DNA from: Hexactinellida sp. DTS-2022
Lineage: Eukaryota; Porifera; Hexactinellida
Assembly (NCBI GenBank): GCA_028753945.1
Contig: JAPNXP010000002.1
Span: 15,259,624-15,323,623, forward strand
Direction: 5' to 3'
DNA: 64,000 bases
Shown one piece after another: positions 1 to 64,000 of this stretch. The notes beneath the pieces were generated by a model. It had not been told where the DNA came from. It was given only the letters and a program-made list of their open reading frames with translations, and did no database searches. The translations under genes and the position numbers were made by a program. Numbering within the stretch: position 1 is the stretch's first letter; every line of letters starts with the position of its first letter.

Positions 1-305
1 TAGTATAGTATAGATAGTATAGTATACATAGTATAGTATACGTATAGTATAGTATAGTATAGATAGTATGGTATAGTATAGTGTAGTATAGTATAGTATA
101 GTATAGTTAGTATAGTATAGTATAGATAGTATAGTATAGTATAGTATAGATAGTATACGTATGGTATAGTATAGTATAGTATAGTATAGTATAGTATAGT
201 ATAGTATAGTATAGTATAGTATAGATAGTATGGTATAGTATAGTGTAGTATAGTATAGTATAGTATAGATAGTATGGTATAGTATAGTGTAGTATAGTAT
301 AGTAT
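1..305. repeat. TAGTA/TAGAT satellite
   Basis: About 300 bases of TAGTA pentamers interspersed with TAGAT, TATGG and TGTAG variants. Open frames through it (Y-T-I-L repeats) are composition artefacts. The array probably continues past the left edge. Confidence 0.95.
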
Positions 306-334
306 ATAGCTGTTAAAATATACATTATTGTATT

Positions 335-600
335 GTGTTGTTGTTGTTGTTAAAAAAATTTCAGAAAAATATTTTTTTTTGTTAATAAATTGAGAAAATC
401 ACTTACATAAACAACACACTGTCGTTGCTGTTTGTTGTTGTTATTCTAAGTGTTGTTGTTGTTGTTGTCAAAACTAACTTTTAAGCAATGAGAATTAATT
501 GATAAAATGTGCATTATTTTTGTTGTTGTTATTGTTGTTCAAATTATTATTATTAGTATTAGTATTATTATTGTTGTTGTTGTTATTGACACGACTGTAT
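335..600. repeat. TTG-rich low-complexity DNA
   Basis: Interrupted GTT/TTG and TTA trinucleotide runs. The leucine/valine-rich frames here are not coding; the run is the likely intron following the partial exon to its right. Confidence 0.7.
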
Positions 601-613
601 ATACTACTGTTAC

Positions 614-781
614 TGACACTAGGTTTAGCTTGCTTATTTCCCTCCGGAGGGACCGTATGGTGCCGGCGTCCTGGTCTCTCCTCTCGTTACTCTCCCTTAG
701 CTCTGAGTACAGCTGCGACTTCTCGTACTCCAGTCGCGAGTTATCACACCTCAGTCGAGACTCCTCCACAGAGCTAGTCAT
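614..781 (-). CDS. First coding exon of a coiled-coil protein (partial)
   Basis: From the ATG at 781 a minus-strand frame reads about 53 residues rich in E, R, S and L with heptad-like spacing (starts MTSSVEESRLRCDN). It runs into a low-complexity stretch that looks intronic; possible donors are at about 614 or 619. The rest of the gene would lie beyond the left edge. There is no recognisable domain and I do not know the function. It could instead be a chance open frame, but its base composition differs clearly from the AT-rich flanks. Confidence 0.4.
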
Positions 782-863
782 CTAGCTATGCTGTCTATAG
801 GCTAACCGGGTAGAGCCTCGTTATAGGAACACGGTAATAGGGACACTATTCAGTCCCTGCAAG

Positions 864-1040
864 GGATAACTTATACAGGAGCGCGAGACGCTCCTTTTGG
901 AGTAGGGTTTTGGAAAATTTTAATTTAGGAGCGCGAAAATTTGGAATCTTCTCCTATACCGTAACATTAATTTGTGATTTTGATGTATGAAATTGGATCA
1001 GACCAGGATTAGGAGCGTATTTACAAATGCTGTATAATAC
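864..1040. repeat. MITE family 'aggagcgcgagacgctcc'
   Basis: About 170 bp with GC-rich palindromic tips (gcgcgagacgctcc) and a conserved AT-rich core containing 'ttctcctataccgtaacatt'. Further copies lie near 7890-8060, 27500-27605, 45090-45785 (split by another transposon) and 49137-49215. It has no coding capacity. Confidence 0.8.
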
Positions 1041-1354
1041 ACTGGTCCCCTTCAAAACCTTTTCAATACAAATGATGTTGGTTAATATAATTATATACCA
1101 GAACAAAACCTATTATTATATTATCTAGTAGACACAATTGCACAATATTGTCCAATTTATCTTATATGCTAAGAAAATCGTTTAACCGTTGACTACATAC
1201 ATGTATATATTATCTAATGCATATTTACTAATTAGCCCTCTAGGGATTTAAAGCATTTATATTGGCTTAGAGTTAATTAATTTAAAAATATGCAATACGA
1301 GTACGAATAATGTTATTCTTCAAGATAACTCGAAAGTGTGATAGAAACTATAAT

Positions 1355-1523
1355 ACAGTAGAACCTCGTTATAAACACGAGGGAACCGTCAAAATGGGTA
1401 CTCCTTATCCGGAATTTGTATTAACCGATAGCATTTGTATTGAAAAACCTTTGAAGGGCACTGAAATAGTGTTTGTATTAAATGGAATTCGTATTAACCG
1501 TGTTCGTAGTAACGAGGTTCTAA
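1355..1523. repeat. pogo/Tigger-like MITE, family A (AACCTCGTT...)
   Basis: Inverted ends CAGTAGAACCTCGTTA/TAACGAGGTTCTACTG with an internal 'ttaatacgaattccgg' unit; intact copies sit between TA dinucleotides. Other copies: 3143-3284, 9690-9873, 21091-21240, 24519-24690, 26200-26340, 29200-29383, 47842-48020, 55845-55973, 57862-58063 and 62358-62535. Ends of this type and a TA target are typical of the pogo branch of Tc1/mariner. No transposase is present in the window. Confidence 0.85.
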
Positions 1524-1597
1524 TGTCGAACTATTTTAATGCAAACCAATAAATCCCAAAATGACCAATTAAGCATTTAATCGGCCATACTGTATAC

Positions 1598-1748
1598 AGT
1601 TGAAACCGGTTTATTCTAAATTGGTTTATTCTCACTATTAGTGATGCAATCTTTGTTAGAAATTCCAACTTTATTAGTGTTTTCATCGGTTTTTCTTACT
1701 GTTTTTATCTGAAAAAAATGGGTTAGAAAAAACCGGTTTCAACTGTAT
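1598..1748. repeat. MITE family L (CAGTTGAAACCGGTTT)
   Basis: About 150 bp with inverted ends reading acagttgaaaccggttt and aaaccggtttcaactgt. A second copy is at 51648-51823 inside a cyclin B3 intron. TA-flanked and non-coding. Confidence 0.85.
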
Positions 1749-1834
1749 GTTTAAACAAGCCATACTGTCATACTGTATAGCAAATTATTGACTGGCAAAA
1801 TGTGTTTACAAGTTTGTTTACTACTGTACGTAGA

Positions 1835-2982
1835 ATGTTTCAGCTCGTGCTATTGCGTGACGTAATTAACATCCCACCTCACCGACTCGACTGGGAACTA
1901 ACAAGGAACCTAAGAGACCAACTCGCAATCAAATACAGCAACAAAGTTGTACACAACATAGGGCTAGTCATTTGTCTGTTCGACATTATAGAAATGAGCG
2001 ATCCGTTCGTGTTACCAGGCCAACCCGATGTAGTTATTACGCTAGAATTCCGAATTGTTGTATTCAGACCTTTTATAGGAGAAGTTTTGAGCGGAAAAGT
2101 GTTTAAATCGACACAAGATGGAGTGTATGTGCACGTGGGTAAGTTAGTGTATTAGCCACAGGGAATATATTGATAAGGGAACTGGAACTAACATAGGTAT
2201 GATTGCAACTATATAGTTTGTCCTCTAAGGATATAAGATAAGTTCGTATTGGCTTACTTATATACAGTAGAGCCTCTGAACAACGGATACCTTGGGACCG
2301 GAGTCGTTGTCCGCTATTTAGAGGTTGCTTTTCTATTAGACATATGCTAAATAAATAAATCGGTGCCACGAGGGTTGTCCGTTATTTAGAGTCCGTTATG
2401 GGAGGCTCCACTGTATTTATATCGGCCAACACATTTTCAATATAAAAAACCTCGCGAATTTTTTATGCTAATAAATGTCCTTGCAAGTTGCAAGTGCCTG
2501 AAAATTAAATAAGACTCTGTTAATAGCAACATCAGGGGACCGTCGTATTAACCGGAGTCACTTGCATGCATTTGTATAGGCTAAGGGAATTAAACCTTGT
2601 ACTCCTTAACAGATATTTCCCTTATCCGTGTTCCTATTAACGAGATAATAGTTCCTACTAACAAGAGTCTAAATTAATTACTTTGTATTTAGATTTCTTT
2701 CACGACATACTTATCGCCCCGCCCTCTCTCCCTAGCGACTCGGAGTGGCACGAGGAATGCCAGGCTTGGGCCTGGAGGTATCAAACAGCAGAGGAGACTC
2801 ACGACCTCTACATAGAGGAGGGGGAGGAAATACGGTTTGCAATAACTAACGAAGTGTTTAAGGACATCACAGCTGATCTTAGCAAAGGTGATAGCGAGGA
2901 TGTAGGCACTGACGTAGTGCCGTATATGCTGCATGCACATATAACGGAGGCTGGACTAGGGATGCTCTCCTGGTGGAACTGA
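1835..2982 (+). CDS. POLR3H: RNA polymerase III subunit RPC8 (RPC25 family)
   Basis: Exons 1835-2138 and 2693-2982 join in phase 1 to give 197 residues; human POLR3H has about 204. The protein is the stalk subunit of RNA polymerase III that, with RPC9, helps initiate tRNA and 5S transcription. Family landmarks seen: the start MFQLVLLRDVINIPP, the N-terminal RPB7-like part with VVHNIGLVICLFDI, the exon junction HVG-FFHDILIAPPSLP leading into the OB-fold part, acidic YIEEGEEIRF and the C-terminal GLGMLSWWN. The start is the second ATG of the frame; the upstream one at 1802 would add 11 residues not expected in the family. The donor is GTAAGT and the acceptor TTTAG. The intron carries two MITEs. 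Confidence 0.95.
2264..2415. repeat. MITE family J (GTTGTCCGCTATTTAGAGG)
   Basis: About 150-bp inverted-repeat element in the POLR3H intron, ends acagtagagcctctgaacaac and gggaggctccactgta. A second copy in the opposite orientation is at 14268-14443 in a PDZD8 intron. Confidence 0.85.
2520..2665. repeat. pogo-like MITE, subfamily B (CTGTTAATAG...)
   Basis: Related to family A but with a distinctive core, 'gcatttgtataggcta'. Other copies: 4408-4540, 16940-17107, 29755-29911, 34615-34800, 42676-42830, 54318-54557 (split) and 57467-57631. Most lie in introns. Confidence 0.8.
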
Positions 2983-3606
2983 ATTGTTATTTATAGGAAA
3001 TAGAGAATATACTTATAGAGATAATTCTTATATAAATAAACTTTAAATTAATAAGGGGATTTGTTATAAGAGGACTAGCCATATGAGACCCATTTAACAG
3101 TTCCTATAAGTTTGTATAAAACCAAGTAAGATATCATAAGAATACAGTAGAACCTCGTTAGTAGGAACACCAGGGGACCGTCAAAATGTGAACTTATCCG
3201 GAATCGTATTAACTGGTGTAATTTGTATTTAAAAGGCTTTGAAGGGGACTGAAATAGTGTTCGTATTAACGAGGTTCTACTGTATGTTTGTATAAAACCC
3301 AGTTAGCTATTATAAGAATAGTTTCATTGAACTCAGTTATTGGTAACGGAATTAACAAATTGTATTACTGGACCATGGATATGTATATATTTATGAGTTT
3401 ATCAAGCATTAATTAATTAACAATACGTACAGTTACTTGACTGAGAAAATCTGAATTGAGTAAATAATTTTGCAAAAAACGCACACAATAACTTAACATA
3501 TTTTCACATCAATGACAGTTATTTATTTATTTATTATAATTAATGAATATTTACTAAGTACATAAGTTAAAATATTAAAAGAAAAATGTTATTTATACTA
3601 ATCCTC
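2983..3606. other. Intergenic region between convergent genes
   Basis: 3'-side flank of POLR3H (plus) and of the coiled-coil gene ending at 3607 (minus). It contains one family A MITE at 3143-3284 and otherwise AT-rich DNA with short TTTA runs. No further gene is seen. Confidence 0.7.
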
Positions 3607-4931
3607 TCAGATTGTCTGTTCTTTAGAGCTGATTTCTGATTGGTCGCTGGAGGGCGGGGTTAGCACCCGGTTGGGATTGTCTATGTCTGTCGAGGAGAGA
3701 CGAGATTCTGTGGTGACTACTTTGCTGCCTAAATATGTAAACAAACAGGTAAACAAATGTGTAAACAAACAAACAACTGACTAACTAACTAATTTAACTA
3801 ATAAATCAACTAATTAACTATATATAAACTAAGTTATTAATTAACAAACTAACTAACCAACTAACTAACTAGCAAACTATTCAACTAACTAACTAACTAA
3901 CTACATAATTAAACAAACAAACAGACAAACAAACAAACAGACAAACTAACTAACCAAGTAACTAACCAAGTAACTTCTTAATTAATTAACTAACTAACTA
4001 ACAGACAAACTAGCAAACTAACTAACAAACAAACAAACAAACAAACAAACTAACTAACTAACTAACAAACAAACAGATTAATTAGCAAACTAACTAACTA
4101 ACTAACTAACTAACAAACTAACTAACTAACTAACTAACAAACTAACTAACTAACTAACTACCTTTGGTGGGTACTCGTACGATGTTGAGAGGAGCAGGCT
4201 CCTGAGTTTGGTTATCATTAGTCTGTGTCTGTGTCTGTGTCTGTGTCTGTGTCTGTGTCTGAGGTTGTAGATGTACCTCTTCATTAACCAGCTGTTGTAG
4301 GTGCTCCTGTCCCTCTCTCAGTTCCTTCAGTTCAGTCACGGCCTGTCGACAGAACTCCTGTATTGTCTTGCTACAAACCACAAGTATTAACCGACTATAC
4401 TAGTATATACTCTGTTAGTAGGAACACCAGGGGACCGTATTAATATGTTAATAGGAGTCATTTGTAATGAAAAGGCTTAAAATAGTGTTCGTATTTTCCG
4501 GAATTCGTATCAACCGTGTTCTTACTAACGAGGTTCTACTGTAATAATAATATGTTCGTATTATCCGGAATTCGTATTAACCGGAGTCACTCACATGCAT
4601 TTGTATAGGCTAGGGAAATTAAACCTTGTAATCCTTAACCAATATTTCCCTTATCCGTGTTCCTATTAACGAGAGTGGAGTTAACTACATACCTATATAA
4701 GGTGTTATAACATGAATATATGAATGTAACGTACTTAAGAGAGTTGATCTGTATAGCGAGTTCCGAGTTCTGCTGCTTGAGATCTCTGTTCTCGCTCTTT
4801 AGCTGAGAAACCTCTTCGAATACTTTGTTGAACTTAGGTTCCAGTTTGCTGTTGAGCACTTTCTCTATTTTGCTACAAAGCAGTTCCATGTTCTCTGGGG
4901 ATATCGTACAGGTTGTCTCTTCGAAGGACAT
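3607..4931 (-). CDS. Small coiled-coil protein with QT repeat
   Basis: Three minus-strand exons, 4735-4931, 4162-4370 and 3607-3728, join in consistent phase (2 then 1) to 175 residues. Residues about 15-100 form a predicted coiled coil (EEVSQLKSENRDLKQQNSEL, then KTIQEFCRQAVTELKEL), followed by a run of about seven QT dipeptides. The C-terminus is polar and Ser/Thr-rich and ends SSKEQTI. The start MSFEETTC was chosen as the first ATG of the frame; an AG directly upstream (ttgttag) leaves open that this is an internal exon of a longer gene. It lies about 420 bp beyond the PDZD8 stop on the same strand, so a separate gene seems likelier than PDZD8 3' exons. I do not recognise the family. Confidence 0.7.
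3740..4160. repeat. TAAC/AAAC tetranucleotide microsatellite
   Basis: Long mixed array of aactaact and aaacaaac repeats filling the last intron of the small coiled-coil gene. Similar arrays occur in introns at 17513-17680, 30720-31060, 32170-32270 and 52040-52170. Confidence 0.95.
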
Positions 4932-4957
4932 TTCTAACAAATCTAATTCTAATAGTA

Positions 4958-5095
4958 TACAGTATACTCCGCTTAATGGGGATAAAATTTCACAGGATTT
5001 ATCGGACTGAATTACAGCTTGACTCAAAATATTTCTCCGCTTAATCGGGTAGAAGCAACCTGGTCCTGAGGTGACTCTATTAAGCGTAGTCAACT
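4958..5095. repeat. MITE family I (CTCCGCTTAATGGGG)
   Basis: Inverted ends acagtatactccgctta and taagcgtagtcaactgta around a 'ttctccgcttaatcggg' core. Other copies: 15706-15888, 44781-44880 and 53917-54105. Confidence 0.8.
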
Positions 5096-5107
5096 GTATT
5101 CACAATT

Positions 5108-5264
5108 ACAGTTAACTCTCGTTATAACGAAGTGCTTGGGACCTGTGAATCCCTTCGTTATATCCGGATATTCGTTATAAGCGGATAATAATTAATGCAT
5201 TTAGTGCTCTGGGGCAATCTCCATTTCGTTATATCCAACTTCGTTATAACGGGAATTAACTGTA
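5108..5264. repeat. pogo/Tigger-like MITE, family C (CTCGTTATAACGAAG)
   Basis: 157 bp, ends tacagttaactctcgttata and tataacgggaattaactgta, with the internal core 'tttagtgctctgggg'. Other copies near 7360-7519, 13800-13959, 22368-22515, 28171-28319, 41230-41498, 44247-44404 and 51903-52048. Confidence 0.9.
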
Positions 5265-5350
5265 ATGGCACCAAATTAAGCTATAAAACACATTTGGTTA
5301 AATGCTAGTGGCTCCGCTAATATACACATTACAGCAATATGGAACTGAAA

Positions 5351-8300
5351 CTAATCGTCCCTCTCAGATCCGCTATCCGGAGTTGTCTCCAGTATTTTGA
5401 GGCCCTGGCAATACTGTAGCAATAGGGTGGCGATTGCCCTTTGTTTATCCTCTGTTTTGTTTAGCTGCGATTTAATAACTTGTTTGGATTCAAATTGTGT
5501 TTGTAAAGAGAGTTGTAATTTGAGGGATATTACAACCTCCTCGTGAGTATCCATGTTGTTCTTAAGCATAGAGATGTGCTCGCGGTAGCAGACTAGTCGC
5601 TCCCGTAGAGGCTTATCCTGCAGGGGAATAACAATAACAACAACAACAACAACAACAACATATAATAGAACTATACGAATTTCCGGTTAGTACGATTTCA
5701 GTGCCTTCAATACAAATTACACGAGTTTATTATAATTTCGGATAAGGAGTACACATTTTGACGGTCCCCAGGTGTACGTATTAACGAGGTTCTAATGTAA
5801 ACAGTAAACAAAGTGGTGTCAATTTTCCAAGAACATTGGATAATTAATTATACTCCCAATTGAAAGTCTTAATAATACGAGGAAAACTGAAAAGGCGAAA
5901 AGTCACTCTACAATTGAAATTGGGTAAAACTCTCATTATTATAACAAAATAAATAAATACACTATTTCGGTCGCATTATCTACTTATCCTACAATACAAA
6001 TACCATGTGTCCACTAGTGTTGCTATGCAGTTACCTGGAATCGCGTGGTATCTGGGACGATATCGGATTCCTGTCCCGACAAGGGAGGAGTAGACATCAG
6101 CACTTTCTCAGCATTAGCCTCTATGACGTTAACGCTAAGTCTCGTGCACAGGGGAGTGTGGGTCCGAGCTGTCCTATTCATACACTCCATTAAACAAGCA
6201 TGGTTAACATGGTTAGATACTTAAGAGTTTACTTATACACCGATCATCGGCGTTTGTATTAAAAAACCTGGCTACTTTCTAGAGATTGATTTTTTTATGT
6301 TTATAAAAAACACCATCGGTAGAAACTAGCCAGGTTATTTAATACAAACGCCGATGATCGGTGTATAAGTAAATTCACATATTTACTATTTAGGCGCTTT
6401 ATGGAAAGTTAAATTGAAATAAATGGAGTTAAATTGAAACTTGGAAATACTTATATATCAGCCAACACCTTTTCTAATGAAATTTTCGGTCATTTTTAAC
6501 ATAAAAAATTCACCTTTCGAAGCCGGTTTATATATTGAAAAGGTGTTGGTCGATATAAGTAATTCCTACTAACTTTTGTTTGTTAGTCCTCTCGTTACAA
6601 ACAATCTTGAGATGAGTGTTTGGCAGAAGGGCGCACTTCTGATGGCAGATAAGGCCACAATGCTGGCACCTCGACACCAGATCGGGGCCTAACTCTCTGT
6701 AACATAGCTTACATATGTCGTGTTCTGATTGGCTTATTGCTAGCGCTAGGAAGTTATGCGTATCTTCCTCGGGTATAAGAGCGTCGTAGGAAGAGTCGAA
6801 CTCCTCGAAAATAGAAGGTGCAGCCTATAGGATTATGTAGTAACAGGATGGGACAAATTGATTGCTGTAATAAAAAGTTGTTAATATAAAGTTGGTTTTA
6901 AACAGACTGAAAATTGTTCATAATATATTATATAGGGTATATGGCAACCGTTTTCCAGTATTATATAGGGTATATGGCAACCGTTTTCCAGTAGAATGTT
7001 CTTATAACCGGTGTTCTTATAACCGGTATCTACTGTAACAGAATTGGGACAAGGAATGTGTGAAATCAATGTTTAATCAACAGTCAGGTCTGCTTATTGT
7101 GAACAGTTTTCAGTCTGCTTAATGTGAAGATATTTTATGAAAGTCCTATGGTCCCAATTTAACAATTTACATAGGGTTTGTATTAAGTTGAATTCGCCTA
7201 TTATGAAGCTCTATTATGAACATGATTTAGATCCTTTGTATGTTAACAATAAAGAACCAAACTGTATAGTCCACCAGTGGGCAGGAGCTCCATAGAGACT
7301 ATTATACGTAGAATATAGAAATAATGTTGCACCTAATACATCCTTAGTAATACAGAAAACTCTCGTTAAACCGAAGTGCTTGGGACCTGTAAATTCCTTC
7401 GTTATATCCGGATATTCGTTATAAGCAGATAATAATTAATGGATTAGTGCTCTGGGGGATATCGCCATTAAGTTATAAGCAGTTACTTCGTTATATCCGA
7501 CTTCGTTATATCACTGTATGTAGTATGAACAATTTTTTATGTTTTACAAACTTGAGTATAGAAAATCACGTCTGGATAAACCCCTTGTATACAATGCACT
7601 TACGCTGGATCTATTTTTAGCCCTGACTTCCTCCTGTATACCGGTCCCATCTGTCCCTCTCTCCCGCTCCCTCTGTCGGGCCCGCGAGAGGGCGATGTGT
7701 CTGCTCCAGGGGGCGTACTCGGGCGTGTCCTCTCTCCGGAGGGACCGGGGGGTGTGGGAGAAACACAGGAGGATGTCTCCCGCGAACTGAGCGTGCTTGT
7801 TAGCCACTCCAGCAGCTATCCAGGGCTTGGAGACGCTATCTACCAAGTGGAATGTTAATAAGGCTAAGTGCCTCTAATCAAGGAATTAGCCAGGAGCGCG
7901 AGACGCTCCTTTTGAAGCATCATATTTGGAAAATATTATTAGGAGCGCGAAAATTTGGGATCTTCTCCTATACCGTGACATTAATTTGTGATTTATGCGT
8001 ATGAAAATTGGATCATACCAGGATTAGGAGCGTATTTACAAATGCCCTTATAATACATTAGTGTAAATTAGTTAAAAATTCAGCCCCTCTGATATCTAAA
8101 GCAACTTTCGAAAGTATTATTTATAGCAGGTACTTCAACCATTCAACGAATATAGATATTTGACTGATTTTTGGGAAAAGAGTGAATATCTAGGATTTAT
8201 AGTTCCTATTGTACCTAGAGAATACTTAGTTCCAGTTCCAGTACAGTCCATTGTTCCTGTTGCTAGGTAGAATGGAATGTGGTCAGATGTCTTATGTTAG

Positions 8301-9051
8301 ACACAACTACAGTGGTGTAATAGCAAGTCGCATTTTGCACTAATTTGCTTGCTAATAGAGGAACAGAATTAACATTAAATGCTCGCTACTGAATAATATC
8401 TTGCTAATAGAGCAATATATTGCTATTAGAGAAATTGCTATATTAACTTGCTATTAGGCGAATTTGCTATTAGAGCAATTACTATTTAGAGCAATAATAT
8501 TGCTATAGAGCAATAATATTGCTATAGAGCAATTGCTAGGCGAACTTGCTATTAACTTGCTATTATAACAACAATATTGTTATTAGAGCAATTTCTATTA
8601 AACCAACTTGCTATTAGAGCAAATGCTTTTTAGGCGAACTTGCTATTAACTTGCTAATAGAGCAATATTATATATTGCTATTAGAGAATTATCATTAGGC
8701 GAATTTGCTATTAGAGCAATTGCTATTATACGGAATCCACTGTAAAGAAATATATCCTTATAACCAATACTACAATACTACAGCTATTATGGCCTGCACT
8801 ATATGCAGTATAAGCTATCTCACCGTTGGCTGCGGCTATTTGCCTTGCGTGTATCTTGCTCATGCCGGGCCTGAGGGGGTTTACAGGAACCAGGACGTAC
8901 CTCTCGGTGTGTCGCCCCGATGAGGTCGCTATGCACTCTACCGCTATGTCGCTGAGCGGAATAGTCACGTGTCCGGCCAGGGCAGCGTCAGATATATCCG
9001 GAGAGTCGTACCTAACCAGGTAGGTAGGTTAGCTATTAGTACAGTATAACC

Positions 9052-9088
<37 letters not shown>

Positions 9089-12000
9089 ATAGACATGTTA
9101 TAAACACGGTATAGACAGGTTATAGACATGTTAGGAAGGCTGTTAGACAGTAGAACCTGTTGTTGTCGTTAGTATTATTATTATATACAGTATAACTGCT
9201 AATCCGACTCTATATAATACCGAATTTGACAAACCGACACTTGCTATTACGCGAACACCACTGTATTAGATACAAATTCGTTTCCCAAACTTCGACCCGA
9301 TTAACCAAATTCTCTTTGAATACTTTGTAATACCTGTAAATATAAATGAAATGGTCCCCTGGTGTTCCTATTAATGGAACTGTATTACAAAGATGTTAGA
9401 ACCAACATACCCTACCAAATAGGGTACTATAATTAATATTGCTCGGGAATAACCAAACATTAATGAGGCCATTCATTACTCACCACAGAGCAATGCTGAG
9501 GTACTTGTGCTCCGGCATAATATTAAAGGTAAACCTGTCAGGAAACGCCGGGATGTGTCTGGAATAATAATTGTATTTAGTTCTCTGTTGCTGGTCCGGT
9601 CGGAAGTACTCCGCATTAGGAAAGTCCTCTGGAAATCCTATAAATAGAGCAAACATTGGAATTAAATAGAGTAAATAGAGGATTACAATATGTAGAATCT
9701 CGTTAGTACGAACACATCTAAAACGAATTTCCGGATAAGACGAACAAACAGTTCCACAAAATCAGGTTCATACAATGGCTATTCAATGGGTATTACTCCG
9801 GTTAATACGAACTCCGGATAAAGCGAACAAATTTTACCGTCCGTTGGTGTTCGTACTAACGAGGTTCTACTAATGTTATGATGTAAACTTAATGGATAGC
9901 GTATTTCCGTTAGAAAATATGAATGTTAACTTGTGTTACTTGTCAATGGCCTGCATTTGTGTTTATGATAAGTATTATTCATTAATAATTGAACACATAA
10001 ATCAGGACAACGATTTTTGGACAGTTACTATAAAATTAACGACATCGGCTTTTAGAGACAAATCGCTAATAACTTTTTTTGTGTCCAGAGTTCGTAGCAG
10101 GATTTGAAGCTACTCGGATTTAATGAAATATCGGATATAGTGACTTTTTAGCTGTCCAAAACGAGTGTCGATGAATCCAATGTTTAAATTTCAAATCTGT
10201 AGCTCTTACCAGTTTCTCAATCAATTCCGAACAAATAAAAAATAAAAAAATAATTACGATTTAAATATAAGATGTTTATAGCAGAATCCAATCAGGATTA
10301 GTAGGCTACAGGGACAGTGTTTGATTGGCGGAATTATTCGCAGAAAGTATAAATAGGAAACTGCAAGAAATGAACTAAAAATGTTGCTTTTTGTGTATTT
10401 ATTTTTAACACTTTTGTCAGTAACAGCTGAGGAGTTCGAATCGTTTCCGGCTCCTGAATTGAAAGAGGTGAGTTGGACAAACTTTCGTCCTTGCGCCAAA
10501 GAGCTGAATACAGCTTGGCTTTATAACGAGGGAACACAGGATATTAAGAGGTTCTTTATAAAGAATACTTTCTATGTTTGGTCCGAGAAAGATAATAAAG
10601 GGGCGTGGCGAGAGGAGAGCTTGTTAGTTAAGAAAGAAAAAAGAAGTTTGACACTTAAGAATAATCATCTTGGCAACGCTAACAAGCTGTCTGTATGTGC
10701 TGAGAGTATTAACGGTCGGGTAGTTTGTTCTAGGACAGTATACATTAAGGTGCCAGCTAAACAGTTCGGTACAAAACAAATAAACAGGTGTAAAGAGAAT
10801 ATATTCCCTGTTCCCCCTGATATAACGAGTATTCGGATAGTAGACATAGAGATACCCGACCTAGAGAGTGAGGTTATAAGGGGTGTGTCTGTGAAGTGGG
10901 TTTATAAGGGGGAGGGGGTATACACTAAGGGGTTTGTTATAAAGATAAGATCGTTAGAAAAGGGAGATTGGAAAGAGAAAGAGAAATACGTTAGTTTTGA
11001 AACGCAACAGTTTGTATTGCAGGGACTTAACTTTTCAGTTTCGCATTTCATTTCAATTTGCGCTGACGAGAAAAGAGAGGAAACTCCCGAGATTTGTTCC
11101 AAACAGGCAGAACTACAATTCCAGGAGAACTCCGGGTACATAGGTCCCACCCTGTCCCCTCAACCGGAACCTAGAATGGCACCCATTAACACCTTTGGTG
11201 CCTACACCACTGAGAGTAAAGTGGTTGTCAACTGGAGGTTCCCATTCATGTCCCAGGGGGCTGAGTTTGAGGTGGGTCTCTTCTCGAACTGTGCGTACCC
11301 CTCAGCCCTGCGTGGCGAGAAGCGGGTCCGCGTGAGCTCCTCTGAGACCCGGGCAGAGGTGTTAGTGTCCGGGGGCATGAGGCCACTCTGCGCCCGGGTG
11401 TGTGTGGTCTCAGCTGGCGCTAGGGGAGGGGCCGACAGGTGTGGCATGCTGGTGCCTATTAGGGAGGAGGTGATCGTACCCCCGAGGCTCATGTCTAACT
11501 CTAGCTTCGTGAAGGTGTCGCTACAGGCCTCTCGGACACGCGACACATCCACATTCCTATTGCTCTCCGTGGTTGCCGGGGAGCTGGAGATAGGGGGCGT
11601 CCTGAGGGTGACCTGTTGGGGGCGCCACGCCTATAGGGGGCGCCTGGGGGGTCGCATGGTGCGTAGAGTGGTGCAGAGGTATGGGCACGAGCTGAGATCG
11701 GGACGGGAGAACAGCCTGAGGCTGGAGGGACTGCTCACGGACATGGAGTACAGGTGTGCCCTGGATGGACAGATCGGAGACAGGATTGTTCTGTCCACTA
11801 ACGACGCTGTGTTCAGGACGACAGCGGGCCGCCCGACCCCCCCGCCGCCCCCTCAGCTCCAGGGGGACACACACGTGACCGACAGGGGAGCAGTGACTAG
11901 CTCTTTCTCCCTCTACCTCACCCCCTCCTCTGAGAGAGAGGGCGTACCGGAGTTCTATGAATTAGTGGCGGTGCCTCTCGCCATGTACACCGATCAGTTC

Positions 12001-15000
12001 GGAAGAGAAATGTACAAACCTGAGTTCGCAGCTGGCACAATACAGCCACAGTACAAAGACCCTCTCGGGAAGATTCCATCCTCTATACACCATCAGCTGA
12101 TCGCCAAACAGACCAACGCCCCTGTCCCCTTCCAGCTCTACCGACTGGACCACTTGTTCCTGCCTCTGAACATAACATTCGACACCCCCCTGGACCCCAG
12201 CCTCTGGAAGGGAGGTGTCAAGTACTGCTTTATCCTCCTGGCGTTCTCCTACTCGGGGGTTAACGGTTCCCTGGTGTTCTCCCGCAGCTCGCTATCTCTC
12301 CCAGTGAGCATAGCCAGGAGACACGGGGGGCACAGCTACAGCCACACCCAAGGGGAGACAGAGGATACCCTGTATGATACCTCAGACCCCATGGGTATGG
12401 TAGGGGGGTACATGGACCGGGCATTCGATATGACGCTGGGACAGCTCCCAGAGGAACACCATCTCTGGGTTGGGACCCTAGGGGCCCTCTTGGGGTACCT
12501 CATAGCGGCCATAATGGCCCTAGCCCTCTTGCTAGTAACCGTACTCTATGTGAGGATAAAGGTATCTGTTAGGTCTGTTAAACTGAAGAATAGGAGGAAA
12601 GGTGTCCCAAAAGAAAAGGGAGAGATTATACCAATGCTACAGTCTGGAGTACAGGCAAGCGATGAGGAATCCTTCTACTACGAAAACACAACATTCCTAA
12701 GAGACATTAACGTAACTAGCGAGTCAGACTACACCATGAGCTCACCAAACAACTCCCCAATTATAACACCTCATCACATCAGACCTAGGTCCCCCCTCCT
12801 ACAACAACAACAACACCAACAGCCACAACAACAACAACAACAACAACACCAACAGCCACAACAACAACAACAGCAACAACAACAACAGCAACAACACCAA
12901 CAGCCACAACAACAACAACAACAGCAACAACAGCCACAACAACAACAACAGCAACAACAACAACAACAACAGCCACAACAACAACAACAACAACCCCTGC
13001 TCCCTACCCTATCTCCAGCTGCTCATCAGCTGTCTCAGAGCAGACACCCGGAGCCTAATAGCCCTAAGGACACACAGTAGTATAGTATTGTGTATTATAT
13101 GTATTATGTAGTGTGTATACAGTCTGATTATATATATAGCTATGTTATTAATGATATATCAATATAAGTTGTATAATGTGGACATGCAGTAAACGTGTAT
13201 AAAGTATAATAAGTGTAGTAAAATGACAAAATTAAGGAAATACTTCAATAAATCATATTATAAAAAGAAAAATTATTTTTGGGGTGTCACAATACATCTA
13301 CAGTGATACAAATAAGAACACACAGTAGAACCTCGTTAGGAAATGCGTAATCCTTTGAAGCGGACTGAATAGTGTTCGTATTACCCGGAGTCTCGTAGTC
13401 TCGTACTATTAACCATGTAGTATTAACCACTGTATCTATTTATCTAACAACTAAGGCGCTAATCATACACCTCATACCCTGTACAGTACCTCTAGCAGCT
13501 GATTCCTTATCCACCTGTGTATCCTTATCGGAACAGAGAGTGGCCTGTCTCTCCCTCTCCCTCTCCCTCTCTTCCCAGGCGGGGGGGTCCGTCACGGGGG
13601 TGTAGCCCCCCAGCAGAGAGGCGATCTCGGGGTCCGTCTCTGCCACCGGCTTAGCGGCACCTAGATACAGTAACACCTTTATAAAGCGAATGTTCACTTT
13701 TGAGAGGTGTTCATTTTTCATGGTTTATCATAACGTGTGTCTAAAACAATGGGAAAAATTTTGGACTGGGAAAAATGTTCATGTTTTGTAGTTCACTTTT
13801 GGAGGTTATAACGAAATAACTGTTCATAAAGAAATAGCGATGTTTCCCCAGAGCACTAAATGCATTAATTATTATGATTATCCGCTTATAACGAATATCC
13901 GGATATAACGAAGGAATTTACAGGTCCCAAGCACTTCCTTATAACGAGAGTACACTGTACTAATACCATAGCTTCCAATTAATACCCACCCATAGTTAAC
14001 TAACCAGTGGGCTGGTCTAGAGTCCCGATGGGCACCTGTCCGGTAGAAGGAATGTGAGAAGCGAAGAATCTCTGAACGGTCAGGATAAAGCTCCCCGATG
14101 TAGAGGTGTCTATGAGGGACTTTGCCTTTGAGACCGTCTTAACCTCAACTCCATTAACGAAGAACACAAAGTCTCCCTTCATTACCCCGGCGATAGCGGC
14201 AGGACTGCCAGTAGTAACCTCGCTAACCTGGGAACAGAGTGTATAGTGTCTGGCAGTATAGTTAGTAGTACAGTGGAGCCTCCCATAACGGACACTCCAA
14301 ATAGCGGACAACCTCTAAATAACGGACAACCCTCGTGGCACGGATTTATTTATTTAGCATATGTCTAATAGAAAAGCAACCTCTAAATAACGGACAACGG
14401 TTCCGGTCCCAAGGTGTCCGTTGTTCAGAGGCTCTACTGTATATAGTGTATAGCAGTATAAGTGTATAGCTTGTTAGACTCGTTAGTTCTGTTACAGTTA
14501 CATAAATAGGTGCTAGCATATAGTTCCCATACCTAGCTACCGAAATCCCTAGGTATGATGTGTAGATAATTGCATTTTTAGATTTTTATTTATTATGAGT
14601 TTTCACACCATTGGTGCCCTAATCCCTGACGGGTTGACAAATAAGATTTCTATAAAACAAATGAAATACGTACGGCAATTTGATATGGAAATTATTTACT
14701 TTACGAGAGTACAATAAATACTGTGTATAACTATCTAACAATCTAACTATAACCACTGTACAATAACTATATACAGGTAAACCTCCCAAAGCGGCACCTC
14801 CGAGTAGCGGCAACCTCCGAGAAGCGGCACAAAACCATTCTCCCGATGAGTGCCGCTTTGGGAGTTTTACCATACGAGCAACCTCCCAAAGCGGCAACCT
14901 CCGAGAAGCGGCACAAAATCATTCTCCCGATGGGTGCCGCTTTGGGAGGTTTACCTGTATAACTATATACAACTACAGGTAAACCTCCCAAAGCGGTAGC

Positions 15001-17108
15001 CATCGGGAGAATGATTTTGTGCCGCTTCTCGGAGGTTGCCGCTACTCGGAGGTGCCGCTTTGGGAGGTTTACCTGTATAACTATCTAACTATCTAACTAT
15101 ACTATACTATATAACTATATCTAACTATAACTATACAATATAACTATATAACTAACCACGATATAGTTTAGCTATCTAACTATAACTATATAACTATACT
15201 ATAACTATATAACTATATCTAACAATATAACTATATAACAATACACTAACTAACCACGATACAGTTTATCTCCATCTCTGGGTCCTGGTACCTCTGAAAG
15301 CTGGCCCCGTGTTCCCCCCCTTGTCCCCTCTCCACGGTCAGGTTGTGCATGGGACCGTTAGTGGGGCTAACCAGTCGGTTTAGGGGTTTCCACGGCTTGT
15401 TGGTTATGGCCGCGGTGCAGAAAGCGCGCTTAGCCTCGGGGATCTCAAGCAGACGCGAACAGCTCAGAATGTCCAGCTCCAGGATGCCTACGCACAAAGT
15501 AGTGTTTATTAATCTCTGTTATAATAAGTACTGTAGAACCTCTTAATAGGATACAAGGAATTATCTCCAAAATACCCCAAATACCTACATACAAGGAGTT
15601 ATATACACACTGTATTATACATGGTTGGCATACGTACTAGCTGTTAGATCTCTGTTATAAGTACGGTAGAACCTCGTTAGTAGGAACACGGTTAATACAA
15701 ACTAGAGTCGACTCCGCTTAATGGAGTCACATCGGGACCAGGTTACTTTGACCCGATTAAGCGGAGAAATTTATTAATCGATTTTTTTTTAAGCCAAACT
15801 GTCATTCCGTCCTATAAATATTTTGAAATTTTGACCCCATTAAGCGGAGAAATCTATTAATCAGTGACTCTATTAAGCGGAGTATACTGTATTTAATTTC
15901 CGGTTTCGACTGTATTTTATCCCGGTATTAAAACCCTACCTTCGATGAGAGCGGTATCGTGCATGTATATCTGCACATTTGAGGACTGAGGCACCAGTTT
16001 GGGGAACAGGGGACTCCTCCTGACCTTGTAGTAGGGGAGGGTGTGTTTCTTGCGGATAAACCTCTGGATTAGCTTCTCGATGGGAACTGTTAATTGGGAC
16101 ACATTCCGACCCTGGAATTCGGGCGCAATTCGCACCTCTACCAAAGGGTCACGCATGAACGCTATCGACCAATGGGTGTAGGGCTCTCGGGAGAAGTGGA
16201 GACGCACCTTGCCTGGGGAAATGGGTCGATAATAATGCATGGGCCCACAGTAGAACCTGTCTAATCCGAAACTCGTTGGGATAGGAAATATCGGATTAAG
16301 GCGAATTCCGGTTTATAGAGGATCGGATTACGCAGGTTCTACTGTATTGTCCTAAGGCCATTTCTATTAGGGGTACAAATGATACCCCTGGGTACAAATT
16401 AGTGTTGTAAGCTCGGGAAATTTCCGGAAATTTTACATGGAAAAATTATTATATGTACCTAGTTTTGAAATTTTGATAAACCATATTTATAATGTAGAGT
16501 TGTAACTGTGCGCTTGTTATTTTTCCTCGGAATTAATTAAATTAAGTAGCACAAAAATTTTGGAAATTTCAAAATAAAGTTCCTAAGCATTATTTGAAAT
16601 ATGTAATCTTTCCAGAAATTTCCGGAAAAATTCCATGGAAAACAAAAATTTTGGAAATTTTACAACACTAGTACAAATGAGACCCTGTGTACCTTGCAGT
16701 CTGACTAACTCCACTGAAATAGAAGCAGACTTTCCCATCAGAATATCCGCATCAATAGCAATAATTGCGCCGCCTTTGTAATTAAAGTCAAATCCCACCG
16801 ACACCTCTGTTAGAAGCTCTTCTTTCTCGTCTCTCTTCACCTTAAGCACCTACCGCACCCACGTAAACAACAACAACAACAACAACACACGTAAACAACA
16901 ACAATACTGGGTACATATAATAGCTTGTCTCATATTTAAGCTCTGTTAATAGGAACACCAGGGGACCGTCTAAATATGTTCGTATTATCCGGAATTCGTA
17001 TTAACCGGAGTCACTTGCATGCATTTGTATAGGCTAGGGGAATTAACCTTGTACTCCTTAACCGATATTCCCTTATCCGTGTTCCTACTAACGAGAGTCT
17101 ACTGTATG

Positions 17109-17155
<47 letters not shown>

Positions 17156-17985
17156 TCGACTAGTTAGCTTACTTGTACACTGTTGACTTGAGGAAGAGAA
17201 TTCCCAAGGAAATAATCCCTCACAGTAACCTGATGCAAGAGCTGACCAGTTGTCTTCTTCAGCAGAAACTATAAACAACAACAAACAATAAATACAGTAG
17301 ATAAACAAACAAACAAACAACCAAACAGATATATAAATAAATGAATAAAAACCAAAATTGCAGCCTGTGCCGACAAAGAAAATGCTATCGGCACAGGCTG
17401 CAATTTTGGATTTTTCGCCATGTCATCATCACTACGAAGCTATTAAATTATTTCAGAAAGGTGTTTCAGAAGGCAACGACCCTTAGAGTGGTGGAAGTTT
17501 CCATTTAGCTCACTACCTAACTAACTAGCAAACAAACAACTAACTAACAAACTAACAAACCAAACTAACTAACTAGCTAACTAACTGACTAACTAACAAA
17601 CAAGCAAACAAGAAAACAAACAAGCAAACCAATAAGCAAACAAGCAAGCAAACTAACAAGCAAACAAACAATAGATAGCCTACACTACAGCTACCTCTTT
17701 AAACTCTTCATTCAGTTTGGTAATGACTGCCTTCTTGACCAGGTTGCTTTCTCTCAGCTCCTGGAAGAGAAAGGCCCCACAGAAGTTGACCCATTGGGAG
17801 GTCTCCTCTCGGAAGGGGCCGCTGGACCGATGGGAGAGGTCGGGGGGCAGCGAGGGGGGGCAGTAGGGAGGGGGTCTCTGGGGCCTGTACTTGGGGGAGA
17901 ATAGGAACACCCAGGATAAAGTGAAGTACTGGATTAGAATAACGGTTGTTATTCCGAGTATGAAGCCAGCAAGGAGGATTAACAT
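5351..17985 (-). CDS. PDZD8: PDZD8-type SMP lipid-transfer protein
   Basis: Thirteen exons: 17695-17985, 17173-17268, 16693-16849, 15940-16212, 15255-15487, 14005-14227, 13490-13660, 9484-9637, 8824-9011, 7604-7839, about 6570-6824, about 6035-6184, and 5351-5617. All phases agree and give about 897 residues (human about 1154). Domains in order: N-terminal membrane anchor (2-29); SMP domain (about 65-270, with VRDYFLGNSLPQV); a PDZ core (about 345-410, TTGSPAAIAGVMKGDFVFFV); a C2-like fold (about 495-625, GHVTIPLSDIA and GDILLCFSHT); a C1 zinc finger (about 696-749, CKLC, CQHC, HQKC); and a coiled-coil tail. PDZD8 is an ER protein that moves lipids at contacts with mitochondria and late endosomes. 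Oddities: the PDZ lacks a clear GLGF loop, the last C1 spacing is long, and junctions of exons 11-12 are the least certain. Intron 7 hosts another gene. Confidence 0.88.
6229..6372. repeat. Palindromic MITE with about 45-bp inverted ends
   Basis: The two arms share acttatacaccgatcatcgg and continue for about 45 bp with one small gap, around a 55-bp AT-rich loop. It lies in a PDZD8 intron. No other copy was noticed in the window. Confidence 0.85.
6460..6568. repeat. MITE family G (CAGCCAACACCTTTTC)
   Basis: Inverted ends tatcagccaacacctttt and aaaaggtgttggtcgatata, with 'gaagccgg' near the middle. Related copies at about 22910-23030, 26670-26760 and 29470-29550. Its right end adjoins the proposed donor of PDZD8 exon 11. 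Confidence 0.8.
8310..8745. repeat. MITE family F (CTATTAGCAAGTT), expanded array
   Basis: Begins with the usual family F end (acagtggtgtaatagcaagt) and core 'attaacattaaatgctcgc', then repeats a 12-15 base 'ttgctattagagcaa' unit many times before a closing end at about 8745. Ordinary copies of about 150-180 bp are at 25262-25440, 27618-27830, 31355-31508, 52758-52910, 54962-55095, 57265-57405 and 62889-63140. Interrupted copies flank 33312-34128 and 47534-48189. Confidence 0.8.
9052..9088. repeat. (TTG)n microsatellite
   Basis: Uninterrupted trinucleotide run in a PDZD8 intron. Similar AAC/TTG runs occur at 5628-5660, 17110-17152, 20934-20995 and 21244-21275. Confidence 0.95.
10381..13080 (+). 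CDS. Intronless type I membrane protein with polyQ tail
   Basis: One uninterrupted frame of 899 residues. It starts with a signal peptide (MLLFVYLFLTLLSVTA). The extracellular part of about 680 residues is cysteine-containing and has strand-rich blocks resembling fibronectin III or cytokine-receptor-like modules (for example VSVKWVYKGEGVYTKGFVI). This is followed by one membrane helix (about 697-725), basic residues (RIKVSVRSVKLKNRRKG) and a cytoplasmic tail. Residues about 807-872 are glutamine with interspersed HQQP. It lies on the opposite strand inside PDZD8 intron 7 (9638-13489). The first 770 bases are AT-rich and the middle is markedly GC-rich. The lack of introns contrasts with its neighbours and could mean retroposition or simply a single-exon receptor. 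I do not recognise the family; a cell-surface receptor or adhesion role is inference. Confidence 0.85.
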   Translation: MLLFVYLFLTLLSVTAEEFESFPAPELKEVSWTNFRPCAKELNTAWLYNEGTQDIKRFFIKNTFYVWSEKDNKGAWREESLLVKKEKRSLTLKNNHLGNANKLSVCAESINGRVVCSRTVYIKVPAKQFGTKQINRCKENIFPVPPDITSIRIVDIEIPDLESEVIRGVSVKWVYKGEGVYTKGFVIKIRSLEKGDWKEKEKYVSFETQQFVLQGLNFSVSHFISICADEKREETPEICSKQAELQFQENSGYIGPTLSPQPEPRMAPINTFGAYTTESKVVVNWRFPFMSQGAEFEVGLFSNCAYPSALRGEKRVRVSSSETRAEVLVSGGMRPLCARVCVVSAGARGGADRCGMLVPIREEVIVPPRLMSNSSFVKVSLQASRTRDTSTFLLLSVVAGELEIGGVLRVTCWGRHAYRGRLGGRMVRRVVQRYGHELRSGRENSLRLEGLLTDMEYRCALDGQIGDRIVLSTNDAVFRTTAGRPTPPPPPQLQGDTHVTDRGAVTSSFSLYLTPSSEREGVPEFYELVAVPLAMYTDQFGREMYKPEFAAGTIQPQYKDPLGKIPSSIHHQLIAKQTNAPVPFQLYRLDHLFLPLNITFDTPLDPSLWKGGVKYCFILLAFSYSGVNGSLVFSRSSLSLPVSIARRHGGHSYSHTQGETEDTLYDTSDPMGMVGGYMDRAFDMTLGQLPEEHHLWVGTLGALLGYLIAAIMALALLLVTVLYVRIKVSVRSVKLKNRRKGVPKEKGEIIPMLQSGVQASDEESFYYENTTFLRDINVTSESDYTMSSPNNSPIITPHHIRPRSPLLQQQQHQQPQQQQQQQHQQPQQQQQQQQQQQQHQQPQQQQQQQQQPQQQQQQQQQQQQPQQQQQQPLLPTLSPAAHQLSQSRHPEPNSPKDTQ
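12799..12995 (+). repeat. CAA/CAG tract encoding polyglutamine
   Basis: About 200 bases of CAA with occasional CAG, CAC and CCA codons, in frame with the 899-residue protein. Mixed codons limit slippage compared with a pure CAG run. Confidence 0.95.
14773..15076. repeat. MITE family K, clustered copies (CCTCCCAAAGCGGCA)
   Basis: Units of acaggtaaacctcccaaagc / gggaggtttacctgt flank repeats of 'acctccgagaagcggcac'. At least two overlapping copies occupy 14773-14958 and a further inverted copy lies at 14983-15076. All sit in a PDZD8 intron. Confidence 0.85.
15085..15245. repeat. AACTATATCTA simple repeat
   Basis: Degenerate array of aactatatctaactata units in the intron upstream of the PDZ exon of PDZD8. 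Confidence 0.9.
17352..17409. repeat. Perfect 22-bp stem hairpin in PDZD8 intron 1
   Basis: Bases 17352-17373 (ccaaaattgcagcctgtgcc plus ga) are exactly complementary to 17388-17409, with a 14-base loop. The stem extends further with one mismatch in A/T flanks. It could be a tiny palindromic transposon remnant or an intronic small-RNA hairpin; the sequence alone does not decide. Confidence 0.8.
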
Positions 17986-18777
17986 TGTATCTGGGGAGTC
18001 AGGTCATAAACGTATTCTGGTTATGGTTAGTAATATAACTGTACTGGTACATGGTTATGTATTGCTATAGGGGGTCCACATAATGTCTAATACTGTATTG
18101 CTTATTGTTTTCGTGGGCCAAAATTGTCCTGAATTATATAAATCCAGAAAATAATATTTAGGTCGGTTCTAATGGTTCTCAGGACAGTATACAATCGAAT
18201 TTGCCAAAATCAATGGAATTATACACTCCAGTGATCAACTAATGTGGTAAATTTGATCAAACCAATGTCATTATTATTGACCCGGCGCTTATTCGGGGAA
18301 ATAGGGTAATGTGCCTTAGTTCAAGTGTTACGTGACACTCCCAAAAGGGGTGGTAGTTAAACAATGTGTAACAGACCATCCTTTTTGTATTATTATACAG
18401 TAGATTCCGGATATAAGAACATTTTACTGGAAAACGGTTTCCATATACCCTGTATAATTTGTCGGTTATAAGAACATTATGCAGTTCCCGACTATGTTCT
18501 TATAAATACCGTGACATTGGGCGTCTAATTAGTAATTTCGGGATTTTTCGTTACGTAACGTTTGAATGACACCTTGTTTTTACAAAAACAATCTTATACA
18601 AATGGTTTATTTTAACTCCGCTATATCGGAACAAATCAGGTACCAAATGTCCCAATTAACCCCCTTAAGATCACAAATGAGCCTAATTATCACAAAATAA
18701 GTATAAATCATAAAATGAAAGACAGCTACCAAATGCACATTAATAAGATACAAATATTAATATTAAGAACTGTCCAA
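17986..18777. other. Intergenic, integrin alpha to PDZD8
   Basis: Upstream flank of PDZD8 and downstream flank of the integrin gene, both minus strand. It holds one family E MITE and otherwise unremarkable AT-rich DNA. No gene seen. Confidence 0.7.
18399..18520. repeat. MITE family E (CCGGTTATAAGAACAT)
   Basis: Degenerate copy with 'ataccctgtataattt' and 'gcagttcccgac' cores. Other copies: 6900-7035, 27018-27176, 28833-28906, 42158-42280, 46142-46304, 48472-48733 (two adjoining copies) and 55190-55390. The best copies end tacagtagatgccggttata and are TA-flanked. Confidence 0.8.
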
Positions 18778-20929
18778 TCAAATCTCGTCCTCTCCCCCCA
18801 CAGGGGATTCTGAATCGATCTGATTGGTCTCATGCAGGGGACGATGTTCCCGCTTTTTCTTTTTGGCGCGCAAATGTTCTATCAGGTACAGAATAACTAT
18901 GGCCAGAGCTATCCCCATGACAACCAATATGACGGTTGGAATGACATATATGTACCAAGGCGGGCCGGAATTGGTCGGACCGGATCCGCTTTCAACAGTC
19001 GCGGTTGTGGTCACAAACGAGTTCTCTTGTAGAATGGTAGTCACGTCGGCAACCGAACTGACCTTTAGGAATGCGAAAGAGGTCAAATTCCAGGCGCCAA
19101 AAGGACTGATTTTAGTTAGTGTGGGTTCGTATAAATTGCTGGATATAACTATTGAAGCGGTTTGTCCTACTCCCAATGGGTTTATGAAACATTGTATTTC
19201 AACACAGTAGGTTGTATCTTCCCTGCAATCAACTGTGATATTCCCATTAACCTCGGGGGCTTGAATTGACTGTCTAACTTTACGAATAATATCCGAAATC
19301 GAGTCTGTATTTCTTCGCCGTTTCGACGAAGTATTTGGGATATAAAAGTTGAGTCTGTTTATGAAACTCTGTTCACATACCGCTTCGGTTGCCTGGATAC
19401 GAGTGAGATATAAATAGAACTCATTTGACACGACGTTTCCGATCGGCCAATAGATTGTGAGAGTTAGACTGAAACTAGAGTTTCCGGACCATGGACCCAA
19501 ATTCCGGACTGTGTATTGGTGGATCGTACTTAGCCCGACTATATCCACATCCTGGTTACTGTTATCGGCACTTGGAATGTATTGATTCTGAGTTTTATGC
19601 GTAGTATCCCTATAATTAATAGCGTTTGATATAATATTAAGTTCCGTTCTTACAGGAATGGAAAGTGTAATTTGTTGTGGGACCAAGAGTGGGTCACCTA
19701 GCACATTCTCTGAAAAGAATTCTATCTCCATAGTGATGAAATCCACATCAGGAATGTCACGAGTAGTAGTGAACACAACTACAATACTATATTTCTCGTC
19801 CTGTTCAATGCTATTTCCTAGACTTAGAATAACTTGTGTATTACTAACGTGGATATCTGTAACCACAGATAAGGTGTTAAGTAGGGTCCTATATGATACC
19901 TCTGATGAGTGGTTGAATCTCACTTCCGGTCGAGATGCCTCCTCGCCAACATTTGACACCTCGAGGCTAATTTGGAACTCGCGAACTTTCCCAGGGGTGA
20001 GTGACTCTGGAATCACATTGGTTATCCTGTCAGGCACGAATGAATAGTTTGCGGTTAGTTTAAGTTCGGGATTGCATTTGTTATCTGGACCGCAGTTAAT
20101 ATTAATAAGGTGTATACCTCCGTACGATTGCATAGGTTGTGGTTCTATAATAACAGCTGAGCCGAAATAATCCTTTCTTACCGAATCTATAATTTCGAAC
20201 TTAGCAAGGAATTCTAACGGAGTTGCAAGCTGGAAAATAGTTTCACTCAAATACACTCGTTTCGTTACAACATTAACCTCCCCTTCACTGATATTAAATG
20301 TCTGCCTGACGCTCACAATTTGTACCCCTGTCTCTACAAAGAATCCCCTGGTGTCCAGGCCTCCACTAGAACGAGCCCCGTCTACAGTTATATTCGTGTC
20401 CAGAATAATCCATTTGGGAGCAGGCCAACCGATGTAACTGAAACTATAAGTAATCTCAAAACATCCGAAAGTGTTCACCTCGCCACTAATAACTACGTCA
20501 CACTTCTCAGCTGATTTTATATTCACAACACGAACGGTTGAGTTAAAAATAGCGTCAATCCTGACCAATCGGTGGCTCCGGATTAGCACAACTCGGTCTG
20601 ATAAAGGGGCGCCAATCAACAAATCGAAATATCCATTGTTATCAATATCAACTCGACTGGCCAATGAAAACCCGAAGCTCGCTAGGCTAGTTCCTATAGG
20701 CGCATAGTTCTCAGCTGATAATATCTGGATTGGAACTGTGTTGAGGCCATCCATGGTTGCTCTGTATATAAACACAGTCCCACCATTAGGCGTATAGGGA
20801 GCGGAAATAGCTATTTCGGGATATCCGTCCTTGTCCAGGTCTCCGATTAGGGAAATAGCAGTTCCGAACCGGGAGAAGGGAACAGGGGCGGGAGCTGTGA
20901 AGTTGAATAGCACCTGAGGAGGCATAAAG

Positions 20930-20995
<66 letters not shown>

Positions 20996-21244
20996 TGATA
21001 TATATAGGTAAATAACTAAACGTGTAAATATACAACAATAAATCGAATTATATTATTAAACTATCGTTAGTGATTACGGTAAATAAACACAGTAGAACCT
21101 CGTTAGTAAGAACACGGTTAATACAAACACTATTTCAGTCCCATTCAAAGCCTTTTCAATACAAATGGTATTGTTTAATACTAATCTGGATAAAGGGAAC
21201 ACATTTCTGGGTCTCCTAGTGTTCCTACTAACGAGACTCATACG

Positions 21245-21275
<31 letters not shown>

Positions 21276-23651
21276 GCTCACCTCTAGCCCCCCAGTCGCA
21301 TTAGCCCCTATAACCACTACTCTCCCCATCTCTATGACCCTGGCCGCCGAGTCGCTATACAGCGGCTCGCTAGCCAGGATTTCGTCCCTACCGTCCCCAT
21401 TAATATCCACAGCTAACAGGGCATAGCCCAGGTACCCCGAGTAGCTGCCGCGCAGAGAAGAGACCAGAGATAGGGACTGGAAAGAGTGCAGGGTAGAGTT
21501 GGAGTAGGCTAGGATCTCCCCGAACAGGTTAGCCCTAGGGGCAGATAGGATTATAGTCTCCTCGTTTCGGTTGAATACGCGGCCTGTTGTCACCTAGGGA
21601 CATAAGGTATATATCATATATATAGTCAGGTTTTGTTCATTTTTGATTCGCATATTTTTAATTAAAAAGGTCTTCAAAAAAAACTCTGATAATATTGATG
21701 AAAAATCGGAAATTTTAAATTTGGAGACATACATTCTAAGTTGAGTTTGCATATTATAAAGTCTCTCTATTATGAACACAATTTTGGTCCCTTGAATGTT
21801 CATAAATATATTAACAAGAACCTGACTGTAATTTAATTGTTACAATACATAATGGATATAATGATATATTTGATAAAGTAATAATTTTGTCGCTTTATTT
21901 AAAACCTGAAAATTCTGAGGATAACATCTACATATAAGACAGCACCCACACTAACTCACCGAGTACCCAGCGAACCCAAATGAGGGCAGAGCGTCCATGG
22001 GAGTGGTCTGCAGGGAGCAGTCGGCCTCCCGCCCCTTGAACCCGGCTCCCTGGAAGTACCCGCGCCCCGGGCCCCCCAGCATAATCTCCTCTCCCAAGCT
22101 GAAGAAGGTAGCCGAGAAGCCTGCCATGCAGTAACCGTAGTGGAGCCTTGGAATGCCGGCAACCTGGGAGCAGTCATCCTAACAATGGAATAGTTAGATT
22201 CAGTTCCTTATCGAGAGATTACGTAATAGGAACCAAGATAGTTATTTATCTGAGCGAATATACATTCATAGCAAATAAATAGTGTCCGAAAATTCCCAAT
22301 TATTTCCACATGTGTACTTCTATGGTATTAGAAAAATGATATAAAATAGCATATAATAAATCCCGTTATAACGAAGTCGGATATAACGAAATACCCGCTT
22401 ATAACGAAGTTATATATATTCCCCAGACGGGTAAAGTAATTGGTTTTAATTAAAACCGCTTATAATAAACCAAGGCATGTACTTCGTTATAACTAGACTA
22501 CAATGTACTAAACTAAATACATACAACAAATGAATTAGCTGTCAACAAATTAGTGTCGTGTTTAGTAATTACTGAGAAAAGATTAGTTATAAACAACAAC
22601 ATTATAAATGTCAGGTCATGGACTAAGGGTACTTTACACTAAACAATTTCAGAATAAAGTTCATAGAAATTCTTATGAAGAGTAAACCAAGAACTCTTTT
22701 AGAAAGAAGGCTTCTGCTTTATGGAACTATTTGTTATCAGCCCATTTCTTACATTCTACAAGTGCCATGCATATCACAGCACATTGATAGAATAAAGGCT
22801 TTGAATTAATTAAAGAATTATTATTAAAGAGATTTGAACTTAATTTTACATAAAAACCCGTCAAAATGGGAATCAATGTAATATCAAATAAGGAATTACT
22901 TATACTAAATCAGCCAACACCTTTATAATGTAAATTCAGGCACTAATAAGGTCATTTTTAACAACAATAATTCACCTTTGCGAAGCCGGGTTGTAAAATT
23001 GAAAAGATGTGTCCGATATATAAGAAATCCCTTTTCGAACAAAATGAAATATCACTACATGTCCGCATTCCAATACACCAAACTGGTTGCTATAGTATAA
23101 CTAACCTTATTGCATGGTGACACAATCTCACTTGTGGCATCCAACCCTTTCAACACGTGGCACTGGCCAATAGGATGCTCAATATCATCAATAGTAAGCG
23201 TTTTATAAAGCGGACCACAAGTTATAATCTGACCACTAACAGGACTTGTATACAGTGAGGTTCCCATCAACATTCCTTTTTTTTCTTCGAGAAAATTATT
23301 CACATCTCCCATACTTGTTACGTCATTGCTAGTTAGAATCCCGGATAAATCCAGGCCCTGACAACCAGATGCGTTATTGGAATGTAGGTTTATTGGGCAT
23401 TTCAGTGTATTTCCTGTCTGTATTATTTTGGCGCCTGGGATTGATTCAAGTGGGGCACCTGCAAGGACTACATTTTCGTTTGAACCAAATCCGGAATTCT
23501 GCGAATACAAACTAATCGATTGACCGAAATGTGATCCAGTTGTGTGAGTGAAATGCAATGCAAAGTTTTTATCAAATATTTCAATTGTAAATGATGTGTG
23601 AAGTGAGGTTAGTATCAAAAATGTAAAAAATGTTGTTGTTGTTTGCTTCAT
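18778..23651 (-). CDS. Integrin alpha subunit
   Basis: Four exons, all phase 0: 23106-23651, 21960-22178, 21282-21593 and 18778-20913. They give 1070 residues, usual for an integrin alpha without an inserted I domain. A signal peptide (MKQTTTTFFTFLILTSLHTS) precedes a seven-bladed propeller with FG-GAP repeats; cation loops seen include DINGDGRDE, DLDKDGYPE and DIDNNGYFD. Long thigh/calf beta-sandwich regions follow, then a dibasic site (SSKRRRNTD, about residue 895) suited to furin cleavage in calf-2. A single membrane helix (PWYIYVIPTVILVVMGIALA) and a short basic tail end the protein. The tail reads YLIEHLRAKKKKREH, so the GFFKR motif that normally clasps the beta subunit is absent. It would pair with an integrin beta subunit for adhesion to matrix. 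Assignment to a specific alpha class is not possible. Confidence 0.95.
20934..20995. repeat. (AAC)n microsatellite
   Basis: About 62 bases of AAC immediately upstream (minus-strand sense) of the acceptor of integrin exon 4. On the coding strand this is a (GTT)n tract ending in the polypyrimidine/AG signal. Confidence 0.95.
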
Positions 23652-23959
23652 TGTGCCTGTAAATAGAAATGTATATAATTTGCAACCTATTTACAAAATT
23701 ATTTACAAATCGAATATATAGCAAGTTATTTATTTACCAATTTCTTAGAAATACACAAATAAACAACATCTAAATACAACAAACAAATAACTTACTTGTT
23801 TGGAACAATAACAATAATATCTGTTTGGCAACTACTCATCTCACAATTACAGAATATATATATATAGAGTCGAGTGCATATCTAACGAACTATGTTGTTG
23901 CGTATATATTGAGTTCTAGTGTCACTGAATAGTCTGTTGAGTGGTCTATATTAACCACT

Positions 23960-24500
23960 AGCCATAGGCAAGTAATTGTATTATATTCGTGTGTAGACAT
24001 TAATAGAAATTGTATTATATTCGTGTGTAGACATTAATATAAACTGTATTATATTCGTGTGTAGACATTAATATAAATTGTATTATATTCGTGTTACAGA
24101 CATTAATATAAATTGTATTATATTCGTGTTACAGACATTAATATAAACTGTATTATATTCTGTTACAGACATTAATATAAACTGTATTATATTCGTGTTA
24201 CAGACATTAATATAAATTGTATTATATTCGTGTTGCAAACATTAATATAAACTGTATTATATTCGTGTTGCAGACATTAATATAAACTGTATTATATTCG
24301 TGTTACAGACATTAATATAAACTGTATTATATTCGTGTTATAGACATTAATATTAATTGTATTATATTCGTGTTACAGACATTAATATAAACTGTATTAT
24401 ATTCGTGTTATAGACATTAATATTAATTGTATTATATTCTGTTGCAAACATTAATATAAACTGTATTATATTCGTGTTACAGACATTAATGTAAATTGTA
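23960..24500. repeat. Tandem satellite, about 35-bp unit
   Basis: About 15 head-to-tail copies of a unit built on 'attatattcgtgttacagac' + 'attaatataaactgt', with gtgtag, ttacag and ttgcaa variants, close upstream of the integrin start. Confidence 0.95.
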
Positions 24501-25558
24501 TGATTATAAATACGAATACAGTATAACTTCGTTAATACGAATACGGTTAATTAATTAATAATACAAAATTCCAGTTAATTATTACTAATTTCAGTCCCCT
24601 TCAAAGCCTTTCAATACAAATAATGTTGGTTATACGAAAGGCGAACACATTTTGAGGGTCCTTTGGTGTTCGTAATAACGAGGTTCTACTATATTTGGTA
24701 ACTTGCTATTGAAAAAATGAAAAAGAATTATTCTGTTTGTGTGTTGTTGTTGGTTGTTGTGGTTATGCAACTGAACTCACAAAGTGTTTGTTGTTGTTTT
24801 GCTTGTTTTTACAACAAATTATGATAAACAAAGAGTGACAATTGAGTTTCAATTATGATTTTAATCAAAAATGATTTCCCAAAATATATTTTTAGAGTAA
24901 TTCCGACAATTCGTTACACGACAATTCGTTACACGACAATTCTCTACGTAACTAATTGTCTGATTCGATTTTGGAATCTTGGTTCCACTGCCTATGGTTA
25001 AAAATGTAAAAAGTTAATTGTATATTAATCTAGACTATAGAGAGACTCAATAAATATTGATGACTATTCGGTTTTATATAGAACGAATGGCTCGTTAAAA
25101 TTACGGGTCAGTTTACAATAGAATAGTTTTGAAAAGACTCAAATAATAAATTGAAATTATTCTATAAAATATGTCCCCTAAGGGGTACCATTAGAAAACA
25201 TGGCCAATTAGAAAGGAACAATATTTACAGAGAACTAACTATATAATACTATAGTTCCGATTACAGTAGTGTTCGCCTAATAGCAATTGCTCTAATAGCA
25301 ATATTGCTCTATTAGCAAGTTACTTTTTGTCCCCAAGCGAGCATTTAATGTTAAATTTGTTCCTCTAATAGCAAGTTCGCTTATTAGCAAGGAAATTTCG
25401 TGCAAAATGCGACTTGCTATTAGGCGAACACCACTGTATAACCATATACATTGCTGTTACTATAATTTTCCTATCTAATTTCACCTGAATTTGTAGCTGA
25501 TTACCTGTAGAAGTAACAAGCTACATAGTAAATAACTGTGTCCCATATTTAGCTTAAA

Positions 25559-25592
25559 ATGTCCATACATACATTTTTGTATGTATGGACAT
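25559..25592. repeat. Short perfect hairpin
   Basis: atgtccatacatacatt pairs with its own complement (tgtatgtatggacat) with almost no loop. It is a candidate cruciform or a remnant of a palindromic transposon. Confidence 0.7.
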
Positions 25593-27261
25593 ACAAAATA
25601 TTAATTTGATGGTGCATAGTACACTGCATACTGGTAAGTTTACCTTATTAGCTGACATTAAAATACTTTATTACATACTTATTCTTGTAAATAGACAAAT
25701 ACCCTCTTAAACATAATTCTGTAACTTTCTAAAGATTCTATCATTTCTAGGATACCAACTTTTATCCATGTTAAGTAACGCATTCGTTTAAGTGATTATT
25801 TACGTCAAGAATTCATATAATTTGTCTGATTAAAGATGCTTACACAAATTGAAGGGATTCCCTTTACTCATAAAAATGTTATTTTATTTCTGAAGTATAA
25901 TTTTGTATGATTAGGCCCTTGGGCTTTGCTTAATATATGGGACTAACATGGCTGAACATATACACATTTTGAATAATTATTGTGAAAATGTTTACAGTTG
26001 CAACTCAAAGTGTTAGGTACGTGTTTATCATTTGTTGTGAGATTTTTTGGAATTTAATCACAATTAATTAATAGAATACCTAAAGTTTAGCATCATTAAT
26101 AATTGGAATCAACATTTCTATACTTAGTAATTTGGAACTATCTATACATAAAATAGAACTGAGTGCATTTAGTACAGCAAAATTTTATTTTGAAGGTACA
26201 GTAGAACCTCGTTAGTACAAAATGTGTACGCTTTATCCGGAATTCGTATTAACAATATAATTTCTATTGAAAAGGCTTTGAAGGGACTAAAATAGTGTTC
26301 GTATTAACCGTGTTCGTTACTAACGAGGTTCTACTGTACAAAAATCATCATTTATGTGGTTTCTGTAATAGAAATTCAACAAAATACCTTTTAATATGAT
26401 TCATATTTATATAGTTCCAGTAGTATCACATTACAATTTATTCGATTATCTAAGATCCTAATTAATAAATACTTTTGAGATTGTGTAATATGTGTATAGC
26501 TATTTGGTAAATGAAGCAATGATGAAATATTTACAAGTTTTGCGCTTCATAATATTGTATTTGTAGTTTTCAGTTACATAGAAAATACGTAGTTCGATAT
26601 TAACATAATTATAAATTTATAATACACTTAGTTATTAAGGGCATAATATATAATAAGGCCTTACTTATTTGTCAGCCAACAATTTTTCAATGTAAAATCC
26701 CGGCTTCGCAAAGGTAATTTTTGATGTTAAAAATGCTGAAATAACATTAGACAAGGTCATTAGTTGTACAATATAACAATATAATGTTACTTTATCTCAG
26801 TTAGCAAATTATTAAATTTTAATTAAACGTTACAAATCCATTTGTTTGTAATTCTATAAAAATCAAAACTTTATAAAAATCAAAATTATTAATTTATTAT
26901 TATTGTTATTACAGTAGAACTCGGTTATAACGTACCCCCTCGGGAATGAGACTAACCGAGTTTACCCTACATAGCAATACATACTGCTTTATAAACTCAC
27001 TTATAAAATAGTAGTACGTACAGTGAATGCCGTTTATAAGAACATCGTCGGGAACTGCTATAATGTTCTTATAACCAACATGTTCTTTAATTAATTAAAG
27101 TTTAAACGGCATAAATTATACAAGGTATATGTTAACGGTTTTCCAGTAGAATGTTCTTATATCCGGCATCTACTGTCGTTATACCCGAGCTATACTGTAC
27201 GTACTAACCCAGGTACGTTATAACCTAGGTACATACTATACTGTATTCTATTTATAGCGAC

Positions 27262-30200
27262 ATGGCACACCTCCCGACTAACTTCTCCGCTCCCTATCCC
27301 ATCTCTCCCCAGCTGAGCCCCGCGGTCTCCGAAGAGGACACTTCTACACGGCTGGTCACACAGACAGTGGGACACCCCTACATGACGGCACAGGTAATGA
27401 GCTGTATATACCCTTATTCAGTGTATTATACAGCCATTGTAAATACGCTCCTAATCCTGGTCTGATACAATGTTATACGTCTATCACAAATTAATGTTAT
27501 TAGTATGTTACGGTATAGGACTAGGAGAAGATTACAAATTTTCGCCCTCCTAAATTCAAATTTTCCAATAATCATACTTCAAAAGGAGCGTCTCTTGCTC
27601 CTGTATATTTCTTTATTTGTGTTCGCGTAATAGTATAGTAATTTGTAAGTCGAATTTTGCACTAATTTGCTTGCTAATAGGCGAACTTGCTATTAGAGGA
27701 ACATAATTAACATTAAATGCTCGCTTGGGGACTGAAATAACTTGCTAATAGAGCAATTGCTATGAAAATTACTCAAAACAATCAAATATATAATAACTTT
27801 CCAACCCCTGGTTGTCTACCACTGTATAGAGGTGTTAGTTAACAAGTGTGTTGTGTTAGGTTCGCATGCGTCACAAGGGAGGAGCTCAGCCTGTGCGGGA
27901 GAACGGGAACATTCCAGACACCCAGCCCAGTAACGAGATGATGAGTCTTAAAGTGGAGCTGGATAATGCGAGAACAGAGCTCAACAGAAGAACTGTTGTG
28001 TTCTCGAACCACTACAGTAGCATGGTAGATAAGTGGAAGAACGAAAAGACTAAGAGAGAGGTAAGTATATGTTGTTTGTTTGTTTGTTTGTTTGTTTGTT
28101 TGTTCATTTATTTGTTTGTTTTATTTTTTATTTGTTTATTTGTTTGCTACTTGTCTAGTAAACAACAAATATAGGGACTCTCGTTATAACGAAGTGCTTG
28201 GGACCTGTAAATTCCTTTGATATAAGCGGATAATAATTAATAATTAATGTATTTAGTGCTCTGGGGGAAAATCTCCATTTCGTTATATCCGACTTGGTTA
28301 TAACGGGAGTTTACTGTATTCAGTATATTTACTTACAAATTTATGAATTAATTTATATCAGAGTTTACTACAGTTATTACAAATTTCAATGTTTACTACA
28401 GTTATTTGTCTTATAACGTATAACCGGCATCCACTGTACAGTTATTTACTACCCTATTTTATTACCTGTTATTTAACTACAATTATTACCTATTATTTAA
28501 CTACAGTTATACATACTACATAGTTATACGTATATAGTTATTATACAGTTATTATACACCCACTCGGTTCTTAGGTGGCAGAGAATGTTGCAGTGGAGAA
28601 GGCTCGCGACAACATGGTGCTACAGAGGACACATTACAGCTTAAAGCAGAGAGCAAAGAAGTCCTCAGAGGGTCTCGTAGAGCTCCCTGCCTCCTGGGGG
28701 ACAGGGGAGAATGAGACAGAGACAGGGGGAAGGGATGGTAAGGATAATTAGTTTTTGAATAAATCAAAATCAAAATTAATTGATTTAATTAAAGTTGATG
28801 TTTACTATTTGAATCGTAGTAATTTCAACGCAATACAGTAGATTCCGGTTATAAGAACATTATAAGCAGTTCCCGACGATGTTCTTATAACCGTTATCCA
28901 CTGTAATACAAATTTTATTCATACCCAAATAACAATTTAATAGCTTTTATAAATATTGAGATATGTCCATTTAAATCAATGATTTAAATTTCTCAAAATA
29001 ATTAATTCCTCTCTAACAGAAACAGAATGTACAGAGGAGATTAGCCCTGGGGAAGAAAAGGATCTGATTGGTCTAACTGAGGAGAACCAGAAATTAACTT
29101 TGGAAATACAGGACTTGAAGGAAACTGTTAAACTTCTAGAAACCCAAATTTATGATTTCAGAACGGTAATTAATTTAAGTTCCCAAATTAAGGATTTACT
29201 TGTACAGTAGAACCTCGTTTGTATGAATACGGTTAGTACGAATTTCCCGATTAATGCGAACACTATTTGACTGTCTATTTCAGTCCCCTTAAAAGCTTTT
29301 TCAATACAAATAATACAAATTCTGAATAAGGCGAACACATTTTGACAGTCCCCTGGTGTTCGTACTAACGAGGTTCTACTGTACCTTCAAAATAAAATAT
29401 TTTGGAGTACAAATGCACTCAGTTCTACTTTATGTATCGATAGTTCCAAATTACTAAGTATAGAACATATTTTGGCCAACGCCTTTCCTATAAACAAGAT
29501 GATTTTTAAGTAAAATGGCTTGTAATTACATTATAAATGTGTTGGCCGCTTTACGAGTGCATAATTCCTTCTGTAACTTTCCAGACGAGTGAGGAGCAGG
29601 AGTTGGAGCTTGACGAGATGCACACCAAGCTGACTGAAATGGAACTGGAACTAAAACAGTCCAAGAGCTACATGGTGTCAGCTCAGCAGCAGTACAGGAA
29701 CCTGGCTGGAAGGTTAGTTCCTGTTTAACCACATAGTTCCAATAACAAGCTACAGTAGACTCTGTTAATAGGAACACCAAGGGACCGTCTTAATATGTTC
29801 GTATTAACCGGAGTCATTTGCATGCATTTGTATAGGCTAGGGGAATTACCCTTGTACTCCTTAACCGATATTTCCCTTATCCGTGTTCCTATTAACGAGA
29901 ATCTACTGTAGTAAATATTATTTGTTTTGAATTATCTCTGTAATAATTTTTTTCGAAATATGAAATATTGATAGTATATTGTATGACTTTGAAACCTACT
30001 GTATTTAATTGAACAACAAACAAATAACAAACAAATCACAAACAACAAACAAATAACAAACAACAAACAAAACGTACAGTGGAAAACTGACTGTCTCGTT
30101 GTAATACTTGTGTTAAATTTATCCTTTTCCCAAATCCCTTTAAGGATTCCATAAATATTTAATTAACCTAATTGTTTACCGAATCTCTAACGAATTAATT

Positions 30201-33200
30201 ACTTCAACTGGTGTAGTTAGTATATATGGCTACATTATAACAGGTACTATATTAAGAATTAACAGGCTCTCATTTAACCATTCCATTTGTCGCTAAATAG
30301 AGTTTGGAATTATATCCATTATATCATATTCGACACGTAATTAATAGCAATTAACCTTTTCACCGAGAATACTACACTACTACTCAAACACAATATAAGG
30401 AGAATATCTATAATTCCACTAATTACAATGAAGAAATTTATCTTATCAGTACTCGGGTTAATCCGTTATGTCCTGGAATTATTCCTAAACCCGCTATGTT
30501 TACACAGACTCCAGGACGAAAGGGGGAAAAGGGAAATAGCTGAGAACGTAGCAGTTAGCAAGGCCCGTGAGCTGAATGTACAGAAGAGGAGCTCTGTCAT
30601 GGTAATGAGCTCGCTCTCTCAGGCTATATGCATAGAGAGCGTATCTGCCACGGGGGGCATACAGGGACCTGTAGAGGCACTGGAATATGTTAACAAGGTA
30701 TGATATATGTTTATATTGTTAGGGAGTTAGTTTGTTTGTTTGCTTGTTGGTTAGTTAGTTTATTTGTTAGTTTGTCAGCTAGTTTGTTTACTCGTTTACT
30801 TGTTAGTTAGTTTGTCAGTTAATTTTGTTTGTTTATTTGTTAGTTAGTTAGTAAGTTTACTTGTTTGTTGTATGTTGTTTGTCAGCTAGTTAGTTTGCCA
30901 ATTGGCTGTTTACTGTTAGTTTACCTGTTTGTTTGTTTGTTTGCCTGTTTGTTTACCTGTTTACCTGTTTACCTGTGTACCTGTTTGTTTACCTGTTTAC
31001 TAGTCTGTTTACTTGTGTGTTTACCTGTTTACCTGTGTGTTTACCTGTTTACCTGTGTAGATATCCTCCCTGGAGGCGGAGGTGGAGGACCTGCGTGACT
31101 CGCGCGAGGCGCTTGAGTCGGTGATAAGCAGATACGAACAGGAGTGCAGCGGGAAGGACGGAGAGATAAAACAGCTGAGAGAACAGCTGTTCCTCTCCTC
31201 CCTCTCCGGGGATACCGAGACTGGCATAGCTCTGACACAATCCGTTGCTATGCAGAGGTCCTATCAGGGAAATAACGGTAAGAACATTATAACCTAACTG
31301 TATAACGGACATTAGAACTACAGTATAACCTCGTTAGTAGGAACACGGTTAATACGTACAGTATTAGCAATTGCTCTAATAGAATAATGTTGCTCTATTA
31401 GCAAGTTATTTTCTCTTCCCAAGCGAGCATTTAATGTAATTATGTTCGATTAATAGGTAGCAAATTTCGTGTAAAATGCGACTTGCTATTACGCGAACAC
31501 CACTGTACACTATACGTACTTATTCCATTCCCGAGGGGTACGTTATATCCGAGTTATACTATACTGTAACAACAACAACAACAACAACAACACCTACCTG
31601 TCTCTATAGAGATTGTACAGAGCGGCAGTTCGGAACACACCTCAGTGGGAACAGCTGTCCTTCATACAACCCGTGTTATAACAGGCGGGACCCTGGATAG
31701 GCCCAGGAACAAGAAACTGAGTGCAAACCATTCTAAGGAACAGCTGCAGCAGGAGCTCAAGTCAAAGGAGGCTATTATTAACATTATGAAGGTAAGAGTT
31801 ATGGTACAGTTCAGAGCATACGATTATGGGTTTATTGACTTTGTTTAGTTTGTAAATTGTGATGACAAGAATATATACTAGTTAACCTAACATTGAGTAA
31901 CGTAAAGTATAACCCGAAGGCTGTTGCTCTTATTCAAGAAAATTAATTTACATCCGATAACTGTTAATTCAAACTTTCAATATTTCGAACAAATTTATTT
32001 TTTCCTTTGGAAGCCCCTCCCATACAATATCCGTTCGATAATTGGAAAATTCGCTAATTCGACCAAAAAATTTATTTTTAGTTAGCTAGTCAATTAGCTA
32101 GCTAGTTAGATAGATATCTAGTTAGTCAGCTAGTTAGTTAGTTACGTACTCTATTTCTCTCTCTCTCAGGATAAGTTTGCCTGTTTGTTTGTTTGTTTGT
32201 TTGTTTGATTGTTTGTCTGTTTGTTTGTTTGTCTGTTTATTTGTTTGTTTGTCTGTTTACCTCTCTCTCTCTCTCTCTCCCAGGAGAAGCTGGAGCGCAT
32301 GCGGCAGCAGGGCCCGGAGGCGGGTCTGGAGCTGGAGAGGAGAGAGCTGGAAGATCAGGTCGGGGGACTAGACAGGAAACTGAGCTCTATGAACACGGAG
32401 GAGAAAGAGAACGAGAATGAAGTGAGATTATAGTTGGTACTACAGTAGAACTCTGTTATAAGTAACCCCTTGGGTATGTAGCAAGTACGTATTATCCGAG
32501 TGTACGTACTAACTGTACTAGTAGAGTACAGTCAGGTTCTTATTATGAACATTCAAGGGACCAAAAATTGTGTTTATAATAGAGAGACTTCATAATAAGC
32601 GAACTCAACTTAATACAAACCCTGTGTAAGTTGTTAAATGGGACCATAGGGCTTGTTCATAATTACAATTTCCCAATAAGCAGCCTGATAGCATTCCTAT
32701 GACACACCCTGTTGCTAGGTGGACGAGCTACGTGAGAAGCTTGAGAACGTCGAGAAGCGAGCAGCTGACTTCGAAGAGAAGAACAGGTACTACCAAGAGC
32801 TCCTCAACAAGATGAATCGGTCCTCCGACCCCCCATCCAGTCCGAGACTCCCCCCCTCCCCGGACACCCCCTCCCCTGTGAACATCCCCCCGCCCCCTCC
32901 GAACCTGCCCCCTGCCCCCCCGCCCCCCCTCCCGGAGGGGCTCTTCGGACCCGCGACCCCCAAGCTGGGCACCCAGGGGCAGCGGCGGGACAGCCAGGCG
33001 CGTAAGGCGGACACGAGAGGTTAGTGATCCAGTGGTGTTATTGTTGTTGTTATTGATGTTTTTTGTTGTTATTAGTATTGGTTAGTGGAGGCTAGGTTAG
33101 TGGTCATATAGCAAGTCCATTCAGTACCCTTCTAAGCTTTTCAATACAAATGATACTGGTTAATACGAATCTGGATAAGGCGTATACATTTTGGCGGTCC

Positions 33201-35923
33201 CTATACTGACAATTCAGTTTGATACACAACATTTCGATAAAGTGTTCGCGTAATAGCAAGTTGCATTTTGCACTAATTTCCTTGCTATTAGAGGAACAGA
33301 ATTAACATTAATAGTTAGGGAATTTTAACTCAAAACCTTGAAAAAAATTGTTACCAAACAATTTCTACACTAGAGTCTTCTTAAGGATCCAAATAAGCAT
33401 AGAAAAAAAGTTGCAAGCCCAAACTCGTGAGGAAAATTTTTTACACGGGTTGCAGTTTCTGATTTTCCATAGTAAATCGCCGACATTTCTGGAGCTAACT
33501 TTCTCAAATCAGCTCCAATCAACTTATTATCACCATATTGGAACTCTGCGTTAAATTTCCAGCAATTTGATATATCACATGTCCATATTTGGAAGAATTT
33601 TTCCATAGCAACGCTGGAATGTCATAGGAATGTGTATATATAAAATTATTCGAGATTTACAGTTAATCTCGAATAATTTTATAAAATCACGTTTTAGAGT
33701 GTCGGTATGTGTATAATTTTACTCAGGTAGCTGAATGGAGTCGAATGAGGGGTCACTTGATTAAGTGGGAACACAATTTGATAATGGAATTTTCACACAT
33801 TCCTAAGACATTCCAGCGTTGCTATGGAAAAATTCTTCCAAATATGGACATGTGATATATCAAATTGCTGGAAATTTAACGCAGAGTTCCAATATGGTGA
33901 TAATAAGTTGATTGGAGCTGATTTGAGAAAGTTAGCTCCAGAAATGTCGGCGATTTACTATGGAAAATCAGAAACTGCAACCCGTGTAAAAATTTTTCCT
34001 CACGGGTTTGGGCTTGCAACTTTTTTTCTATGTTTATTTGGATCCTTAAGAAGACACTAGTGTAGAAATTGTTTGGTAACAATTTTTTTCAAGGTTTACC
34101 TATAATTTGAGGTAAAATTCCCTAACTATAATGCTCGCTTGGGGACTGAAATAACTTGCTAATAGAGCAATATTGCAATATTGTTTATTTGTAATTATTA
34201 TTGTTGTTGTTATGTTTGTTACTATTGTTGTTGTTATTGTTGTTATTGTTGTTGTGACTAGTGGAGGCTATGAACGAGCTGATGAGCATGCTCAGCAGCG
34301 GGAAGGTGCACCTGAAGCGGGCCATCAGCAAGGCCCCTCGGGAGGAGGCCCCTCCCCTGGCGCTCCCACACGGCCTCCTGAGGAGACAGATCACCGCCCC
34401 CAACCAGAGGGACTCTCTCCTCTCCTCGCTAGAGCTAGCCAGTCCCCACTTATCCAAGAGCTCCCTGGCTGCAGGGGTATGTTGTATAGTAGCCTAGTTA
34501 GTTAGTTAGTTAGTTATATGCTAGTTAGTTAGTTAGTTAGTTAGTTAGTTGTAGTTATATGCTAGCTTTAGTATACTCTGTCCTTATACGCTATATTCCT
34601 AACTTTAATGCATATACAGTAGAACCTCGCGCTCGCTAGTATACTAACACGGTTAATACGAATTTTCGGGTAATTAAATATCGGTTAAGGAGTAGAATGT
34701 TTAATTCCCCTAGCCTATACAAATGCATACAAGTGACTCCGGTTAATACAAATCCCGGTTAATACGAACATACTACTACGGTCCCTATTAAGACTCTCCT
34801 GCATAGACTATCGACGAGAGACTGCGCATGAGTCGGCTGAGAAGAGAGTCCTCGGAGCGGGGCGGGGGCTCGGAGCTGTTTATGAAGCTTAACCGGAGGT
34901 ACAAGCACGCAGAGGACGGTACCGGTCCGGGGGAGAGTACCAGTCTGGATCTCCCCAAGATAGACTCCAGTCCCCTCCCCTCTCTCGCGCCTCCCAGCTC
35001 TGAGAGCAGGCCCAAGCCGGCAGGTAGGTACACACTGCACACGTTATAACGGTATGGGACACATTCTAAGGGAATTAGATACATGTCACTCTTCTTTGAC
35101 CTTTTGAAATACAAGAAGAATCTTTTGTTACACACATTCGTTAATTGACCCCTCTCCCTTTGGTAAGCGTTAGTTCAGTAACGTTTATACTAACAGTCAG
35201 GTTTTTTATGAACATTCAAGGGACAAAAAATTGTGTTCACAATAGAGAGACTTTATAATAATCTAACTCAACTTAATACAACCATATGTAAGATGTTAAT
35301 TTGGGACCATATGGCTTGTTCATATTATTAAGTTGTTCATAATAAGACCCGACTCTATATACTGAGTATATACTTATGACGTTATATTTGTAGCTCGAAG
35401 GAAGGTTACCCCTGTCCCCTCGTGTTCCCCTGTCCTGTCCCGGAAGTTAGAGGACATAGTCCCGATCGCAGAGGAACAAGAGCCCCCTGCCCCCCCTCAA
35501 GCCGAACAATCGTTGTCACCGGTTAAACAGGGATCTCCAGTTGTATCTCCGAATAAGCCTAAGGTCCTATCTCCCTTGGCTAGACAGTGCTCTTTGGAGC
35601 AAACTAAGCCTCCTCCCAAAACACCGATTCTGCCCCCCACAAACCGGGAAATGGTTCCTATAGCCGCTAAACCGAAACCCGAATTGAGGAGAGATAAATC
35701 TGGGAGCAATCCTAATCCTGTTCCTGTCCCTTCGAAACCAAGCAAGCTTATGAGTATGTTTAGAAAGGAAGGGAAGTCTAATTCTACTGAAACTCCAGCT
35801 ACGAACCAGACACAGAGATTTGCCCGAGCTGCCACAGAAGGAGATATCGACTCAGAAAATGTAGATTCAGAAAACTGTACTCATAAAGTTAAGATTCCAC
35901 AGGCTTTTGTTAATACTAAGTAA
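27262..35923 (+). CDS. SHTN1: Shootin-1-like coiled-coil/proline-rich protein
   Basis: Thirteen exons: 27262-27393, 27860-28060, 28575-28737, 29020-29165, 29585-29712, 30508-30697, 31061-31277, 31610-31791, 32284-32421, 32719-33019, 34262-34476, 34807-35023 and 35394-35923. Every junction keeps phase and the sum is 919 residues (human shootin-1 about 631). The N-terminal half is coiled coil in several blocks; two carry a similar AENVAVxKAR motif, as in the repeated region of shootin. Then come VDELREKLENVEKRAADFEE, a polyproline stretch (PPPPPNLPPAPPPPLP) and VEAMNELMSMLSSGKVHLKR, which resembles the conserved AVEEMMDRIKKGVHLRP block of shootin-1. The C-terminal 250 residues are Pro/Ser-rich and disordered. 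Vertebrate shootin-1 couples actin flow to L1-type adhesion and binds cortactin in growth cones. Alternatives are another formin-like FH1/coiled-coil protein, but no FH2 domain is present. Confidence 0.75.
30720..31060. repeat. TTAGTTTG/TTTACCTG simple repeat
   Basis: Degenerate tetranucleotide-type array filling an intron of the shootin-like gene and running directly into the acceptor at 31060. Open leucine/cysteine/valine-rich frames here are not genes. Confidence 0.9.
33312..34128. mobile_element. 817-bp foldback transposon with about 325-bp arms
   Basis: Left arm 33312-33637 and right arm about 33792-34128 are near-identical inverted copies beginning TAGTTAGGGAATTTTA. Their open frames on opposite strands differ at only a few residues. 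The central 150 bp carries a smaller hairpin (attattcgagat / atctcgaataat). It is inserted inside a family F MITE: flanks 'aacagaattaacattaa' and 'taatgctcgcttggggactg' are contiguous in other copies. The target duplication is short and ambiguous (TAA at most). It lies in an intron of the shootin-like gene. Confidence 0.9.
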
Positions 35924-36593
35924 GTTTTAAATTTGTCATTTTAACATTCAAGTTTTTAGATTTTTTGTATATTTTAGTTTAAAAAGTGTGAATTTATGTG
36001 AATGTATATATAAATGTATATAAATTTGTATTATTTTATTAATTAATCTAATAATCTAATAATCTAATATTTATTGTTTGTTGTAGGGCTGTAACGAATA
36101 TTCAAAACATTTTCTAAACGAACGAATATTCGTTCCTTTTGATGACTGATCATTAAATCAAATTCAAGACTCAAAATACAGTGGAAAATAGTATTTTTTA
36201 ATGTTGAAATAGTTTAACTGGTCCGGTGCCTCGGACCACATTCGAAAAATGTAAAATGTCTGTCGTGCCACTTTTCGAAAGGACTTGCCGCGTATGATGA
36301 TAAGTAACACTTCCAGGCGTTTCATTCACGCGTTTTTTTGAAAGTAGACGCTACGCAACATAATTATGTTTTTTGAAAGGAAACTTTCTAGGCGCGCGAA
36401 AATCGAGAGGTGCTCCCATAGACGTAGTACAAATTGGATTATTTAGGCGCGTATGAGCGAGCTCAAACTAAATCTAGGCGCTGGATGAAAGCCTGCCAAA
36501 AATTTACTAAAACATTTTATTTTTCTCTTTTTCAGTTCACATTTTTTTTATAGCAACCAATAAGTAAACAAATAATAAATACGTACAAACAAA
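35924..36593. other. Flank between shootin-like gene and NHL pseudogene
   Basis: AT-rich 3' flank of the shootin-like gene, then from 36213 the outer end of the inverted duplication with 'ggcgcgcgaaaatcgagag' repeat sequence. No gene seen. Confidence 0.7.
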
Positions 36594-38160
36594 TTAGAAA
36601 CATTGAAGAGGATAGTTAGGATTGTTAGACACGACACAAATGGTTCCTAATTTTGAGATACAAACTCCATAGGGCTCGATAAACTCTCCCCTTCCCTCTC
36701 CCTTTCTTCCCAAGGTGTGAATATGCTGTCCTAGTTCCGTATATACTTTGATGGCATTACTCCCAAGGTCGCTAATGATAATATTACCAGCTGAGTCCAA
36801 ACAGAAGAAGGAAGGCTCAGCGACCAAACTGTCCTCTGTCCCTCTAGAGACACAGGAACTGAGGGGGTGTCCTTCTCGAGAGAAGAAATGGACACAATTG
36901 GGACTCTTGTCTAGCACCACGATTCGATCAGCTGACAGCTTAACGTCTCTAGGGCGATTCAGCTGTCCTATTCCGATACAGGACTTGAATTTGAGGAGTT
37001 TGGAGTATACGCACACTCTGTTGTTCCTGCTATCTGCAACTAACACATCTCCGTTAGTGTCGATACAGAGTCCACAGGGATAGTACAACTCTCCTTCCTT
37101 GTTGCCATAAGTTCCAGTTATGTTGATGAGTTTGAAATCTTTCTTTCGGAACTGTAACAATGCATGGTGCCATGCGTCGATTACGAATATGGACTCTTTG
37201 TTGACAGCTATTCCCAATGGACTCGCTAGCTTATCATTCTTGAATTGCGACACAAACTCTCCCTTTAATGACACTATTTGCACACGATTGTTGTAACAAT
37301 CTGCTATGTACATTGCTCAGTGGATTCATCGAATGCTATTCCTCTGGCTTCCAACTCATTAGCACCTGCACCTAACTTCCCAGCTGTTAATACCGGTTCT
37401 CGCTTGAGAGAATAGTCCGGTATCTCACACGGGACTATCTCTCCTAGCTCGGATATCAGCTGTCGGATTGTGTCCTTATTTTGACACCTGAAGACGGGAC
37501 ATAGGAATGTGGCAGATGGTCCCAGTTTCTCAATGCCCTGTTGGTAGAATTGTGTGGCCTGTTCATGGAACTCTAAGTTTGGGTTAACCTTTATGCTCAT
37601 TTCGTGCATTTGTTGCTGTACCCTTTCCAGTTCTTCTATGGCAGCGATACGAGTGGCCTCTTTGTTCCTGTGGTCCTCTCGCAGCTCACGGACCCTCTGG
37701 AGGAGAGCGTCCCTCCTCGCGATCAGCTGATCGATTAGGGGATCGAATGTTTGGAGAATGATAGTGGCGACATTGTCGAATTGTGCCATTTTATCGAAAG
37801 TTACGTTTGTAGGCATATTAGTGGCCATTTTAGTTTCGGTTACGAATTGAGTTTATTCAAATAATATAAATATTTAATGCAGATCTATCTTATACTTGTG
37901 TAACTTGAGAATACCAAAGTACGTCAATGGTTGCTATGGTGATATCTGGAAGTTAGGGAATTTTTCTTGGTTAATTGTGTCTACTGCGACACAACTAGAA
38001 TAATTTACAATTGTTTATCGGATCAAACGTGTATGTTTTTAGAAAATTCCCATTTCCCCACAAACAACAGTGCAGTTCTTATCTTACAGACATTATTGCG
38101 TTTTCAACCATAGTTTGATTAATAATTAGAATTGTACACGCCAAAATACTTGGCGCCTTA
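36213..38160. repeat. Left arm of NHL-gene inverted duplication
   Basis: About 1.95 kb matching 38378-40416 in inverted orientation. The match covers the NHL reading frame, the upstream region and 'gtacacgcc' near the centre, and an outer block with ctcggaccacattcgaaaaa and ggcgcgcgaaaat. The spacer between arms is about 217 bp (38161-38377). Confidence 0.9.
36594..37828 (-). pseudogene. Frameshifted coiled-coil/NHL protein copy
   Basis: Two overlapping minus-strand frames, 37304-37828 and 36594-37313, together match the intact 411-residue copy at 38707-39942. At about 37315 the copy reads cactgagcaatgtac where the intact copy reads cactgagctaatgtac, so one T is missing. The first frame therefore stops after DESTEQCT. 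The first frame holds the N-terminal helical region, the second (starting MYIADCYNNRV) the NHL propeller. The second frame has its own ATG at the break, so two shorter proteins are conceivable, but loss of a base in a recent duplicate is the simplest reading. A sequencing error cannot be excluded. Differences from the other copy are scattered substitutions, such as CYNNR for CLNSR. Confidence 0.8.
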
Positions 38161-38377
38161 ACCCTTCTTTGTACAATTAAACTCCGTTGAATATCATGCC
38201 TAGGTTTACATAATATATGAGACTCAGCCTCCCCTGCAATTCTAATTTTTGACTTGTATACATGTACACTCATAAATAATTTTAAACGCTATTTTTCTAT
38301 AAGGAGTCCTAATTCAGTCCCTGGAGGTCCTATTAACAAAGTATCAGAAATGGAACTGTTGTTTGTGGTGTATAATT

Positions 38378-40416
38378 AAGTGCCGAGTATTTGGCGTGTA
38401 CAATTCTAATTAGGAATCAAACTATGCTTTGCAAACGCAATAATGTCTTTAAGATAAGAACTGCACTGTTGTTTGTGGGAAAATGGGAATTTTCTAAAAA
38501 CATACACGATGATCCGATAAACAATTGTAAATTATTCTAGTTGTGTCGCAGTAGACACAATTAACCAAGAAAAATTCCCTAACTTCCAGATATCACCATA
38601 GCAACCATTGACGTACTTGGGTATTCTCAAGTTACACAAGTATAAGATAGAGCTGTATTTAATATTTATTTTATTTGAATAAACTCAATTCGTAACTAAA
38701 ACTAAAATGGCCACTAATATGCCAACAAATGTAACTTTCAATAAAATGGCACAATTCGACAATGTCGCCACTATCATCCACCAATCATTTGATCCGCTAA
38801 TCGATCAGCTGATCGCGAGGAGGGACGCTCTCCTTCAGAGGGCCCGTGAGCTGCGAGAGGACCACAGGAACAAAGAGGCCACTCGTATCGCTGCCATAGA
38901 AGAACTCGAAAGGGTACAGCAACAAATGCAAGAAATGAGCATAAAGGTTAACCCAAACCTAGAGTTCCATGAACAGGCCAAACAAGCCTACCAACAGGGC
39001 ATTAAGAAACTGGGACCATCTGCCACATTCCTATGTCCCGTCTTTAGGTGTCAAAACAAGGACACAATCCGACAGCTGATATCCGAGCTAGGAGAGATAG
39101 TCCCGTGTGAGATACCGGACTATTCTCTCAAGCGAGAACCGGCAATAACAGCTGGGAAGTTAGGTGCAGGTGCTAATGAGTTGAATGCCAGAGGAATAGC
39201 ATTCGATGAATCCACTGAGCTAATGTACATAGCAGATTGTTTGAACAGTCGTGTGCAAATAGTGTCGTTAAAGGGAGAGTTTGTGGCACATTTCAAGAAT
39301 GATAAGCTAGTGTGTCCATGGGGAATAGCTGTTAACAAAGAGTCCATATTCGTAACCGACATAGGGCACCAAGCATTGTTACAGTTCCGAAAGAAAGATT
39401 TCAAACTCATCAACAGAACTGGAACTGAAGGCAACAAGGAAGGAGAGTTGTACTATCCCAATGGACTCTGTATCGACACTAACGGAGATGTGTTAGTTGC
39501 AGATAACCTAAACCACAGAGTGTGTGTATACTCGAAACTCCTCAAATTCAAGTCCTGTATCGGAATACGACAGCTGTTTAATCCTAGAGACGTTAAGCTG
39601 TCAGCTGATCGAATCGTGGTGCTAGACAGGAGTCCCAAATGTGTCCATTTCTTCTCTCGAGAAGGACACCCCCTCAGTTCCTGTGTCTCTAGAGGGACAG
39701 TGTACAGAATGGTCGCTAACCCTATCTTCTTCTGTTTGGACTCAGCTGGTAATATTATTATTAGCGACCTTGGGAGTAATGCCATCAAGGTGTATACGGA
39801 ATCTGGACAGCATATTCACACCTTGGGAAGAGGGGGAAAGGGAAGGGGAGATTTTACTTCTCCCTATGGAGTTTGTATTTCCAAGTTTGGAATTATTTGT
39901 GTCGTGTCTCATAATCCCAACTATTCTCTGCAATGTTTCTAATCCGTTTGTATTTATTATTTGTTTACATATTGGTTCTATTAAAAAATGTGAACTGAAA
40001 AAGAGTAAAATGAAAATGTTTTAACAATTATTTGGGACCTCCCTATGTTACGTTTTTTATCATTTTGTGATACAAAAAGGATGGTCTGTCACTAGGCTTT
40101 CCAGGCAAATTTTCTGCGCGCCTAGATTTAGTTTGAGCTCGCTCACACGCGCTTAAATAATCCAATTTGTACTACGTCTATGGGAGCATCTCTTGATGTT
40201 CGCGCGCCTAAAAAGTTTCCTTTCAAAAAACTTAATTGTTTGCGTAGCGTCTACTTTCAATAAACGCGTGAATGAAATGCCTGACTGTCACACATTGGCT
40301 GAGCCCTCCCCATTGGAAGTATTACGTATTATCAGGCGCGGCAAGTCCTTTCGAAAAGTGGCACGGCGGACATTTTACATTTTTCGAATGTGGTCCGAGA
40401 CGCCGCACCAGTTAAA
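38378..40416. repeat. Right arm of NHL-gene inverted duplication
   Basis: Inverted partner of 36213-38160. Its outer end has the same block ending cgccgcaccagttaaaa, and at 40080-40250 the 'gcgcgcctagatttagtttg' repeat also found near 44035-44222. Confidence 0.9.
38707..39942 (+). CDS. Coiled-coil/NHL-repeat protein (TRIM-NHL-like, no RING)
   Basis: Single exon, 411 residues. Residues about 1-100 are helical and charged (ARELREDHRNKEATRIAAIE, coiled coil), as in TRIM proteins. About 165-411 is an NHL beta-propeller with blades such as GIAFDESTELMYIADCLNSR, GIAVNKESIFVTD, GLCIDTNGDVLVADNLNHR and GNIIISDLGSNAIKV. There is no RING or B-box, so an E3 ligase activity is not supported; NHL propellers bind RNA or protein partners. 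It is arranged head to head with its frameshifted duplicate, 878 bp between the two ATGs, so both may use one duplicated bidirectional promoter. A third, more divergent member is at 60261-61511. Confidence 0.88.
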   Translation: MATNMPTNVTFNKMAQFDNVATIIHQSFDPLIDQLIARRDALLQRARELREDHRNKEATRIAAIEELERVQQQMQEMSIKVNPNLEFHEQAKQAYQQGIKKLGPSATFLCPVFRCQNKDTIRQLISELGEIVPCEIPDYSLKREPAITAGKLGAGANELNARGIAFDESTELMYIADCLNSRVQIVSLKGEFVAHFKNDKLVCPWGIAVNKESIFVTDIGHQALLQFRKKDFKLINRTGTEGNKEGELYYPNGLCIDTNGDVLVADNLNHRVCVYSKLLKFKSCIGIRQLFNPRDVKLSADRIVVLDRSPKCVHFFSREGHPLSSCVSRGTVYRMVANPIFFCLDSAGNIIISDLGSNAIKVYTESGQHIHTLGRGGKGRGDFTSPYGVCISKFGIICVVSHNPNYSLQCF

Positions 40417-41681
40417 AGTGTAATTATAAGCTTACAACCTGTCTACAATATTCTCAGTTTTATAGGTATAAAAATCATTAAATTATCAATTAATCGTTTA
40501 ATTTTTGATAGACTAGGCTCTGAATAGTGACGAAAAAAATTTCATACAAATTCAAAGACCTGTCACTGGAAAATTGGTCCCCGAAGAAATTGGTCCGGGG
40601 GACCAAATTTTCCATGGAAAATAGTCCTAGCCTGAAATTTTTGGTCCCATCATGGGACCAATATTTTTCCATGGAAATTTGGTCCCCGGAGCAATTTTCG
40701 GAACCAATTCTACAGTGACAGGTCTTTCAGGTGGTACTGGTAGTCTGGTACACGTCTTGTATCAGATAGTGAGCCTCCCAAATCTCATCTTCCATCAAGT
40801 TGATTAATTAATTAGTTAATCGAGTAAACATCTTTATCTAATATAATTCTCAATCTGTAATAATAAATTGTAATAAAATGTGTTCTCGAAAATTTATAAA
40901 AAAAATCGTTTTCCCAATATGTACCTAAGGCACATGTGTATTGTACTTTTTAATAAGTTATCTCCAATATGGCGAAAAATCGCCTAGACTATTCGAGTAA
41001 ATACGGTAACTAATAAACACAAACCTCAGAGGGACCAAATTTCAGCGACAACATAATAACAAATTACGAATAACATATAAATATAGTTTTCAAACTGAAT
41101 GTGTATTTATAATAGAGATCACCATCCCCCGCCCAAATTGATAGACTAGGCTCTGAATAGCGACGAAAATATTTCATTGAAATTCAAAGGCCTACAAGGA
41201 ACTTCAATTCCAAAGAGATTCTGTAAAACAATTACAGTCAACTCCCGTTATAACGAAGTGCTCGGGATCGTAGTTTCATTTCGTTATAAGCAGAATCGTT
41301 ATAACCGTTATAACCCGAGTAAAATCAATTAGCTTATAGGCTATATGGAATTTATAAGCGGAATTTTGTTATATCCATTTTGTTGTAACCGAAGTTTTAA
41401 TGATGTAATAAGATAGAAGGATTTCCGGACCATTGAACGACTCGTTATAAGCAGGTACTTCGTTATATCCGACTTGGTTATAACGGGAGTTGACTGTTTT
41501 GTAGAACATATAAGACGAACAAACAGTTCCACAAAATCAGGTCCCTACAATGGCTATGCAATGGGTATTACTCCGGATAAATCGAACAAATTATTACCGT
41601 CCGTTGGTGTTCGTATTAACCGATATTTCCCTTATGATAATATCCCTATCCCTGTTGCTATACACAGACTCCTGTAATTAG
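40417..41681. other. Intergenic, repeats only
   Basis: Contains two copies of a 'tagactaggctctgaatagtg' repeat (40505-40720 and 41130-41220; a third at about 47640-47720) and a family C element (41230-41498). A short open frame near 40527 arises from the repeat. No gene seen. Confidence 0.7.
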
Positions 41682-43333
41682 ATGTACAGAGTAATATCCT
41701 GGCGACAGATCCCATTTGTGGTTACCCTGTCCCTCCTTTTGTTCGGGACACTGCTCCACTATTTCTTTACACTCCGACACCTCGTACAAGTGGCTGGGTG
41801 GTTGGCAGCCCCAGGGGTGGCTCTTAGTGTCATATCGTTTGTAACCGTACTAAATACCTTCTTCAGGACATCCTTTGTGGACCCTGGGATATTCCCAAGA
41901 CAAGTTAGTTGCTATTTATAGGTATACAGTCAGGTCTGCTTATTGTGAACAAGATTTCGTTTGCTTATTAATTTTATTATGAACAAGCCCTATGGTCCCA
42001 ATTTGACAACTTACATAGGGTTTGTATTAAGTTGAGTTCGCTTATTATGAAGTCTCTCTATTATGATATTTTTTGGTCCCTTGAATGTTCATAATAAAAG
42101 AACCTGACTGTATTTCCATTTATGTATCATTATTACTCCATGGGTGTTTTATATACAGTGGATGCCGGGTATAAGAACATCGTCGGGAACTGCTTATAAT
42201 GTTCTTTATAACCGACATAAATTATACAGGGTATATACCAACCGTTTTCCAATATGATGTTCTTATAACCGGTATACAATATGATGTTCTTCAATGTTCT
42301 TATAACTTATAATAATTACGTAATTTTAATCTTTAAAATAACTTTCTAGATAGAAGACCCACCTCCCGTGGATCCGCTTAAAGTTACAAATCATATCCAG
42401 GTGCGCATAAGGGGACAGGGGTACAAACTGAATTGGTGTGAGACCTGTCGCTTCTACAGACCCCCCAGGTGTTCCCATTGCTCCGTGTGTGATAACTGTG
42501 TCGAGGAGTTCGACCACCATTGTCCGTGGGTGGATAATTGTGTTGGAAAGCGGAACTATAAATTCTTTTTCTTGTTCTTGGTGTCACTTTGCATTCATCT
42601 TATACTCGGGTGTATTATTTGTGTTCTAACAATTGTACTCAATATAGATATATTGGAACAGGTGAGTATTAATATTAAACTCTCGTTAGTAGGAACACGG
42701 ATAAGGGAATATCGGTTAAGGAGTACAAGGTTAATTCCCCTAGCCAATACAAATGCATGCAAGTGACTCCGGTTAATACGAACGTATTAAGACGGTCCCC
42801 TGGTGTTCATATTAACAGAGTCTACTGTATGTTTATTGTTTGTTTATTTTATGTGTATTTAGGTTATTGTTGAGATGCTGTTGACTGTGTTTATTGTTAT
42901 TGTTCTCCTATTCGTGTTGCCCTTATTGGGATTCCATTGCGGGTTGGTTATGATGGGAAGAAATACACACGAACATGTAACCGGTAAATTCAACTCTAAG
43001 AACCCTAATCCTTTCGATTTAGGCGCTATTACGAATTGTCTAACTTTCTCATGCGGACCAGAACATCCGAAATACATCCGTTATAAATCCCGGACCCCAG
43101 ACCACATTCCTTTCACAGAGAGATACAGGGCAGTGCCGAGTAGCGAGTCTCTAAGCGTAGAATCATCGCGGTTATTTGAGCCTAATAGTTCCTTACAGCT
43201 AAACCCATTGGATACTTCAAACAGCGGGCATTCATTTGGGAGCAGTTCCTTATTCAATTCGCCAGAGCATGGTGATGACAACACATACATTAACTTGGAT
43301 ACAAATGCAGATACGAATCGTACTAATGTATAA
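41682..43333 (+). CDS. DHHC palmitoyltransferase, ZDHHC5/8-like
   Basis: Exons 41682-41903, 42350-42661 and 42863-43333 (all phase 0) give 334 residues. The enzyme S-acylates protein cysteines at the plasma membrane or Golgi. Four membrane helices are seen, two in exon 1 and two flanking the cysteine-rich loop. Exon 1 ends [11 protein letters not shown]. The catalytic domain in exon 2 has [20 protein letters not shown] and [17 protein letters not shown] with the DHHC intact. Exon 3 has THEHVTGKF (TTxE-like) and a disordered Ser-rich tail. DPGIFPR, the spacing to the DHHC domain and VTGKF...NPFDLG match the ZDHHC5/8 group, though the tail is much shorter than in vertebrate members. The start ATG is preceded by 'ctgtaattag', so an extra 5' exon is possible. 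Confidence 0.92.
41925..42112. repeat. MITE family D (CAGTCAGGTCTGCTTATTG)
   Basis: 188 bp in intron 1 of the palmitoyltransferase gene, ends tacagtcaggtctgcttatt and aataaaagaacctgactgta, TA-flanked. Other copies: 7079-7270, 21720-21830, 32528-32690, 35194-35358, 44599-44775, 56430-56560 and 62230-62345. Confidence 0.9.
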
Positions 43334-43574
43334 ATGGAACTATAGGTGTTAGTTCCAGATCAGCAGAGCACTTGAACATATTGTCGACGAGTATATTTTG
43401 TTTTAACCTTACTGATTACTGTTGTATTTACACGCGAATCATTCACTAATTTTAATTATTTTATTATTTTAATAATTTAAGTTTTATAGTTCTGGTTCCA
43501 AATTCCAATTTAACAGTTCCATATAAGTTAGGTTACTGTACATTCCATTATACTATATCAGTTGCTAGCTAGCC

Positions 43575-46475
43575 ATGTCGGCTCTACTGTTCCGCTCTGC
43601 CATAAGAGCAGCTGGTCTCACCACGCGTGTATTCAGGCCTGTCATGGCGAGACCCGTTTTGGGTGTCAGACACAAGTGGCAGGGAGGAGGTAGGCAACCA
43701 ACCAATCAGTTTATACAGTACAGTCTGTTCTCTCTAATTGTCCACTTTTCTAATAGTCCAAATCAACTATTTATATATCTGTAATAGTCCATATTCTATA
43801 ATAGTCCACTTATTTACTTGTCCAAATCAACTATTTATTTATATGTAATAGTCCATATTCTCTAATAGTCCACTTTGAGCCAATTGACCACTGGTGGACT
43901 ATTAGAGAGAACAGTGTATAGTTTTAGTTTCAGAGTATAATACGGAGTATAATACAGTTTACCAGTTATGCAGAGTATATAATACAGTTTTTACCAGTTT
44001 ACAGTGAATGAATAGCAGGCGTCTAGATTCGTATACGTTAGTTAGGCGCGCAAAATCAGAATATACATTTTAGCGCATAATTTTATCCAGCCAATTTTCT
44101 GGGCGCCTAAATTTAGTTTTGCTCGAACGCGCCTTAATTATATGGAAATATCTCGATTTTCGCGCGCCTAGAAAGTTTCCATTTTATGAATGCGCTTCTA
44201 AGCACGCCTGAATGAAACTTCATTTAATAGCATACCTGGATATTATACATTGTACTCTCGTTATAACGAAGTGCTTGGGACCTGTAAATGCCTTCGTTAT
44301 ATCCGGATATTCGTTATAAGCGGATAATAATTAATGTATTTAGTGCTCTGGGGAAAATCTCCATTTCGTTATATCCGACTTCGTTATAACGGGAGTTCAC
44401 TGTAGTTTGCATTAACTGACAAGCTGTTTAATCAGCTGTTAGTTGTGCTAAATTTGAGAGGGAAAATTAACTGTTGAGTTTTGCTCAATTGGCCAGTCAC
44501 CCTCTAACATTTCTATTTGTATTCTATCAACTTTTTGACGCCCGAAAATTTGTATTTGTAATAGTTAATTTAAGTTTATTTTATTTGTATTTAATATACA
44601 GTCAGGTCTGCTAATTGTGAACATTAAACTTTATTGTGAACAAGCCCTATGGTCCCAATTTAACAACTTACATATGGTTTATATTAATTAAGTTGAGTTC
44701 GTTTATTATAAAGTCTCTATTTTTGAACACAATTTTGGTCCCTTGAATGTTCACAATAAGAACCTGACTGTATTAATATGACTCCGCTTAATAAGGTCAG
44801 TTTTGTTCCAGGTAGTTTGACCCATTAAGCGGAGAAATCTATTATCCGGTGGCTCTATTAATTAAGCTGAGTATACTGTATGTTGTTATTATTGTCCCAC
44901 AGACCATATTCCCTCACAAGAGGAACAAGTAACTGGTTTGGAAAAGTTAGAGTACGATGCTCTGATGGCCGGAGTAGAGGTCAGTTCTATTTATAGATTC
45001 TACTTATAGTATGCAACTACAGTAGACAAGTTAGTTGTTAGTAATTGTACACAGTGTATTATACAGCCATTTGTAAATACGCTCCTAATCCTGGTCTGAT
45101 CCAATTTGCATACGCCTAAATCACAAATTAAAGTTACGGTATAGGTAAGGGTGACCAGATGGCTTTGACCGAAAACCGGGACATTTTCCATTTTTTGGCC
45201 AAAAAAACTGGACATTCCTGGACACGTAAATCCAAAACCTGGACAAATCTAAAACCGCGATAAATCTCATATTATGAGCGTAGGAGTGCTAAAATTGTAT
45301 ATTCCATACTCTGATATATAAGAGTATATAATTTCATGTTAAAATTGTTCACTCAAATTCACGATAAGCCATTGTTTATACTCTATTCTACTTTAGTAAT
45401 ATAGAAAATATATCTCACTTTATAGACACTCTCGTTAAGGATACAAATGTTGAAATGAAGTTGACAAATTTCTATGATAAATGAGGAATACAAATGAGAC
45501 CAACTATGAACTTATGACGAATTATATTTTTCAGAGTTTGATGTTTTCTTAAGTAGGTCCTCGTTAACAGAAATAGTATTAAAAAACTCTGTGCATGAAT
45601 CCTCCAGTTGCATTGGATCAGTAAAAAAAACTGGACAAAACTGGACAAATCACAAACCTGGACAATTTCTAAATTTTTCCCAAAAAACTCGACTGTCCAG
45701 GGTAAAAATTGGACAATGGTCACCCTAGGTATAGGAGAAAATTCAAAATTTTCGCGCTCCTGGATAATTCCTTGAATTTGTAGGTATATATTAGGTACTA
45801 CATTAGAACCTACGAACACCATAGTCAAAATGTATTCGCCTTATCCGGAATTGGTATTTACCAATATCATTTGTATTGAAAATTATGATTATAGTTGTTG
45901 TTGTTATTGTTGTTGTTGTTATTATTCTTGTTGTTATTCTTGTTGTTGTTGTTGTTGTTATTGTCTGTTTGCTTTGTAGGACCCGTGGAACATGGAAGTT
46001 CCCGAGTACGGGATAGCTACTAAAGAGAGTCCCAATATTGTATTTTCTATGTTCGAAGAGAGAATTATGGGTTGCATTTGTAAGTATTAACTTAATTATT
46101 CTATTAATAGAATACAAGCTGCTTACAACTTACATAACTTATACAGTAGATGCCGGTTATAAGCACATCGTCGGGAACTGTACTTAATGTGCTTATAATC
46201 GACATAGATTATACAGGGTATATGGCAACCGTTTTACAACATAGTGTTCTTATATCCGATATGTTCTTATACCCGGTGTGCTTATATCCGACTTCTACTG
46301 TATAAGGACAAATAAAATAATTAGAATATACTAGTGTTGTTGTTGTTGTTTCCTAGGTGACGACGAACAGACGTACGTGCTCTGGTGGAAGCTCCACAAG
46401 GGAGACCCAGTGAGATGCGAATGCGGGCGCTGGTTCCAACTGAAGAAAGGAAATCCGACTAAACTCGATATTTAA
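43575..46475 (+). CDS. COX5B: Cytochrome c oxidase subunit 5B, mitochondrial
   Basis: Exons 43575-43689, 44903-44979, 45980-46079 and 46357-46475 (phases 1, 0, 1) give 136 residues (human 129). It is the zinc-binding nuclear-encoded subunit of respiratory complex IV on the matrix side. The N-terminus is a basic mitochondrial presequence (MSALLFRSAIRAAGLTTRVF). Family landmarks: QEEQVTGLEKLEYDA, DPWNMEVPEYG, RIMGCICDDEQ and LWWKLHKGDPVRCECGRWF. The zinc ligands GCIC and RCECG are recognisable, but the second pair is CxC where the family has CxxC. Intron 2 carries a hAT-like element nested in a MITE. Confidence 0.95.
44035..44222. repeat. GCGCGCCTA-rich dispersed repeat
   Basis: Contains 'ttaggcgcgcaaaatcag', 'gggcgcctaaatttagtttt' and 'cgcgcgcctagaaagtttcc'. 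The same motifs appear at 36380-36480 and 40100-40260 in the NHL inverted duplication. Non-coding; family not known to me. Confidence 0.7.
45146..45727. mobile_element. hAT-like non-autonomous element
   Basis: 582 bp with inverted ends TAAGGGTGACCA and TGGTCACCCTA. It is flanked by a perfect 8-bp direct repeat, GGTATAGG, at 45138-45145 and 45728-45735. The host is an 'aggagcgcg' MITE whose two halves join cleanly when the insert is removed. An 8-bp duplication is typical of hAT transposons. The interior has repeated 'ctggacaaa' motifs and no transposase. It lies in COX5B intron 2. Confidence 0.9.
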
Positions 46476-46858
46476 ACTAATTCTATATTTAGGTTCAGTT
46501 CCTATAGGAACTATGATTACACAAGTCTGTTATCTTGTACGAATGATAACTTATGGGTTATATAATAACTTAACTTAATATCAATTTAGAAACTTATACA
46601 GTAAATACCTTTAGAAAGTGAACACCCTGGGGACCAGCCAAAATGTTCACCTTTGAGAGGTGTTCACTTTTCATGATTTATCATAACGTGTGTCTAATTC
46701 AATGGGGAATTTGGGACCGAGAAAAAGTGTTCATATTTTGGAGTTGTTCATTTCTTGAAGGTGTTCACTTTTGGAGGTTTACTGACGATAATAATTCTAA
46801 TTTGAATGTTTGTAACTTTGTTACCTATAGCTTCCTAACAACCAAATATTCAACCGGA
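46476..46858. other. COX5B to cyclin B3 intergenic region
   Basis: Contains an inverted-repeat element at about 46590-46790 with 'gttcacctttgagaggtgttcac'; a related piece is at 13660-13810. The open frame that extends the cyclin reading upstream of 46859 runs through this element and is not protein-coding by my reading. Confidence 0.65.
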
Positions 46859-49800
46859 ATGCTGAAACGCAAGAATCCTGACAGTTTCCAATCGGGCACA
46901 ATTGGTCCCCCGGCCAAAAGACAAACCCTCTGTGACATTACGAATAATGTCATTTCCGACCCCAAATGTACCATTGTACCTAGGTCCCCTATAAAATTGG
47001 AAAAAGTTATAGTGCCTCCTAATGTTGTGTTTGAGTTCAAAGGATCCGACTGCAAGGTGCGTAGCAAGGATTGTTTATTGTTTTGTTTGTTTGTTTGTTT
47101 GTTAACTTGGGGTGTTATCTGGGGTGAGGTTGGTTTGTTAAGCAGGGATTTATTTAGGTCCTTGGCCGGCAAATGTGCTTGCAGTGTGATTCCATTTAGG
47201 TGCCGGGTTGGCACTTAATTTGATGCCAGGTCTATGACAAGATTTTTCTCGCCATAAAAATTCCTGGATAAACCCCTGGTTCATAGTTTACGGTTAAGAC
47301 TAACTACTCATCTACTCAACCTAATCTTATAGAAAAATTTGCTTATTAAGACTCAGCATTTTAAATATCCCCATAAGTTGGCTTTGGCGGATACATTTTT
47401 CGAAATTTAGTTGCTAGAAACAATTTTGTTACAGAAATTTTGCTGACGAGATTTGATATATATGTACAGTGGTGTTCGTATAAGTTGCATTTTGGACTAA
47501 TTTGCTTGCTAATAGGCGAACTTTCTATTAGAGCAGTGTTCGCAACCTCTAATTTTCCGGCCGAAAATTACTTTTTGCGGCCGGCAGAATTTCTTCAAAT
47601 ACAATTATGTTTTACATAATATCTTTTGGATTTGAAATTCCTTGTAGGCCTTTGAATTTCAATGAAATATTTTCGTCACTGCACTATTCAGAGCCTAGTC
47701 TATCAATTTGGGCGGGGAATGGTAATCTCTGTTTATATATATGTTATGTCGATTTTGTTAAATGTTGATTTCACAATATCAACATCTGACAAATTCGACA
47801 TAACATATACACATTTAATTTGAAAACTATCATTATATTATACAGTGGAACCTCGTTAATACGAACACCAACGGACGGTAAAAATTTGTTCGCTTTATCG
47901 TATTAACCGGAGTAATACCATTCGATAGCCATTGTAGGGACTTGATTTTGTGGATCTGTTTGTTCGTATTATCAGGAAATTCGTATTAAATGTGTTCGTA
48001 CTAACGAGGTTCTACTGTACGTAATTTGTTAATTAGGGTTATCCACATCTTTGAACAATAAAACATTAGTATATACTATACTACATAAACCACCAAAATA
48101 ATTATACTATAGGGAATTTTTGCCAATTTTGTTACAACTGTGGGTTATAGAAAATTGGCTTCGAGATTCAAAAAGGTTGCGGAACACTGATTAGAGGAAC
48201 AGAATTAACATTAAATGCTCGCTTGGGGACTGAAATAACTTGCTAATAGGCAATATTGCTATTAGGCGGACACCACTGTATGGATTATTATATCTAACAA
48301 CATTCGCTGGCCGTTCAAACGTTATGTAACGTTTCCAATGGGGTTAACCAATGTGTGACAGACATTCGTTTTGGTCCTACAAAATTGCACACAATTGGTT
48401 AAGATTCACTTATTGAAAGTTTTTACCACATTTATAGGAAAATTTAGGTACCGATATGATTACTGTACAGTGGATGCCGGTTTTAAGAACATCGTCGGGT
48501 ACTGCATATAATGTTCTTATAACCGGCATAAATTATATAGGGTATATGGCAACCGTTTTCCAGTAGAATGTTCTTATAACCAATGTTCTTATACAGTAGA
48601 TGCCGGTTATAAGAACATTCTACTGGAAAACGGTTTCCATATACCCTATATAATTTATGCCGGTTATAAGAACATTATATGCAGTTCCCGACGATGTTCT
48701 TATATCCGGTGTTCTTATAACCGGTATCCACAGTATGATAGAATACTAATTATATATTATCGCATATAGAGTGTATCAGCTGTGGATAAGTCTGCTATTT
48801 TGTCTCCGATGCTTATCTCTCCCGATTCTGAAACAGATAATAACAAGAGTTCTGACGTCACTAGCATGATTAGTCCAGCCTCCTTCATGAGTGTAGAGCA
48901 ATCCAGTTCGGACATAAGTAAGTTTAAAGCCCCCCCCCGCATTAAACCTATTGCCATGGGTTTACTTTAACGGTTATAATTATCGGTATAACAAATTTAG
49001 TTAAAAGTCTTACCAAAATTCGTTATACCTCTAAAAACAAAATTTATGAAATGTCTCACAGATTTCCATAACCAAAATTACTAAAAAGTCTAACAAAGTT
49101 ACTGAAAAAAAGTCTAATAAAATCATTGAAAATTGAGAAGATTCCAAATTTTCGAGCTCCTAATTAAATTTTCCAAATATATTGCTCCAAAAGGAGCGTC
49201 TCGCGCTCCTGGATAATTCCTTGAAGGTGTCTGCCAATTATGATGGTATTGTTTTATATATGGGGCATTCAAACGTCACGTAACGCTTCCAAATGAGTAA
49301 ATTAACTAAAATGTGACTTAATTATTGTATTTTGACTTGGTCAAAGAAATATCGCCAGTCATGTTCACTTATTTTGAGTCCGTAAATGTTTGGGTCCGCT
49401 TTATTTTGAGATTACGATTTCATGATTTTTTGTTGAATATTTATAATTCACAATCAAGTGTTTACTTTGCTTGAAAGGAATCTGCTCTACTCTAATTAAT
49501 TGGCGCATTTCACTTAATTACAATTTGCTATGAACTTTTTGCTATGTTAATCCTTTACATAAATTCCATTCCAATTCCATTCTTATTGGAGCTAAATATA
49601 AAATTTTATATTTTTTTAATTTTTTACACGGATTATAGGATCCATTAAATTCCAATTACACACAACTGTAACTAGATTGGATTTTTTTCCCTTATAAATC
49701 AATTGGTAATTAATTATTACGTATTTAATATTTTATATTTGTATAAGCTATGGAGTGTATACTTGCCCCTATTTATTGGAATACAACATTTGGTTATTTC

Positions 49801-52800
49801 TTGCTAGATTATTCTAACAAAGGTAGTTTTTAGGGACCGTTTAAACGTTTCAAACGTTACGTAACGCTTCAACAGACTATCTTTCTTATTTTATAAAATG
49901 GTTAAAATTGAAGGAAAGCATTTAAATTCGGGAATTTGCGTTTCGTAACGTTTGACAGGTCATAATTTAGCTTATTTATATTTTATGGAGAATTGCTCAA
50001 ATATCTATATTATTAAATCTCGATTGTTGTGTGTGTGTTTGTTTGTGTGTGTGTGTGTTTGTTTGTTTGTCCGGATTGTATTAAAGTGACGGGGGGATAG
50101 AAACCGCATTAATATATGAGATATTCACTAACTTTCAAATGTTATAATTGGTAAACAAATGTTATAATAGGTAAACAAGTATGCTGAACTGCCTGAATAC
50201 GAATTTCGCATTTACAAATTTATAATATGAATATTTGTTGTTGTTGTTTACACAAAATAGGTAAACAAATTAATGAAATTCAAAATCAACCTAGAAGTTA
50301 GCTTTCAATGTTATAATAGGTAAACAAGTATGCTGAACACGAATTTCGCATTTACAAATTTATAATATGAATATTTGTTGTTGTTGTTTACACAAAATAG
50401 GTAAACAAATTAATGAAATTCAAAATCAACCTAGAAGTTAGCTTTCAATGGTATTAGAGGTTAACAAGTATGCTGAACACGAATTTCGCATTTACAAATT
50501 TATAATATGAATATTTGTTGTTGTTGTTTACAAAAATAGGAAAACAAATTGATGAAATTAAAAATCAACCTAGAAGTTAGCTTTCACCGGGTATTATAGG
50601 TAAACAAGTATGCTGATCACGAATTTCGCGTTTATAAATTTAGAATATGAAAAGCAAGTTTAAAAAATTGAAATCATATAAAGATCTATATAACGTCCCT
50701 TTCTACCATTTTCCATGGCAGAAAGGGTGAAGAGTAAGGCCGCATAGCGGCCGTTAACTTGAGGTGCGTAGCACCGATCTGTTGCAAAGCGACCGAGACC
50801 GAAGGGCTCGTTAAGTGTATATTTATATTATTTATTTATTATTTATTATAGGACAGAAACCGCAGCATGGGAAGGAACAAGTGGTAGCAACCCAATCACT
50901 CAAGCAGGAGAAAGAAACCGGACAAGAAGACTTGTGCGAGATTGATATTCAGGTTTGGAATAACTAACTACTTTACAAACTACTGTACAAACTACTGTAT
51001 ATACAAACACTATATACAGTAGAATTGTATACACAAACACACTATTATTTAGTTGACTACTGTATAAACACAAACACACTAATGACACTATATACAGTAT
51101 ACAGTTATACAGTATATCGTTAGTATGAATTCCGGTTAATACGAACAATATTTCAATCCCTTCAAAGTCTTATACAAATGACACTGGTTAATACGAATTA
51201 TGGATAAGGCGAACATAAAATCATTTAATATTTAGTAATTTTACATTGCATAATATCGTTTGAACGGTCAGAGTGAGTTTTACAAGCTAACTACTGTAAT
51301 TACCACTATACACCTAACCATATAACATTTACTATACAGCATTACTGACAGTATAATACAATGTGTCTCCAGGAGAAATCCAATCCCTTCTACGCGTGGG
51401 AGTACGCAGGAAAGGTGCACACCTACATGCTACGTCACGAGCTCAGACACAGGCCCGCCCCCTACCTGACGCGACACACGCAGCTCACTCTGGCCATGCG
51501 ACAGATCCTGGCGGACTGGATGGTAGAGCTACAGGAGAGCTTCGAGTTGTATCACGAGACGCTTTATCTGGCTGTCAGGCTTATGGACAGGTGCGACCAG
51601 GGATATGTACACACTGCCGTAGGGGATAGGTTATAAGGCTCCGACAAATACAGTTGAAACCGGTTTTTTCTAACCATTTCTTTTCAGATAAAAATAGTAA
51701 GAAAAAACCGATGGAAAATACAGTATACTAGTTGGAATTTCTTACAAAAGATTGCATTACTAATAGTTAGAATAAACCGATAAGTTAGAATAACCCGAGT
51801 TAGAATAAACCGGTTTCGACTGTACATAAGTTGGGGGTCCTAATTTGGGAAATCATAGCTGAACTAATTTATGGATAAAAATTGGGAAAATCGAAGTTGC
51901 TCTGTAATACGAACACATAACGAAATGGGGATTTTCTCCCAGAGCACTAAATGCATTAATTATTATCCGCTTATAACGAATATCAGGATATAACGAAGGA
52001 ATTTACAGGTCTCTAAGCACTTCGTTATAACGAGAGTTCCCTATTTTGTTGTTTACAAATAAACAACCAACCAACCAACCAACCAACCAACCAAACAACC
52101 AACCAACCAAACAACCAACCAAACAAACAAACAACCAAACAACACCAAACAAACAAACAAACACATACCTATACCTACCTCTCTCTCCTATACTATAACT
52201 ATACTATCTCCCCAGATATCTCTCTCTATTTAGCTATCCCCAGGTATTATTTGTATCCTATCCTATCCTCTGTCCCCCCAGATATCTCTCCCGGTCCCGA
52301 GAGGTTAGGAAGGAGCGTCTCCAGCTGCTGGCTGCCTGCTGCATGCTAATAGCCTGTAAGTACGAAGAGGTTAAGGTCCCCGCTATGGAGGAGTTTGTGT
52401 TCATTTGTGCGGACGCGTACGAGAGAGCCGAGTTCGTAGAGATGGAGAAGTCCATTTGCAAACAGCTAGACTACGATATTAATACCCCCGTAGCCTACAG
52501 GTTCTTACGGAGGTAAGCACTAAGCACCTACAGTAGAGCCTCGTTAGTAGAACCTAGTTAGTGGGAACACTATTCAGTCCCTTCAAAGCCTTTCAATACA
52601 AATTATATTGGTTAATAAGAACACTATCTCAGTATTTCAGTCCCTTCAAAGCCTTTCAATACAAATGATATTAGTTAATACGAATCTGGATAAGGCGAAC
52701 ATATTTTGAGGCCCCCTGGTTTTCGTAATAACAATTGAATTTCAATACACAACATTTCGATATAGTGTTTATGCAATAGCAAGTTGCTTTTGCACTAATT

Positions 52801-53470
52801 TGCTTGCTAATAGGCGAACTTGCTATTAGAGGAACAGAATAACATTAAATGCTCGCTTGGGGACTGAATAACTTGCTAATAGAGCAATATTTGCTATTAG
52901 GCGAACACACCTGGTTGATTATTGTATTCTTACAAAATTCACATAATTTTAATCATTTGTACAATAATACACTGCTAATATTTAATCTTGTGTATAAACA
53001 ACATATAATCTATTCGTTATATAATGTAGTGTCTTACCCTATTACCTTATGTCTTACCTTATAAGGACATATCTAATCTAGTGTCTACAACCCCTCTCAC
53101 ATTCCATAGGTACCATAAGGCCTCCAAGCAGGACATGGAACTACACACGCTAGCTCGCTACATTTCGGAGCTGACTCTCCTGGACTACACAATGTGTCTC
53201 GAGCTGCCATCCCGAGTGGCACTCGCCTGTCTGTACATAGCGCTTCGTATGAATAAGCAGGCGCTAAGTGAGGAAGTGCAAATAGTGTCTGGGGTAAAGG
53301 AGCTGGATATAATGCAGTTAGCTGAGCGTATAAACTGCATATTCCTAAAGGCATATCATACAGAGAAAAGCCTGAATGTTAAAAGCAAATACTCACATAG
53401 CGTATTCTTTCAGGTGGCTCTAAAACGCCCGCTTATTACCCTCATTCCAAAGGCTCAGACTAGTAACTAG
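46859..53470 (+). CDS. CCNB3: Cyclin B3
   Basis: Exons 46859-47056, 48770-48917, 50852-50952, 51373-51590, 52282-52512 and 53110-53470, phases consistent (0, 1, 0, 2, 2), give 418 residues. It activates CDK1/CDK2 in M phase. The N-terminus has a destruction box RQTLCDITN (residues about 21-29) for APC/C-dependent proteolysis and a basic patch AKRQ. The cyclin box N-terminal fold runs through MRQILADWMVELQESFELYH and ETLYLAVRLMDRYLS, then CCMLIACKYEEVKVP. The C-terminal fold has TPVAYRFLRRYHKAS and LHTLARYISELTLLDY. The ELYHETLYLAV and ARYISELTL blocks and the SKYSHSVFFQVA ending match B3 rather than A or B1/B2. The donor at 51590 is GTGCGA, chosen because it alone restores RYLSRSREVRKERLQLL. 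The two large introns are repeat-rich. Confidence 0.92.
47534..48189. mobile_element. hAT-like composite element in cyclin B3 intron 1
   Basis: 656 bp bounded by CAGTGTTCGCAACC and the inverted GGTTGCGGAACACTG. It interrupts a family F MITE and is flanked by 7 identical bases, ATTAGAG, on each side. Inside are a repeat shared with 40505 and 41130 ('ttcagagcctagtctatcaa'), a palindrome at 47740-47812 (gttatgtcgaattt-type arms) and a complete family A MITE at 47842-48020. It has no transposase. Confidence 0.85.
48472..48733. repeat. Two abutting family E MITEs
   Basis: One copy runs to about 48595 and a second, in the opposite orientation, begins at 48597 with 'tacagtagatgccggttata'. They share 'ataccctatataattt' and 'gcagttcccgacgatgttct' cores and lie immediately upstream of cyclin B3 exon 2. 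Confidence 0.8.
49137..50700. other. Repeat-rich remainder of cyclin B3 intron 2
   Basis: Holds an 'aggagcg' MITE end (49137-49215), scattered 'aacgttacgtaacg' palindromes (49270, 49855, 49940), a GT microsatellite (50025-50070) and the 140-bp tandem repeat. No coding exon was found. Confidence 0.7.
50126..50660. repeat. Tandem repeat, about 140-bp unit
   Basis: The motif 'aaacaagtatgctgaa' recurs at about 50173, 50322, 50462 and 50602, each with 'cgaatttcgcatttacaaat', 'ttgttgttgttta' and 'aaaatcaacctagaagttag' behind it. There are about 3.5 copies in cyclin B3 intron 2. Confidence 0.95.
50735..50815. repeat. Cluster of short GC-rich mini-palindromes
   Basis: ggccgcatagcggcc and ggtgcgtagcacc are perfect short hairpins in otherwise AT-rich DNA, followed by 'gcgaccgagaccgaagggctcg'. 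A similar cluster is at 59118-59190. No coding frame was seen. Confidence 0.75.
52040..52170. repeat. (CCAA/CAAA)n microsatellite
   Basis: Tetranucleotide array of ccaaccaa and aaacaaac in cyclin B3 intron 4, just downstream of a family C MITE. Confidence 0.95.
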
Positions 53471-53688
53471 GCTCGAATGCATGACAGTGGAATTAGCTAT
53501 CACTCACTCAAAACTCAGTATTTTTATTCTATCCCACGATCATATATAGACAGAGAGTCGTATTGATTTATAGCGAAGTTTGATCAAAACCTGTTCTATT
53601 GCATTTTACGAAATTTGTTGTACATGTATGTCTTTTGTTATTAAACAAACAATATTAATATTGCTTATTAGGTTTGTTAGCTAATTAG

Positions 53689-54908
53689 ATGTGTGATTTG
53701 ATCGGGCTGCGAAGCGGGAAGCATCCTTGTTACTTTCTATTCAAGGATTATATAACCTGCATTCACGAAGCCGGCCCCTATCCACAGGCCTGGCTCTGTT
53801 GGAAGCAGTTGGAGGATTATGAGGAGTGTGTGCACCATAGGAAGTTTGTGAGTAAACACAGCTGAGTGTACTGTATAGCTCTGTTAGTAGGAACACGGAT
53901 AAGGGGTATCGTATATACAGTCAACTCCGCTTAATAGAGCCATCGGTCAATCAGTTTCTCCGCTTAATCGGGCCAAAATTTCACAGGATTTATAGGACAG
54001 AATTACATTTTGGCTTACAATATTTTCGGTTAATCGGTTTCTCCGCTTAATCGGATCAAAACAACCTGGTCCCGAGGTGACTCTATTAAGCAGAGTCGAC
54101 TGTACTCCAATAATAGCCCCCCCCAAAGTTCGCAAATACAAATTTACTACCGGTACCTTGAGTAAATTTATTTATCTAATATTAGTCGCAATACGATTAT
54201 CAACGTATACTAAATAAATTGGATCAACATGTGATTTCTCGAAAAGTCACAAAATTATTGGTCAGAAATGGCCTAAAAAACAATAATCGCCTAGGCTACT
54301 ATTCGAATAAATACGGTATCAGTTAAGGAGTATTAAGGTTAATTCCCCTAGTCCAGTTATTCCCAACCGTGGACCCCCTATAGCAAATATTAGACATTCT
54401 GTGGACCTCTCCCATTAACCGTAATACTAATTTGAGATCTTGTGGAGCCAGGTTGGGAACCACTGCACTAGCCTATACAAATGCATTCAAGTGACTACGG
54501 TTAATACGAACATATTAAGACGGTCCCCTGGTGTTCCTATTAACAGAGTCTACTGTAGTTTCAAAGAACTAATTCAGTTCTTATAATAACAGTTCTATTA
54601 ACAACCCATAGCTAAGTATTAATTAAGGCCTGACATTAACATTAACCTAGTAGTTAGTAATACAAATAATCCAATTAACCGGAATTTCGTATTAACCTTG
54701 TTCGTACTAACGAGGTTCTACTGTATTCCCATTGACTTTTCTAATAATTCTTGACATTATATGAAAATATTTCTATAAAAACAATCTATACTAATAAGCA
54801 CTATCTTAGGCCGCAAAGGTGTCTCTGATAAAGCAAGAGAAGAAGCGACAGCAGCTGCGAGGAGTAAAGTTTGATTTCGAAACTAAACAGAACACTTCTA
54901 ATCTGTGA
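53689..54908 (+). CDS. NDUFS5: NADH dehydrogenase iron-sulfur protein 5 (complex I 15-kDa)
   Basis: Exons 53689-53847 and 54810-54908 join in phase 0 to 85 residues (human 106). It is an accessory subunit of respiratory complex I facing the intermembrane space, imported by the MIA40 disulfide relay. The twin CX9C signature is complete: CYFLFKDYITC and CWKQLEDYEEC. The second exon is a basic helix (KVSLIKQEKKRQQLRG), as in the family. The start MCDLIGLRSGKHP is the only ATG in the frame upstream of the first CX9C, and the N-terminus is shorter than in vertebrates. Other CHCH proteins are possible, but spacing and order fit NDUFS5 best. The intron holds MITEs and a small hAT element. Confidence 0.82.
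54354..54465. mobile_element. 112-bp hAT-type MITE (CAGTTATTCCCAACC)
   Basis: Ends CAGTTATTCCCAACC and GGTTGGGAACCACTG. It is inserted in a subfamily B pogo-like MITE, splitting 'ttaattcccctag' from 'gcctatacaaatgcat'. Flanking octamers ccctagtc and cactagcc match at 6 of 8 positions, an eroded 8-bp target duplication. It lies in the NDUFS5 intron. Confidence 0.8.
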
Positions 54909-56110
54909 ATTGTTGTATGTTTGTGGTGATATTTGAATACACACTGTATATTCATACCTACTTTATAGATACAAATTTGCTTGCTAATAGGCGAACTTGC
55001 TATTAGAGGAACAGAATTAACATTAAATGCTCGCTTGGGGACTGAAATAACTTGCAAATAAAGCAATATTGCTATTAGACGAACAACTACTGTATATAAA
55101 TATATTCTTATTTCTTATTACTCTTTCACTACAGTAAACGCCCCCTTATAACCACGAATAAAGTAACTAATTTTACTAACAGGAGTTCACTGTACTAATA
55201 AGTAGAACCGGTTCCCAAAATATGGTTCTTATAACCGGTATATATTTCTATGTATTATATTACAACTTAAGTTATACGGACACCTCATTAATGTTCTTAT
55301 AGAGTACATAAATTCTTTAGGGTATATGGCAACAATTTACCAGTATAATGTTCTTATAACCGGTGTTCTTATAACCGATATTTACATACATTAATATAAT
55401 CAATCTGGTTCTAGTATTTTCTCAAAACATTTTCCCAAGAAACCTAACTTATAATTGTTTCAAGTACCATATGTCGTTAGTAGGGAATCAATGCAGTATA
55501 AAGCTATGGCTTCCTATTCAACACAAATCTAATATATTCTCATTTGTTGTAAATTGTAATGCAAATGTATTTATTTCTCTATTACTCCTGGCGATTGGAA
55601 AGTGAACTGAATACAAACAGCAAACATTAATTTAAATTTATAATTGCTACTAGCAACGTTTTTAAGAGCTTCAGTATATGTAGATGTTTTATTTCTAGAC
55701 GATCTATAAAAGCCCATATAAACTAAGCTAAATTTTGTATACCAAAAGCCCATACCGTATAAGAGTAATACTAGTATACTACGATGTAAGATAAGAAACC
55801 TGGCTAGAAATAGACCGTCTACATTTTTTATTTTTTCTTATTTTAAAAATATGTTCTCCTTATCCGGAATTCGTATTAATTAACTAATATCATTTGTATT
55901 GAAAGGCTTTGAAGGGGACTGAAATAGTGTTCGTATTAATTAACCGTGTTCGTAATAACGAGGTTCTACTGTAATATTTTAACAACTATAATTACATTAT
56001 ACTCTTACAGCATTCGTTCTATGGTATTTGGTACTGCCTATAGTCTCTATTTATACCACAGTGTTATATCTCGGCCAATAGAATAGCAGCTAGTAGCACA
56101 GCATAAGAGA
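54909..56110. other. NDUFS5 to ATP6V1D intergenic region
   Basis: Contains a family F MITE (54962-55095), a degenerate family E region (55190-55390) and a family A MITE (55845-55973). No coding exon was recognised. Confidence 0.7.
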
Positions 56111-58305
56111 ATGTCAGGCGCTAGCAAGGATAGGCTTAACATATTCCCGTCTCGGATGGCACTGACCTCCACAAAGCTGCGACTCAAGGGGGCCCAGAAG
56201 GGGTACTCTCTCCTCAAGAAGAAGTCGGACGCTCTCACGCTAAGGTTCCGACAGATCCTGGCTAAGATCATAGAGAACAAGACCCTTATGGGGGAGGTTA
56301 GTTGTATAGGGTATAGCAGTGTGTAGTTGTATTCTGTAAGGGAATTGTTACTTATTTAAGAGGGGTTTCAAACGTTTCTTAACGATCCAATGTTAACCAA
56401 TGTTAATCATTGATCACAATCCTTATTACAGTCAAAACATTCAAGATACAAAAATTGTGTTCATAATAGAGATACTTTATAATATGCGATCTCATCTTAA
56501 TACAAACCCTATGTAAGTTGTTAATTGGGACCATAGGGCTTGTTCATAATAAATAAAAAGTTTTCCATACTTAGCAGACGAAAAATTGTTCACAATTATA
56601 TTACTAAATTGTCAAAAAAGGTGGTCTAATTTTTGGGAACTGCGTTACGTTATATAGCAGTGTATAGGAGGGCCAGGAATGACATACCTTTGTCCCATAA
56701 CGGTTGCTACCTACCCCTCCCTAGGTAATGAAGTAATATTCCTTATCATATATAGAGGTGTACTATATAACAATATGGTATAGTATAATTAGAGTACGTC
56801 CTAGATATAATTATATCGAAATCAAACACGGGATCACAACCACTGAATACAGAATTTCCCTACTATATAATTACACTTCTATGTACATATTACGTATTAC
56901 TCAATTAACTTGCAATGAATTTCCTCTGTTCGATTAAGTACTATTTTATTCTTACTATAATGGCATACCTTTGTCCCATAACGGTTGCTACCCGCTACCC
57001 TCCCTAGGTAATGAAGGAGGCCTCATTTAGCCTTGCGGAGGCTCGCTTCTCCGCGGGAGACATAACCCCCATGGTGCTGGAGAACGTGGACAGGGCCAAG
57101 GTTAAGATTAGAGCCAAGAAGGATAATGTGGCAGGGGTGCAGCTTCCGGTGTTCGAGTGTTATCAGGAGGGAGGAGACAACTATCTGCTCACGGGCCTAT
57201 CCAGAGGGGGGCAACAGGTACGGGCAAATGGAATGTGAACTGTAATTATAGCAACTTATCTAACTGTATAGCGAGTTCGTATAATAGCAATATTAATGCT
57301 CTATTAGCTAGTTATTTAAGTTCCCATTTAATGTATTCTGTTTCTATAATAGCAAGTTCGCCTATTTGCAGCAGATTCAGGTAAAATGCAACTTGCTATT
57401 ACGCGAATACACTAACATTAATAGTTCAATACGAATTGTATTACATAGTTAGTATTAGTTACAGTAGACCGTTAATAGGAACACGGATAAGGAATATCAG
57501 TTAAGGAGTACAAGGTTAATTCCCCTAGCCTATACAAATGTATGCAAGTAACTCCGGTTAATACGAATTCCGGATAATACGAACATATTAAGACGGTCCC
57601 CTGGTGTTCCTATTAACAGAGTCTACTGTTAATCAATCGCATGAACGCATTAGGTCCACAGATGCAAAGAGGTGTACTACAAAGCTGTTAAGCTCTTGGT
57701 AGAACTCGCTACGCTGCAAACGGCATTCATTGTGTTAGACGAAGCAATCAAAGTTACGAATAGACGCGTGAATGCGATTGAATACGTTATTATACCTCGC
57801 ATAGAGAACACCATAAGGTCAGTTATTAATTGTTCTATTGGGATATAATGCTAATAATTATGCAGTAGAACCTCGTTAGTACAACACGGTTAATATGTAT
57901 ACTATTCAGTCCCATTCAATGCCTTTTCAATACAAATGATATTGTTTTATAGTTTATACGAACACGGTTAATACGAACACTATTTCAGTCCCCTTCAAAG
58001 CCTTTTCAGGATAAGGAGTACACGTTTTTACGGTCCCGTACTAACGAGGTTCTACTGTACGTAACAATAGCATTAAATTTCCTTAATTCAGGTACATAAC
58101 TACAGAATTAGATGAGACGGAAAGAGAGGAGTTTTTCCGTTTAAAGAAAATCCAGGAAAAGAAACGTATACATAAGGAAAAGCAGAAATTACAAAATGAA
58201 CTTGAGGGAATCAAAACTGTGTCCCATAATTATTCTGCCACTGAATTGGAGCCAGCTGGGCCGAGTATATTCGAGGGAAATCAAGATGAAGATATGGTAG
58301 TATAA
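56111..58305 (+). CDS. ATP6V1D: V-type proton ATPase subunit D
   Basis: Exons 56111-56296, 57008-57217, 57654-57817 and 58092-58305 (phases 0, 0, 2) give 257 residues (human 247). Subunit D is the central rotor stalk of the V1 sector, coupling ATP hydrolysis to proton pumping into endosomes and lysosomes. Highly conserved blocks: KDRLNIFPSRMALTSTKLRL, LLKKKSDALTLRFRQILAKI, KVKIRAKKDNVAGVQLPVFE, DEAIKVTNRRVNAIEYVIIP and ELDETEREEFFRLKKIQEKK. It is almost entirely a long coiled coil, as expected. The acidic C-terminus ends NQDEDMVV. Intron 1 contains a duplicated copy of the exon 2 acceptor (see the repeat entry). Confidence 0.97.
56681..57016. repeat. Duplicated splice-acceptor segment in ATP6V1D intron 1
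   Basis: A segment of about 53 bp (catacctttgtcccataacg through ccctccctaggtaatgaag) occurs at 56681-56733 and again at 56963-57016, about 282 bp apart. The second copy contains the genuine exon 2 acceptor. The first reproduces the acceptor and the first codons, but its frame reads V-M-K-stop. Confidence 0.9.
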
Positions 58306-58577
58306 GGCGAGGTGTGAAATTATGAATATATATCTCTACTTTCTGTATGGTGTATTAGAAGTTTGTTATTGTTGTCAAATATATGAAAATATTCATTAGG
58401 AATTTATATAATTCAGGATACAGGTAATAGGGACACCAGGGGACCGTATAAATCTTATTTTAACAGGTGTTACTAACCGGAACTATAATACATAAATTTG
58501 AAACTTGCAATGGAGTTTTATGTTGTTGTTGTTGTTTATTTAAATTGTCTTTTGATTGATTATTTAGCTTTTATAGC

Positions 58578-61500
58578 ATGTTGTTAGTTCTATTAATATC
58601 ACTTGCAATTTCCCACATAACTTCGCAATCGTGTCCAGACACAACTAGCCAAATACCAGCTCACTGCCCATACTTCAACAACAGATATCTTAATGGAACT
58701 AACCCTGAACTTAGTTCCAATTCCAACTGCCATTGGTACCGTCCATACGCGTGTTGTACCCCTACAGAGGATCATAGATTGGTTGAGGGTGTGGCCAATA
58801 ATCTGTTTATTAATCCAACGGAAAATTGTTTGGATTTATTAAACTTGTTAGTTTGTTATGTGTGCAGTCCAAATCAAAGTTTGTTCTATTTTCCAGGACA
58901 GCTTGTAATCTGTAGGTAAGTTGTTGCTAATTATAGAACAATTAGGAACTATGTTTTCGTTACAATAGCACAGGGATTTTGATGCTATATTCTGGTACTT
59001 GCTTAGTTATTTTGGAAAAATTCAATTGCTGTATTTAAGAATTCGGAACTAAATAATTTTTAATTCCAAACATGACGTTTGCAATTCGTTTTGTTATAAA
59101 AGTTTCTAATATTATACGTACAAGCTGCTCGTCCGCGCTACGCGCGTTCTTACAACTTACACTCGGGCCTGCGGCCCTCGCTTGTATTCAAAACACATGC
59201 CTTTTCAAATTAAATGTCGGTTGTATTTAATTATATACTCCAATAGACTTAAACTAAATCTAGGCTCCTATAAAAACTTTCGATTATGGACGAAAAATGA
59301 CGAAAAAATTATATACCCCCTCCCTACATCACGCTTTTTGTCATTTTTGAAATAAAAAGGACGGGTTGTAACACTTATCCCCATGAGCATTACTTAAATT
59401 CAAAAGCACAAATTGATTATATTACGGGAATCATATGGGAAATATTTAGGTGACCGCTAGTGACCCACATAACAGTAATGCTATTGTTTCAGAGTAGGAC
59501 TGTGCCCCCCTAAGCTGTCTATTTATCCATGGGACCTAGCCATAGGAATATACGTATAAGGACAGAAAAAAAAATTGGGAATACTAATCAGCGTCTGTAC
59601 TGTTGAATATTTATGCTAATTAGAACTGACAGTTTTCTAGATAATAACGCATGTCCGTGTATATATTAATAAACTAACTCCAAATATAAAAGAAATATCA
59701 CTAAGGAACTGTACAACTCTGTGGACCCCTAACTTTGGGCTGTGGAGAAGTTATTGAATTGATTGGTAATAATTGGATATCAAATCGACACAAAGGAATG
59801 TTAGAAATGTATGGATACACAGAGGGAACACAATAACTGATCGTATAAAATGAACTTCCTCTCGACCAATTAAATCAGTCTCAGATAGGCATTCTATAAC
59901 GCACACTTAACAATTGATAGAGACACTAAAATCCTTTTATACGAATTGAATGCTAGCTGCTAATCCATACTGGAAAACCCTCGAATTTAATAGGCTAAAA
60001 GTTTTGTCACCTATAGGGAGGGAAGATGTGAATATTTTTCTTAGATATTAGAACTTGTTTCTAGATACAGTATTCCCTATTCCCCTGCCAAATTTCAAGT
60101 CTGTAGCTCTTACCAGTTCCTCAATCAATTCTGAACAAACAAACAAAACAAAAAACAAATCATTGTGATTTAATATATAAGATAATGTTAATAAACTTTT
60201 TGTTGTTTTCAATTTATTTATTTTTCTTTCAAATTATTACAAAATACTACATTCAAATATTTAATAGAAAATATACAACCCAAACTTAGTACCATATGAA
60301 GTACAAATAATCTTGTTGTCTGTCACTGCTATTCCACAGGGCTTTATTCTCCTATCTTCTCCCTGCGTATTTCCCAGTGTGTGTAGCAGAGCTCCTTCTC
60401 GAGAGAATACTTTAATGGAATTAGATTTAGAGTCGCTAATGAGGATATTCTGCTGTTTGTCCAAACAGAAGAAGTATCCTTCTTCAATTTGTTCGTTTTC
60501 CCATCTGCCACATGCTATAAGGGAGCGGAGTTTCTCACCAGATTGTGAGAACACATGGAGACACGGGTTGTCTTTAGAGCTGAGAACAAACACCTCATTG
60601 CCCAGTAGTTTGACGTCAACGGGCTGTGTCATGCTGGCATGCGAGATGGACAGTTTAAATTTGAGTTTATTGGTCATTACTACTACTCTGTTATTATTCC
60701 TATCTGCTATGAACACAGACCCGTTAGGCGCTACTGTGAGTTGGTGAGGACAATCGAACTCTCGGTTACCTGTTCCTAGCTTGCCTACCTTAGTTATTAA
60801 CCGGAAACCTGGCAACTTAAAGTGGAGAATGGAATGCAGGAATGAGTCGCTCACATACACCTCATCCCCATTAATGGCTATGCCTGCTGGCACCTTAAAT
60901 TGTCCCTTACTGAATGTATTAATGTATTCTCCGGTAACAGAGAATACAATAATACAATTATTCATTGAAGTTAATGGATGTACGTTCGCTATGTAGATGA
61001 GCTGAGTTCGCTCATCGAAAGCTATTCCGTTAGGGTAGTCAAGTTCTCCCGGACCTGTTCCTTGCTCCCAGACTGAGATGCGAGGTTGTCGGAGTGCGGG
61101 GTAGTTCGGAACTGGAACTGGAACTATCTCCCTCTCTGCCAGCTGTCCCAGTGCAGAGATGGTCTCCTCCAGCTGTCGAGTGTGGCACTCAAACAACACC
61201 TCCACTTCTCTCTCCGACACCTCCAGCTGTGCCATCCGAGTCTCGATCTCCGCTACCATTCTCTCCCGCATGGAGCGGAGCAGGTTCTCCTTCATTTGGG
61301 TTTGGAGATTAGCTCTCGTGTCGGCCAGCTCTCTCACCGTCCGAACGCGAGTTGTGGTCGCGGCGCGTCTCTCCTCCTGTCTCTCTCGGTGCTCGGCGAT
61401 CAGCTGTTCCCGTCTGCGGTTGAGACAGACGATCAGCTGATCGAACTTCGCGTGAATGCGAGCCTCGATCGGGTCCGTGGGGAGGGGAACTTCTGGGTAC

Positions 61501-62218
61501 CGTTCTGCCATTTGTGCTCTGTATTAGGTTGGTTGTGAGACTGTTAGGTTGCTGTGTGTATAATTGTGTGAGCAGAGACAGTAGCATTACTTATAGTCCC
61601 GTGTGTAGCAGAATATACTCTGGCAACATTGTGGCTAATAAGCAGATTCGTGGAAGAATATCTGTTTTGATGGAACAGAGTTCTCTCACGGGACAGAAAG
61701 TTCCCACACTCGAGACACAACTATGTTGTTAGTTCCAGTTTATAGAAAGTGTATAGTTGCAGTTTATAGAAAGTGTATAGTTGCAGTTTGATGGAATGTG
61801 TATAATTGCAGTTTTAAGAACTTTGTGTAATAATTTATTCATTTTTAAGTGAACTCTCTTTTATAATTGAGTCATAAAAAATTTAAACTTCCAATTAATT
61901 TATTAACGAGTTTACTTGGTTAATATAATTACTTTTAGGGATTTTTGTGACAGGATTTACTCAGCTTGTTCATCTGCTATTTGGAAAGGAGAAACATTGG
62001 ATACACACTTTGTAAATAGTTCCCAATTCTGTTTGTCCAGAGGGTACACTCTGGAAGAGAGTCCCAATCTTAGTTCTTGTTTCAACTCTGCTAATAGGAT
62101 AGGGAGCAGTGTATTCAGTTTGTTTACTTGTTTGTTTGTTTCATTGATGTTTGGATCTAAACTAAGATTGAGGATATTCATAGTTTTTCTACTTTTCCTT
62201 TCGGTAAGTTTGTTATAA
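58578..62218 (+). CDS. Folate-receptor-like secreted/membrane protein
   Basis: Exons 58578-58915 and 61939-62218 join in phase 2 (AG|G) to 205 residues if the second exon is read to its stop. A signal peptide (MLLVLLISLAISHITS) precedes a cysteine-rich domain with WYRPYACC, CLDLLNLLVCYVCSPNQ and VICRDFCDRIYSACSSA. This spacing is that of the folate receptor family (also found in HHIP). Two hydrophobic stretches close the protein (VFSLFTCLFVSLM, then IFIVFLLFLSVSLL), consistent with a GPI-anchor signal or a membrane helix. Ligand cannot be inferred. The 3-kb intron contains a complete minus-strand NHL gene. The last exon has an internal ATG and donor that appear to serve a downstream alpha2delta-like gene in the same frame, so a fused protein is an alternative. 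Confidence 0.75.
59118..59190. repeat. Cluster of short GC-rich mini-palindromes
   Basis: 'gtccgcgctacgcgcgttc' and 'gggcctgcggccc' are short hairpins within AT-rich intron DNA, of the same style as 50735-50815 but different in sequence. Confidence 0.7.
60261..61511 (-). CDS. Coiled-coil/NHL-repeat protein (TRIM-NHL-like, no RING)
   Basis: Single exon, 416 residues, starting MAERYPEVPLPTDPIEARI. Residues about 15-140 form a charged coiled coil (REQLIAEHRERQEERRAATT). From about 150 an NHL beta-propeller follows: GTGPGELDYPNGIAFDERTQ, GIAINGDEVYVSD, QLTVAPNGSVFIADRNNNR and NILISDSKSNSIKVFSREG. No RING or B-box zinc finger is present. Layout and length match the 38.7-kb NHL gene, but the sequence is clearly diverged, so these are paralogues rather than recent copies. 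The gene sits in the opposite orientation inside the intron of the folate-receptor-like gene (58916-61938). NHL propellers usually bind RNA or protein; the partner is unknown. Confidence 0.88.
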   Translation of the reverse strand: MAERYPEVPLPTDPIEARIHAKFDQLIVCLNRRREQLIAEHRERQEERRAATTTRVRTVRELADTRANLQTQMKENLLRSMRERMVAEIETRMAQLEVSEREVEVLFECHTRQLEETISALGQLAEREIVPVPVPNYPALRQPRISVWEQGTGPGELDYPNGIAFDERTQLIYIANVHPLTSMNNCIIVFSVTGEYINTFSKGQFKVPAGIAINGDEVYVSDSFLHSILHFKLPGFRLITKVGKLGTGNREFDCPHQLTVAPNGSVFIADRNNNRVVVMTNKLKFKLSISHASMTQPVDVKLLGNEVFVLSSKDNPCLHVFSQSGEKLRSLIACGRWENEQIEEGYFFCLDKQQNILISDSKSNSIKVFSREGALLHTLGNTQGEDRRIKPCGIAVTDNKIICTSYGTKFGLYIFY

Positions 62219-63796
62219 ATATTTCTATGTCAGTCAGGTCTGCTTATTGTGAACTATTTTCGTCTGCTTAAACTTTTTATTATGATCCCAATTTACAACT
62301 TACATAGGGTTTGTATTAAGTTGAGTTCGCTTACTATTATCGCAATTGTTGGTCCCTTGTACAGTAGAACCTCGTTAGTACGAACACGGTTAATACGAAT
62401 TTCCGGATAAGACGAACAAACAGTTCCACAAAATCAGGTCCCTACAATGGGTATTACTCCGGTATTACAAACTCCTGATAAAGCGAACAGATTTTACCGT
62501 ATAACATGTTCGTACTAACGAGGTTCTACTGTATGTTCATAATACGAACTGCTATTTATACATAACCCCACATCCCGTTAGGCACTTGGCCTATCAGAAT
62601 GCCAGCTGCTAGCTACGGACGTGGACACCTGGGCTGACTCAATGGGTACCTTCACGCATAACATCACATGGCGACTCTTGCAGGTAGAATCTCTACAGAA
62701 CATATTTAACTCTGCTACTTATTCGCAGTTGCGGGTTGACGGCTCTCAGCTGAGAGACGAGATGGCCACTCAGCTGACTGGTGTTTATCAGGAGGCCACA
62801 CTGGCTGTTCGCACCCTGGTTAGCAGCACGGAACAGCTGTTCCGTAGCGAGTGCGAACACACTGATGGCATACAGTACACTGACCTAGGTACAGTGTTCC
62901 TATAATAGCAATTGCTATAGTAGCAAGCGAGCATTTAATGTTACTTCTGTTCGTCTAATAGCAAGTTATTTCTGTCCCCAAGCGAGCATTTAACATGTGA
63001 ATTATGTTACTCTAATATCAATTGCTATAATAGCAAGTTATTTCTGTCCCCAAGCGAGCATTTAATGTTAATTCTGTTCCTCTAATAGCAATTGCTCTAA
63101 TAGCAAGTTATTTCAATCCTCAAGCGAGCATTTAATGTTAACCGATATTCCCTTATACGTGTTCTTATTAACCAGAGCTGAGTATTACTGTAGTTAGTCA
63201 GTTAGCTAGTTAGTTAATTAGTTATTGTGTTCCTATTAACAGAGTATACTGTAGTTAGTCAGTTAGTTAGTTGGTTAATTAGTTATTCTGTTCCTATTAA
63301 CAGAGTATACTGTAGTTAGTCAGTTAGCTAGTTAGTTAATTAGTTATTCTGTTCCTATTAACAGAGTATACTGTAGTTAGTCAGTTAGCTAGTTAGTTAA
63401 TTAGTTATTGTGTTCCTATTAACGAGTGTCTATAATTATATTTCTAACTTTCAGATGAGCTACGAAAAGCCGGTTTATTTTACGACGCTGACACAACAAG
63501 TTTCTCCCCCAACACAAACTTGAGTTCGGTTAAGATATCTGATAGCGTAGATAGAAAGGGACTGACACAAGAGATCGCATTAACTGCTAATCTTACCGAT
63601 ACATTCATCAGTGTAAAGAAAGGGAGTCAGTATATAACGAGACTCTATTTCGGGTCCGTAATTGGGTTTCTACGAGAGTTCCCGGGTAAGGAGTGGGAAA
63701 GAGATATAATCGGGTTCCCAAAGGAGTATGACCCTAGGCTACAAAACTGGTATCATGCAGCCACCTCAAGGCCAAAAGATATTGTTATTGTTATTG
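62147..63796 (+). CDS. Alpha2delta / VWA-cache type protein, 5' part
   Basis: Exons 62147-62203, 62582-62888 and 63455-63796 (phases 0 and 1) give about 235 residues, and the gene continues past the right edge. Exon 1 encodes a classical signal peptide, MFGSKLRLRIFIVFLLFLS, continued by ALGLSEC. The next exons match the VWA_N region of voltage-gated calcium channel alpha2delta subunits and CACHD1: a tryptophan-containing helical start (DVDTWADSMG), LQNIFNSATYSQLRVDG, then TRLYFGSVIGFLREFPGKEW and YDPRLQNWYHAATSRPKDIV, which in the family directly precedes the VWA domain with its MIDAS motif. That domain would start in the next exon. Alpha2delta subunits traffic channels to the cell surface. 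The first exon lies wholly inside the last exon of the folate-receptor-like gene. Confidence 0.78.
62358..62535. repeat. Family A MITE in alpha2delta intron
   Basis: Well-preserved copy, ends tacagtagaacctcgttagt and actaacgaggttctactgta, with the core 'acagttccacaaaatcaggt' also present in the copies at 9690-9873 and 47842-48020. Confidence 0.9.
63185..63425. repeat. Tandem repeat, 61-bp unit
   Basis: Four copies of a unit starting 'actgtagttagtcagttag' and ending 'gttcctattaacagagtat' lie in the second alpha2delta intron. The unit fuses a TTAG simple repeat with the terminal piece of a pogo-like MITE, so the MITE end was amplified with the microsatellite. Confidence 0.9.
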
Positions 63797-63911
63797 GTAA
63801 GTCGTATATAGTACAGTAGAACTATTATTGTTATTGGTAAGTTATATGCAGTAGAACTAGATTAGTATGTACTTCGGCTAAAAGTTACAAAAGTTACGTA
63901 ACGTTTCCAAA

Positions 63912-63933
63912 GGGGGGGGGGGGGGGGGGGGGG
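63912..63933. repeat. 22-base poly-G run
   Basis: Uninterrupted run of 22 G, directly after 'aagttacgtaacgtttccaa'. The true length may differ from the assembly because such runs sequence poorly. Confidence 0.85.
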
Positions 63934-64000
63934 CGCTTAATTAACAACTAATGTGTGACAGACCATCCCTTTTGTATTAATAAATGGTAAAAATGCGTGA

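Follow-up and report, generated by a model that had tools for sequence, protein, structure and literature searches.

In Botryllus schlosseri, the secreted and membrane genes fuhc-sec and fuhc-tm lie head to tail and were first read as a single gene with alternative splicing; the accessible part of that report (PMC3691228) also describes rare linked transcripts that splice exons of both genes. LY6G5B and LY6G6D are adjacent same-strand genes that occur in chimeric transcripts, with intron retention as part of the regulation, according to the accessible text (PMC2562388). The locus analyzed here resembles the fuhc pair as a tandem of secreted and membrane genes with possible joint transcripts, and the LY-6 transcription-induced chimeras as a set of same-strand neighbors that may be joined. 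It differs from the fuhc pair, for which the accessible part of the report gives 227 bp between the genes (PMC3691228), in that the putative signal-peptide exon of the downstream gene is nested, in the same frame, within the upstream gene's last exon. It differs from the LY-6 chimeras in that a shared exon, in which one protein's tail doubles as the signal peptide of the downstream protein, is not described in the accessible part of that paper (PMC2562388). Conjoined tandem genes are already known; what is new in the proposed arrangement is the same-frame sharing of tail and signal peptide. A narrow literature search found neither a report of such exon sharing nor a paper joining alpha2delta, folate receptor, and sponge.

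The window is the whole stretch of 64,000 nt that was analyzed (C11:15259624-15323623); coordinates above 64000 continue its numbering (C11 position minus 15259623). It contains a FOLR/HHIP-type gene (gene A) followed by an alpha2delta/CACHD1-like gene (gene B), with no intergenic space. The genome has introns and genes such as integrin alpha, and is probably that of an animal; its chromosome number and size suggest, as a guess, a sponge. Searches within this genome (112.4 Mb, 18 contigs) were performed exon by exon, and the best candidates alone were scored.

Gene A consists of two exons on the + strand (58578..58915 and 61939..62218) with an intact ORF for a small cysteine-rich protein of 205 aa. 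Exon 1 starts at the ATG at 58578, encodes a hydrophobic, signal-peptide-like N-terminus (by hydropathy) and the first part of the cysteine-rich domain, and ends at a GTAAGT donor at 58916. Exon 2, which is preceded by a TTTTAG acceptor, encodes the rest of the domain and two hydrophobic tail segments and ends with the stop TAA (62216-62218). The Pfam profile Folate_rec (PF03024; curated cut-off, 29.8 bits) matched the open frame of exon 1 alone with E 2.5e-7 and 31.2 bits, and the joined protein with E 7.2e-13 and 49.2 bits (residues 41-141), whereas the open frame of exon 2 alone had no Pfam match. The splice from 58915 to 61939 is supported, because the joining of the exons raises the score to this extent. 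The match spans only profile positions 12-125 of 172. The sole solved structure matched by the gene A sequence at E up to 1 was HHIP (PDB 7pgk, E 0.004), and no folate receptor structure was among the PDB sequence matches at that threshold. Thus, the description of this gene as folate-receptor-like in a sequence-only reading of the locus stands with regard to the Pfam family but not with regard to the PDB match, and 'FOLR/HHIP-type cysteine-rich domain' is a safer name than 'folate receptor'. The Pfam and PDB matches constitute the likeness of gene A to folate receptors and to the HHIP N-domain, from which it differs in having just one small domain followed by a hydrophobic tail. This tail consists of two hydrophobic runs, VFSLFTCLFVSLMF and IFIVFLLFLSVSLL, with GSKLRLR between them (hydropathy). 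Two hydrophobic runs split by KLRLR, as in the full tail, are unusual for a GPI signal; by hydropathy, the first segment (IGSSVFSLFTCLFVSLMF) resembles a complete GPI-type signal, as does the tail of gene B itself.

The gene A intron harbors, on the - strand, an NHL beta-propeller gene with a long open frame of 420 aa (60261..61523; NHL E 8.1e-17), whose start, at about 61511, is turned toward the shared exon. The intron after 62203 harbors an element that we label MITE-like (62360..62533), with perfect inverted ends of 27 nt.

The model of gene B (+ strand) comprises 12 exons encoding 1,120 aa, is open throughout, and extends beyond the window, its stop lying at 116675-116677. Exon ends were placed by eye. 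The proposed exon 1 (62147..62203), which would encode the n- and h-regions of a signal peptide, is nested in frame in gene A exon 2. Exon 2 (62582..62888, in the open frame 62582-62905) encodes the end of the signal peptide and the start of the mature N-terminus and has no Pfam match on its own. Exon 3 (63455..63796) encodes the end of VWA_N and the run-in to VWA; its open frame matched VWA_N with E 7.7e-7 and 30.2 bits, below the cut-off of 34.7. The introns after exons 2 and 3 are 62889-63454 and 63797-64246. The remaining modeled exons are exon 4 (64247-64510), exon 5 (72383-72591; weak donor GTGTCT), exon 6 (73186-73279; weak donor GTTCGT), exon 7 (73713-74038), exon 8 (74363-75239), the mini-exon 9 (75480-75574), exon 10 (115062-115290), exon 11 (115800-116051), and exon 12 (116367 to the stop, with AATAAA 62 nt beyond it). 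One intron holds a 39-kb satellite array. Joining exon 8 straight to the exon at 115062 breaks the frame; the mini-exon was picked from enumerated candidates by frame and by pattern fit after ...DAGGAG.

When the full gene B protein was compared with PDB sequences, it matched CACHD1 with E 5.1e-22 and alpha2delta-1 with E 9.4e-13. In Pfam, VWA_2 was matched with E 1.6e-6 and 29.1 bits (above its cut-off of 27) and VWA_N with E 2.8e-7 and 31.6 bits (just below the cut-off of 34.7). The MIDAS motif of the VWA domain has the form DxSxS, and the translation contains a MIDAS-like DCSSS; the VWA_N and VWA features of alpha2delta proteins are both found. A Cache region is indicated after the VWA domain by the alignment of residues 480-840 with CACHD1 479-811; MCP-like_PDC_1 was matched with E 1e-4, below its cut-off. 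For VGCC_alpha2 (PF08473), the full protein gave no match with E up to 1, and neither did the genome at that limit; in the genome search no control gave a signal. Neither the GPHH domain of CaV alpha1 nor the C domain of sterol methyltransferase was found in the genome, again with no control giving a signal, and COX1 was not found in a search in which 8 of 14 controls gave one. The very end of the protein is the hydrophobic TRTVGSSILIGLLCLLMCL, which is GPI-like by eye (hydropathy). CACHD1, according to the accessible part of the report, has a disrupted MIDAS and a type I membrane end (PMC6231325), whereas gene B retains DxSxS and ends directly in its hydrophobic tail. Exon 3 yielded 119 pattern stretches in bacterial and archaeal genome contigs and six in viral contigs, none of which was confirmed. 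These results support gene B as a probable member of the alpha2delta (CACNA2D)/CACHD1 group by its VWA_N, VWA, and PDB matches, and as a very divergent one, in which VGCC_alpha2 was not found; the alpha2delta-type region that the sequence-only reading had placed downstream is borne out by the full-length model. In the accessible part of one report, alpha2delta is stated to appear absent from sponges and ctenophores (PMC5095125); an alpha2delta-like gene would conflict with that statement only if this genome proved to be that of a sponge or ctenophore.

The ATG at 62147 is in the same frame as gene A exon 2 and is followed by 57 nt (19 codons) up to the 5' splice site GTAAGT (62204..62209, + strand) in phase 0, and the GTTAG acceptor before 62582 preserves the frame from 62203. 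When this donor is used, the frame continues into the alpha2delta-like protein; when it is ignored, it ends at the gene A stop 12 nt later (62216). Gene B needs an upstream coding exon, because the in-frame stop TAG at 62579-62581 belongs to the acceptor itself; as a 1,120-aa VWA_N/VWA/Cache protein with a hydrophobic tail, it also needs a signal peptide, of which exon 2 gives the c-region ALGLSEC alone, followed by Q. We scored the phase-0 ATG-to-donor candidates in 55000-62581 (7.6 kb, + strand), using assumed donor weights and attaching the gene B exon-2 residues to every candidate. Only one of the 11 had a signal-peptide-grade core, namely 62147-62203 (mean hydropathy 3.09, charge +3, donor score 8.9), and no second such candidate was found in this region. 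Over about 264 kb on both strands, three unique donors passed the strictest thresholds, that at 62204 included, and 15 passed the loosest. The in-frame ATG, the donor, the signal-peptide-like stretch, and the frame-keeping join to 62582, all claimed from the letters of the sequence, hold.

The stretch before this ATG is a possible 5' leader of gene B, being free of ATG from 61797 to 62146 (+ strand; previous ATG at 61796). The resulting ATG-to-ATG gap of 351 nt, which 88 of 7616 gaps equal or exceed, fits with scanning to 62147. No ATG occurs in any frame in 61940-62146; the same is true of 88 of the 1276 equally long stretches in the window. Between the last domain cysteine and the ATG lie 22 codons, and the probability that they stay open by chance is about 0.225 (local non-coding DNA), to be multiplied by 1/3 for the frame. 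In-frame continuity alone is moderate evidence against chance, weaker than the signal-peptide candidate. Given the one candidate of that grade among 11, its fitting phase and donor, and the 351-nt ATG gap, a signal-peptide exon at 62147-62203 is unlikely to be a chance product.

We favor, with a probability of about 0.5, the reading that two head-to-tail secretory genes overlap, the first coding exon of gene B lying inside the last exon of gene A in the same frame; the second hydrophobic run of gene A would then also be the signal peptide of gene B. Gene B would be transcribed from its own start, at about 61797 to 62146, from a promoter possibly common to the divergent NHL gene. Its mRNA would have 62147 as the first ATG and would be spliced at 62204 to give protein B. 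Gene A would start upstream of 58578 and skip the 62204 donor through intronic polyadenylation, ending at the stop at 62216; gene A transcripts that use the donor would be read-through products with the fused ORF. The signal-peptide-like start of gene A and its anchor-like first tail segment speak for a separate gene A; the two hydrophobic runs of its full tail, unusual for a GPI signal, count against the overlap reading. No TATAWA was found in 61520-62146, and three were found in 58300-58577 upstream of gene A; this is a weak argument against a separate start of gene B, because many animal promoters lack the element. The gene structures behind both outcomes posed in the sequence-only reading, overlap and fusion, hold, and we prefer overlapping genes to a fused protein, though not strongly.

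A transcript that reads the exon at 61939 in the FOLR frame gives the 205-aa protein if it ignores the donor at 62204, and an ORF of 1,302 residues if it uses it, five weaker GTA/GTG sites within gene A exon 2 being the exception. A serious rival, although in our judgment less probable than overlap, is that the locus is a single transcription unit in which FOLR exons 1-2 are spliced at 62204 into the alpha2delta-like part. The frame is open all through, and the donor at 62204 (score 8.9) is near those at 58916 (10.4) and 63797 (8.3) and above that at 62889 (3.3). The 378 nt of 62204-62581 contain no AATAAA or ATTAAA, only TATAAA at 62214 and GATAAA at 62477. A canonical polyadenylation signal lies within 364 nt of 18 of 24 long-ORF ends (not all of them true gene ends, one or more being the end of an internal exon), compared with 40% of 2000 random stretches; both hexamers are likewise absent from the 273 nt after the neighboring V-ATPase D gene. 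The missing signal speaks for a fused or polyprotein product. In human, mouse, and Drosophila, U1 bound at a splice donor shields against intronic polyadenylation nearby, as described in the accessible part of one report (PMC5499120), which would also favor fusion over a separate gene A mRNA. Against a single unit, a fusion needs neither an ATG-free leader nor an intact signal peptide that begins with an ATG of its own.

The junction of the fused ORF resembles a membrane hairpin, a layout judged from hydropathy: two hydrophobic segments span residues 167-185 and 192-210 of the fused protein, and a basic loop separates them. At the ER, the first segment would span outward, the GSKLRLR loop would be cytosolic, and the second segment would re-enter; the shortness of the first segment (about 15 residues) argues against this. 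The fused ORF may not give a lasting fusion, because the two segments and the basic loop are followed by a signal-peptidase-type site, and either S-E-C or A-L-G at the end of the second segment satisfies the (-3,-1) rule of signal peptidase. Cleavage after SEC (or ALG) would yield two surface proteins in a fixed ratio from one mRNA; without cleavage, the product would be a true FOLR-alpha2delta fusion protein. That signal peptidase cuts the cellular membrane protein iRhom2, a non-canonical substrate, in the accessible part of one report (PMC7618786), is consistent with such a step. A cellular polyprotein of this kind, in which FOLR/HHIP-type and alpha2delta-type proteins are joined by a tail/signal-peptide hairpin and split by signal peptidase, with the first protein made alone when the donor is unused, seems to us improbable; in it, one splice site would switch between one and two surface proteins.

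It is also improbable that the overlap is merely apparent, the FOLR-like gene ending otherwise, with a further exon or in a decaying state, or the alpha2delta-like gene having a remote first exon. The partial coverage of the Folate_rec profile, the five weaker GTA/GTG sites, the repeats and the MITE-like element in the adjoining introns, and the ranking of gene B first-exon candidates within 7.6 kb upstream only are compatible with this. However, the FOLR-like ORF is intact, 61939-62203 contains no GTRAGN-like donor, splicing of exon 1 (to 58915) direct to 62582 is out of frame by arithmetic, and the search of 55000-62581 gave no competing signal peptide. A hydrophobic tail whose internal ATG mimics a signal peptide by chance was rejected, because the GTAAGT donor is in the matching phase, gene B exon 2 carries the c-region, and the 7.6 kb gave no other candidate.

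Searches of the same genome with the shared exon, the alpha2delta N-terminus, VWA_N, and Folate_rec found no second copy with the ancestral layout; apart from this locus, they returned one further Folate_rec site, which lies on contig C5 within a long open frame, HHIP-like by eye. The present locus offers one place at which overlap can be distinguished from read-through and from polyprotein processing. If the overlap is true, the same-frame use of one exon for the membrane tail of one protein and for the signal peptide of its neighbor would show how the fusion of secretory neighbors can go through a low-cost stage, since signal peptidase is able to part the two products again.

Three of the five NHL or NHL-like genes listed here are contained in introns of the FOLR/HHIP-type gene and the alpha2delta-like gene. 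Long open frames of NHL beta-propeller genes were confirmed by Pfam at 60261-61523 (minus strand) and 38683-39942 (plus strand) of the window, and the genome search confirmed another at 3638-5215 (plus strand) of L002, a further sequence stretch with its own numbering. Two more genes appeared NHL-like by eye, one split over two frames (window 36594-37852, minus strand) and the other a long open frame (L002 6191-7414, minus strand). The NHL family in this genome is very large; the best 150 of 2268 candidate places in the genome search were scored.

In the model of the alpha2delta-like gene, a satellite with an 88-bp unit forms a 39-kb array within a single intron (75677-114822 in extended window numbering, C11:15335300-15374445; stretches L003 and L010-L013), and coding exons of the model lie near both edges of the array. 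Two tandem repeat arrays, with units of about 70 and 61 nt, were observed at 62923-63423 and fill a large share of the intron that separates exons 2 and 3 of the alpha2delta-like gene.

In the exon-by-exon genome search, in which the best candidates were scored, the only Folate_rec place found besides the studied locus was C5:245893-246309 (stretch L009). It sits within a long open frame; judged by eye, the translation of that frame resembles HHIP.

On visual inspection, a 907-aa open frame elsewhere in the window (10357-13080, plus strand) has a signal peptide, a stretch resembling a transmembrane segment, and a long tail rich in glutamine; a Pfam scan at 0.001 gave no match for it.

The gene from 62147 onward is alpha2delta/CACHD1-like and strongly divergent, with a MIDAS-like motif retained. 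The gene would be noteworthy if the genome is that of a sponge or ctenophore.
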